From Brasilonema bromeliae SPC951 (lineage in GTDB: Bacteria > Cyanobacteriota > Cyanobacteriia > Cyanobacteriales > Nostocaceae), in contig NZ_QMEB01000001.1 of the NCBI RefSeq assembly GCF_012912135.1, positions 23,560-66,606 on the forward strand: DNA of 43,047 nucleotides, read 5' to 3'. Positions 1-43,047 of this stretch are shown one piece after another. The notes under the pieces were generated by a model that was not told the origin of the DNA, made no database searches, and saw nothing but the letters and a program-made list of their open reading frames with translations. The stretch's first letter is position 1; the number at the start of each line of letters is the position of its first letter. The position numbers were made by a program, and so were the translations under genes.

Positions 1-93
1 GAATTTTGAGAGAAGTTTGAGCGGAGGTTTCCTCCGTTCGCGCAGCGTCTCCGAAGGAGATTCAAATCTTCGGTGATTTTGAATTTTGAATTG
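1..93. repeat. Interspersed GC-rich hairpin repeat
   Basis: The hairpin CGGAGG-TTT-CCTCCG lies at 22-36, followed by the GC-rich GCGCAGCGTCTCCGAAGGAGA. GAATTTTGA units flank it at 1-9 and 80-93. This resembles the interspersed repeats of Nostocales genomes. It lies just downstream of the leftward aldo/keto reductase and may act as a weak transcription end, though no T-run was seen. Confidence 0.5.
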
Positions 94-1134
94 TTAAGGG
101 GCTGGATTGGGATAGCGTGTATGAACTGCATCTAACTCTGCTAAAATCTCTTGGTTGAGAATGACATTCACGCTGTCAATATTTTCTTGTAGTTGTTCTA
201 AGGATGTCGCACCAATAATTGTGCTACTCACAAACCACCGACTCCGGACGAAAGCCAAAGCTAATTGTGTAGGCTGCAAATTATATTTTCTGGCAATTGA
301 TACATAAGCTGCTACAGCCTCATTTACATTTGGTTTGAGATAGCGTTGTCCAAAACCTTGAAATAGAGACAATCGTGTATTTTCTGGTTTTTTCTCGTCT
401 GTGTACTTCCCAGATAACAAACCAAATCCTAAAGGACTATAAGCTAATAACCCAACATTTGTATAACGAGAAACTTCTGCTAAAGCTGAATCAAATACAC
501 GATTCAGCAAGTTATAAGCGTTTTGAATCGAGATCACTTTGGGCAATTCTAGCTGTTTGGCAATATGAACAAACTCACTCACACCCCAAGGTGTCTCATT
601 ACTCAAGCCCAGATAGCGAATTTTACCTGCTTTGATGACATCTGCAAATGCTTGTAATTGTTCGGCAATACTCACAGTTTCACGTTCCAAATCAGGTTTG
701 TACTCTGTCTGCCCAAAGGTGGGAACATAGCGTTCTGGCCAGTGAATTTGGTACAAATCTATATAATCTGTTTGTAATCGCTTCAGACTATCATCTACCG
801 CTTGCTTAATGTTGTTGTGGTTAATTTGGAGATTTCCTCCCCGCAACCATTTAAAAGGACGACCGGGACCTGCAATTTTTGTGGCAATGATGAGTTGGTT
901 CCGCTGCTGTTTTTTTAACCATTCGCCAATGTAAGCTTCGGTTTTTCCTTGAGTTTCTCCACGAGGCGGTACTGGATACATTTCCGCAGTATCAATAAAA
1001 TTTATCCCTTGAGCAATAGCATAATCTAACTGTTGATGCGCTTCCTCAATTGTATTCTGCTGTCCATAAGTCATGGTTCCCAGACAAATTTCAGAAACCT
1101 TGAGGTCACTCTCGCCAAGTTGGTTGTACTTCAT
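94..1134 (-). CDS. Aldo/keto reductase (Tas-like)
   Basis: NAD(P)H-dependent aldo/keto reductase of 346 residues, the usual length for the Tas/YajO-like branch. The catalytic tetrad is visible: Asp48 and Tyr53 in FIDTAEMY, Lys86 in ATK, and His131 in LYQIHW. The N-terminal LGxSDLKVSEICLGTMTYG is typical of the family. It should be a soluble cytoplasmic TIM barrel reducing carbonyls; the physiological substrate cannot be read from sequence. The ATG at 1134 is the natural family start. It stands alone, divergent from the porin gene to its right. Confidence 0.9.
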   Translation of the reverse strand: MKYNQLGESDLKVSEICLGTMTYGQQNTIEEAHQQLDYAIAQGINFIDTAEMYPVPPRGETQGKTEAYIGEWLKKQQRNQLIIATKIAGPGRPFKWLRGGNLQINHNNIKQAVDDSLKRLQTDYIDLYQIHWPERYVPTFGQTEYKPDLERETVSIAEQLQAFADVIKAGKIRYLGLSNETPWGVSEFVHIAKQLELPKVISIQNAYNLLNRVFDSALAEVSRYTNVGLLAYSPLGFGLLSGKYTDEKKPENTRLSLFQGFGQRYLKPNVNEAVAAYVSIARKYNLQPTQLALAFVRSRWFVSSTIIGATSLEQLQENIDSVNVILNQEILAELDAVHTRYPNPAP

Positions 1135-1804
1135 ATTCTTGAATGAATTATCTTGATTACTTTTAGCAAAAAAAACGTAACAAAACGAAACTTTAACTTA
1201 AAATACAGTAAATATACCGTTTAACCGGAGTTAATATCTCAAAAATGGATATTACCAGATATTTATTTCGGAAACAAGCTTAGATGACTAATTTTCAATT
1301 ATAGATCAAATGTAGCTAAAAATACTCACTATATACAGTTTTTCTCAAAGACTGCTATCTAGTAAGATAATCAACATTAATTCAACCAGGTAACCGTATT
1401 TTTTCAATAAGGTAATTTGGTTATTGCCATAGAGTTATTTTCTCTTACCTAGTTTTGTTACTAGGAGGGGAAAGTTTTGATGATTTTTTGAGGATTTTCC
1501 AGATACAAAGCTGGAGTCATTTTGTGGTGGGCTTACTTCAGGCATGCTACGCGAAGCCCGACAGGGCGCAGGCGGCTATGCCATCATTTTTTATGAGTAG
1601 CAAGCGTACAAGATAAATTCTGACTCCTAAATTTGCTTATTTAAGTGCTCATTGCTGGCTTTGTTCTTTTAAATTGATACCTCTCTAGCGAAGTTATTAC
1701 TAAGCCCTTTTGACTATTTAGCAGAAGCATTGTATCAAGTGATTCTGCCAATTTTGTCTATGAATTTAGAGCAAATTCATTCACTTTTTAGGTTGAGGAG
1801 TGTC
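1135..1804. other. Intergenic region with an interspersed repeat
   Basis: An AT-rich gap of about 670 bases between two divergent genes, so it should carry promoters for both; no single promoter could be assigned. An interspersed repeat of the GCGAAGCCCGACAGGGCGCAGGCGGC type lies at about 1541-1583. No gene was recognised. Confidence 0.4.
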
Positions 1805-3766
1805 ATGTCGAAATTTCGTTGGAATTCTAGATGGATACTATTTTTGGTTTCCCTGCTAGATATGCAGATCATCTTAGTTCTTAATCCTGCCAAAAGTTGG
1901 GCAGATACACCTGAATATTCTTCATCTACCGATTCATCAATTTCATCTGCCGTGAGGAGTACTGCGATTGTCCCAAGGGGATCCGCCCAAAGGGCGAACG
2001 CTCCTGAGCAATATAAAGCGTCTGTTCTCCAAAGCAGCAATTCCGTAATGGATCGCTTTACGCTGATCTCACAAGTACCCTCATCAGTGCCCTCACTGTC
2101 ACCTATTTCTGTCCCTCTTCACCCTTCACCAGGCGATGCAGGGGTAACTCCAAAGACTTCTGTCTCTGAACTATCGGATGGGAAGCGATCGCCTACTCCT
2201 GTCCCTGCTAACCCTACACTCAAGAATGATTCGTCCAAGCTACCAAACCGCGATGCAACAATAGGGCAGGTTAATTCTGTCTCCCAGCTCTCCGATGTGA
2301 AACCCACCGACTGGGCATTTGCTGCATTGCAATCGTTAGTAGAACGGTATGGTGTGATTGCGGGTTATCCTGACCAGACTTTTCGGGGTAATCGGGCAAT
2401 GAGCCGTTACGAGTTTGCCGCAGGGTTGAATGCAGCACTCAATCGAATTACTGAACTGCTTGCTGCAGGAACAAGCGATTTGGTCAGAAAAGAGGACTTA
2501 GTTACCCTGCAAACACTACAAAATCAATTTGGAGCAGAACTGGCACAACTACGCGGACGAGTAGATGCGCTAGAGGTACAGAATGCGAATCTTGAACAAC
2601 GTCAGTTTTCTACTACAACCAAATTAGTCGGTGAAGTTGAGACTGTTATTGGGGGAGTTCTGACGGGCAATAACGTCGTTACCAAGAGACCTGCACCTCA
2701 TGTCATCACATTTCAAGACCGGGTTCGCCTAATTTTAAACACCAGTTTTAGCGGCACCGATCAACTACGGATGACACTTCAAGCTGGAAATATTGCCTCT
2801 TTAGGAGGAACAAGAACTGGAATATTTGGAACCACTGACGGGAGAACTTCTGATAATGCCAGTCCTGTTTATCCAAACAATGACGTTTATATCTCTGGAC
2901 TTCGTTATCAGTTTAAACCTTTTAAAAGTACTCAAGTCAACATTTTTTCCCAGTCCGATGGAGCTTTTGAAATCGGCTTGAGTGGTCCTATCAACCCATA
3001 TTTTGAAGGGTCTGCGGCTAATGCGATCTCACGATTTGCACGGCGGAATATGGTCTATGATTATGGAGATACGGGTCCCGGAATTGCAATACTCCAGCAA
3101 TTCGGTAAACAGTGGCAATTAGGGTTAGCGTACACCGCAATTAATGGTGACAATCCTACACCTAACAATGGCTTATTTTCAGGCAGGTATGTAGCTCTGG
3201 GACAGTTATCATACTCCACCCCCAGTCAAGATTTTCGGGTGGCTTTAACTTACGCCAATACCTACAGCCCACCGAACACCATAGGTCAAACTGGGACAAA
3301 CTTCGGTCCAGTAATCGGGAGTAACCTGGCAAACAGTACCGTGGCTGGAAGGGGAACTGTAGGTAATCTTTACGGCATACAAGCTTTGTATAAAATTAGT
3401 CCCAAGTTTGCACTTAATGGGTGGGTAGGTTATTCAGCACACCGCTATCTGGGGGTCGGAGATGGTCAGGTCTGGGACTGGGCGGTAGGACTGGCATTCC
3501 CTGATCTTTTTCAAAAAGGTAGTTTAGGCGGTCTTTTCGTCGGTATGGAACCGAAACTGACTGCCTTGAGTAAGAATGTAGATTTGGGAGCAGGTCTTGG
3601 ACAAGTGGACAAGGATACGTCCCTGCACGTTGAGGCATTTTACCAATATCAACTCAACGATTATATTGCGATTACGCCAGGTTTCATCTGGATCACCGCA
3701 CCAAACTCTGATGCCGACAATCCTGGTAGTGTAGTTGGTTGGCTGCGTACCACATTCAAGTTTTAA
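1805..3766 (+). CDS. SLH-domain iron uptake / OprB-type porin
   Basis: Cyanobacterial outer-membrane porin of 653 residues. From this start the protein has a signal peptide (MSKFRWNSRWILFLVSLL, cut near AKSWA), a Pro/Ser-rich stretch, one S-layer homology domain beginning at VSQLSDVKPTDWAFAALQSL, a short coiled coil (LQNQFGAELAQLRGRVDALE) and a beta-barrel of the OprB/iron-uptake-porin type ending in Phe, as outer-membrane proteins do. The frame is open upstream to 1730, but GAGGAG at 1795-1800 places the start at 1805. Residues encoded by 1969-2005 (VPRGSAQRANAP) come from an interspersed repeat inserted in frame in the low-complexity linker. The SLH domain is expected to hold peptidoglycan. 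Solute selectivity is unknown. Confidence 0.88.
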   Translation: MSKFRWNSRWILFLVSLLDMQIILVLNPAKSWADTPEYSSSTDSSISSAVRSTAIVPRGSAQRANAPEQYKASVLQSSNSVMDRFTLISQVPSSVPSLSPISVPLHPSPGDAGVTPKTSVSELSDGKRSPTPVPANPTLKNDSSKLPNRDATIGQVNSVSQLSDVKPTDWAFAALQSLVERYGVIAGYPDQTFRGNRAMSRYEFAAGLNAALNRITELLAAGTSDLVRKEDLVTLQTLQNQFGAELAQLRGRVDALEVQNANLEQRQFSTTTKLVGEVETVIGGVLTGNNVVTKRPAPHVITFQDRVRLILNTSFSGTDQLRMTLQAGNIASLGGTRTGIFGTTDGRTSDNASPVYPNNDVYISGLRYQFKPFKSTQVNIFSQSDGAFEIGLSGPINPYFEGSAANAISRFARRNMVYDYGDTGPGIAILQQFGKQWQLGLAYTAINGDNPTPNNGLFSGRYVALGQLSYSTPSQDFRVALTYANTYSPPNTIGQTGTNFGPVIGSNLANSTVAGRGTVGNLYGIQALYKISPKFALNGWVGYSAHRYLGVGDGQVWDWAVGLAFPDLFQKGSLGGLFVGMEPKLTALSKNVDLGAGLGQVDKDTSLHVEAFYQYQLNDYIAITPGFIWITAPNSDADNPGSVVGWLRTTFKF

Positions 3767-3982
3767 CCTGAAGAGCGGTTTTCATATGAATAGACCACAA
3801 ATCTTAGGGTGGGCATTGCTCACTAATAGTTAGATTTTTGTGACCTTTGGGCTCGTTATTATTGAAAGTGATGCGAGCTACTTTTTAATCTACTTTAGAA
3901 GAGCTATTAATAGTTATCACTGGTTAATCTAAGTACTTTTTATTATTGAATATCTGATGAGTATTCCTAATTACAAGAAATT

Positions 3983-4010
3983 TGATAAGTCTAATGACTT
4001 ATCATTTTTT
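3983..4010 (+). terminator. Putative intrinsic terminator after the porin
   Basis: The perfect 9-bp stem TGATAAGTC / GACTTATCA (3983-3991 with 3996-4004) has a TAAT loop and is followed by six T residues (4005-4010). It lies about 215 bases after the porin stop. The stem is AT-rich, so it may be weak. Confidence 0.5.
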
Positions 4011-4325
4011 TGATAACACATATGATTTTGTTTTGCTATTATTGAAATAGATGAGAGGATGTTTGAAAAGGGTCTGCTTGAGCCTTAAGTGAGACTCAGG
4101 GGCGTGATCGCAAATCCCAAAACCCAGATTCTCTCGTAGTCGTTTCTCGGTAGTTAGGGTAGTGAAACACACGGTTTTAGACTTTTCAAACATCCTCTTA
4201 GGTTGCGTCCTGTTTACCAAAAAGGTAGTCACTTGTGTTTTTTTTACCTGTTCAAGTAAGCTCGATGGCAAGACTTCTTTGAGGAGTGGAAACCAGTAGT
4301 TAAATGTGTCGTTTGCAGTAGACAT
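4002..4325 (-). pseudogene. Possible gene fragment interrupted by a MITE
   Basis: An open frame of 107 codons. The first ~42 codons (from 4325, MSTANDTFNYWFPLLKEVLP) look protein-like. The next ~48 are simply the MITE read through, and the last few lie beyond it. I do not recognise the N-terminal part. The only Shine-Dalgarno-like sequence (GGAG) touches the ATG. This may be the 5' remnant of a gene cut by the MITE, or no gene at all. Confidence 0.2.
4054..4198. mobile_element. MITE with 17-bp terminal inverted repeats
   Basis: The termini AGAGGATGTTTGAAAAG (4054-4070) and its exact reverse complement (4182-4198) bound a 145-bp element too short to encode a transposase. Ends of this type resemble IS5/IS427-like elements in cyanobacteria (from memory, not searched). 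No clean target duplication could be assigned from the flanks. Confidence 0.75.
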
Positions 4326-4447
4326 CTCCGAAAACTAATTACAAGTACTTCAAAACTCTTTGTAAATGTACCCCGGTTGTTCGCCCTCACATCATTTCAG
4401 AAGATATCTATTGACGTTTTTTGTAAATATTAAGAAGACTTGTAACT

Positions 4448-4813
4448 ATGACTCATAATAATCCCGAAGACCAAATGCAGTCAAATTTGTTAGCTTTCGC
4501 CAGCGCAGGAATTTCCGTGTTGTTCGAGGTAATCAAAGATCCCTTTGATGAAATCCGAGGGCATTTGACCGGATCAATTCTTCGTTCCTGGATAACTGAG
4601 AACCGGAAAACTTCTGAACAATCTAGTGGTTGTGTCGTCTCTTACTATCCTGCCGAACAGAAAGTGGAAGCCTTTATAGTTGATGAGAAAAATGAAAGTC
4701 TCTTCACCGATAAAGGTCGGAAAATTGCTGTAGTTTTCAAAGCTAAATCTCTTGATCTAGAGTTACAGCAGTTATTTGCAAATCAAAAAATAGTTTTAAT
4801 TCCTTTTGATTAG
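4448..4813 (+). CDS. Small protein of unknown function, first gene of AAA operon
   Basis: A 121-residue protein I do not recognise. Residues 1-45 are mostly helical with one hydrophobic run (LLAFASAGISVLFEVI); 55-121 look like an alpha/beta domain. Its C-terminal part (KAKSLDLELQQLF...KIVLI) resembles the C terminus of the next protein (NAQKLDEDLQKF...KPVII), and the preceding CVVSYYPAEQKV may match YSVVTGFFDGNTKV there. It ends 13 bases before the next start, so the genes are very probably co-transcribed. No clear Shine-Dalgarno site precedes the ATG. Confidence 0.7.
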   Translation: MTHNNPEDQMQSNLLAFASAGISVLFEVIKDPFDEIRGHLTGSILRSWITENRKTSEQSSGCVVSYYPAEQKVEAFIVDEKNESLFTDKGRKIAVVFKAKSLDLELQQLFANQKIVLIPFD

Positions 4814-4826
4814 AAGGAGAACAAAA

Positions 4827-5123
4827 ATGTTTGATCCACTAACGATCTCTCTTGCAATTGCTGCGTTGGCAGTAGCTTCAGTTGTCACTTATCTAACTGT
4901 AACAGTTATTCGTAATTATCTTCGGGAGCGTCGAACAAACCAGAATGTAAATGCTAAACCTGCTTTGATGGTGGACAGATTGAACAACGGAGACTATTCT
5001 GTTGTGACTGGCTTTTTTGACGGCAATACAAAGGTCTTAGATAGTAAAGTTTGGAACGCACAGAAATTGGATGAAGATCTCCAGAAGTTTCCTATTAGTA
5101 AACCTGTAATCATAGAGTCATGA
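4827..5123 (+). CDS. Small membrane-anchored protein of unknown function, AAA operon
   Basis: A 98-residue protein. AGAAGGAG at 4812-4819 supports the ATG at 4827 rather than in-frame codons further upstream. Residues 4-32 form one hydrophobic helix (ISLAIAALAVASVVTYLTV) followed by an Arg-rich segment (NYLRERR), so the C-terminal ~65 residues should face the cytoplasm. That tail carries the motif YSVVTGFFDGNTKVLDSKVW followed by NAQKLDEDLQ, which recurs at the C terminus of the AAA ATPase encoded next. Its stop overlaps the ATPase start (ATGA at 5120-5123), implying translational coupling. The motif and membrane anchor suggest a membrane partner or substrate of the ATPase; this is inference. 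Confidence 0.75.
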   Translation: MFDPLTISLAIAALAVASVVTYLTVTVIRNYLRERRTNQNVNAKPALMVDRLNNGDYSVVTGFFDGNTKVLDSKVWNAQKLDEDLQKFPISKPVIIES

Positions 5124-6181
5124 AAGTAATAATTGAAGGGGTCGAGAACTCCTCCCAGAAGGAAAAACTTCGCGAAAATGTAGCGAAGAGGATTGCTGAG
5201 GTGTGGAATGTGTGCAGAGAAAACTCCAAGATTCGCGAAATAATCATCAACTGTAATCCTGGCTCATCAAACGCAGAACATAACAATGGTCAAGAAAAGT
5301 TGGCAACATTCGATCACCTATTACGAATGCCTAATAACAATGCCTCGATTCTTGTACTGCCCTCCAAACAGCAAGAACTTATTAATAGCCAACTTAAGCG
5401 TTGGGATTTAATTCAATTAGTTCAGAAAAAATGGGGAGTTGATAAGATTGACCCATTTCCGCGAGTGTCGCTGAACTTCGTTGGACCACCAGGAACAGGT
5501 AAAACGTTGACAGCGCACAATTTTGCGTCTAGGCTGAACAAAAAAATCATTGAGGTTTCATATGCTGACATTGTAAGTAAGTATTTTGGAGAGGCTGCTA
5601 AGAATCTTTCCGCACTTTTTGAATTTGCTAAGGCTAACGACGCTGTATTGTTTATTGATGAAGCCGAAACATTGCTGTCAAAGCGCAATGCAGCGGCGAG
5701 TGAAGGGGCTGATCATGCGGTTAACTCCATGCGTAGCCAGTTGCTATTACTTATCCAAAATACACCAATCATCTGTATTTTTGCATCAAACCTTGTAGAA
5801 GGATATGATCCGGCTTTTCTCTCTAGATTAACTAGAATCGATTTTCCACTGCCAGATGAAAATTTAAGTGAACGTATTTGGGAAACTCATCTCATACAAG
5901 AGTTACCGCTCGACTCTAGCATTACAGCAAATTATCTCGCCACAAAATTCAAGGGTTTAACAGGTCGTCAGATACGTCAAATCGTTATTGAAGCAGCTTA
6001 TCGGGCTGCTAGTCGCGAACATGCTGACCAAACTTTGTGTCCTGAGGATTTTTCCTGGGCTCATGATTTAGTTTGTAGCAACGAAACGGTAAGTTATTCT
6101 GTTGCAACGGGCTTTCTTGAGAACGATAAGAAAATCGTCAATAGTAAAGTTTCGGACGCTGAGAGATTAGATTGGGAATGA
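5120..6181 (+). CDS. AAA-family ATPase with C-terminal shared motif
   Basis: A 353-residue classical AAA ATPase (spastin/FtsH/Cdc48-like core). Walker A is GPPGTGKT (122-129), a pore-loop-like KYFGE lies at 154-158, Walker B is VLFIDE (176-181), sensor 1 is Asn224, the second region of homology has Arg236 and Arg239 as candidate arginine fingers, and sensor 2 is near GLTGRQIRQ (279-287). The first ~110 residues match no domain I know. Residues 325-350 (YSVATGFLENDKKIVNSKVS then DAERLD) repeat the tail motif of the preceding membrane protein, and the two are also similar in DNA. The protein ends abruptly after LDWE where the partner continues. It probably remodels or extracts a partner protein. 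Confidence 0.85.
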   Translation: MKVIIEGVENSSQKEKLRENVAKRIAEVWNVCRENSKIREIIINCNPGSSNAEHNNGQEKLATFDHLLRMPNNNASILVLPSKQQELINSQLKRWDLIQLVQKKWGVDKIDPFPRVSLNFVGPPGTGKTLTAHNFASRLNKKIIEVSYADIVSKYFGEAAKNLSALFEFAKANDAVLFIDEAETLLSKRNAAASEGADHAVNSMRSQLLLLIQNTPIICIFASNLVEGYDPAFLSRLTRIDFPLPDENLSERIWETHLIQELPLDSSITANYLATKFKGLTGRQIRQIVIEAAYRAASREHADQTLCPEDFSWAHDLVCSNETVSYSVATGFLENDKKIVNSKVSDAERLDWE

Positions 6182-6224
6182 CTGTATCAGTTCTCTTTTA
6201 TCTCACCATTCGATTCGTGCTTAC

Positions 6225-6929
6225 TTGCCTGACACTTTACCACCAGGAACTCTAGAAACGCTAGTCGCAGCGGCGCAGTCAGCGTCTACTTCCTCGAATC
6301 TCCAGACGTGGAGTGTAGTAGCGGTAGAAGATGCAAACCGCAAGCAAAAGCTATCACAATTAGCTAGTAATCAAGCGCATATTCGATCTTGTCCGCTATT
6401 TCTAGTGTGGTTGGCAGATTTAGCCAGACTCACCCACATCGCTGAAAGTCGCGGATTACCCCATGAGGGTTTAGATTATCTGGAAATGTTCCTGATGGCG
6501 GCGATTGATGCAGCGTTGGCGGCTCAAAATGCGGTGGTAGCGGCGGAGTCTCTTGGTTTGGGAACGGTGTATATTGGTGCGTTGCGTAACCATCCAGAAA
6601 GTGTTGCGGAGGTTTTGGACTTACCACCCCATGTGTTTGCAGTTTTTGGATTATGTGTCGGTTATGCTGACAGCACTGTAGAGACAGCGATTAAACCACG
6701 CTTACCTCAGCGGGCTGTTTTGCACAGAGAAACTTATAAATTAACAGAACAGGATGAGTCAATTACTTTTTATAACCAGGTGATGAAAGCCTTCTACAAT
6801 TCCCAGCAAATGAATGTTCCTGGTGATTGGACAGAACATTCTGCCAAACGAGTGGCGTTTGCTGAGTCTTTATCAGGACGCGATCGCTTGCGGGAAGCTT
6901 TAAAAAACTTGGGGTTTGAATTGCGATAA
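6225..6929 (+). CDS. NAD(P)H nitroreductase / FMN reductase, 5' end disrupted
   Basis: Nitroreductase-fold flavoprotein (NfrA/NfsA-like). AAQSASTSSNLQTWSVVAVE is the FMN-binding segment, and the rest matches the family through its C terminus. The open frame with a usable start begins only at a TTG (6225), but the same frame read upstream gives LLSHHSIRAYLPDTLPPGTL, the expected N-terminal family sequence. No ATG, GTG or TTG is available before the in-frame stop at 6168. An ATG at 6178 overlaps the ATPase stop and reads MTVSVL in another frame, so a one-base change around 6193-6200 (a T-rich run) probably separates them. It is either a frameshifted gene, a sequencing error, or a gene with a shortened start. 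Confidence 0.75.
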   Translation: MPDTLPPGTLETLVAAAQSASTSSNLQTWSVVAVEDANRKQKLSQLASNQAHIRSCPLFLVWLADLARLTHIAESRGLPHEGLDYLEMFLMAAIDAALAAQNAVVAAESLGLGTVYIGALRNHPESVAEVLDLPPHVFAVFGLCVGYADSTVETAIKPRLPQRAVLHRETYKLTEQDESITFYNQVMKAFYNSQQMNVPGDWTEHSAKRVAFAESLSGRDRLREALKNLGFELR

Positions 6930-6952
6930 CAGCGTTTATCCAGACAAGCGCG

Positions 6953-6987
6953 AAATGCCAACATCAATCGTAGTTTGGCATTTTTTT
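6953..6987 (+). terminator. Intrinsic terminator after the nitroreductase
   Basis: The stem AAATGCCAA / TTGGCATTT (6953-6961 with 6975-6983) runs into seven T residues (6981-6987). It is 23 bases after the stop and separates this operon from the sulfonate cluster. Confidence 0.8.
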
Positions 6988-7181
6988 ATAAAAAGACACT
7001 TGCCTTTTTCGGCTGAGTGTGTGAGACTACTAGAAACAAAATACTGTTTGCTTACCTATTAACCGTACTTTAAAAGCAAACATCAATCAATAGACAATTA
7101 CTGGGCAGGTATCCCATGTAAGTGTCTTCTGTGAAAGAGTTTTGAGATTATAGACACTTAATCAAAAAAGGAGCGAAAACA
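6988..7181 (+). promoter_or_regulatory. Upstream region of the sulfonate cluster with repeated AGACACTT
   Basis: Three copies of AGACACTT occur before the leader reading frame: near 6994 (plus), 7120-7127 (minus, AAGTGTCT) and 7152 (plus). The first two form an inverted pair about 120 bases apart. They could be operators for a sulfur regulator, but this is inference from repetition only. No -35/-10 pair was assigned with confidence. Confidence 0.3.
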
Positions 7182-7217
7182 ATGTCAATAAGAAAGTGTT
7201 GTTGTGACCTTGGCTGA
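7182..7217 (+). CDS. Candidate poly-cysteine leader peptide
   Basis: An 11-codon frame, MSIRKCCCDLG, with three consecutive TGT cysteine codons at 7197-7205. It has the best ribosome site of this cluster: AAGGAG at 7168-7173, 8 bases before the ATG. It sits 189 bases upstream of ssuB, the first gene of a sulfur-scavenging cluster. Cys-rich short frames act as cysteine-responsive attenuators of sulfur genes in mycobacteria; by analogy this could stall ribosomes when cysteine is short and let transcription or translation continue into ssuB. The antiterminator structure is not obvious by eye: only a small CTCTA/TAGAG hairpin (7354-7368) was found in the gap. Confidence 0.45.
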   Translation: MSIRKCCCDLG

Positions 7218-7406
7218 TGACATTCTTTTTCGGATGGTTCACTCAAGTAAGTAGTCTTGATGAACGCATGTAGCGGATCAAAGCCAGAATGACTGCATTG
7301 AACAGACCATATAAATGTATTTTAGCTGGTATTTCTTTTCTGATACGAGGTTTCTCTAGCCAATAGAGGCAGTTCTGATACAGGGTCAAAAAAGGGAGGT
7401 TTTGCG

Positions 7407-8327
7407 ATGAAATCTGAAACACGTGGAATGCATTTAAAACTCGAAGGGCTACGAAAGTCCTTTGGGAAGAAAACAGTTTTGCAAGATATTGACTTAGATA
7501 TTCAGCCAGGGGAATTTGTCGCCATTGTCGGTCGGAGTGGATGTGGTAAAAGTACAATGCTGCGTCTGGTTGCTGGACTAGATAGTCCGAGTGGAGGTAG
7601 CGTGTTGTTAGATGACAAATATTCACATCATCGCATTAACCCAAGTATCCGGATGATGTTCCAAGATGCGCGGTTACTACCTTGGGATCGGGTATTAGCA
7701 AATGTGGAGTTAGGCTTAGTAGGTTTGAACTCGAAAGTGTATGCACGGCAAACGGCTTTGCAAGTCTTGCGTGCTGTCGGGCTGGAAGACAGAGCGAATG
7801 AATGGCCCGCCGTCCTTTCTGGTGGACAACGCCAACGGGTGGCATTAGCAAGAGCGTTGGCAAGTCAACCTGCTTTGTTACTGCTTGATGAACCCCTGGG
7901 AGCGTTGGATGCACTAACGCGGATTGAAATGCAGCAGTTACTTGAGAACTTATGGCAAGAGCAAGGATTTACTGCATTGCTGATTACCCATGATGTGGAA
8001 GAAGCCGTTGTGCTAGCAGACCGAGTGATATTGATTGAAAACGGTCAGATTGGCTTAGATTTAGAGATTAATCTTCCACGTCCACGAGTTAGGGGAGATG
8101 CGGTACTTGCTCTGACAGTGGAGAAGATTTTACGGCGGGTGATGGGTAAGCAAGAGCAGGAGGTTGCAGCAGGGAGATTCACTCAGGGCGATGCGGAAGC
8201 CGTCGCCAATGGCGTTAAGCATAGCTCTGCCGTAGGCAATCGCCTCCATGAGTTGGAACCACAACATTCATCTTTCTTGAATTCACCTACTACAGAAATT
8301 CCAAAACATTTGGAGAAAGTTTCGTAA
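7407..8327 (+). CDS. ssuB: Sulfonate/nitrate-type ABC transporter ATPase
   Basis: ATP-binding subunit of an aliphatic sulfonate (SsuB/TauB-like) importer. Walker A is GRSGCGKS (42-49), the signature LSGGQ (137-141) continues as [10 protein letters not shown], Walker B is LLLLDEP (157-163), and the switch His is His195 in ITHD. GGGAGGT at 7394-7400 supports the ATG. At 306 residues it is ~50 longer than typical SsuB. The extra tail includes residues encoded by 8189-8245 ([20 protein letters not shown]), an interspersed genomic repeat read in frame. It should work with SsuA and SsuC encoded downstream. Substrate could also be taurine or another organosulfur compound; the monooxygenases nearby favour sulfonates. 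Confidence 0.88.
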
Positions 8328-8364
8328 CTATCTCGCTTAGAACTTGCAGTTATACGCGAGATAG
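8328..8364 (+). promoter_or_regulatory. Hairpin between ssuB and the monooxygenase
   Basis: CTATCTCGC (8328-8336) pairs perfectly with GCGAGATAG (8356-8364) across a 19-base loop. No T-run follows, so it is more likely an mRNA stability or processing element than a terminator. Confidence 0.4.
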
Positions 8365-8447
8365 AAAGCTAATGCAAAATGTGGCTCAAGAAATATTAAT
8401 TGACAACTACCAACTCATCAAAAATCAAAAAAGGGGAAAATCTACCA

Positions 8448-9632
8448 ATGGTGCAACTATTAGTTAAAGAATCAAAAGATTGGATAGGAATTGCATCCTC
8501 TCTTTTACAAGAACTCTCCAGCACCGCAGTCGAACGTGATCTCAAAGCAGGAATTCCAGATTTAGAAATACAAAGACTTCGTGAAAGTGGTTTACTTCCC
8601 CTAGTCGTACCAAAAGCCTATGGTGGTGCTGACGGAACTTGGATAGAAGCTTTAAAAGTTGTCCAAGAACTATCTCAAGCTGATGGTTCCATTGGGCAAT
8701 TGTACGGCAATCATCTCAATTTAACTGCTTTGGGTCATGTTTCTGGAACCCCAGAACAAAAAGAGAGATATTATCGAGAAACTGCCCAGAATAACTTGTT
8801 TTGGGCAAACGCTATCAACACGCGAGATACAAGATTGAAAATTAGCCCAGAAGGTGAAGATTTCCGCGTTAATGGCGTTAAAAGCTTTGGTACTGGTATT
8901 GCTTCCGCCGATTTACGGGTATTCTCTGCCGTGCAAGATGGTGTAGAATTTCCTTTATTATTTGTCATTCCCAAAGACCGATCTGGTGTAGTTTCTAATC
9001 AGGATTGGGATAATATTGGGCAACGACGAACCGACAGCAACACGTTTACATTTCACAATGTTTTAGTGAAAAAAGATGAAATTTTGGGATATCCTCATCC
9101 TCCTGATAGTGCTTTTAGTACATTTCTGGGAATTATCGCTCAACTGACTAAAACTTATGTGTATTTAGGAATTGCCCAAGGAGCATTTACAGCCGCCAAA
9201 CAATACACTACAACTATTACTAAACCTTGGATTACATCAGGGGTAGACAGTGCAACAAAAGACCCCTACATTCAGCATCACTATGGTGAATTGTGGACAG
9301 AACTGCAAGCTGCTATACTGTTAGCTGACCAAACCGCTGTGAAAGTACAACAAGCTTGGGAAAAGGATGTTAAGCTGACTACTGAAGAAAGAGGAGAAGT
9401 GGCGATCGCTGTTTTCTCTGCCAAAGCTTTTGCCACCAAAGCCGGATTAAATATCACGAACCGCATTTTTGAAGTCATGGGTACTCGGTCAACTGGTACC
9501 AAATATGGCTTTGACCGTTATTGGCGAGATTTACGTACCTTCACACTTCACGACCCCATAGACTATAAATTCAAAGATATCGGAAATTGGGTACTTAACC
9601 AAGAATTCCCTCTTATAACCCAATACTCCTAA
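8448..9632 (+). CDS. Acyl-CoA dehydrogenase-fold monooxygenase (SfnB/DszC-like)
   Basis: A 394-residue flavoprotein of the acyl-CoA dehydrogenase superfamily in the SfnB/DszC sulfur-acquisition branch. These enzymes use reduced FMN and oxygen to oxidise organosulfur compounds. Support comes from VVPKAYGGADGTWIEALKVV near the N terminus, the central beta-domain (INTRDTRLKISPEGEDFRVN) and the C-terminal TFTLHDPIDYKFKDIG, where a conserved His is typical of DszC-like members. The frame is open from 8400 (TTG), but the ATG at 8448, preceded by AAGGGG at 8431-8436, fits the family N terminus better. It lies within the ssu cluster, about 120 bases after ssuB. The exact substrate is not predictable. 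Confidence 0.8.
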   Translation: MVQLLVKESKDWIGIASSLLQELSSTAVERDLKAGIPDLEIQRLRESGLLPLVVPKAYGGADGTWIEALKVVQELSQADGSIGQLYGNHLNLTALGHVSGTPEQKERYYRETAQNNLFWANAINTRDTRLKISPEGEDFRVNGVKSFGTGIASADLRVFSAVQDGVEFPLLFVIPKDRSGVVSNQDWDNIGQRRTDSNTFTFHNVLVKKDEILGYPHPPDSAFSTFLGIIAQLTKTYVYLGIAQGAFTAAKQYTTTITKPWITSGVDSATKDPYIQHHYGELWTELQAAILLADQTAVKVQQAWEKDVKLTTEERGEVAIAVFSAKAFATKAGLNITNRIFEVMGTRSTGTKYGFDRYWRDLRTFTLHDPIDYKFKDIGNWVLNQEFPLITQYS

Positions 9633-10134
9633 TACTATTTTTGAACCAGAGATTTTGGATTTTGGATGTTGAAAGTAGTATCAACATAAGATTTTAAAAG
9701 TTTAGTTTTTTTCCTGAGAAATTTTCATGATAAAATCAAAATGATATAAATCAATACGATTCAGTTAAGACAATCGAATTTAGCGTTAACTTCTGTAGAG
9801 ACGCACTCATATAAAAGTCTTTACACGCCTAAAATTTTCACGCCCCAATCCTTAACTGAATTGTATTATGATACAAATCATAAGTGTTGCCTTGGTTCTC
9901 CTCTGAATCTGAGATGGCAAATTCCTAAGGTGGGTATTACCCACCTTATTACCTCAATAATTAAGAAGATTAATACATTAATACTTGCCATTCAGGCGAT
10001 GGCGATCGCCAGTCAAAGACTTAGTAATTGTTTTTGAATATATTTGCTACACACCTCTGAATTATCAACAATCAGATACAAACAAGTAAGTTTCTAAACA
10101 TCCAGTTATTTGTCATTTTTGTAATCATCTACTA
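9633..10134. other. Intergenic region with a hairpin, upstream of ssuA
   Basis: About 500 AT-rich bases with no gene. TAAGGTGGG (9926-9934) and CCCACCTTA (9940-9948) form a 9-bp stem with a 5-base loop but no T-run. A HIP1 octamer GCGATCGC lies near 10001. The ssuA promoter is presumably here. Confidence 0.45.
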
Positions 10135-11250
10135 ATGCAAGCCTTAAAAGATAAGTTTGAATCATGGAAACGCGGACGAATCACTCGTCGTACCGCATTA
10201 TTTGCCCTTGGCTACAGCTTAGTATTATCTAGTACACTTTTTAGTTGGGGCACGCCACAGAATAATACTCAACAACAGGCAACTTCATCTACACCTGATG
10301 CAGCTAACGCAGCTACTAAACTTATATCTACTAGTGCTAATAAAGTAGTAAGAATTGTTCGTTCTAAACAACTTACTGCACTGGCAGTTTTAGAAAAGCA
10401 AGGCAATCTCGAAAAAAGATTACAATCTCTGGGATATAAAGTAGAATGGCCTGAATTCGCTGCTGGACCACAACAATTAGAAGCCCTAAATGCAAACGGG
10501 CTTGACATTGCCTTAACCGCTGAATCACCGCCTGTATTTGCCCAAGCAGCCGGAACTCCTCTTGTTTACTTGGCTGCTAATTCCGCTGATGGTAAATCAA
10601 TTTCGCTTTTAGTTCCTACCAACTCTAAAGTCAAAAGTGTCAAGGATTTGAAAGGTAAAAAAGTTGCTTTTCAAAAAGCATCTATCGGTCATTACCTTCT
10701 ACTCAGGGCGTTAGAAAAAGAAGGATTAAAACTCACTGATGTACAATCAGTTTATCTACCACCAGCTGATGCGAGTGCAGCATTCAGTCAAGGTAAAGTG
10801 GATGCTTGGTTTATCTGGGAACCATTTGTTACTAGAAATGAGCAAAATAAAATCGGTCGTGTTTTGATAGATGGTAGTAATGGTTTACGGGATACGAATA
10901 ATTTTTTCTCAACAACACGCAAATTTTATCAAGAAAATCCCGAAGTCATTAAAGTGTTTTTAGACGAACTACAAAAAGCACAAGTTTGGTCAAAAGAACA
11001 CCCGAAAGAAATAGCCCAACTACTTGCACCTGTGACACAACTTGATGTACCAACTCTGGAGAAAATGCACAAAAAGTATGATTTTTCATTGGTACCAATT
11101 ACCAATAAAATTATTACAAAACAACAGGAAGTAGCAGATAAATGGTATAGTTTAAAACTCATACCCAAAAAGGTGAATGTCAGAGACGGGTTTTTATCAC
11201 CTGAAGAATATGCCAAAATCACACCTAAAGAAGTCCTAGCTAAACAGTAG
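10135..11250 (+). CDS. ssuA: Aliphatic sulfonate ABC transporter substrate-binding protein
   Basis: A 371-residue periplasmic binding protein of the SsuA/NrtA-like family. The N terminus has twin arginines (RITRRTALF, Arg18-Arg19) before a hydrophobic stretch (ALGYSLVLSSTLFSWG), so export by the Tat or Sec route. The mature part shows the family pattern: VRIVRSKQLTALAVLEKQG, the sulfonate-binding region ...PLVYLAANSADGKSISLLVP, KDLKGKKVAFQKASIGHYLL, and DAWFIWEPF in lobe 2. No clear Shine-Dalgarno site precedes the ATG. It should deliver substrate to the SsuBC transporter. Confidence 0.88.
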   Translation: MQALKDKFESWKRGRITRRTALFALGYSLVLSSTLFSWGTPQNNTQQQATSSTPDAANAATKLISTSANKVVRIVRSKQLTALAVLEKQGNLEKRLQSLGYKVEWPEFAAGPQQLEALNANGLDIALTAESPPVFAQAAGTPLVYLAANSADGKSISLLVPTNSKVKSVKDLKGKKVAFQKASIGHYLLLRALEKEGLKLTDVQSVYLPPADASAAFSQGKVDAWFIWEPFVTRNEQNKIGRVLIDGSNGLRDTNNFFSTTRKFYQENPEVIKVFLDELQKAQVWSKEHPKEIAQLLAPVTQLDVPTLEKMHKKYDFSLVPITNKIITKQQEVADKWYSLKLIPKKVNVRDGFLSPEEYAKITPKEVLAKQ

Positions 11251-11287
11251 CTATCTCTAGGAAGTCAAATATAAAAAATATTGGACA

Positions 11288-11461
11288 ATTGATACCTACA
11301 TTGGCTATCTCTATTCTACAGCTTTCTGTCTCCCTTCTTTTGTTGGAGAAAACCGCCATAAATTTGAGGCTGATTTAAAAGAATCCCTTCTACAGGTAGA
11401 GCCTTCAGGAACATTTACAGAAGAGTTACCCATTACTGTCATTGCAACTTGGAAAAGTTAG
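11288..11461 (+). pseudogene. 3' remnant of a SAM-dependent methyltransferase
   Basis: Between ssuA and ssuC an open frame with no start reads DTYIGYLYSTAFCLPSFVGE and on to ...LPITVIATWKS before a TAG (11459-11461). This strongly resembles the C-terminal ~55 residues of cyanobacterial class I SAM methyltransferases, as recalled from that family. The rest of the gene is absent, so a deletion or recombination joined this tail to the ssu cluster. Confidence 0.6.
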
Positions 11462-11521
11462 TTTATCAAAAAACATTCTACTAGCTTAGTCAAACTTTAT
11501 TAACAAAGACAACATTATCCT

Positions 11522-12370
11522 ATGAAAATTATCTCTTCCACTCATAATAATTTTCCATCAAGGCAGACAATGAAAAAATATAAATTCAAATCACACTTTT
11601 TAAAAAATCGCAAAATTCAGTCTTTGATTCCTTGGTTAGTACCTCTGTCGATAATTATTTTGTGGCAGTTCTTCTCTTCTATAGGCTTAATTCCAATCCG
11701 GATTTTACCTTCGCCTTTAAGTGTTGTCGGTGCTGCTATTAATTTAGCAAAGACAGGCGAACTATTTAGAAATATCGGCATTAGTGCCACAAGGGCAATT
11801 TCCGGATTTCTACTTGGTGGAAGTATTGGGTTTCTCTTGGGTTTACTCAATGGAATCTCTCCCACTGCGGAAAAGTTATTAGATACTTCTATTCAAATGC
11901 TACGTAATATTCCTAATTTAGCATTAATACCTTTGGTGATTTTGTGGTTTGGCATTGGCGATGAAGCCAGATTATTTCTTGTCTCTTTGGGTGTCATGTT
12001 TCCCATTTATTTAAATACTTTTCATGGAATTCGTAGTGTTGATCCAGGATTAATTGAGATGGGAAAAGTTTATGGTTTAAGTACCTGGGGTTTATTCTGG
12101 CGAATTATTCTTCCTGGGGCATTGTCCTCTATTTTGGTGGGTGTCCGTTTTTCTTTGGGTATCATGTGGTTGACACTGATTGTTGCTGAGACAATAGCCG
12201 CTGATTCTGGTATTGGTTACATGGCAATGAACGCCAGAGAATTTATGCAAACAGATGTTGTTGTATTGAGCATTTTGCTATACGCCTTGTTCGGTAAATT
12301 AGCAGATGTTATCGCCAGAGCCTTGGAAAATTACTGGTTGCAATGGAATCCCAATTATTCTAGATCTTAG
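11522..12370 (+). CDS. ssuC: Sulfonate ABC transporter permease
   Basis: A 282-residue inner-membrane permease of the SsuC/TauC/NrtB family with about six hydrophobic segments. The EAA loop is visible as GKVYGLSTWGLFWRIILPGA, followed by VGVRFSLGIMWLTLIVAE, the family signature. The start at 11522 gives a Ser/Asn-rich N-terminal tail; a second ATG at 11570 (MKKYKFKSHF) with AAGGCAG upstream is a reasonable alternative. It ends 24 bases before fosX. Confidence 0.88.
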   Translation: MKIISSTHNNFPSRQTMKKYKFKSHFLKNRKIQSLIPWLVPLSIIILWQFFSSIGLIPIRILPSPLSVVGAAINLAKTGELFRNIGISATRAISGFLLGGSIGFLLGLLNGISPTAEKLLDTSIQMLRNIPNLALIPLVILWFGIGDEARLFLVSLGVMFPIYLNTFHGIRSVDPGLIEMGKVYGLSTWGLFWRIILPGALSSILVGVRFSLGIMWLTLIVAETIAADSGIGYMAMNAREFMQTDVVVLSILLYALFGKLADVIARALENYWLQWNPNYSRS

Positions 12371-12394
12371 ATATATCGATTTACAGTAATTTAA

Positions 12395-12805
12395 ATGATT
12401 CAAGGAATTAGTCATATTACATTCATCGTCAGGGACTTGGAGAAGATGACGAAATTCCTTGTATCTATATTTCATGCCAAGGAGATTTATTCTAGCGGTG
12501 AGCAAACTTTCTCCATCTCCAAGGAAAAATTCTTCCTTATAAACGGCTTATGGATTGCCATCATGGAAGGAGAGTCAATGCCCGAGAAAACTTATAACCA
12601 TGTGGCTTTTAAAATAACCGAAGAGGACTACGAATTCTATGCTGCTAGAGTTAGGAGTCTTGGGGTAGATGTTAAGGAAGGTCGAACTCGTGTAGAAGGA
12701 GAAGGACGTTCCTTATATTTTTACGACTACGACAATCATTTGTTTGAGTTACATACAGGAACTTTGAATCAACGATTGCAAACGTATCAAGACCTGAGTA
12801 TATAG
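12395..12805 (+). CDS. fosX: FosX-like fosfomycin (epoxide) hydrolase
   Basis: A 136-residue vicinal-oxygen-chelate protein that closely resembles Listeria-type FosX, a Mn-dependent enzyme that opens the fosfomycin epoxide with water. The metal ligands His7, His69 and Glu118 are all in place, and so is Glu44 (ISKEKFF), the catalytic base that marks FosX rather than the thiol transferases FosA/FosB. The signature EGEGRSLYFYDYDNHLFELH is intact. It follows ssuC by 24 bases on the same strand, so it is likely co-transcribed with a sulfonate cluster. That position hints at a metabolic substrate rather than clinical-type resistance; this is inference. Confidence 0.85.
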   Translation: MIQGISHITFIVRDLEKMTKFLVSIFHAKEIYSSGEQTFSISKEKFFLINGLWIAIMEGESMPEKTYNHVAFKITEEDYEFYAARVRSLGVDVKEGRTRVEGEGRSLYFYDYDNHLFELHTGTLNQRLQTYQDLSI

Positions 12806-12864
12806 CAATCCTATATGAGTTGTGTTGGCATAGCCTGCGCGTAGCGCATAAATTGCTGGAGTCC

Positions 12865-12904
12865 AGAAACCCGGTTTCTGGCAGAAACCGGGTTTCTAAT
12901 TTTT
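12865..12904. terminator. Perfect 15-bp hairpin, bidirectional terminator
   Basis: AGAAACCCGGTTTCT (12865-12879), a GGC loop, then AGAAACCGGGTTTCT (12883-12897), with T residues at 12900-12904. It lies between the convergent fosX and aroC genes. The same GAAACCCGGTTTC hairpin is a widespread interspersed element in cyanobacteria, so it may be a mobile repeat serving as terminator. Confidence 0.7.
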
Positions 12905-12956
12905 CACAAATGATTTATGACTCACCCTACAGTCTACTTTTGATAAATCAATCATC

Positions 12957-14045
12957 CTACAACACTTTACACTGACCATGATGCCGCAACAGATGGTCAC
13001 AGAGCACCAACGCTACCATCGCCTCAACCATTGGCACTGCACGCGGTAACACACAAGGATCATGGCGTCCTTTTCCTGCTAGAGTTGTTTCTTCACCCTC
13101 ATTGGTAACTGTCTTCTGTTCTTTTCTAATCGTTGCCGTTGGCTTAAATGCAACACGCAAGATGATATTTTCACCGTTGGAAATACCGCCTTGAATTCCA
13201 CCAGAACGGTTGGTTACAGTGCGAGTTTCTCCATTTTCATCTACATAAAACTCGTCGTTATGCTCAATACCAGTGAGTAGTGTCCCCGCAAAACCGGAAC
13301 CAATTTCAAAGCCTTTACTAGCTGGGAGAGACATCACACCTTTAGCTATATCCGCTTCCAACTTATCAAAAACTGGCTCACCCAAACCTTTCGGCACGTT
13401 TCGCGCTACGCATTCCACCACGCCACCAATAGAATTACCTTGTCTGCCAGTTTGTTCAATCAATTCAATCATCCGTTCTGCACATTCCGCATCGGGACAG
13501 CGGACGATGTTGCTTTCAACTTGTTCTAAAGTAACAGTGTTGGGATCAACACCGCCTTCTAAATCTTTGATACGTTTGACGTAACCAATAACTTCGACAT
13601 TGGCGACTTGACGGAGGATTTTTTTGGCGATCGCCCCCGCCGCAACTCGTCCTATAGTCTCCCGCGCCGATGATCTCCCGCCACCCTGCCAGTTACGAAT
13701 ACCATATTTCGCGTCATATGTCGCATCCGCATGAGAGGGGCGATATTTAACCGCCATCTCATCATAATCCTGAGAGCGGGTGTCTTTATTCCGTACCAGA
13801 ATAGAAATTGGCGTTCCCAGGGTTTTCCCTTCAAAAACCCCAGAGAGAATTTCGCAAGTGTCCGTTTCCTTGCGAGGCGTCGTAATCTTACTTTGTCCGG
13901 GACGCCTTCTATCTAGTTCTACTTGAATTTCCTCAGCAGAAATTTCTAATTGCGGAGGACAACCATCAATGACAACCCCCACACCGCCGCCGTGGGATTC
14001 GCCGAAAGTGGTGATGCGAAACAGATGCCCAAAAGTGTTGCCCAT
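12957..14045 (-). CDS. aroC: Chorismate synthase
   Basis: Last enzyme of the shikimate pathway (EC 4.2.3.5). It converts 5-enolpyruvylshikimate 3-phosphate to chorismate using reduced FMN. At 362 residues it has the full family length. The signatures [17 protein letters not shown] (15-31), the Arg-rich [29 protein letters not shown], the [10 protein letters not shown] region and [13 protein letters not shown] are all present. Its own start is clear ([20 protein letters not shown]). It is an ordinary housekeeping gene, convergent with fosX. Confidence 0.97.
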
Positions 14046-14218
14046 AATATTGAGGAAGTATCGTCAAGCGCCGTATTCTACCTATAGCATTTTCTCATCA
14101 CAAAGCGAAAAACCAGATGACTGTGATTTACCTATTTCTTTGACTTTTTTTTGCTTACTTAGCTCCCGTTTTTAGGCTACGGTGTACACAAGTCCTTAAA
14201 TTACTAACTCATTCCTGT

Positions 14219-14278
14219 AAAACCTCACCCTGCCCTGTCGGGCATCCCTCTCCTTATTAAGGAGAGGGAAAGGTTTTT
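14219..14278. repeat. Interspersed hairpin repeat before cofG
   Basis: A nested palindrome. The outer arms AAACCT and AGGTTT enclose CCCTCTCCTT-ATT-AAGGAGAGGG (14246-14268), a perfect 10-bp stem, next to TGCCCTGTCGGGCA (14231-14244). This is a common cyanobacterial intergenic element. It lies between divergent aroC and cofG. Confidence 0.6.
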
Positions 14279-14296
14279 ACGCCAGTCAGCCCCCAT

Positions 14297-15277
14297 ATGC
14301 CAAATTCTCATTCCCAAAAAATTACCTACAGCCCTGCTTACACAGTCGTTCCGACTTACGAGTGCTTCAATCGCTGTGCTTATTGTAACTTTCGCACAGA
14401 ACCGGGTAAGAGCGAATGGCTAACAATTTCACAAGCTGAAAAACTTTTCAAACAACTTCACAACCAAGATGTTTGTGAAATCTTGATACTGAGTGGCGAG
14501 GTGCATCCTCTTTCCCCACGGCGTCAGGCGTGGTTTCAGCGGATTTATGATTTGTGTGAATTAGCTTTGGCTATGGGATTTTTACCACACACGAATGCTG
14601 GACCATTGAGTTTTGAGGAAATGCAACAATTAAAGAAAGTTAATGTTTCAATGGGGTTAATGTTGGAACAGTTAACGCCAGAGTTGTTGAATACAGTGCA
14701 TAAACATGCGCCGAGTAAGACACCAGAAGTGCGTTTACAACAATTACAGTGGGCGGGAGAATTAAAAATAGCTTTTACCACTGGCTTACTGTTAGGAATT
14801 GGGGAAACAGAACAAGATTGGTGGAAAACATTAGAAGCTATAGCTGAAATTCATCAACGTTACCATCATATTCAAGAAGTTATTCTGCAACCCCACAGTC
14901 CAGGACATCAGCAAACTTTTGATGCACCACCTTTTAACCCTCATCAATTGCCAAAAGTTATTTCTCAGGCACGTCAAATATTACCACCAGATATTAGCAT
15001 CCAAATTCCGCCGAATTTAATCAAAGATGACGAATGGTTACTCGCTTGTTTAGAAGCAGGTGCGAGAGATTTAGGGGGAATTGGACCAAAAGATGAAGTG
15101 AATCCTGATTATCCGCATCTTCCGGAGCAGGAATTGAGAGAAATATTACACCCTGCTGGCTGGGAGTTAGTACCAAGATTGCCCGTTTATCCACAGTATG
15201 ATCATTGGTTGTCAGTCCAATTGCAGACTAATATTAAGCGATGGCGAACCTTTTTTCGACAATTGACCGTCCTCTGA
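14297..15277 (+). CDS. cofG: FO synthase subunit CofG (radical SAM)
   Basis: 7,8-didemethyl-8-hydroxy-5-deazariboflavin synthase subunit 1. With CofH it makes the deazaflavin FO from the flavin pathway pyrimidine and tyrosine. The radical-SAM motif is CFNRCAYC with Cys23, Cys27 and Cys30 binding the 4Fe-4S cluster. The 326-residue length and segments such as GLLLGIGETEQDW and GARDLGGIGPKDEVNPDYPH are typical of CofG. In cyanobacteria FO serves as antenna chromophore of photolyases. cofH is not in this window. The ATG at 14297 is followed seven residues later by conserved sequence. Confidence 0.92.
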   Translation: MPNSHSQKITYSPAYTVVPTYECFNRCAYCNFRTEPGKSEWLTISQAEKLFKQLHNQDVCEILILSGEVHPLSPRRQAWFQRIYDLCELALAMGFLPHTNAGPLSFEEMQQLKKVNVSMGLMLEQLTPELLNTVHKHAPSKTPEVRLQQLQWAGELKIAFTTGLLLGIGETEQDWWKTLEAIAEIHQRYHHIQEVILQPHSPGHQQTFDAPPFNPHQLPKVISQARQILPPDISIQIPPNLIKDDEWLLACLEAGARDLGGIGPKDEVNPDYPHLPEQELREILHPAGWELVPRLPVYPQYDHWLSVQLQTNIKRWRTFFRQLTVL

Positions 15278-15304
15278 TAAAAATTGCAATATTTTTTACC
15301 ACTT

Positions 15305-16630
15305 ATGCTTGACACTCAAGAATTACTCACTAACCTCTACAACGCCTTTAACCCATTTGAACCCTTACCCGCAGGTGATCCAAAGTACGTTGATTGTCAG
15401 GATGTACGCGGTGATGTGGATATTTTACAAGAGTTCGGAAATCGCATACAACGAGCAGATAGAAAGACTTGCCAATTGTACTCTGGACATCGGGGGGCGG
15501 GGAAGTCTACAGAACTACTGAGATTAAAGCAATATCTGGAAAATCGCAAATTCTATGTTGTTTATTTTGCGGCTGATGAAGAAGATATCGACTCAGAAGA
15601 TGCTCAATATACAGATATTCTCCTCGCTTGTACCCGCCGATTGCTCAAAGATTTACAGCAATTTGGTGATGCTAGTCCGGTGCTAAACTGGCTCAAAGAA
15701 CGCTGGCAAGAATTGAAAGATTTGGCGCAGACTCCGATAGAGTTTGAGAACTTGAAATTAGAAGCACAAATCGCTCAATTTGCCAAGCTAACAGCAAATT
15801 TAAGAGCCGTTCCCGAATTACGCCAGCAGATTCGCCGAAAAATCGATCCCCACACTGTCACCTTAATTAAGGTGTTGAATGAATTCCTGGCAGATGCAAA
15901 AAGCAAGCTACCAAACGGCTATACTCAACTGGCGGTGATTGTCGATAACTTAGACCGGATGGTATTAGTTAAAGATGGGGAAAATACGAACCATGAAGAA
16001 ATTTTTTTAGACCGCAGTGAACAACTCAAAGCTTTGGATTGCCATTTGATTTATACTGCCCCTATTTCCATGCTGTATTCTAAACGGGCAACAGACATCA
16101 GAGATATCTATGGTGAATGCTTAATTTTGCCGATGATTATGGTCAAAACTCACAAAGGAGAAGTTTATGAACCAGGACTCAAGAAAGTAAAAGAAGTGAT
16201 TCGTAAGCGAGTCCGGCAAATTGAACAAGAACTCCCGTTGGAAAACGGAATTTTTGATAGTCAGCAAACTTTAGAAAGATTGTGTTTGATGAGTGGAGGT
16301 CATGTCAGAAATTTGCTATTGTTAACTCAAAACGCTATTGGACGGACTGAAGAGTTACCAATTTCTGAAAAAGCAGTGCGACGAGCAATCACTCAAGCCA
16401 GAGATGACTATCATCGGGCTGTGGAAAATCATCAATGGTGTCTGCTAGCGGAAGTCTCCCGTTCTAAACGCATCGTTAATGATGACCAGTATCGCAGTTT
16501 GATGTATAACCGCTGTCTTTTAGAATATCGCTACTTGGATGATGATGGAGAAATGCAGCGTTGGTATGATATTCACCCATTGATTCAAGGAATCTCAGAA
16601 TTTAAAGAAGCTGTGGCGAAACTTCCATGA
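15305..16630 (+). CDS. P-loop ATPase paired with a TPR protein
   Basis: A 441-residue AAA/STAND-like ATPase. Near residue 60 it has the P-loop GHRGAGKSTELLRLKQYL, a Walker B candidate in LAVIVDNLDRM, and a later SGGHVRNLLLLTQNAI sensor-like helix. The frame is open from a TTG at 15284, but the ATG at 15305 (MLDTQELLTNLYNAFNPFEP) gives the natural start. The last four bases overlap the start of the TPR gene (ATGA at 16627), so the two are translated together and probably act together. Similar ATPase/TPR pairs are frequent in filamentous cyanobacteria. The role could be signalling or defence; nothing here decides. Confidence 0.75.
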   Translation: MLDTQELLTNLYNAFNPFEPLPAGDPKYVDCQDVRGDVDILQEFGNRIQRADRKTCQLYSGHRGAGKSTELLRLKQYLENRKFYVVYFAADEEDIDSEDAQYTDILLACTRRLLKDLQQFGDASPVLNWLKERWQELKDLAQTPIEFENLKLEAQIAQFAKLTANLRAVPELRQQIRRKIDPHTVTLIKVLNEFLADAKSKLPNGYTQLAVIVDNLDRMVLVKDGENTNHEEIFLDRSEQLKALDCHLIYTAPISMLYSKRATDIRDIYGECLILPMIMVKTHKGEVYEPGLKKVKEVIRKRVRQIEQELPLENGIFDSQQTLERLCLMSGGHVRNLLLLTQNAIGRTEELPISEKAVRRAITQARDDYHRAVENHQWCLLAEVSRSKRIVNDDQYRSLMYNRCLLEYRYLDDDGEMQRWYDIHPLIQGISEFKEAVAKLP

Positions 16631-18594
16631 ACCCAAATTTAAGTGATTGGGAAAGTGATTGGGATGATGATTTACCCCCCGAACCAGAAGAAGCTTATCA
16701 AGACTTAGTTCGCGCACTGAAGCGGAAATCAGGATTTGGCTTGTTTTTTGTGCAATGTACACCTGCCCAATCAGACCGTTTCATTGCCAAACTTCCGCAG
16801 GATATTCCCCAGAAAAAAATTGCAGCGTTGCGCTTAGTTGAACCGATTGATAACTTGTATCAGCCGGTAGCTGAGTTTGTTAAAAACAAGCAAGTTGATA
16901 TTTTATTGATTAAAGGGTTGGAATATTCTTTATATAAGTATGAGCAAAGAACTTTTGGCGAAATTACAGAGGGGCAATTTAGTAATTTAACTCGTGTTCC
17001 TCCAATTTTAAATCATTTAAACCAGCAGCGAGAAAGGTTTAGAGATGATTTTCCATTTTGCTTTGTTTTTCTATTGCGGTCATTTTCGATTAACTATTTG
17101 ATTCACCGCGCCCCAGATTTTTTTGATTGGCGTTCAGGGGTATTTGAATTACCAACAACACCAGAAGTGGTAGAACAAGAAACATCTCGTTTGCTGCTGG
17201 AAGGGGATTCTGAAAAATATTTTAAACTCAGCCTTGAAAAAAAGATAGAGAAAGTCCTTGAAATTCAAGACCTTCTAGCAGCAAAACATCAAACAGAGAA
17301 TAGTCAGGTAATTTTACTACTTGAACTTGGAAATTTATTAGTCGCTGCTAAGGAATATGAAGCAGCCATCACATCTTACAACCAAGCTGTGAAATGTCAA
17401 CTAGACTTACATGAGGCTTGGTACAACCGGGGGATTGCGCTGGATAATTTAGAACGATACGAAGAAGCAATAGCATCCTATGACCAAGCTGTGAAATTTC
17501 AACCAGACGACCACGAAGCTTGGAACAGCCGGGGCTATGCGCTGCGGAATTTAGAACAATACGAAGAAGCAATAGCATCTTACGACCAAGCACTGAAAAT
17601 TAAATCAGACTACCACGAAGCTTGGTACAATCGGGGCTATGCGCAAGGGAATTTAGAACGATACGAAGAAGCAATAGCATCTTACAAGCAAGCTGTGAAA
17701 TTTCAACCAGACTATCACGAAGCTTGGTACAGTCTTGCTACTGCGCTGGATGATTTAGGACGATACGAAGAAGCAATAGCATCTTACGATCAAGCACTGA
17801 AAATTAAACCAGACTACCATCAGGCTTGGTACAACCTTGTGACTGCGCTGTATGATTTAGGAAGATACGAAGAAGCGATGGCTGTTGACCGTCAAGTTTG
17901 GAACAACTGGGGTATTGCGCTGCGGGATATAGAATCCCACCAAGCAGCAATAGCATCTTATCAAGCTGTGAAAATTAAACCAGACTTACATGAGGCTTGG
18001 AACAATCGGGGTGTTGTGCTGGGGAATTTAGGACGCCACCAGGAAGCAATAGTATTCTACGACCAAGCTGTGAAAAGTAAACCAGATGATCACGAAGCTT
18101 GGAACAACCGGGGTTATGCGCTGCGGAATTTAGGACGGTACGCAGAAGCAATAGCATCTTATGACCAAGCACTGAAATTTAAACCAGATAAACATGAGGC
18201 TTGGAACAACCGAGGCATTGCCCTGCTGTCTTTGGGACGCAACGAAGAAGCAATAGCATCTTACGACCAAGCACTGAAATTTAAACCAGATAAACATGAA
18301 GCTTGGTACAACCGGGGGATTGCCCTGCGGCATTTAGGACGATACACCGAAGCGATCGCATCTTACGACCAAGCACTCAAAATTAAACCTGACAAACATG
18401 AGGCTTGGTACAACAAAGCTCGTTGTTATATCCTTCAAAGTAACATTGAACAAGCAATTGAAAACCTCGAAAAAGCAATTCATCTTAATCCTGATAAATG
18501 CCAGGATTGGGCAAAGAATGATTCCGATTTTGATAGTATTCGTGAAGATGAGCGCTTTTTGGTGTTGATTCAAGGACAGCAAACAGGCGATTAG
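16627..18594 (+). CDS. TPR-repeat protein, partner of the ATPase
   Basis: A 655-residue protein. Residues 1-210 form an acidic-tailed N-terminal domain (MNPNLSDWESDWDDDLPPEP) with a possible alpha/beta core (VDILLIKGLEYSLYKYEQRT) that I do not recognise. From ~235 to 640 there are about twelve tetratricopeptide repeats of 34 residues, consensus EAWYNRGIALxxLGRYEEAI then ASYDQALKxKPDxH. Repeats six and seven are shortened (EEAMAVDRQ, then a Val-Trp start and a one-residue loss), a sign of unequal recombination. It is translationally coupled to the upstream ATPase. The TPR array should be a protein-binding surface; the ligand is unknown. Confidence 0.8.
   Translation: MNPNLSDWESDWDDDLPPEPEEAYQDLVRALKRKSGFGLFFVQCTPAQSDRFIAKLPQDIPQKKIAALRLVEPIDNLYQPVAEFVKNKQVDILLIKGLEYSLYKYEQRTFGEITEGQFSNLTRVPPILNHLNQQRERFRDDFPFCFVFLLRSFSINYLIHRAPDFFDWRSGVFELPTTPEVVEQETSRLLLEGDSEKYFKLSLEKKIEKVLEIQDLLAAKHQTENSQVILLLELGNLLVAAKEYEAAITSYNQAVKCQLDLHEAWYNRGIALDNLERYEEAIASYDQAVKFQPDDHEAWNSRGYALRNLEQYEEAIASYDQALKIKSDYHEAWYNRGYAQGNLERYEEAIASYKQAVKFQPDYHEAWYSLATALDDLGRYEEAIASYDQALKIKPDYHQAWYNLVTALYDLGRYEEAMAVDRQVWNNWGIALRDIESHQAAIASYQAVKIKPDLHEAWNNRGVVLGNLGRHQEAIVFYDQAVKSKPDDHEAWNNRGYALRNLGRYAEAIASYDQALKFKPDKHEAWNNRGIALLSLGRNEEAIASYDQALKFKPDKHEAWYNRGIALRHLGRYTEAIASYDQALKIKPDKHEAWYNKARCYILQSNIEQAIENLEKAIHLNPDKCQDWAKNDSDFDSIREDERFLVLIQGQQTGD
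17340..18470 (+). repeat. 102-bp tandem repeats encoding TPR units
   Basis: The TPR units are also highly similar in DNA (recurring GAAGCAATAGCATCTTA and CACGAAGCTTGG). About eleven to twelve units of 102 bases are present, with one irregular junction at 17870-17960. Such near-identity points to recent expansion or gene conversion. Confidence 0.8.
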
Positions 18595-18800
18595 TTAAAC
18601 TCAGATTTTGCACTTCACCGGTGAGTACGCCTTGAACTCAAGTTGAGGGCTGCATAGTCAAAGTCCGTTAAAACAGACTGAAATATTATGTCTCCAGTGA
18701 GCTTTAGCTTACTTGATCTTTGAGCCAAGAAATTTATTTCTTGGTGGACGAAAACGCAGACGCAAGATTTGAGAAAAGTTATTTTAGACGTGCGATTGCG
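18595..18800. repeat. Intergenic palindrome after the TPR gene
   Basis: CCAAGAAA-TTTA-TTTCTTGG (18725-18744) is a perfect 8-bp hairpin preceded by AGTGAGCTTTAGCTTACT. This is an interspersed element of cyanobacterial genomes and a possible terminator between the convergent TPR and vapC genes. No gene is present. Confidence 0.5.
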
Positions 18801-19214
18801 TTACAAAAATGGATTGATAATTCTTACCTTGTTTTCTACTAACTGATTGTGCTGCATATCTTCTGAGTAAATCATGGAACAGTCACTTAGTAAAGCTGTA
18901 GCTATGATAAGGCTATCCCAATAAGAGTAGTTATATTTTCCATTTATTTCCAAAGCTTTTAAAACTTGTGGTGTATCAATTGCCTGAACAGGAAAAGTGC
19001 TGATGAGATTTGAAATAATATTTATCGCGTCTATTTTGGAAGTAAAGTTTTTTCTGGTTAAAACATGGAAGAATTCACCTAAAACTTGAGTGCTCACTTG
19101 GATTAATGGCAAATCCTCCTTGATAATTCGCTCAATTTTCTGATATTTTTCTGGTGGATTTTTGGCATAAAGATAAATCCAGAGATTAGTATCCAGAAAA
19201 ATTTTATCTATCAT
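18801..19214 (-). CDS. vapC: PIN-domain toxin (VapC-type)
   Basis: A PIN-domain ribonuclease of 137 residues. The conserved acidic residues are in FLDTNLWIYLY (first Asp), GEFFHVL (Glu) and YWDSLIIATAL (Asp), with a final acidic residue in YSEDM. The frame is open 14 codons further, but MIDKIFLDTN from 19214 matches the usual start and overlaps the antitoxin stop by 11 bases, as in VapBC pairs. It should cleave RNA when freed from its antitoxin. Confidence 0.85.
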   Translation of the reverse strand: MIDKIFLDTNLWIYLYAKNPPEKYQKIERIIKEDLPLIQVSTQVLGEFFHVLTRKNFTSKIDAINIISNLISTFPVQAIDTPQVLKALEINGKYNYSYWDSLIIATALLSDCSMIYSEDMQHNQLVENKVRIINPFL

Positions 19215-19440
19215 AGATTTCTTCTCGATTGAATTTATAATCGGAAGGGATTTCAAAAGAATACTTATTAACTCGTGCTAAAAATTCCTGAATTTTGGTT
19301 TCCCTAGAATCTATTGTCTCACGAGACTCGCTTTGCTCAAAAATCATAATCTGTACGGTTTTACCTTCCAGTTCAGGATTTAGCTTTTCGCTAAGAACTA
19401 ATTCACCATTGGTGCAGGTTGCTTGCACAATTTTGACCAT
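19204..19440 (-). CDS. VapB/AF2212-like antitoxin
   Basis: A 78-residue protein beginning MVKIVQATCTNGELVLSEKL, the short beta-rich start (here xxATxxNGxLxLxExL) of DUF104/AF2212-like antitoxins. The C-terminal half is charged and probably wraps the toxin (FLARVNKYSFEIPSDYKFNR). It lies directly upstream of the PIN toxin and overlaps it, so antitoxin comes first in the operon. Confidence 0.75.
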   Translation of the reverse strand: MVKIVQATCTNGELVLSEKLNPELEGKTVQIMIFEQSESRETIDSRETKIQEFLARVNKYSFEIPSDYKFNREEIYDR

Positions 19441-19522
19441 AGGACTTGCTTGGTGATTATGATTGCTTTCTTTAGTTTAACCCGAAGTTGAGCTACTTAA
19501 AACTAAACAATTGTTTGATTAC

Positions 19523-20152
19523 CTAAATCCTTTCCCTCACCCAATTCCGAAAATTCCGCGTCATTCCCATCACTCCAATTCTTTGACTTTCCTCTAAAAA
19601 TTGTGGAATTTCAATTAAAGACAATTGTGCAAAAGTAGGCGAATTATTGCACTCGACATATTCCCCTTGTTGCAGTTGGTAAATGTGCAGCACACCTTCG
19701 TCATAACGCCAAAGTTCAGGAACACCTAAAGAAGCATAAATCTGGAATCGATCCAGAGATGAGCTGGTCAAATCTACTTCTACCACTAAGTCGGGTGGCG
19801 GATCGTTATTTAAATTAATTTCTGTTTTGTTTCTCACCCGTGCTTCATTGCGGATGTAGTAGCTGCTATCGGGTTCAGCACCACGCCGCAAATCTTCGCG
19901 TTTCAAGGTTGTGGAACCTGTAGGAAGAATTTCTAAATTCAACTCTTCCCCAAGAACAAAAATCAGACGTTCTATTAATCTATTCCAATATTCATGGGGC
20001 AAGAGTGGCGTCATAATTTCCAGCGTACCTCTGTCATAAGTCAGTCGGGAGGCTCGGTCTTCTCCCATTTCTGCTAGCATGGTTTCAAAGGTCTGCCAGC
20101 TAATGTTTCTTAAAACAACCCTTGATTCTGAGGGGATGCGTGTTGTTACCAT
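19523..20152 (-). CDS. Uma2-family PD-(D/E)XK protein
   Basis: A 209-residue Uma2 (DUF820) family protein, a restriction-endonuclease-like fold very abundant in cyanobacteria. Visible are LTYDRGTLEIMTPLLPHEYW, the acidic pair in GAEPDSSYYI, and PPDLVVEVDLTSSSLDRF, where the Asp and the Glu-Val-Asp form the PD-(D/E)XK-like site. The C-terminal GVPELWRYDEGVLHIYQL is also typical. The biological role of the family is unknown. It is a single gene. Confidence 0.85.
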   Translation of the reverse strand: MVTTRIPSESRVVLRNISWQTFETMLAEMGEDRASRLTYDRGTLEIMTPLLPHEYWNRLIERLIFVLGEELNLEILPTGSTTLKREDLRRGAEPDSSYYIRNEARVRNKTEINLNNDPPPDLVVEVDLTSSSLDRFQIYASLGVPELWRYDEGVLHIYQLQQGEYVECNNSPTFAQLSLIEIPQFLEESQRIGVMGMTRNFRNWVRERI

Positions 20153-20309
20153 TGCTCTATCGGGTACAGGCTCATATCATACAACATAGCGTTTTATGAA
20201 TTTAAAGTAATCAAGTAAAAAGCATCCTCCTTAAGTAAGAGTTTTGACACAAAAACAGTGAGATAAAATAGAGGAAGTAGGATTCGGGGGACCATATTAC
20301 TGGTCATAG

Positions 20310-22106
20310 ATGCTTATCGAGACTATCTTTGGTAATCTCCAAGGTTTAAAGTCTAGTCAGCTGAAACAAATACAGCGACTGTACCACCAGCGCATATCGG
20401 GCGATCGCATCACAACGCCTGAGTTTTCCCAGCGACTGGCAGCAATTAGCACTGAAATCAATCAGCCTGTGTGTGCTTACCTCAACCGTCGCGGACAAGT
20501 CATCCGCGTAGGGGTAGGTACACCGCGCCAAACGCAAATTCCACCTTTGGAATTACCCCGTTATGGCGCAGAACGATTGAGCGGTATTCGTTGCATCGCC
20601 ACTCAGCTAAAGCCAGAACCGCCTAATGAAGCGGCGCTGACTGCTATGGCATTGCAACGATTGGATGCCTTAGTGATGCTAAACATTACCGGAACAGGAT
20701 TTCAACGACGCGGTGGCGGCGCGACGGGCTATGTCAAGGAAGCTTACTTAGCTCATTTGACACCCCAAGACGCTCGCGCCCTGATCAGCAGCTCAGCAAT
20801 GGAAAAAGTTTCTCATCTTCCACCTGCAGGCGGGGAGAATAAAGAGGGTAAAGAACAAAAGAACAACCTTCCATACACAAGTTGGAGCGTTTCGCCACCC
20901 ATGAGTGTGGATATGCTGACAAATCAGGACTTGATGGAGTTGGTGGAAGGACTCGAAGCAGAGTTCCGGCGGGAATTTGTCGCCCAAGATGTAGACACCG
21001 ATCATGATCGCGTCCTGATTGTTGGTGTTATGACTGATGATACGACAGCCCAACAATTCCAAGACACCTTGGAAGAATTGGCACGGTTGGTGGATACGGC
21101 TGGGGGAGAGGTGTTGCAGATGATGCGACAGAAGCGATCGCGCATTCATCCTCAAACAGTTGTTGGTGAAGGTAAAGTCCAAGAAATCGCCGTAGCTGCT
21201 CAAACCCTAGGAGCAAACCTCATCGTTTTCGACCGCGATCTCTCACCCACACAAGTTCGTAATTTAGAATTGCAAATTGGAGTTCGGGTAGTTGACCGCA
21301 CTGAAGTGATTTTGGATATCTTTGCTCAACGCGCTCAATCTCGTGCTGGTAAATTGCAAGTTGAACTCGCACAGTTAGAATATATGCTACCACGACTGGC
21401 TGGTCGAGGTCAAGCAATGTCCAGGCTGGGGGGTGGTATTGGGACTCGTGGTCCTGGTGAAACTAAACTAGAAACAGAACGCCGTGGCATTGGGCGGCGT
21501 ATTTCCAGACTACAACAAGAAGTGAATCAACTACAAGCACATCGGGAGCGGTTGCGCCAGCGGCGACAACATCAGGAGGTTCCGTCAGTGGCTATTGTTG
21601 GTTACACCAACGCTGGCAAATCTACCTTGCTCAATACTCTCACGAATGCTGAGGTTTACACAGCAGACCAGTTATTTGCCACTCTCGACCCCACCACACG
21701 CCGCTTGGTGATTCCCCATCCCGAAACGGATGAACCTCAAGAAATTCTGGTGACAGATACAGTAGGGTTTATTCACGAACTGCCCGCATCTTTAATGGAT
21801 GCGTTCCGCGCCACCCTAGAGGAAGTCACAGAAGCTGATGCTTTGTTGCATTTGGTAGATTTGTCTCATCCTGCTTGGTTGAGTCATATTCGCTCTGTCA
21901 GAGAAATTCTCTCACAAATGCCCATCACTCCGGGTCCCGCGCTAGTTGTTTTTAACAAGATTGATGAAGTAGATAGCAAAAACTTAGCATTAGCGCAGGA
22001 AGAGTTTCCCCTAGCGGTGTTTATTTCCGCGAGCGAGCGTTTAGGGTTAGAAACCTTACGTCAGCGTCTCGGTCAACTGGTTGAATATGCGGCTTCTTAT
22101 CATTAA
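20310..22106 (+). CDS. hflX: Ribosome-associated GTPase HflX
   Basis: GTPase HflX, a ribosome-splitting/rescue factor. The 598-residue length includes the long N-terminal extension seen in cyanobacteria (MLIETIFGNLQGLKSSQLKQ, with GYVKEAYLAHL), a variable linker (about 170-195, GGENKEGKEQKNN) and the core HflX domain (VVGEGKVQEIAVAAQTLGAN; GRGQAMSRLGGGIGTRGPGE). The G domain has G1 GYTNAGKST, G3 DTVGF and G4 NKID. The ATG at 20310 is the only reasonable start. Bases 22107-22278 downstream hold imperfect inverted repeats but no clear terminator. Confidence 0.95.
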   Translation: MLIETIFGNLQGLKSSQLKQIQRLYHQRISGDRITTPEFSQRLAAISTEINQPVCAYLNRRGQVIRVGVGTPRQTQIPPLELPRYGAERLSGIRCIATQLKPEPPNEAALTAMALQRLDALVMLNITGTGFQRRGGGATGYVKEAYLAHLTPQDARALISSSAMEKVSHLPPAGGENKEGKEQKNNLPYTSWSVSPPMSVDMLTNQDLMELVEGLEAEFRREFVAQDVDTDHDRVLIVGVMTDDTTAQQFQDTLEELARLVDTAGGEVLQMMRQKRSRIHPQTVVGEGKVQEIAVAAQTLGANLIVFDRDLSPTQVRNLELQIGVRVVDRTEVILDIFAQRAQSRAGKLQVELAQLEYMLPRLAGRGQAMSRLGGGIGTRGPGETKLETERRGIGRRISRLQQEVNQLQAHRERLRQRRQHQEVPSVAIVGYTNAGKSTLLNTLTNAEVYTADQLFATLDPTTRRLVIPHPETDEPQEILVTDTVGFIHELPASLMDAFRATLEEVTEADALLHLVDLSHPAWLSHIRSVREILSQMPITPGPALVVFNKIDEVDSKNLALAQEEFPLAVFISASERLGLETLRQRLGQLVEYAASYH

Positions 22107-22313
22107 ATAAATTTTATTCTCTGTCAGTATAGGGGTGTGGGGTGTTAGTGCAGAATAAACGCAGCTCCTCCACCCCTAAATTCTGCCCTAAATTCTGACT
22201 GATATTAGGGGAAGCGATACCACCACATGACAAACTTAGTCATGAATAAAATTTGTGGTGTAAGTCCTACAAAGACGTATGATGAGGCATAATAAATTTT
22301 CCGCAACGCCTCC

Positions 22314-23177
22314 ATGCGTCGAGACTCAATTTTCTACAAACTATTTCAACAATCCCCAAGCCTATTATTTGAATTATTGGCAAATCCCCCAGCCAATGCT
22401 GACAATTACCGCTTTGATTCAGTGGCTGTTAAGGAACCGAAATTTGAAATTGACGGCGTGTTTCTTCCACCTGATACCACTGATGCAGGAATTGTGTATT
22501 TCAGTGAAGTCCAATTTCAAAAAGATGAAAGACTCTACGAAAGGCTATTTGCCGAGTCATTATTGTACTTCTATCGCAATCGCGTCAGATACAGTGATTG
22601 GCAAGCTGTAGTCATCTACCCGTCGCGTAGTACTGAACAAAGCGATACTCATCCCTATCGAGCACTATTGAATAGCGAACAAGTGCATCGTGTTTACTTG
22701 GATGAATTAGGAGATATTCGCCAATTACCTCTGTTGTTAGCCCTAATGGTACTAACTACGGTAGCAGAAGACCAAGCACCAGAACAAGCCAGGTATTTGC
22801 TCACCAGAACACGTCAAGAACAGTCCCAAGCATCAAGTCGCGCCATAATAGAAATGATAACGACGATAATGGTGTACAAATTTGAACAATTAAGCCGAGC
22901 CGAGGTGGAAGTTATGCTGGGAATAACTTTAGAGCAAACGAGAGTTTATCAAGAAATTAAGGAAGAAGGACGACAAGAAGGACGACAAGAAGGACAACAG
23001 GAAGCAACAGTTAAATTGATTGTTCGACTGTTGACTAAGCGCCTTGGGCAAGAACTTTCTGAGGAAATGCAAGCAACAATTTCTCATTTACCCTTAGGAG
23101 TGCTTGAGAATCTCAGCGTTGCCCTGTTGGATTTTACCAACTTGGCGGATTTACAAGCTTGGTTAGATGCACAGTAA
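22314..23177 (+). CDS. Rpn-family nuclease-like protein (DUF2887/DUF4351)
   Basis: A 287-residue protein of the Rpn/PDDEXK_2 group. MRRDSIFYKLFQQSPSLLFE is the typical opening, and EIDGVFLP...VYFSEVQFQK holds the acidic and Glu-x-Gln residues of the nuclease-like core. A Gln/Glu/Arg-rich helix (EEGRQEGRQEGQQEA) leads to a C-terminal DUF4351-like domain (LIVRLLTKRLGQEL...LLDFTNLADLQAWL). Rpn proteins promote recA-independent recombination in E. coli; cyanobacterial copies are numerous and of unknown use. A second member with the same C-terminal domain lies at 31095-32060. Confidence 0.8.
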   Translation: MRRDSIFYKLFQQSPSLLFELLANPPANADNYRFDSVAVKEPKFEIDGVFLPPDTTDAGIVYFSEVQFQKDERLYERLFAESLLYFYRNRVRYSDWQAVVIYPSRSTEQSDTHPYRALLNSEQVHRVYLDELGDIRQLPLLLALMVLTTVAEDQAPEQARYLLTRTRQEQSQASSRAIIEMITTIMVYKFEQLSRAEVEVMLGITLEQTRVYQEIKEEGRQEGRQEGQQEATVKLIVRLLTKRLGQELSEEMQATISHLPLGVLENLSVALLDFTNLADLQAWLDAQ

Positions 23178-23228
23178 ATCATACAACTGAGCGAATAAGG
23201 CAAAAGCGCGTTGTAAGAGCGTGCATCC

Positions 23229-24398
23229 CTATCGTACTTCTCCTGTTGTCAGAGGTGTCACTGGCTGACCTGTGGGTAACCGTTCTTGAAGCTCTGCAAG
23301 TCTAATATTCGGTAGATGAGGTAACACAAGCTTGGCAAAATAGTGAGATTCCTCAATCAGGGGATAGCCAGAGAAAATAAATGCTCGAATTCCCATATCC
23401 AAGTAACGATGCAGTCGTTCAAGTATCTGAGATGGATTTCCCACGAGTGCTCCTCCACACCCAGAACGCGCTCGTCCTATTCCCATCCATAAGTTCCCCT
23501 CGATGTAGTCGTCAGAGTCAGCAACTGTTCGCAGGGTATCCTGTTTCAGGACGCCTACGGAGCGAGAATCTTGTGCGCGAGATTTCAACTGTACACCGCG
23601 AGCTGCATCGAGTTGCGATATTAAAGTTTTTGCCCATAAACGCGCCTCTTCCTCGGTTTCGCGTACAATCACATGAATGCGGAGTCCAAAATCGATACGC
23701 CGTCCATATGCAGCAGCCCTCTTTGAAAGGTCCTGCATACTTTCAAATAGACCTTCTTCAGTATCGGGCCACATCAGAAAAACATCGCAGTATTGAGCAC
23801 ACACATCGCGAGAACCTGGTGATAGACCGCCGAAGTAAAGCAGTGGTCCGCCATGTTGCTGATACGGTTTGACTGGGTAACTCGGTAAGCTGAAGCGATA
23901 AATCTCTCCTGAATGGTGTATTTTTTCTTGCGTCCACGCCTGTTGAAGAATTTGGATCACTTCTTTACACCGTTGATAGCGATATTCAGGGTCTTCAACA
24001 AGACCAGGGAGTTCAGAATTAATGATGTTTACGGTGAGCCGTCCCTGTAAAAGATGGTCTAACGTCGAGAGATGACGTGCGAGCATAGGAGGGTGGATCT
24101 CGCCTGTGCGTATTGCGGTGAGTAAACTGATTTGTTGGAGTTGGGATGCGATCGCCCCCGCAAAAGGTAACACCTCCTGACCCAACATATAGCTTGTAGG
24201 CAGTAGAATGTTCTTATAGCCCAACGCATCTGCTGTGAGCACAATATCACGGCAATGTTCGTAGTTGCTGCGCCGAGAGGGGTCAAGCTTTCCTAAACGA
24301 TCAGTGTCACCCCCGCATAGATCGGCAAACCAACCCACCTCAGATACCCTCTGATGCGTCCTAATAGTCGAAAGCCGAGGTACATCGCCTTTAAACAT
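23229..24398 (-). CDS. ssuD: SsuD-like FMNH2-dependent alkanesulfonate monooxygenase
   Basis: A 389-residue luciferase-like monooxygenase. SsuD releases sulfite from alkanesulfonates using FMNH2 and O2. Visible features are the TIM-barrel start (VSEVGWFADLCGGDTDRLGK), LLTAIRTGEIHPPMLARHLS, GRLTVNIINSELPGLVEDPE, LYFGGLSPGSRDV and GNPSQILERLHRYLDMGIRA. AGGAGA at about 24405-24410 supports the ATG. It lies ~11 kb from the ssuABC genes and on the opposite strand, yet should serve the same sulfur pathway. A related LLM enzyme acting on another sulfonate is possible. Confidence 0.87.
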   Translation of the reverse strand: MFKGDVPRLSTIRTHQRVSEVGWFADLCGGDTDRLGKLDPSRRSNYEHCRDIVLTADALGYKNILLPTSYMLGQEVLPFAGAIASQLQQISLLTAIRTGEIHPPMLARHLSTLDHLLQGRLTVNIINSELPGLVEDPEYRYQRCKEVIQILQQAWTQEKIHHSGEIYRFSLPSYPVKPYQQHGGPLLYFGGLSPGSRDVCAQYCDVFLMWPDTEEGLFESMQDLSKRAAAYGRRIDFGLRIHVIVRETEEEARLWAKTLISQLDAARGVQLKSRAQDSRSVGVLKQDTLRTVADSDDYIEGNLWMGIGRARSGCGGALVGNPSQILERLHRYLDMGIRAFIFSGYPLIEESHYFAKLVLPHLPNIRLAELQERLPTGQPVTPLTTGEVR

Positions 24399-24508
24399 AT
24401 TTTTTTTCTCCTAAATAACTCTGTAAGTTGTACTCGACTTTAGTCATATTTAGATAAGACGGCTCATTGCCAGCAAAACTACAGAAAAACTAGGTAATAA
24501 TAATTTAT

Positions 24509-24590
24509 CAGTAATTATCCTGAATTATCCTGAACTTATAAAGAATAATTAAAACTGCCATGAAAACTTTTGCTAATCTGCTGATATCGT
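24509..24590 (+). pseudogene. 5' remnant of lapA-like gene, inverted copy of 42479-42560
   Basis: This segment matches the reverse complement of the start region of the intact gene at 42234-42509 almost base for base, including TAATTATCCTGAATTATCC and the ATG at 24560. It reads MKTFANLLIS and then hits TAG. Homology stops just after, so only the upstream region and ten codons were copied. Confidence 0.8.
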
Positions 24591-25262
24591 AGTCAACACC
24601 TAAGTCTCGTGAGTTTTAGCTATCGACCAGCTACACTCATGTGGACGTATGAAGAAGACAGGCACGGTAAGCGTAGAGAGTAGGGGGGGTCATCTACGGC
24701 TGAGACTCCCGACGAGTGTCGCTCAAGGCGCTGCTAGGTACATCTCCACGCGACTAGAGGACAATAAAATCTGAAACTTCTGTGACTAGCCGATTCTTTT
24801 AATCTTTGCCAGTTTTACTTGGACGGCTTTTTTGTTCGTCGAACTCACGTTGATTAACCCAAATCTCCGCATCCGCCAGATTATTAACTATCGCCGTCCA
24901 AGCGTTGGACAACCCCTACAAGAAGTGCTACTGGTGGGCTTTGGAGTTGAACAAAAAACAGTTCCTTAAAATTCTCAGAAACTTGAAAAATGAATTAAGA
25001 AACGTTAATACTTCCTAAGCGCGATTGCCCAAAGGGCAGACGCCAGAGGCGTATCGCCTGCTTGCTGACTAAAGTCCTGGATGCCACAATAGTCCATGAA
25101 AATACAAAATCTCCTCCGTTATGACTATGGCGGCTTTCAGCAACAGCGATTGACTGCATTTTGATGATGTCTCAGTGATGTCAAACTGATGTAACTAATC
25201 TACACAATAAAACTTAACGATTCTTAATCTTTTTGGTTACAACGTTATATGAAGATTGAGGG
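24591..25262. other. Gap before cpeC with possible gene remnant and repeats
   Basis: About 670 bases without a confident gene. From 24790 to 24969 (plus) a frame without a good start is open for 59 codons and ends LINPNLRIRQIINYRR...EQKTVP; it might be a gene tail, but the other frames are also fairly open. The 17-mer TTCGTCGAACTCACGTT (24835-24851) recurs inverted at 42640-42656. An interspersed repeat (GCCCAAAGGGCAGACGCC) lies at about 25021-25062. Confidence 0.35.
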
Positions 25263-25444
25263 TGTGCAAGGTGTAAAACCTTGGTATAAAGTTAAAAAAC
25301 TCACACGATTGAGAGTTTTTCTAGCTCCTAGAGTCGATAATAACTCTCAACTCTAAATTTGTTGCTTGAAAAAGCAATTCTTAATTTACTTAATCTTTTG
25401 AGATAATCACTTCTCATTATGTTGTTCACCAGGAGATTTGCTTA
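25263..25444 (+). promoter_or_regulatory. Structured upstream/leader region of cpeC
   Basis: Just upstream of cpeC are successive inverted repeats: CAAGGT/ACCTTG (25267-25283), TTGAGAGTT/AACTCTCAA (25309-25317 with 25342-25350) enclosing CTAG-CTC-CTAG (25321-25331), and TTGCTT/AAGCAA (25362-25377). In Fremyella diplosiphon the cpeC 5' leader contains an inverted repeat through which the Cgi pathway and initiation factor 3 repress cpeC in red light. This leader is a strong candidate for the same control. TGTGCAA followed by TGTAAAA (25263-25278) resembles a degenerate RcaC L-box half-site pair but has the wrong spacing. AGGAGA near 25433 is the ribosome site. Confidence 0.55.
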
Positions 25445-26293
25445 ATGCCTTTTGGACCAGCATCACGTTTAGGAGTTAGCCTATTTGAGGAAACCCCTCC
25501 ACTTGAGTGGGTTCCAGGTCTGTCTGAAGAAGAAGCACAAACCCTCATTAAAGCCGTCTACAGGCAAGTGCTGGGTAATGCGTACGTCATGGAAAGTGAG
25601 CGGCTGACAGTGCCAGAATCACAATTCAAACGTGGTGAACTCAGTGTTCGTGAGTTCGTTCGGGCTGTAGCAAAGTCCGATCTCTACTTCTCCCGTTTTG
25701 GTGACACTCCCCGCTATCGTTTTATCGAGCTAAACTTCCGGCATTTGCTCGGTCGTGCCCCCAACAGTTACGATGAAATGAAGGCTCACAGCGCCATCCT
25801 GGATGCGGGTGATTTTGAAGCTGAAATCGACTCCTACCTTGACAGTGACGAATATCAGAACACTTTCGGTGAAAACCTCGTGCCTTACATCAGAGGCTAC
25901 AAGACCGAAGCATTGAGCCACATGATAGGCTTTACCCATACCTTCCAGTTGGTGCGGGGTGCTTCCACTAGCTCTCTCAAGGCAGATTTGGCAGGTAAGT
26001 CTCCGAAACTCAACTCACTAGTCATTAATGCAACTCCAACCCCTGTGGTTCCACCTGGAACCACTTTCCGCAACCCGCCAGTCAGTTCACGTGTTCGTCT
26101 TGGTGTGGGAGCAAGCGAAGAAGGTAAAGTTTACCGCATCGAAGTCACTGGCTACCGAGCAAATGCGGTTAACCGAGTTTCCAAGTTCCGCCGCAGCAAT
26201 CAGGTTTACTTGGTACCGTTCGATAAGCTTTCGGAAGAGTATCAACGGATTCACAGACAGGGCGGTGTCATCGCTAGTATCACGCCTGTATAG
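25445..26293 (+). CDS. cpeC: Phycoerythrin-associated rod linker CpeC
   Basis: A 282-residue phycobilisome rod linker. An N-terminal PBS-linker domain (about 30-180, [60 protein letters not shown]) is followed by a Pro/Thr linker and a C-terminal CpcD-like domain (YRIEVTGYRANAVNRVSKFR ... HRQGGVIASITPV). It organises phycoerythrin hexamers in the outer rod, most likely next to phycocyanin. It is the first gene of a cpeCDESTR arrangement like that of Fremyella diplosiphon. The AGGAGA ribosome site supports the ATG. Expression is expected in green light under CpeR or Cgi-type control, judging by homology. Confidence 0.95.
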   Translation: MPFGPASRLGVSLFEETPPLEWVPGLSEEEAQTLIKAVYRQVLGNAYVMESERLTVPESQFKRGELSVREFVRAVAKSDLYFSRFGDTPRYRFIELNFRHLLGRAPNSYDEMKAHSAILDAGDFEAEIDSYLDSDEYQNTFGENLVPYIRGYKTEALSHMIGFTHTFQLVRGASTSSLKADLAGKSPKLNSLVINATPTPVVPPGTTFRNPPVSSRVRLGVGASEEGKVYRIEVTGYRANAVNRVSKFRRSNQVYLVPFDKLSEEYQRIHRQGGVIASITPV

Positions 26294-26395
26294 CAAAAAT
26301 GGCGATCAGCGATTAGCAGTTTGTTGATAACACCAGACTTAGAGAATAGGTAAGCCCGTTGAGCCACGGCGATGCTCCTTTGGAGGAGCCCTATG

Positions 26396-26492
26396 CCCCA
26401 AATCGAAGACTTGGGGAGAGAGATTCTTTGCCGAATCCCTCTAGGCAAACAAGGGCGATTGCCCAAAGGGCAGACGCTGCTAGGCGTATCGC
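26396..26492. repeat. Interspersed repeat between cpeC and cpeD (copy 1)
   Basis: A ~97-bp element (CCCCAAATCGAAGACTTGGG ... GCTAGGCGTATCGC) whose inverted copy lies at 27600-27694 on the other side of cpeD. It is flanked by further GC-rich repeat (GGCGATGCTCCTTTGGAGGA at about 26369-26388). Together they enlarge the cpeC-cpeD gap to 468 bases. Confidence 0.75.
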
Positions 26493-26761
26493 TCATGGGG
26501 AAAAGACGCGCTTGTACACTCGACACCCCCCTTGTTCGAGAGTTAGGGGCGCTTTCCCAAACCCCAGAATAAGGGAGCGACTTGTTCCCAAAGCTATCCT
26601 AAGCAGTTGAAACTGGAAGCCCTAACCTCTACGCAGCAATCATCGAGTGCGTACCGTAAGGCATCGCAAAGTAGGTTGGGGTACTTCAGTTGCTAATCGG
26701 TGAGTATAAAGTGAGTTTTGAATTCTGAGCAAAACAAGTGTTAGGAGTATTCGCGTAAATT

Positions 26762-27517
26762 ATGGCAACAATAGCACCAATAGAACTCTGGTCCACCCGC
26801 GACCTGGAGGATGTACAAGCAGTCATTCGGGCAGTCTACAAGCAGGTTTTAGGCAATCCCCACGTGATGGAAAGTGAGCGCTTGGTGACTGCAGAATCAC
26901 AATTGAAGGATAGCACTATCTCTGTACGGGACTTTGTCCGGGCAGTTGGTAAGTCGGATTTCTACCGCTCACGTTATTTTGAAGCGTGTGCTCCCTATCG
27001 TTTTATAGAATTGAATTTCAAGCACTTCCTCGGTCGTCCACCACAGTCACAAGCGGAGATTTCCGAGCACATCGTTCGTTGTGTGGAAAAGGGATACGAC
27101 GCTGAAATCGACTCCTACATCGATAGCGAAGAGTACCAGTCAGCATTTGGCGAAAATGTTGTACCCTACAATCGCGGGGTGAAAACGGAAGTTGGGCGCA
27201 GCCAGGTTACCTATAACCGTACGTTTGCTCTGGATCGTGGTCCTTCTCAAATTAGTAGCGCTGTTAAATCCTCTCAACTGGTTTATGCAGTCGCTACCAA
27301 CAGCCCGAACAAGATAAAACCAGCAGATGTTAACCTCGGTGGTTCGGGTGAAGCGAACAAAAAGAAATTCAAGATTTTAGTGCAGGGTTCCAAGTTTGAT
27401 AGCCCTCGTCGGGTCAGCACCACCGAATACATTGTTCCTGGTGACCGGATGACCCCTCAAATTCAGCGGATTAACCGCACCGGCGCTAAGATTGTCAGCA
27501 TCACTGAGATTGTCTAG
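26762..27517 (+). CDS. cpeD: Phycoerythrin-associated rod linker CpeD
   Basis: A 251-residue rod linker with an N-terminal PBS-linker domain ([60 protein letters not shown]) and a CpcD-like C-terminal domain (KKFKILVQGSKFDSPRRVST ... NRTGAKIVSITEIV). TTAGGAG near 26741-26747 precedes the ATG. It is clearly paralogous to cpeC and cpeE. It stacks phycoerythrin hexamers in the rod. It is bracketed by an inverted pair of interspersed repeats, so the operon mRNA could fold cpeD into a large loop. Confidence 0.95.
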   Translation: MATIAPIELWSTRDLEDVQAVIRAVYKQVLGNPHVMESERLVTAESQLKDSTISVRDFVRAVGKSDFYRSRYFEACAPYRFIELNFKHFLGRPPQSQAEISEHIVRCVEKGYDAEIDSYIDSEEYQSAFGENVVPYNRGVKTEVGRSQVTYNRTFALDRGPSQISSAVKSSQLVYAVATNSPNKIKPADVNLGGSGEANKKKFKILVQGSKFDSPRRVSTTEYIVPGDRMTPQIQRINRTGAKIVSITEIV

Positions 27518-27599
27518 GCATCAACCTTCAAGAATTGCACAGGCATGTTCTTTGCAATTCTTGAGAGCTTTGCTCGTGCTGTGAGATGAGTATTTGCAG

Positions 27600-27694
27600 G
27601 CGATACGCCTAGCAGCGTCTGCCCAAAGGGCAGACGCCCTTGTTTGCCCAAAACAATTCTTTGCCCAATCTCCCTCCCCAAATTTTCGATTTGA
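27600..27694. repeat. Interspersed repeat between cpeD and cpeE (copy 2, inverted)
   Basis: The reverse complement of this segment matches 26396-26492 (shared GCCCAAAGGGCAGACG and a shared reading frame with the peptide LGKQGRLPxGQTLLGVS). A further GGGGCGATGCTCCTTTGGA follows at 27781-27799, like that beside copy 1. The cpeD-cpeE gap is 539 bases and has no gene. Confidence 0.75.
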
Positions 27695-28056
27695 GGAGAG
27701 GGTACGTCAAGGAAGCATCGCCCAAAAGTGCTCAGACAAAACAGTCTTAAAACGCCATCCTCGCACAAAAATCTGCCCAAGGGGCGATGCTCCTTTGGAA
27801 CTGTCTTAATAAAAGTGATCAAAAAAACCTTGAACCTCTGGTTTAATGAGTTGAAATTTCGATAAGATTATGCTAGCAACTATGTGCAATGACCAATTGA
27901 GCTGTTCCATTGGATGTCACTCATACTCATCATTCGCCATAGGAATTGAAAAATAGCTTTGAACCTATTGTCTAATCAGCTTACCGATTAAATCACGAGA
28001 ATGATTTCTCAACTTTATCAAACTGAACAATAAACACTTCATTAGGAGAAATTCCC

Positions 28057-28821
28057 ATGGCACTTTGGATTGCAGATGCAGAGTCTGTTGAACTACGCCC
28101 CAACACTTCAGAGGATGATCTACAGACGATCATTCGGGCAGTGTATCGGCAAGTGCTAGGCAATGCTCATGTTATGGAAAGTCAGCGCCTTACCAGTGCA
28201 GAATCCTTGCTGCGCAATGGTGATATTACCGTTCGAGGATTTGTGAGAGCCATTGCCCAATCCGAACTATACCGCTCGTTGTTTTTTGATACTTCATCCT
28301 CCTACCGTTTCATTGAATTGAACTTCAAGCATCTGTTAGGACGCGCTCCTGTTGATCAGACTGAGATTTCTAGACATGTTCTCATTTACAATGAGCAGGG
28401 CTACGAAGCGGAGATTAACTCCTACATTGACAGTGATGAGTATATCCAAAGTTTTGGCGAAAACGTAGTTCCTTCCTCACGCGGCAATCGTACTCAAACT
28501 GGCATTAAGAATGTCGGCTTTAATCGCACCTTCGCTCTAGATCGAGGATTTGCTGCCTATGATGCTGCTGGCAAAAACGCGAAATTGATTAGTGATGTCG
28601 GAGGTAACCTCCCAACAAAAATCAAATTCCCAGCAACTGGCTCTGGAGCTTACAGTAATACTGGCAAGCGTTTCCGGATTACTGTTACCAAGGGTAGTTC
28701 TAATCCCCGTATGAATCAGGGCAAAGTCACTTTTAAAGTTGGCTATAACCAAATGTCGCAGAAGATTCAGAACATCCAAAAGACTGGCGGCAAGATTCTC
28801 AGCATTACTGAAGTTGCTTAG
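28057..28821 (+). CDS. cpeE: Phycoerythrin-associated rod linker CpeE
   Basis: A 254-residue rod linker with a PBS-linker domain ([60 protein letters not shown]) and a CpcD-like domain ([20 protein letters not shown] ... [13 protein letters not shown]). TTAGGAG at 28042-28048 supports the ATG. The presence of three cpe linkers (C, D, E) predicts rods with up to three phycoerythrin hexamers, as in Fremyella. Confidence 0.95.
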
Positions 28822-29136
28822 ACCATAATACAGTGATCAGTGAACAGTGAGACAGAGTGCTGCCTTTGGGTTTCCCTTATGCTGGCTCTCCCGTTGGGTT
28901 ATCACCTTGCTCACTGATAACTGTTCGCTGCGTCTTTGGTAATTACTCCCTTCGATGCTCTAAAATTACCTCTGCCAAAGCGTTGCGTATTTTCTCTGCG
29001 CTCTGGTGCGTTTTTAAAATTGGTAATGTTTTAGGTAGAAAGGGAGTAGTTACAGAACGTTTCAAAATCACCGGCGAAGTGGCAAACAAATATCCAAAAA
29101 GTTAGTGGTTGTTCTGTTGCTCTTAAAATTCATTGC
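28822..29136. repeat. cpeE-cpeS gap with inverted repeats
   Basis: A CAGTGATCAGTGAACAGTGA cluster (28830-28849) faces CTCACTGATAACTGTT (28910-28925). GTAATTACTCCCTT (28939-28952) faces AAGGGAGTAGTTAC (about 29039-29052) with one mismatch. The RNA could form large stems between the linker and lyase genes. No gene is seen. Confidence 0.5.
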
Positions 29137-29688
29137 ATGAAATCGATGGATATTACGCAGTTTGTTGAGCTTTCAATTGGGCGTTGGCGATCGCAACGTA
29201 GCGCCCACCATTTAGCATTTAGCCACTTTGAAGCTGTGCAATCGGTGATTGATATTATTGCACTCTCACCTGACGATCCGGATGTCATGACTCTGTGTAA
29301 GTCATACAATATTGACCAAAGCCAGATTGTGTCTCCCTTTGGGATGTCTTGGGAGGGACAGTCGGATTGGGATGAAGACGCACAGATGAAAGGGAGTAGT
29401 ATACTCGTACCAGTTCCCGATCCTAATGTCCCTAATCGGGGCAAATTACTTAGAGATCAGGGATACGCTGAAACCATCGCAGCGGCTGGTGACTATCACC
29501 TGACAGAAGATGGGACATTTGTCCTGCTGACGACATATGATCGAGCAGCGGCTGAAGAGAAAATTTGGTTTGCCAATCCAAACTTGCGATTTCGCGTGTC
29601 ACTCATCAAAACGAGTGGTGGAAGTGGAGTGGTGACTGCATCGTTTGCCTCAGAAATTCGTTCGTCGAGTAGTTCAGTAAACAGTTAA
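29137..29688 (+). CDS. cpeS: Phycoerythrobilin lyase CpeS
   Basis: A CpcS/CpeS-type bilin lyase of 183 residues with a lipocalin-like fold. CpeS attaches phycoerythrobilin to Cys82 of the beta subunit (CpeB). Support: MDITQFVELSIGRWRSQRSA at the N terminus, GMSWEGQSDWDEDAQMKGSS and EEKIWFANPNLRFRVSLIKT. The start may be the ATG at 29137 or the one at 29146 (MDITQF); neither has a clear ribosome site. The C-terminal SSSSSVNS and the stop codon are encoded by the edge of a heptamer-like repeat tract, so the tail is probably non-essential. Confidence 0.95.
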   Translation: MKSMDITQFVELSIGRWRSQRSAHHLAFSHFEAVQSVIDIIALSPDDPDVMTLCKSYNIDQSQIVSPFGMSWEGQSDWDEDAQMKGSSILVPVPDPNVPNRGKLLRDQGYAETIAAAGDYHLTEDGTFVLLTTYDRAAAEEKIWFANPNLRFRVSLIKTSGGSGVVTASFASEIRSSSSSVNS

Positions 29689-29755
29689 CAGTAAACAGTG
29701 ATCAACTGACAACTGATAATTGATAACTGATAATTGATAACTGATAACTGATAGA
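29674..29755. repeat. Short tandem repeat tract between cpeS and cpeT
   Basis: Imperfect repeats of the AACAGTA, CTGATAA and TTGATAA type run from the end of cpeS to the cpeT start. These are the STRR sequences known from heterocystous cyanobacteria. Confidence 0.7.
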
Positions 29756-29757
29756 TC

Positions 29758-30363
29758 ATGACTTCAGCAAAAGCCAATGACTTAACGACGCTGGCTCAGT
29801 GGATGGCAGGCGATTTCAGCAATTACAAGCAATCCTACCACAAGCCTCAGCAATTTGCTCATATCCATATCTTTTTTCGTCCCTTACCCTTTGAGTTTTT
29901 CAATGCGATTGGTTTTTACTCAGAACAGGTTTACGATCACGACTTATGGAGTCCCTATCGTCAGGGAGTGCATCGATTAATTGACGAGGGAGAGCAAATT
30001 TATATAGAAAATTACAGTCTGAACGATCCATTGCTCTATGCAGGAGCAGCACGGGAATTAAGCATTCTCAGAACTATTACACCAGATTGTATCGAACGAC
30101 GATATCACTGCTCTATGATTTTCAAACGACAGGGCGAGATGTTTCAAGGCAGTGTCGAGCCAGGGAACAAATGCTTAATCGAGCGAAAGGGCTGTTTAAC
30201 GTATCTCATCAGTGATGTGGAGCTGACAGCAACAACGTGGGTTAGCCTGGATAAAGGTATGGATGTTAATACCCATCAACAAGTTTGGGGATCCACGTTT
30301 GGGGCGTTGGAGTTTGAAAAGCGGGAGAGTTTTGCACATGAACTTCCCGAGTATCGTCTTTGA
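29758..30363 (+). CDS. cpeT: Phycoerythrobilin lyase CpeT
   Basis: A CpcT/CpeT-family bilin lyase of 201 residues. T-type lyases attach the bilin at the C-terminal cysteine of beta subunits (Cys165 in CpeB). Typical family sequence: DLTTLAQWMAGDFSNYKQSY, HIHIFFRPLPFEFFNAIGFY, the SVEPGNKC motif and WGSTFGALEFEKRESFAHEL. It lies 70 bases after cpeS and 12 bases before cpeR, as in the Fremyella cpeCDESTR operon. Confidence 0.95.
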   Translation: MTSAKANDLTTLAQWMAGDFSNYKQSYHKPQQFAHIHIFFRPLPFEFFNAIGFYSEQVYDHDLWSPYRQGVHRLIDEGEQIYIENYSLNDPLLYAGAARELSILRTITPDCIERRYHCSMIFKRQGEMFQGSVEPGNKCLIERKGCLTYLISDVELTATTWVSLDKGMDVNTHQQVWGSTFGALEFEKRESFAHELPEYRL

Positions 30364-30375
30364 AGCAACAGTTTT

Positions 30376-30726
30376 ATGAACGCCTTAGGTGAGCAAACGG
30401 AAGCTGGGGTAAAAATAGGGATGTTACCACCGGAAGCTGAAAAAAAAATGCAATGCTGGATCCGGAGCCGACATCTGATCTGTTCCGGAAATTTTTTTGT
30501 TTTTGAATCAGTGGATTACAGTGCAGTTGAACGATTTTCAGAGTGTATTGCAGCACTGGGAGGGGCGTTATTATCCATTGAACCCATTGGCAAAATCTGG
30601 ATGGGCGATCATCGTCAGGTGATTCTTTATCGGGCGAAGGCAAGTTTACATACGCCTCATCATACCTTAAAACAATACTGGCTAAAATACGGTGGTTTTC
30701 GCACAAGGTTTGATGAGCGTGTTTAG
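30376..30726 (+). CDS. cpeR: Phycoerythrin operon activator CpeR
   Basis: CpeR, a small protein of phycoerythrin-containing cyanobacteria that is required for cpeBA (and cpeYZ) expression in Fremyella diplosiphon. The conserved body is MLPPEAEKKMQCWIRSRHLI, SGNFFVFESVDYSAVERFSE and KASLHTPHHTLKQYWLKYGG. Two starts are possible: ATG 30376 (116 residues) and ATG 30421, where the conserved sequence begins. The mechanism is not established; it has been compared with phosphatases and has no classical DNA-binding motif visible here. Its target operon cpeBAYZ lies 7 kb downstream on the other strand. Confidence 0.92.
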   Translation: MNALGEQTEAGVKIGMLPPEAEKKMQCWIRSRHLICSGNFFVFESVDYSAVERFSECIAALGGALLSIEPIGKIWMGDHRQVILYRAKASLHTPHHTLKQYWLKYGGFRTRFDERV

Positions 30727-30733
30727 TAGAATA

Positions 30734-31069
30734 ATGGATAAAAGAATTCAAGATCGGGAAATTATCAAAAAATTAATTACTGATTACGTCAATGAAGCTT
30801 TAACCAGAAATGACGTGGAAAAATAAATAATTTTTGATACAGAACACGACCATTATCAATTAGTGAATGTTGGTTGGCGAAATCGCCATCGGGTTTACGG
30901 TTGTGTGCTGCATTTCGATATTAAGAATGATAAGATTTGGCTTCAATATAATGGTACAGAAATTGATTTTGCAGAGGAATTAATCAAACAGGGTGTACCA
31001 AAAGAGGATGTTGTTCTTGGGTTTCATTCGCCTTTTATGCGACAGTTTACAGAATACGCAGTTGGTTAA
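30734..31069 (+). pseudogene. xisI: xisI copy inactivated by a nonsense codon
   Basis: Near-identical in DNA to the intact xisI at 34222-34557. Codon 31 is TAA (30824-30826) where the intact copy has CAA, and the next ATG is ATA. The remaining ~80 codons are almost unchanged (NVGWRNRHRVYGCVLHFDIK and on to the same stop), so decay is recent. No xisH precedes it. It starts 8 bases after the cpeR stop, so the duplication broke in right behind the phycoerythrin operon. Confidence 0.9.
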
Positions 31070-31094
31070 GCAAGACAATCCATACAAACAATTC

Positions 31095-32060
31095 ATGAGC
31101 GATGTCAATGAACGTACCGATTTTGATAGTCCCTGGAAAGAAGTTTTAGAAGCTTACTTTCCTCAAGCAATGCAATTCTTCTTTCCCGAAACTGTTGCAT
31201 TGATTGATTGGGAACGTCCCTACGAGTTTCTGGATAAAGAATTTCAACAAATTGCCCGCGAAGCCGAACAAGGCAAACGATACGCTGATAAATTAGTTAA
31301 AGTTTGGCGTACCCAAGGACAAGAGCTTTGGTTATTGGTGCATGTCGAAATTCAAGCCCAACCGGAAGAAAACTTTGCAGAGCGGATGTTTACATACAGC
31401 TTTCGGATTTTTGACCGCTTCCACCAGCCTGCTGTTAGTTTAGCAATTTTGTGTGACGCTAACCGTCAATGGCGACCAAATAGCTACAGTTATAGTTATC
31501 CCGATACTCGGTTGAACTTTGAATTTGGAACTGTCAAGCTTTTGGACTACGAAAGCCGTTGGACAGAACTCGAAGTAAGTGAGAATCCTTTTGCAACCGT
31601 GGTGATGGCGCATTTGAAAACACAACAGACACGCCAACAACCCCAGGAACGCAAAACTTGGAAATTTAGCCTGATTCGCCGACTCTATGATTTAGGCTTG
31701 CAAGAGCAGGATATCCGTAACCTATATCGATTTATTGATTGGGTTATGATATTGCCAAAGGCGTTGGAAGCAGAGTTTTGGGAACAGTTCAAACAATTTG
31801 AACAGGAGCGTACTATGAGATACGTTACTACAGGTGAGCGCATTGGCTATGAGCGCGGTAAACAGGAAGGTAAACAGGAACAGACACAGACGCTCATTCT
31901 ACGACTATTACAAAGACGGGTGGGAGAATTATCATTAGAAGTGCGATCGCACATCCAATCTCTCACTCTTTCTCAGCTAGAAGAACTTGGTGAAGCCTTG
32001 TTAGATTTTACCGCGATGGAGGATTTGCTCAATTGGTTGCAAGCAAATCAAAGCGAGTAG
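31095..32060 (+). CDS. Rpn-family protein with DUF4351 domain
   Basis: A 321-residue Rpn/PDDEXK-type protein (FDSPWKEVLEAYFPQAMQFF; ELWLLVHVEIQAQPEENFAE carries the nuclease-like Glu-x-Gln). It ends in a DUF4351-like domain (LILRLLQRRVGELSLEVRSH ... LLDFTAMEDLLNWL) similar to that of the gene at 22314. The frame is open from 30993 because it runs through the xisI copy; the ATG at 31095 (MSDVNERTDF) is the family start. There is no clear ribosome site. A short fragment of this gene recurs near 34683-34712. Confidence 0.8.
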   Translation: MSDVNERTDFDSPWKEVLEAYFPQAMQFFFPETVALIDWERPYEFLDKEFQQIAREAEQGKRYADKLVKVWRTQGQELWLLVHVEIQAQPEENFAERMFTYSFRIFDRFHQPAVSLAILCDANRQWRPNSYSYSYPDTRLNFEFGTVKLLDYESRWTELEVSENPFATVVMAHLKTQQTRQQPQERKTWKFSLIRRLYDLGLQEQDIRNLYRFIDWVMILPKALEAEFWEQFKQFEQERTMRYVTTGERIGYERGKQEGKQEQTQTLILRLLQRRVGELSLEVRSHIQSLTLSQLEELGEALLDFTAMEDLLNWLQANQSE

Positions 32061-32180
32061 CACCTTACCATATAGGCTTCGCCACATCTTGAATCACAAA
32101 GAATGTTGTCAGGAAACATTTTTCCACGCCAGCGTATTAAGCTCAGTATATATATTGATCTCAAACCGCAAGCTGGAACA

Positions 32181-33008
32181 ATGATAATTTGGACACCCAA
32201 TCAACCACTGCAAAACGGACGCTTTATCATTCAAAAAGTCCTTGGTAGCGGTGGCTTTGGTATTACCTACAGTATCCTCGAACAGCGTACGGGTAAATTA
32301 TTTGTCCTGAAAACCCTCAACCACATTCAGCAAATAAGAAAAGACTTCTCGGAACGACAGGTAAAATTTGTCCAGGAGATGACGCGGTTAGCACGATGCA
32401 CTCACCCCCATATTGTGAAATTTGAGGATGTCATCCAAGAAGATGGACTGTGGGGGATGCTGATGGAATATATTGATGGCGTGGATTTAAAGACTTATGT
32501 TGATGAGGGTGGGCAATTGTCAGAGGATGAAGCCTTACGCTACATTAACCAAATTGGGCAAGCTTTAGAATATGTCCATCAACAAGGATTCTTACATCGG
32601 GATATCAAGCCTCATAATATTATCTTGCGCCGTGGCAAACAAGAAGCAGTATTGATTGATTTTGGTCTTGCCCGTCAGTTTAGCACTGGTGAAAAATCCA
32701 TCAGCATGACGAGTGATGGAACCGAGGGTTATGCACCCATTGAACAGTACAGAAGAAAGGGCAATTTTGGTGCGTATACTGATGTTTATGCTTTAGCCGC
32801 AACGTTGTATTTTTTGCTGACAGCTGATGCGCTCAAAGCTGCTGACGAAGAAATAGTTTCAGATCTTCGTCGCAAGTATGAGGATGAAGAATTACCACCG
32901 CCAAAGCAATTTAACCCCGAGATTAGCCATAGAGTAAACGAGGCGATTCTCAAAGGGATGGCATTGGAACCACAAGATAGAGTGCAGACGGTGCGGAAGT
33001 GGTTATAA
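32181..33008 (+). CDS. Ser/Thr protein kinase, cut off from its GUN4 domain
   Basis: Hanks-type kinase of 275 residues. The Gly-rich loop is GSGGFG, the catalytic Lys is in FVLKTL, HRDIKPHN is the catalytic loop and DFGLA the Mg site. The frame is open from 32103 but MIIWTPNQPLQNGRFIIQKV at 32181 is the natural start. A TAA at 33006-33008 ends the protein right after VRKWL, and the same frame continues into a GUN4 domain. Kinase-GUN4 fusions are common in cyanobacteria, so this was probably one protein split by a nonsense mutation. The kinase core looks complete and may still be active. Confidence 0.82.
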   Translation: MIIWTPNQPLQNGRFIIQKVLGSGGFGITYSILEQRTGKLFVLKTLNHIQQIRKDFSERQVKFVQEMTRLARCTHPHIVKFEDVIQEDGLWGMLMEYIDGVDLKTYVDEGGQLSEDEALRYINQIGQALEYVHQQGFLHRDIKPHNIILRRGKQEAVLIDFGLARQFSTGEKSISMTSDGTEGYAPIEQYRRKGNFGAYTDVYALAATLYFLLTADALKAADEEIVSDLRRKYEDEELPPPKQFNPEISHRVNEAILKGMALEPQDRVQTVRKWL

Positions 33009-33014
33009 TTGGTG

Positions 33015-33662
33015 ATGCCCAGAAAAGTAAATCCTCCAATTCCTCAAGTATCAATCTCCAATCCACAACCGAAAATACAAAATCAACAATCAATTTATAT
33101 TGCAACCCCAGTAGTAAGTTCAAAACAGTCTTCTCAAGGAATTTTGAAGTGGCTAGAAGGAATTATACCCAAAAATTCAAAATCAGATGATGAGATTAGG
33201 TTAATCACAGCGAAGATGGACTACACCCAACTGCGTGACTTACTCACAGCAGGAAATTGGAAACAAGCTGATGAAGAAACAAGGCGAGTTATGCTAGCGG
33301 TAGCGAGGAGAGAAAAAGAAGGTTGGCTTAATGGTGAAGATATTGATCACTTTCCCTGTGAAGACCTCCGCACAATTGACCAATTGTGGGTAAAATACAG
33401 CAATGGGCGCTTTGGCTTCTCTGTGCAAAAGGGCATTTATCAAAGTCTGGGTGGAACCAGAGAATACGACACGAAGATTTGGGAAGCTTTTGCCGACGCA
33501 GTCGGTTGGAGGTTGGTGTTTGGGGAGGAAGAGTGGTGGAGTGGCGATATTTTTTATGACTACAGGATCACACCCAAGGGACACCTCCCCGTTGGGGGTC
33601 TGTGGGGGTGGTTAGCACGGCACCCTGTTCTTTGTCTTCTTCTCTCACGTCGAGACTTGTAG
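33015..33662 (+). CDS. GUN4-domain protein, separated from upstream kinase
   Basis: About 215 residues in the same frame as the preceding kinase. After a Pro/Gln linker (PIPQVSISNPQPKIQNQQ) comes a full GUN4 domain (DYTQLRDLLTAGNWKQADEE; FPCEDLRTIDQLWVKYSNGR; FGFSVQKGIYQSLGG; GDIFYDYRITPKGHLPVGG). GUN4 domains bind tetrapyrroles and, in the true Gun4, stimulate Mg chelatase; fused to kinases they may sense porphyrins or bilins. Translation would need reinitiation at TTG 33009, GTG 33012 or ATG 33015, or stop readthrough, as no ribosome site is visible. It may be an unexpressed remnant. Confidence 0.7.
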   Translation: MPRKVNPPIPQVSISNPQPKIQNQQSIYIATPVVSSKQSSQGILKWLEGIIPKNSKSDDEIRLITAKMDYTQLRDLLTAGNWKQADEETRRVMLAVARREKEGWLNGEDIDHFPCEDLRTIDQLWVKYSNGRFGFSVQKGIYQSLGGTREYDTKIWEAFADAVGWRLVFGEEEWWSGDIFYDYRITPKGHLPVGGLWGWLARHPVLCLLLSRRDL

Positions 33663-33817
33663 AATTTAACATATAAGGCTTACAGATTTTTATTAAGATT
33701 TATATACGAGTCACTTTGGGTCGAAGTTTTGAGGGTTCTGGCTTTGGGGTGTTATTGATATCATATAGATAATGATTTTGCACAGCGTTGCAGGTCAATT
33801 TTCTACTAAATTTCACT

Positions 33818-34234
33818 ATGCCTGCAAAAGATATCTTTCACAACGCAGTCAAACATGCACTTGAAAAAGATGGATGGTTGATTACAGACGATCCAATATA
33901 TTTGGATTTCGGCGGAGTTGAAATTTATATTGATTTAGGTGCAGAAAAAATAATTGCAGCAGAGAGAGAAGGAGAAAAAATTGCCGTTGAAGTCAAAAGT
34001 TTTATTGGAGGTTCAGCGATTTCTCAGTTTCACACAGCTTTGGGACAATTTATTAACTATCGAACTGCCTTGAATCAAGAGCAACCAGAACGAGAATTAT
34101 TTTTAGCTGTTCCCAACATCACTTATGAAACATTTTTTAAACTTGAGCTAGTTCAAATTGTTATCCAATCTCAAAACCTCAAGCTGCTGATTTACGAACC
34201 AGAACAGGAAGTGATTGAACGATGGATAAGATAG
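33818..34234 (+). CDS. xisH: XisH-family protein
   Basis: A 138-residue protein of the XisH family, named for the fdxN-element excision controlling factor of Anabaena. The fold is nuclease-like: KHALEKDGWLITDDPIYLDF with EREGEKIAVEVKSFIGGSAI (Glu-x-Lys) and FHTALGQFINYRTAL. The frame is open from 33788, but MPAKDIFHNAVKHALEKDGW at 33818 is the standard start. It overlaps xisI by 13 bases, the usual xisHI pairing. Most xisHI pairs in cyanobacteria are not near an excision element and their role is unknown. Confidence 0.9.
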   Translation: MPAKDIFHNAVKHALEKDGWLITDDPIYLDFGGVEIYIDLGAEKIIAAEREGEKIAVEVKSFIGGSAISQFHTALGQFINYRTALNQEQPERELFLAVPNITYETFFKLELVQIVIQSQNLKLLIYEPEQEVIERWIR

Positions 34235-34557
34235 TTCAATATCGGGAAATTATCAAACGATTGATTACTGATTACGTTAATGAAGCTTCAACCAGAGATG
34301 ACGTAGAAAGACAAATGATTTTTGATACGGAACATCACCATTATCAATTAGTGAATGTTGGTTGGCGAAATCGCCATCGAGTGTACGGTTGTGTGCTGCA
34401 TTTCGATATTAAGAATGATAAGATTTGGCTTCAATATAATGGTACAGAAATTGATTTTGCAGAGGAATTAATCAAACAGGGTGTACCAAAAGAGGATGTT
34501 GTTCTTGGGTTTCATTCGCCTTTTATGCGACAGTTTACAGAATACGCAGTTGGTTAA
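34222..34557 (+). CDS. xisI: XisI-family protein
   Basis: A 111-residue XisI family protein, partner of XisH (MDKIVQYREIIKRLITDYVN; DTEHHHYQLVNVGWRNRHRV; LHFDIKNDKIWLQYNGTEID; GIPK-like GVPKEDVVLGFH). It is full length and intact, overlapping the xisH end. A near-identical but nonsense-mutated copy lies at 30734-31069; similarity between the two copies extends a few bases beyond both stops (GTTGGTTAAGCAAGAC). Confidence 0.92.
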   Translation: MDKIVQYREIIKRLITDYVNEASTRDDVERQMIFDTEHHHYQLVNVGWRNRHRVYGCVLHFDIKNDKIWLQYNGTEIDFAEELIKQGVPKEDVVLGFHSPFMRQFTEYAVG

Positions 34558-34579
34558 GCAAGACACATCATATATCAAA

Positions 34580-34648
34580 ATGGAGAAGCCAGAGATTTAC
34601 TTTAAGAGTGCAAGGAAGTTTAAGCAGGCGTTGTTAGATGTGTTGTAA
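34580..34648 (+). pseudogene. 3' fragment of a Ser/Thr kinase gene
   Basis: Reads MEKPEIYFKSARKFKQALLD then VL and TAA. This matches the last 22 codons of the kinase at 37545-37619 (VEKPEIYFKSATEFKQALLD) at both protein and DNA level. It is a recombination scar just behind xisI. Confidence 0.8.
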
Positions 34649-34682
34649 CGAGTTTAAATTCCCTCACAATAGTGTGTTCCAT

Positions 34683-34712
34683 AATTTGAACAGGAGCGCA
34701 ATATGAGCTACA
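34683..34712 (+). pseudogene. Short fragment of the Rpn gene
   Basis: AATTTGAACAGGAGCGCAAT and the following bases match 31795-31824 inside the Rpn/DUF4351 gene, with about five differences. It is another small piece of a gene found intact 3 kb to the left. Confidence 0.5.
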
Positions 34713-34751
34713 TTATTCCAAACTACATTCCAATGAGCGAGGTTAGTAGTA

Positions 34752-34988
34752 ATGTTGAAGTCAGTTGAAGGAGTTTTTAAAAACGGTGCGATTGAGTTAT
34801 CTGAAGTACCATCCGATGTAGTAGAAAGCCGCGTCATCGTTACTTTTTTAGAAGCAAAGCCAGTTCAATTCACTCCACAAATAATGTACTTCGGTATGTT
34901 CGCTGATTCCAATCAACAATCAACCGAAGAAGATTTCAAAATAGCAGAATTTCATGGTGATTTTGGCGATGAATTAGACTGGTCTTAG
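34752..34988 (+). CDS. Putative antitoxin of a VapBC-type pair
   Basis: A 78-residue protein, MLKSVEGVFKNGAIELSEVP, with the short beta-rich N terminus (xGxFKNGxIxLxExP) of AF2212/DUF104-like antitoxins and an acidic C terminus (FHGDFGDELDWS). It ends 6 bases before a PIN toxin gene. GAGGTTAG upstream is a weak ribosome site. Confidence 0.75.
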   Translation: MLKSVEGVFKNGAIELSEVPSDVVESRVIVTFLEAKPVQFTPQIMYFGMFADSNQQSTEEDFKIAEFHGDFGDELDWS

Positions 34989-34994
34989 ATAAAA

Positions 34995-35393
34995 ATGAAA
35001 TATGTTATTGATACTCATGCTCTGATTTGGTTCCTAGAAGGTAATCCCCGCTTGGGAAGTAACGCGAAAACAATTCTTTCCAATCCTGAGAGCCAATTAA
35101 TTATACCTGCTACAGCTTTAGCTGAGGCTGTTTGGATTGTAGAACGTGGACGAACATCGATTTCTTCAGCAATTGCTTTACTTTCAGCAGTCAATGCGGA
35201 CACTCGTATTGTAGTATATCCATTAGACACAAACGTCATTCAACAAACTATCAATTTATCTGCTATTGCAGAAATGCACGACCGACAAATTGTTGCAACT
35301 GCGATAGTTTTGGTCAATCAAGGAGAAACTGTTGTTTTGTTAACCTGTGACCAAAATATTACCGCATCAGGATTGGTAACTATTATTTGGTAA
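34995..35393 (+). CDS. vapC: PIN-domain toxin (VapC-type)
   Basis: A 132-residue PIN ribonuclease. Asp6 in YVIDTHALIWFLEG, Glu in ALAEAVWIVERG, Asp in MHDRQIVATAI and the final Asp in LLTCDQNI form the acidic site. The N-terminal DTHALIWFLEGNPRLGSNAK is typical of this subfamily. It appears intact and complete, coded directly behind its antitoxin. Confidence 0.88.
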   Translation: MKYVIDTHALIWFLEGNPRLGSNAKTILSNPESQLIIPATALAEAVWIVERGRTSISSAIALLSAVNADTRIVVYPLDTNVIQQTINLSAIAEMHDRQIVATAIVLVNQGETVVLLTCDQNITASGLVTIIW

Positions 35394-35415
35394 CTTCAAA
35401 TAATGATTTTTTCAA

Positions 35416-35802
35416 TTATTCTTGATTTGCTTCAGACGAACTATTACCACCTTCTTTTTGAAACTCTTCTATAACTGACTTAATTTCCTCTGCTTCAACA
35501 TCTGCTTGTTCACTTTTGGAGTAGATTAGCAGGAGGATAATGCTTGTAGGTGATTCAAGCTAATAGATCAGGCGATAACCACCACTTTTACCTTTTTGGA
35601 TATCACTGTTACGAACTCGTACCTTGAAAACAGTGTTTCCTGTTCCAGATATTTGATCGCCAACAAAGTCTCCTGCTTGTAGTTGTGCAATTATCGGCTG
35701 AATATCAGATCGAATGTGGCGATACTTTTTAGATAGGGTGCGTAGTCGGCGCTGGAATTCATCTGTAAAATTAACTTGAACTGAGGGTGGTTCACTCTGC
35801 AT
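35416..35802 (-). pseudogene. RelE/ParE-type toxin truncated by a TAG codon
   Basis: The N-terminal ~80 residues (MQSEPPSVQVNFTDEFQRRL; GGYRLIY) are a RelE/ParE-like toxin. The frame then meets TAG at 35562-35560 and continues without another stop as LESPTSIILLLIYSKSEQAD and on to TAA at 35418-35416, the normal C-terminal beta strand and tail of the family. A Trp codon (TGG) was probably changed to TAG. The start at 35802 has GGGATGGA upstream and overlaps the antitoxin end; 35811 is an alternative. The toxin is expected to be inactive, leaving the antitoxin orphaned. Confidence 0.8.
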
Positions 35803-36034
35803 CAATTCCATCCCACAGTTCTGAAACAGGTTTAGTTTTTCCAACTTTTGCTTCTTGCAATGAAGTGCGAAGACTGTTTAACACAGATTCTTTTGGTTCA
35901 TCATCTTCATCCATCTCATCTTCCACAAATAGCACAATCACTTTAACGCGGCTATGCTTTTGAACTGTCAGCGGTTCATCCAAACACAGTGTACCGTTTT
36001 CGTCAACGCTTCCCATGACTTCTTGTGCTTTCAT
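35792..36034 (-). CDS. Antitoxin of the RelE/ParE-type pair
   Basis: An 80-residue protein, MKAQEVMGSVDENGTLCLDE, with a beta-rich N-terminal half (PLTVQKHSRVKVIVLFVED) and an acidic middle (DEMDEDDEPKES). GGGAGG directly upstream of ATG 36034 makes the start clear; four more codons are open to a TTG at 36046. It overlaps the start of the broken toxin gene. Its maintenance beside a broken toxin suggests recent decay. Confidence 0.75.
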   Translation of the reverse strand: MKAQEVMGSVDENGTLCLDEPLTVQKHSRVKVIVLFVEDEMDEDDEPKESVLNSLRTSLQEAKVGKTKPVSELWDGIDAE

Positions 36035-36184
36035 TTTTCCTCCCAAAGTCTGTCAGCTTATCTTCTTATAATATTTTGCACCAATCTCAAGAAAGTTATT
36101 ATTACTGTATATCGAGTCTAGGATGGAGCTAAGAATGACTATAATAAAAAATAAAAACCGTAAAAATACATATAAAAATTACCA

Positions 36185-36544
36185 ATGCCTGCCAAAGTCA
36201 CCCTCACAATTACTCAAGGGAAATCACCAGGACGGCAATATACTTTCGACTCTCGCACGACCTGTATAATTGGCAGAGCAAAAGACTGGAACCCGCAACT
36301 ACCAGATGATGATGATCATCTTACCATTTCCCGCTATCACTGCTTATTAGATATCAACCCGCCAGATATTCGCGTGCGGGATTTTGGTAGTAGAAATGGA
36401 ACTTACGTAAATGGTAAAAAAATTGGACAACGCCAATCAAAGCAAACTCCAGAAGAAGCTGCAAAGTTGGAATTAACAGAGTATGATTTGCAAGATGGAG
36501 ATGAAATTAAACTGGGTAATACGGTGTTTGTCGTTGGAGTTTAA
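36185..36544 (+). CDS. FHA-domain protein, split from downstream kinase
   Basis: A 119-residue forkhead-associated domain. The phosphothreonine-binding residues are visible in IIGRAKDWN (Gly-Arg), TISRYHCLL (Ser, His) and VRDFGSRNGTYVNGKKIG (Asn-Gly-Thr). It ends at TAA 36542-36544, but the same frame stays open through 36545-37312, reading VELESLKIPPFIPGTVNIHH and then a kinase. FHA-kinase fusions exist in cyanobacteria, so this is probably the N-terminal part of a broken fusion. The FHA domain itself looks intact and could still bind phosphoproteins. Confidence 0.8.
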   Translation: MPAKVTLTITQGKSPGRQYTFDSRTTCIIGRAKDWNPQLPDDDDHLTISRYHCLLDINPPDIRVRDFGSRNGTYVNGKKIGQRQSKQTPEEAAKLELTEYDLQDGDEIKLGNTVFVVGV

Positions 36545-37619
36545 GTTGAATTAGAATCACTTAAAATTCCTCCTTTCATCCCAGGTACAGTTAATATTCA
36601 TCATGTCAACCAACGCCCAACACAAGCACCATTCTTCTTAGAATTGATTAAACGCTTGTTGGGTTTAGCAGAGAAAGGTGACGAAAATCTCATAGCAATT
36701 CGTGGTTATAGCATTATCCAACTATTAGGAAAAGGTGGTTGTGGCGAAGTTTATTTAGCGCAGCATAATCAAACCAACAATTTTGTCGCCCTGAAAGTTA
36801 TGTTACCTGCAGTTGCTGCAAATGACAGGGCAATACAAATGTTTCTCCGGGAGACAGAAAATACGAAAGCGTTGCGACATCCTGATGTCGTGAAATTGCT
36901 TGATTATGGTTACTCCGAGAGCATTTTCTTTTTCACAATGGAGTATTGTGAAGGTGGTACTGTTACTGACTTAATGCAGCGACAGGGAGGAAAGTTATCA
37001 ATAGATATTGCTCTCCCAATTACTCTCCAAGTTTTAAACGGTTTAGAATACACCCACAACGCAGAAATTCCTAATGTCAAATTAGGTAATAGTGGATTTG
37101 GTAAAGGTAGGGGTTTGGTTCACCGCGATCTCAAACCAAGTAATATTTTTCTGGGCAATGTTGATGGTAAACTCACAGTAAAAATCGGAGACTACGGTTT
37201 ATCAAAGGCGTTTGATTTGGCAGGTTTAAGCGGTGAGACCAGCGCTGCGGGAGGGTTTCCCGACAGCCAGGCGACTGGCGAACCCGGAGGGTCAAACTTT
37301 AACAGGTTATAAAGCAGGTACTCCCGTTTTGATGTGTCGCCAGCAACTCTTAAATTATAAGCGTGTTCAACCAGAAGTCGATGTGTGGGCTGCTGCTGCT
37401 TGTCTCTACTATATGCTGACAGGATTTTTTCCTCGTAATTTCACTGACAGAGACCTCTTGAAAGCAGTATTAGAAAATGACTGCGTACCTATTAGCCAGC
37501 GTGATGCAAGTATACCTCAACGACTGGCAGAGGTGATTGATTTAGCTTTGGTGGAGAAGCCAGAAATTTACTTCAAGAGTGCGACGGAGTTCAAGCAGGC
37601 GTTGTTGGATGTGTTGTGA
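36545..37619 (+). pseudogene. Ser/Thr kinase broken by a nonsense codon and a repeat insertion
   Basis: Hanks-type kinase. The N lobe (GKGGCGEVYLA, Lys in VALKVM), catalytic loop VHRDLKPSN and a variant Mg site GDYG (Tyr replacing Phe) lie at 36644-37230. Then an interspersed repeat (about 37233-37293) adds sequence of length 3n+1. Afterwards the kinase resumes in another frame, LTGYKAGTPVLMCRQQLLNY through the C lobe to FKQALLDVL at 37619. Upstream, the frame is continuous with the FHA domain except for TAA 36542. The fusion therefore carries at least two independent lesions. Confidence 0.85.
37233..37293. repeat. Interspersed repeat inserted in the kinase gene
   Basis: GGTGAGACCAGCGCTGCGGG, AGGGTTTCCC and CTGGCGAACCC match the reverse complement of the intergenic element at 42121-42182. 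The insertion splits the kinase activation segment, between DLAGLSG and LTGYKAGTP, and shifts the frame. Confidence 0.8.
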
Positions 37620-37626
37620 TATTAAC

Positions 37627-37682
37627 CACTGTTCACTGTTCACTGTTCACTGTTCACTGTTCACTGTTCACTGTTCACTGTT
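37627..37682. repeat. Heptanucleotide tandem repeat (CACTGTT)x8
   Basis: Eight perfect 7-bp units between the kinase end and cpeZ. The last units contain the cpeZ stop codon (37677-37675), so the cpeZ terminus is set by the repeat. This is an STRR element. Confidence 0.95.
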
Positions 37683-38292
37683 GTCGCCTAGCATTCAAAT
37701 TAATAACTTGCTCCAACCGAGATAAAGCACTCACAGCCGACTCCCGTACATAAGAATCAGCAGACTCATCATTCGTCAAACCTTTCAAGACTTCTATTGC
37801 TCGATCATCTCCCGATGCTGCGAGTGCGTTGACGACTGACACCGCCACCGCTACATTATCTGTCGTTTTCAGCGCCTCATCCAAGATATCAAAAGCAGGA
37901 GAACCAACCTCACCCAACGCCATCACAGCTGCAATATGAACCACTGGATTGGGGTCATTGATGGCAGTTTGCAATCCTTGCAAACCTTCAGTTGGAAAGG
38001 GAACATCTGGATAGTTTACCGCAATTTGTGCCAGCGCCTTTGCACAGCTACCCCGGACAGTCACATTGTTGCTGTTGAGTAATGATTTTACCAGAGATGG
38101 TACGCTATCTACACCAATGACACCTAAAGTCTTGACTGCTGCTCGACGAAGGGTGACATCTTCATCATTGAGAACACTCATCAGACGAGGAATCGTATTT
38201 TCATCACGATTTTCAGCCAACTCGAACATCGCCCGTTCTCGCAGGTGGGGGTTGGGGTGTTTCAGTTGTTCAAATAGCGAATCTACTGTCAT
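37675..38292 (-). CDS. cpeZ: CpeZ, HEAT-repeat lyase partner/chaperone
   Basis: A 205-residue HEAT-like/PBS-lyase repeat protein (LKHPNPHLRERAMFELAENR; LNDEDVTLRRAAVKTLGVIG; INDPNPVVHIAAVMALGEVG; TTDNVAVAVSVVNALAASGD). In Fremyella CpeZ acts with CpeY and has a chaperone-like role for CpeB and for bilin ligation. Its ATG overlaps the cpeY stop by four bases (ATGA). The stop lies in the heptamer repeat tract. It is the last gene of the leftward cpeBAYZ unit. Confidence 0.93.
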   Translation of the reverse strand: MTVDSLFEQLKHPNPHLRERAMFELAENRDENTIPRLMSVLNDEDVTLRRAAVKTLGVIGVDSVPSLVKSLLNSNNVTVRGSCAKALAQIAVNYPDVPFPTEGLQGLQTAINDPNPVVHIAAVMALGEVGSPAFDILDEALKTTDNVAVAVSVVNALAASGDDRAIEVLKGLTNDESADSYVRESAVSALSRLEQVINLNARRQQ

Positions 38293-39581
38293 GGGTTTAT
38301 TATGTTGCTGGATGCAGGAGTGTGAGTTGCTTTGGCTCGAATCAACCAGTTTTGGTCATTTGCTGCAATTGCGTGAGCGTTGGTATCGCCGAGTTTCTCC
38401 AGAGCCATTAATGCAGCATACTTCAGATCCCAGATTTTTGTCTCCAGAACGGCTTTCAAAAGTGGAATAGCACTCGTATCGCCGAATTCACCTAGAGCGA
38501 TCGCCGCCCCCGCCCGAGATTTCTGAAACTGAGGTTCGCGATTGTTCAAAGCTTCAACAAGCAAATCGTAACCCGGAGCATACTTGAGCCAACCCAAGAG
38601 TTTCATCACATGGTAATGTGCTCCGTAGTCATTGTAAGCTTCAGCGGCATAGGTTGCCATCAGGGCTTCACCAGCACTATCGGGATACGCCTCTAATATA
38701 GTCTTTGTCGCCAGATAACAACGCCCAAAATCAGTATCATAAAGTTCTCTAATCAAAAGTTCCAGTGTTGGAGTCTGCTCGTAAGCATGTACCAACTTCA
38801 AATCTCTTGGATGGTCAAAAATGACTTGCTCTAGTGAGGGTTGAATATCTGTAAAGGCGATCGCTCCCGCTGGAATACCAGCTTCTGCCAACAAACGAAT
38901 CCCGCGCAGACGAAACACAAGTGATACCGGACACTGGGCAATAGTCGGAATAGCAGCGTAATACCGAGCATCGATCAAATCTTGGATACACAACCGACGC
39001 GCATACACATTCGGGTGTTGGAGCAAGGCAAGCACTTTCTCAATGGGCGAGTAGTCCCCAGTGAAGCGACAAACGGCAGAGATAGCTGCACTTGCTGTGG
39101 GTTTGTCGGTAGCATCCACAAATTTACGGATGCGTTCTACTGCTGGCGGATAATCTAACTTTGCCAGGGTATGGATAATCACTCGATAGGTTTGTCCTGG
39201 CTTTTCCAGCAATTGAGCAATTTCTTCGAGGATATCTGAGTCTTGGGTGCCAATTTCACCAATTGCCCATACCGCATTTTCCACGGTATAGCAGTCTTCA
39301 TCTGCCAAGCAGGCGCGAATGGCTGACAAAGCAACCTTGGCTTGCAATTTCCCCAGCGACTCTACTGATTTCCGTCGCACGATGCGGTTATCCAGGGAGG
39401 GGTCGGTGTTTTGCACTGCCCGAATCAGCGCGTTGATTGAGCGCTCTGTCGCGAAGTTTACCAACTCGGAAGCAGCCACGTAGCGAGAGTCATCCTCCGC
39501 CAACTGGTCTAGAGGCGTATCCAAGAGGCTAATAGCTTGTTCTTCGGTTAATCCAAAAAGATTGGAAAAGCGCTTATCCAT
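38289..39581 (-). CDS. cpeY: CpeY, phycoerythrobilin:CpeA lyase
   Basis: A 430-residue E/F-type bilin lyase made of HEAT-like repeats (MDKRFSNLFGLTEEQAISLL; ENAVWAIGEIGTQDSDILEE; RFTGDYSPIEKVLALLQHPN; RAGAAIALGEFGDTSAIPLL). In Fremyella CpeY, helped by CpeZ, attaches phycoerythrobilin to Cys82 of CpeA. It lies downstream of cpeA, separated by 272 bases with a terminator-like hairpin and heptamer repeats, so it is probably made in smaller amounts than the subunits. No ribosome site is visible before the ATG. Confidence 0.95.
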   Translation of the reverse strand: MDKRFSNLFGLTEEQAISLLDTPLDQLAEDDSRYVAASELVNFATERSINALIRAVQNTDPSLDNRIVRRKSVESLGKLQAKVALSAIRACLADEDCYTVENAVWAIGEIGTQDSDILEEIAQLLEKPGQTYRVIIHTLAKLDYPPAVERIRKFVDATDKPTASAAISAVCRFTGDYSPIEKVLALLQHPNVYARRLCIQDLIDARYYAAIPTIAQCPVSLVFRLRGIRLLAEAGIPAGAIAFTDIQPSLEQVIFDHPRDLKLVHAYEQTPTLELLIRELYDTDFGRCYLATKTILEAYPDSAGEALMATYAAEAYNDYGAHYHVMKLLGWLKYAPGYDLLVEALNNREPQFQKSRAGAAIALGEFGDTSAIPLLKAVLETKIWDLKYAALMALEKLGDTNAHAIAANDQNWLIRAKATHTPASSNIINP

Positions 39582-39590
39582 GAGTTATTA

Positions 39591-39618
39591 GTTAACAGTT
39601 AACAGTTAACAGTTAACA
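39591..39618. repeat. Heptanucleotide tandem repeat (GTTAACA)x4
   Basis: Four perfect 7-bp units lie immediately upstream of the cpeY start, followed by repeated AGAATTCAGAATACAG (about 39636-39664) and CTGATAA units (39711-39737). These are STRR-type repeats inside the cpeBAYZ transcription unit. Confidence 0.9.
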
Positions 39619-39734
39619 GTTATCAATTTGAAGAAGAATTCAGAATACAGAATTCAGTATTCAGAAGGAAGAAAGAAAGAATTTAGTTTTCCGACTTCCG
39701 ACTCCTTCACTGATAACTGATGACTGATAACTGA

Positions 39735-39811
39735 TAAAAAAGATGAACCTGGGGATTCTCAAACCAATACTTAACCTTTCTGGGCAAAGCACTAGATTAA
39801 GAATCCCCAGG
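39735..39811 (-). terminator. Attenuating terminator between cpeA and cpeY
   Basis: Read leftward, CCTGGGGATTCT (39811-39800) pairs with AGAATCCCCAGG (39759-39748) in a perfect 12-bp stem across a 40-base loop. It is followed by TTCAT and a run of six T (39741-39736). In Fremyella, cpeBA is found mainly as a short transcript with rarer longer ones including cpeYZ; this hairpin would explain that here. Confidence 0.65.
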
Positions 39812-39853
39812 ACTGACGAACCTAAGTCCAATCAGCTATGAGAGATTATGAAC

Positions 39854-40387
<534 letters not shown>

Positions 40388-40421
40388 TCAATTCAGTTCG
40401 TTAAATTGCTTTGGCTATTGC

Positions 40422-41306
<885 letters not shown>

Positions 41307-41480
41307 CTACTCTATCTGGGCGATCAGGTGTTTAATCACATTCTCTTTAATCATTAACTGCCGCAGGACTTCCAAAAGCAGCCCTTGAGCCTGCTTCTCA
41401 TTCAGTCCTTGCACCTGTTGTTCGTATGTTTTCAGGCTAAACTCTTGCTCTAAGCTAAGTTCTATCGGAATTTCCCTCAT
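41307..41480 (-). CDS. nblA: NblA phycobilisome degradation protein
   Basis: A 57-residue NblA family protein (MREIPIELSLEQEFSLKTYE; LNEKQAQGLLLEVLRQLMIK). NblA binds phycobiliproteins and directs the Clp protease to dismantle phycobilisomes under nitrogen or sulfur starvation. The frame is open 15 codons further, but GAGG six bases before ATG 41480 fixes the start at the family position. It lies upstream of cpeBA on the same strand, so synthesis and degradation genes for phycoerythrin sit together; a similar nblA-cpeBA neighbourhood is known in Tolypothrix, to my recollection. Confidence 0.85.
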   Translation of the reverse strand: MREIPIELSLEQEFSLKTYEQQVQGLNEKQAQGLLLEVLRQLMIKENVIKHLIAQIE

Positions 41481-41525
41481 AATTGCCTCAAATCGCGTGA
41501 ATTTAATGAGATGTGAAAGAACCAA

Positions 41526-42233
41526 TAAAATTCAAACTGGAATTGTCATTGTCTTAAATAAATCTTTTGGCAGTGACTTTTCTAAGTATTTAGAAATTTG
41601 TCCTCTTGTTAACTAATATAACAAAAAATTGACAATATAACCACTTTGGATACTTCTCTCAGATGGCAAAAAACATCAACCAATGCGGTGAAGGTTTGAT
41701 CGTATAAGCTGCCCCGCCTTGTGAAGAGTGTAGGTAATTCACTCCACATAAAGTTCAAGCCAAATTATCTAAAGTTTCGTTAAGTTTTTTAAACTTAGTC
41801 TAATGAAACTTGCATTGAGAACAGTAACGACTCACGTTGGTCATGGGATTTGCACGTTCAAACAAATCGCAGCGATGCCCCAGAGCAAGTGATAGGTGCG
41901 ATTCGCCTTGCGATAGCTTCGCTTCACGCTCAACAGATAACCGCCAGAAGAATACCTAATTTAAAGTTCGCCCAAGCCAAGTGCCGCAGGCATACGCTCA
42001 TGCTGAGCGCCAAGGGCGCATAGGAAGAAGATATAGGACTCCTCCAAAGATTTTTGCTCAGCTACCTACACCTCAAATAGCCTTCTTAAGAGTTCCCTGG
42101 TCCCTCCCTACGCAAGTCATTTCACCCTTCGGGTTCGCCAGATGCCTACGGAGGGAAACCCTCCTGCAGCACTGGTCTCACCAAATCAAACCAGATTCCC
42201 ATAGGTCATCTTAGACAGGAAACGAAGTAGTTC
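41526..42233. repeat. Intergenic region rich in interspersed repeats
   Basis: About 700 bases with no gene seen. The palindrome AAGTTT-TTT-AAACTT (41782-41796) is nested between AGTTTC and GAAACT. GC-rich repeats (ATGCTGAGCGCCAAGGGCGC near 42000, others) occur at 41873-42020. The element at 42121-42182 is an inverted relative of the one inserted in the kinase at 37233-37293. Confidence 0.55.
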
Positions 42234-42509
42234 TCAAAACTCCTCATCGGCGAAAAATTCAGTTTCGTCTTCTAATCTCGAATTCCTTTGCTCGGAACCA
42301 GCAAGACCCCACAGGGGTTGCAGCAATGCTACACCAACTATCCCTATACCAGCACAAAAAGCTAGCACTATACCTACTGGAATTTGAATCGACTGAAAAG
42401 TCAGAAGTTTTAAAGAGACTGGTTCAGCGTTTTGTACTGAGAGGATAGCTACTCCCAGCACCCATGAAGCTATAACTATCGATATCAGGAGATTAGCAAA
42501 AGTTTTCAT
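42234..42509 (-). CDS. LapA-domain (DUF1049) small membrane protein
   Basis: A 91-residue protein with two transmembrane helices (LLISIVIASWVLGVAILSVQ and IPVGIVLAFCAGIGIVGVAL) and the LapA/DUF1049 signature QNAEPVSLKLLTFQSIQIPV, then an acidic tail. LapA proteins are linked to lipopolysaccharide export in some bacteria; in cyanobacteria the function is not known. The first ten codons and ~50 bases upstream exist as an inverted duplicate at 24509-24590. No strong ribosome site is visible. Confidence 0.8.
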   Translation of the reverse strand: MKTFANLLISIVIASWVLGVAILSVQNAEPVSLKLLTFQSIQIPVGIVLAFCAGIGIVGVALLQPLWGLAGSEQRNSRLEDETEFFADEEF

Positions 42510-42781
42510 GGCAGTTTTAATTATTCTTTATAACTACAGGATAATTCAGGATAATTACTGTTATGTCGTCTTGTGCTTATCTAAGAGCTTGTAGTCAGTA
42601 TCTCTTGTCTCGTAAGGCTTCTTACATTGTAGCTAATAGAACGTGAGTTCGACGAACTCAAAAAATGGCAGGAGGTAGGGCAGGTAAGTCTTTTGGTTAA
42701 ATATAAGCGTGATGGTTTTTGTGGTAAATAAGTATATGCAATGCTCAGTGAATAATTTTTGTGCGACAAACTTAGCAACTA

Positions 42782-43047
42782 TTAGACCGGTAATATTAAC
42801 GCCCCGATGCGTAACTTGACTAACCCACAAATTGTCAGAATTATCTGTTCATATTTCTCTTGATTAAGGCGAAATATGAACAGAGGCTACTCGAAATATC
42901 TTAACCAGACGAATGATATGCTCTACGAAAATGCGCTCGGTTGATAATTCTTTGTTTGACAGATAGTTTTACCTTTCGACCTCCACCTGCCTAATTGACA
43001 CTCCCCTGCCTAAAGGCGAGGGGATTCTACATTCATCGTCAGAACTT
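42782..43047 (-). pseudogene. Decayed IS5-like transposase C terminus
   Basis: Read leftward from the window end, two frames give consecutive pieces of a DDE transposase: SNKELSTERIFVEHIIRLVK followed by IFRVAS, then after a frameshift FRLNQEKYEQIILTICGLVK and LRIGALILPV with TAA at 42784-42782. The pieces match the conserved C-terminal region (VEHxIRxxKIFRxxSERFRL) of IS5-type transposases. An additional in-frame stop lies nearer the edge. The upstream part is outside the window. Confidence 0.75.
42844..42884. repeat. Perfect 14-bp inverted repeat within transposase remnant
   Basis: TCTGTTCATATTTC (42844-42857) and GAAATATGAACAGA (42871-42884) form a perfect 14-bp stem with a 13-base loop, exactly where the transposase frameshift occurs. 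Confidence 0.85.

Follow-up and report, generated by a model that had tools for sequence, protein, structure and literature searches.

What is the purpose of two overlapping genes, one for an ATPase and the other for a partner protein with a long TPR array? The question is raised by positions 15305 to 18594 of the window, by which we mean the whole stretch of 43,047 nucleotides from Brasilonema bromeliae SPC951 that was analysed; both genes and their features lie on its forward (+) strand. A preliminary description, made from the letters of the sequence, had read this locus as an expanding array of nearly identical repeat units and as the layout of a sensor or defence module. We propose that, in filamentous and other large-genome cyanobacteria, the pair serves as a STAND/NLR-like signal switch of two components, in which an active ATPase would work with an ATP-dead adaptor that carries a variable sensor, most likely in a conflict or immune-type use. 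We give this reading a probability of about one half.

The ATPase

The first gene (15305..16630) starts with an ATG at 15305 and stops at 16628–16630, with a TTG in frame at 15284. Its product has 441 residues and a winged-helix-like C-terminal region. The Walker A motif, GHRGAGKST (15485..15511), has its G, H, G, G, K, S and T invariant among 15 relatives, and GHxGxGKS is present in 83 of the 88 family ATPases longer than 400 residues. In the Walker B region, VIVDNLD (15932..15958), residues I212, D214, L216 and D217 are invariant in the same 15 relatives, as are S330, G331, G332 and R335 of the motif SGGHVR (16292..16309). By analogy with ORC and STAND proteins, the latter motif may have a sensor-2-like function; in the alignment of the 15 relatives, the sensor-like residues T251 and R335 do not vary.

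The Pfam match to AAA_16 has an E-value of 1e-4, which is under the curated cut-off, the NCBIfam scan of the ATPase gave no match above cut-off, and a sequence-profile search of solved structures returned P-loop-level matches only. The AlphaFold model (pLDDT 89) has its best fold match in the PDB in Cdc6/Orc1 (E = 1e-7), followed by the archaeal AAA+ protein SSO1545, while the RADAR ATPase RdrA, TnsC and the wheat (plant) resistosome are found among the lower-ranking matches. By its motifs and predicted fold, then, the protein has the Walker A, the Walker B and the AAA+ core with a winged-helix region that mark the STAND/ORC class. We conclude that the first gene product is an ORC/STAND-class AAA+ ATPase, whose activity is predicted from the kept motifs and the modelled fold.

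The partner and its N-terminal domain

The two genes overlap by four bases, the ATGA at 16627..16630, just as the preliminary description had it. Every close orthologue that is intact has the same −4 spacing, and so do 30 of the 76 family pairs. Each complete family ATPase for which 1 kb or more of sequence is available downstream (76 of 76) is followed by a partner with the N-terminal domain, at a distance of 200 bases or less in 58 cases. ATPase and partner are obligately linked. Some family copies (L062, L154 and L155) are broken.

The partner gene (16627..18594; ORF, Pfam and NCBIfam) encodes 655 residues, made up of an N-terminal domain (16627..17298), the TPR array and a C-terminal cap. 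To what does the N-terminal domain belong? Its approximately 220 residues matched no NCBIfam or PADLOC model, in agreement with the preliminary description, which had called the fold of the N-terminal 210 residues unknown; the best 25 of 44 Pfam families on the whole partner protein all fall within the repeat region, and a sequence-profile search against solved structures gave nothing for this domain. The structure prediction that had been suggested as a check yields an AAA+-like model (pLDDT 77, pTM 0.73), for which the top fifty Foldseek matches are nearly all AAA+ proteins at a TM of about 0.4; the named matches include CbbX (2e-4), ORC2 (7e-4), Hda and ORC1-5. The motif scan found a Walker A in none of 92 family members, and profile–profile comparison of ATPase and partner gave no homology. 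The missing Walker A and the model at this TM value suggest that the domain is probably an ATP-dead AAA+-like docking domain. It probably docks on the ATPase, and in the resulting hetero-oligomer it would be the subunit that does not hydrolyse ATP.

An effector domain was recognised in neither protein with Pfam, PADLOC and NCBIfam, the Pfam result for the partner being that of its best 25 of 44 families. PADLOC reported no curated system at the locus; the ATPase has a partial, AAA-level match to PDC-S20 (E = 5e-6), and the partner matches generic TPR models.

Structure and age of the TPR array

The array (17314..18504) consists, by TRF, Pfam and comparison of its units, of 12 TPR units of about 34 residues: 10 were found by profile, and the two at the junction, of 24 and 33 residues, were added, partly by eye. 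The assignment of the repeats to the TPR class is beyond doubt (Pfam TPR_1, E = 1e-99). A 102-base periodicity with about 80% matches runs from 17372 to 17876 and again from 17894 to 18414, with one break between, and unit comparison places there an irregular junction (17881..17898), where one unit is cut to 24 residues and the next has 33; the single irregular junction noticed at the outset is therefore real. The array is closed by a C-terminal cap, a TPR end-of-group domain (18403..18573; residues 593–649, NCBIfam NF047558, E = 4e-35).

Is the array expanding, as was first supposed? The core units are 73–86% identical to one another in DNA, with 86% for the best pair within the array, and the impression that they are nearly identical has to be given up. 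When compared with their positional counterparts in Scytonema hyalinum (G011), the scorable core units are 92–98% identical, with one at 86%. The irregular junction is common to the window, to S. hyalinum and to one further genome (G005). Since the positional identity to Scytonema is higher than the identity within the array, and since the junction is shared, the window array must be older than the species. The one-to-one orthology of its units with those of Scytonema rules out a current expansion at this locus. In the window lineage, the one-to-one units have dN/dS values of 0.05–0.3, that is, they are under purifying constraint.

For the family as a whole, the original idea of a changing array fares better. 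Orthologues with the same overlap hold from 4 to 20 TPR units; the proposed comparison of repeat number thus shows that it is not constant, and it differs between species. Between the window and three species of the same genus (G003, G004 and G006), the first cap is 77–78% identical and the inner units have no positional match, all comparisons giving about 67–86%. The C-terminal cap is 87–88% identical in G003 and G006, the G004 contig stopping before the cap, and its identity to orthologues in general is 87–96%, even where the inner units are non-homologous. Some relatives have far more uniform arrays, L059 for example with a mean DNA identity of 91% among its units.

Which residues of the units change? 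The site analysis covered 180 units from 23 genes, and we take seven canonical positions (2, 5, 9, 12, 13, 33 and 34) to be ligand-facing. Mean entropy is 2.21 bits at these positions versus 0.93 elsewhere in the 180 units. Counted conservatively as minimal codon steps, nonsynonymous and synonymous changes stand at 325:93 in the ligand-facing positions, whereas the framework has 416:352 (Fisher p = 4e-16). For the arrays that have diverged least, the ligand-facing count is 49:4, where neutrality would predict 83% nonsynonymous steps (p = 0.044). Pairwise dN/dS is above 1 in some arrays, by a simple pairwise method that overcounts shared changes. In most TPR families, the concave, ligand-facing residues are variable and less constrained. 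Diversification of the TPR binding face is supported by these sequence comparisons, which only weakly point to positive selection at the ligand-facing positions, the conservative count being marginal.

Exchange of arms and partners

The docking domain is not confined to one kind of arm. In other members it is followed by nSTAND1 and WD40, by DUF4062, NACHT and an FGE-sulfatase domain (in a Methylococcaceae bin), by TPRs of the TPR_12 type, or by TPR and HEAT repeats, so that TPR arms after this domain come in two kinds. The STAND modules on the sister copies are of a kind known from bacterial conflict systems.

Whole partners are exchanged as well. When the window is compared with G002, the ATPase gene is 93–99% identical in DNA (96–99% in its last part), and from 16.7 kb on identity is about 60%. 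Identity to Scytonema climbs from 84% to 95% across the gene junction, and that to other species of the same genus drops there from 97% to 72–79%. Because the identity profiles shift at this place, we conclude that partners have been swapped by recombination and that the breakpoint lies at the gene junction or close to it.

Distribution, genomic setting and alternative explanations

The window belongs to a filamentous cyanobacterium, whose closest named relatives, judged by a gene of this locus, are Brasilonema sp. CT11 and UFV-L1, together with Scytonema hyalinum. Of 43 genomes sampled from the window's family, 41 have strong matches to the ATPase, usually in several copies, and so have many other genomes of the order; the docking domain turned up in 99 of 149 genomes from the order, with up to 13 matches per genome. 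In small genomes that belong to a different cyanobacterial family, the ATPase profile gave matches with E-values of 1e-3 to 1e-7, which we discounted as generic P-loop similarity.

Of 18 genomes in the family, 10 have the orthologue subfamily to which the window pair belongs. Its locus is an ordinary chromosomal position, with the order aroC, radical SAM, pair, hflX, where aroC (chorismate synthase-like) and the HflX-type GTPase were named from sequence, without a library search; a PIN-domain gene and a Uma2 gene also neighbour the window pair. In G006 the site between the radical SAM gene and hflX is empty. In G001 it is taken up by an insertion sequence and a gene for a Z1-domain protein, and of the ATPase a short stretch from its beginning is left as a deletion remnant. 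Neither a constant repeat number nor a housekeeping-like distribution is therefore found: the number varies, the subfamily is missing from part of the family, and the site can be empty or hold a remnant.

What of a setting among conflict genes, for which the preliminary description proposed to look? Of 20 chromosomal paralogous pairs, 1 has a conflict gene in its flanks, compared with 2 among 20 random regions, so that there is no enrichment, as judged with a few local models built from annotated CHAT, TIR, NB-ARC, NACHT, HicA and MoxR genes, which may miss divergent effectors. The MoxR model has no match in the 20 paralogue regions. Relatives of the ATPase are found in nine plasmid records, and one plasmid copy sits within a row of CHAT, NB-ARC, TIR, NB-ARC and TPR genes on a conjugative plasmid. 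A distant ATPase homologue adjoins a MoxR gene on the Nostoc plasmid p057_J. No relatives were found in 50,697 phage records.

These results have to be weighed against a different use of the same architecture. The pair could be a cellular signalling or developmental regulator, with an ATP switch of the MalT/SWACOS type and an arm that senses an endogenous protein; such a regulator would have multiplied by duplication and diverged while large cyanobacterial genomes were expanding. The ordinary chromosomal position among conserved genes would fit it, and so would the almost general presence of the ATPase in the family, usually in several copies, the lack of an effector in the pair, flanks in which the tested conflict genes are not enriched, and the purifying constraint on the one-to-one units. 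However, the subfamily is patchy and has been lost or replaced at its site, partners are exchanged by recombination, arrays turn over between sister species, and the docking domain is also fused to NACHT with FGE-sulfatase and to nSTAND1 with WD40. On balance we consider a regulator of this kind rather unlikely.

The variable arm might instead serve self/non-self recognition, of the kin or heterokaryon type, telling filaments or strains apart and not viruses. Fungal hetero-incompatibility STAND proteins have variable TPR or WD repeats, such a role has been proposed for related bacterial systems (PMC10907252), and many paralogues per genome occur in filamentous cyanobacteria. But the family extends to Acidobacteriota (6 of 149 genomes sampled have the ATPase) and to the Methylococcaceae bin, and we find this explanation improbable. 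Least probable of all, and by our estimate very unlikely, is a domesticated or decaying remnant whose array drifts by recombination slippage and whose variable positions are merely unconstrained: the general laxity of concave TPR residues, the weak excess over neutrality and the broken copies would fit it, but most orthologues keep intact copies of the two genes, the overlap and the caps are conserved, the one-to-one units have low dN/dS and the Walker motifs are invariant.

A proposed mechanism

We return to the two-component signal switch. Of the sensor or defence module first suggested, the sensor part has gained ground, through the linked and modular partner, its exchange, the varying unit number, the ligand-facing variation and the STAND modules of sister copies; the defence part has indirect backing only, there being no flank enrichment and no effector domain. 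A conflict role of the pair is plausible. In the resting state, we suppose, the ATPase and the docking domain would be joined in a hetero-oligomer that leaves the arm exposed. Binding of a ligand to the TPR face may then alter the grip of the docking domain, allow the ATPase to exchange its nucleotide and lead to assembly of the signalling form. The ligand would most likely be a foreign or altered protein, and ATP exchange would set the threshold. The ATPase and the docking domain stay constant; it is the arm that changes, as units are gained or lost, as ligand-facing residues are substituted and as whole partners are exchanged. No effector domain was recognised in either gene product, and the response would be carried out by an effector downstream. 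What the sequences show is the pairing, the missing Walker A, the modularity, the partner exchange, the unit turnover and the variable binding positions; the folds of the two ATPase-like domains come from models, and we infer the complex of ATPase and partner, its ligand, the effector and an immune role.

More tentatively, and with less confidence than in the switch itself, the pair may represent an undescribed family of two-component bacterial NLR-like receptors with a separate ATPase switch. Its Walker-less AAA+ docking domain would allow a single, unchanging type of ATPase to work with many exchangeable arms (TPR, WD40, NACHT-FGE and HEAT), which would change as cassettes are swapped where the two genes meet and as repeats turn over, with selection acting on the positions that contact the ligand. 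If so, a cyanobacterial genome, with its up to 13 docking-domain matches, would have several receptors with switch and sensor on separate genes. Partner specificity and sensor exchange would be directly testable in culturable filamentous strains, and a profile of the docking domain would find receptors that current libraries miss.

Comparison with known systems

How does the pair relate to ATPases already described? With ORC/Cdc6 it has in common the predicted ATPase fold, the winged-helix-like end and a mixture of active and, here by prediction, inactive subunits. Sequence similarity to these proteins is, however, limited to motifs, and here we have a two-gene unit with repeat arms and nothing that points to replication. 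Avs is a single protein with an N-terminal effector, a central STAND domain and a C-terminal TPR sensor. The pair resembles Avs and the bacterial NLRs in having a STAND-type ATPase and a TPR sensor arm; it differs in that switch and sensor are on two proteins, in which no effector was found.

Closer in organisation are systems of several genes. The iSTAND/iSTAND2 ternary systems have an inactive STAND-like domain, an active ATPase partner and multiple cyanobacterial copies with different arms (PMC7159879, PMC8195603). Whereas MoxR and vWA are required in those iSTAND/VMAP systems, neither lies beside the window pair, and the ATPase here is ORC/STAND-like. The WRAP/Npun_R6612 STAND-WD40 operon of Nostoc (Dunin-Horkawicz 2014, as cited in PMC9218822) includes a second STAND protein with a TIR (and caspase) domain. 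The likeness lies in two coupled cyanobacterial ATPase genes and a repeat arm that is amplified and turned over, and the difference in the TIR/caspase domains there as opposed to no effector domain in either protein here.

The closest described logic is that of the nSTAND2 two-gene operons (Burroughs and Aravind group 2021), with which the pair is compared here by their description. In these operons an active STAND NTPase is accompanied by one with eroded motifs, and the latter is fused to variable modules; most commonly, although not universally, this inactive member carries GT4 or HEPN effectors (PMC8195603). The pairing of two genes and a probably inactive member with variable arms are shared, the STAND fold of our partner being a prediction. 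No nSTAND2 model came up among the Pfam matches of the pair, the best 25 of 44 families for the partner. On the other hand, neither GT4 nor HEPN was seen among the partners scanned (best 25 families for the repeat-rich ones), whose arms are TPR, WD40-nSTAND1, NACHT-FGE and HEAT. We class the pair as a variant of the STAND/NLR-like two-component systems, apart from nSTAND2, WRAP and iSTAND.

Genomic surroundings of the pair

In G001, a genome of the same genus, the place of the ATPase/partner gene pair is taken, at L202:7942-10128 (minus strand), by a Z1-domain protein (PADLOC Helicase_II, 3e-90) together with an insertion sequence, and a short leftover of the ATPase start adjoins them. In the window, the pair is directly followed by a PIN-domain gene (18801-19256, minus strand) and, upstream of that gene, a small ORF of antitoxin size (19204-19440, minus strand); the two overlap, together span 18801-19440, and look like a VapBC-type pair. 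A Uma2 nuclease-like gene at 19523-20152, also on the minus strand, matches PDC-S17, a PADLOC candidate defence family (E = 1.8e-42). Outside the pair, TRF finds several 7-base tandem repeat arrays in the window (37627-37682 and 39583-39737), one of which consists of eight perfect copies of CACTGTT.

Other layouts and plasmid copies

At two loci (L051:10903-12893 and L123:1617-4134), a short docking-domain protein has a ribbon-helix-helix-like C-terminal segment, and the protein encoded by the next gene has a similar segment at its start, ahead of TPRs. The presence of similar segments in both proteins suggests that the arm can be attached to the docking domain through a homotypic adaptor. A three-gene layout, in which a docking domain with TPRs precedes the ATPase and then a second, short docking-domain protein, occurs at L113:6246-9955 and L155:6183-9629 and likewise in genomes G048 and G056.

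On three plasmid records (L196, L197 and L198), RefSeq labels the long genes for the partner “ribosome assembly protein 4”, and this name seems to be wrong. On the Nostoc plasmid p057_J (L200:5259-9131), an SAV_2336-type protein includes a distant homologue of the ATPase, and a MoxR ATPase adjoins it; this neighbourhood loosely ties the ATPase family to the MoxR ternary systems.
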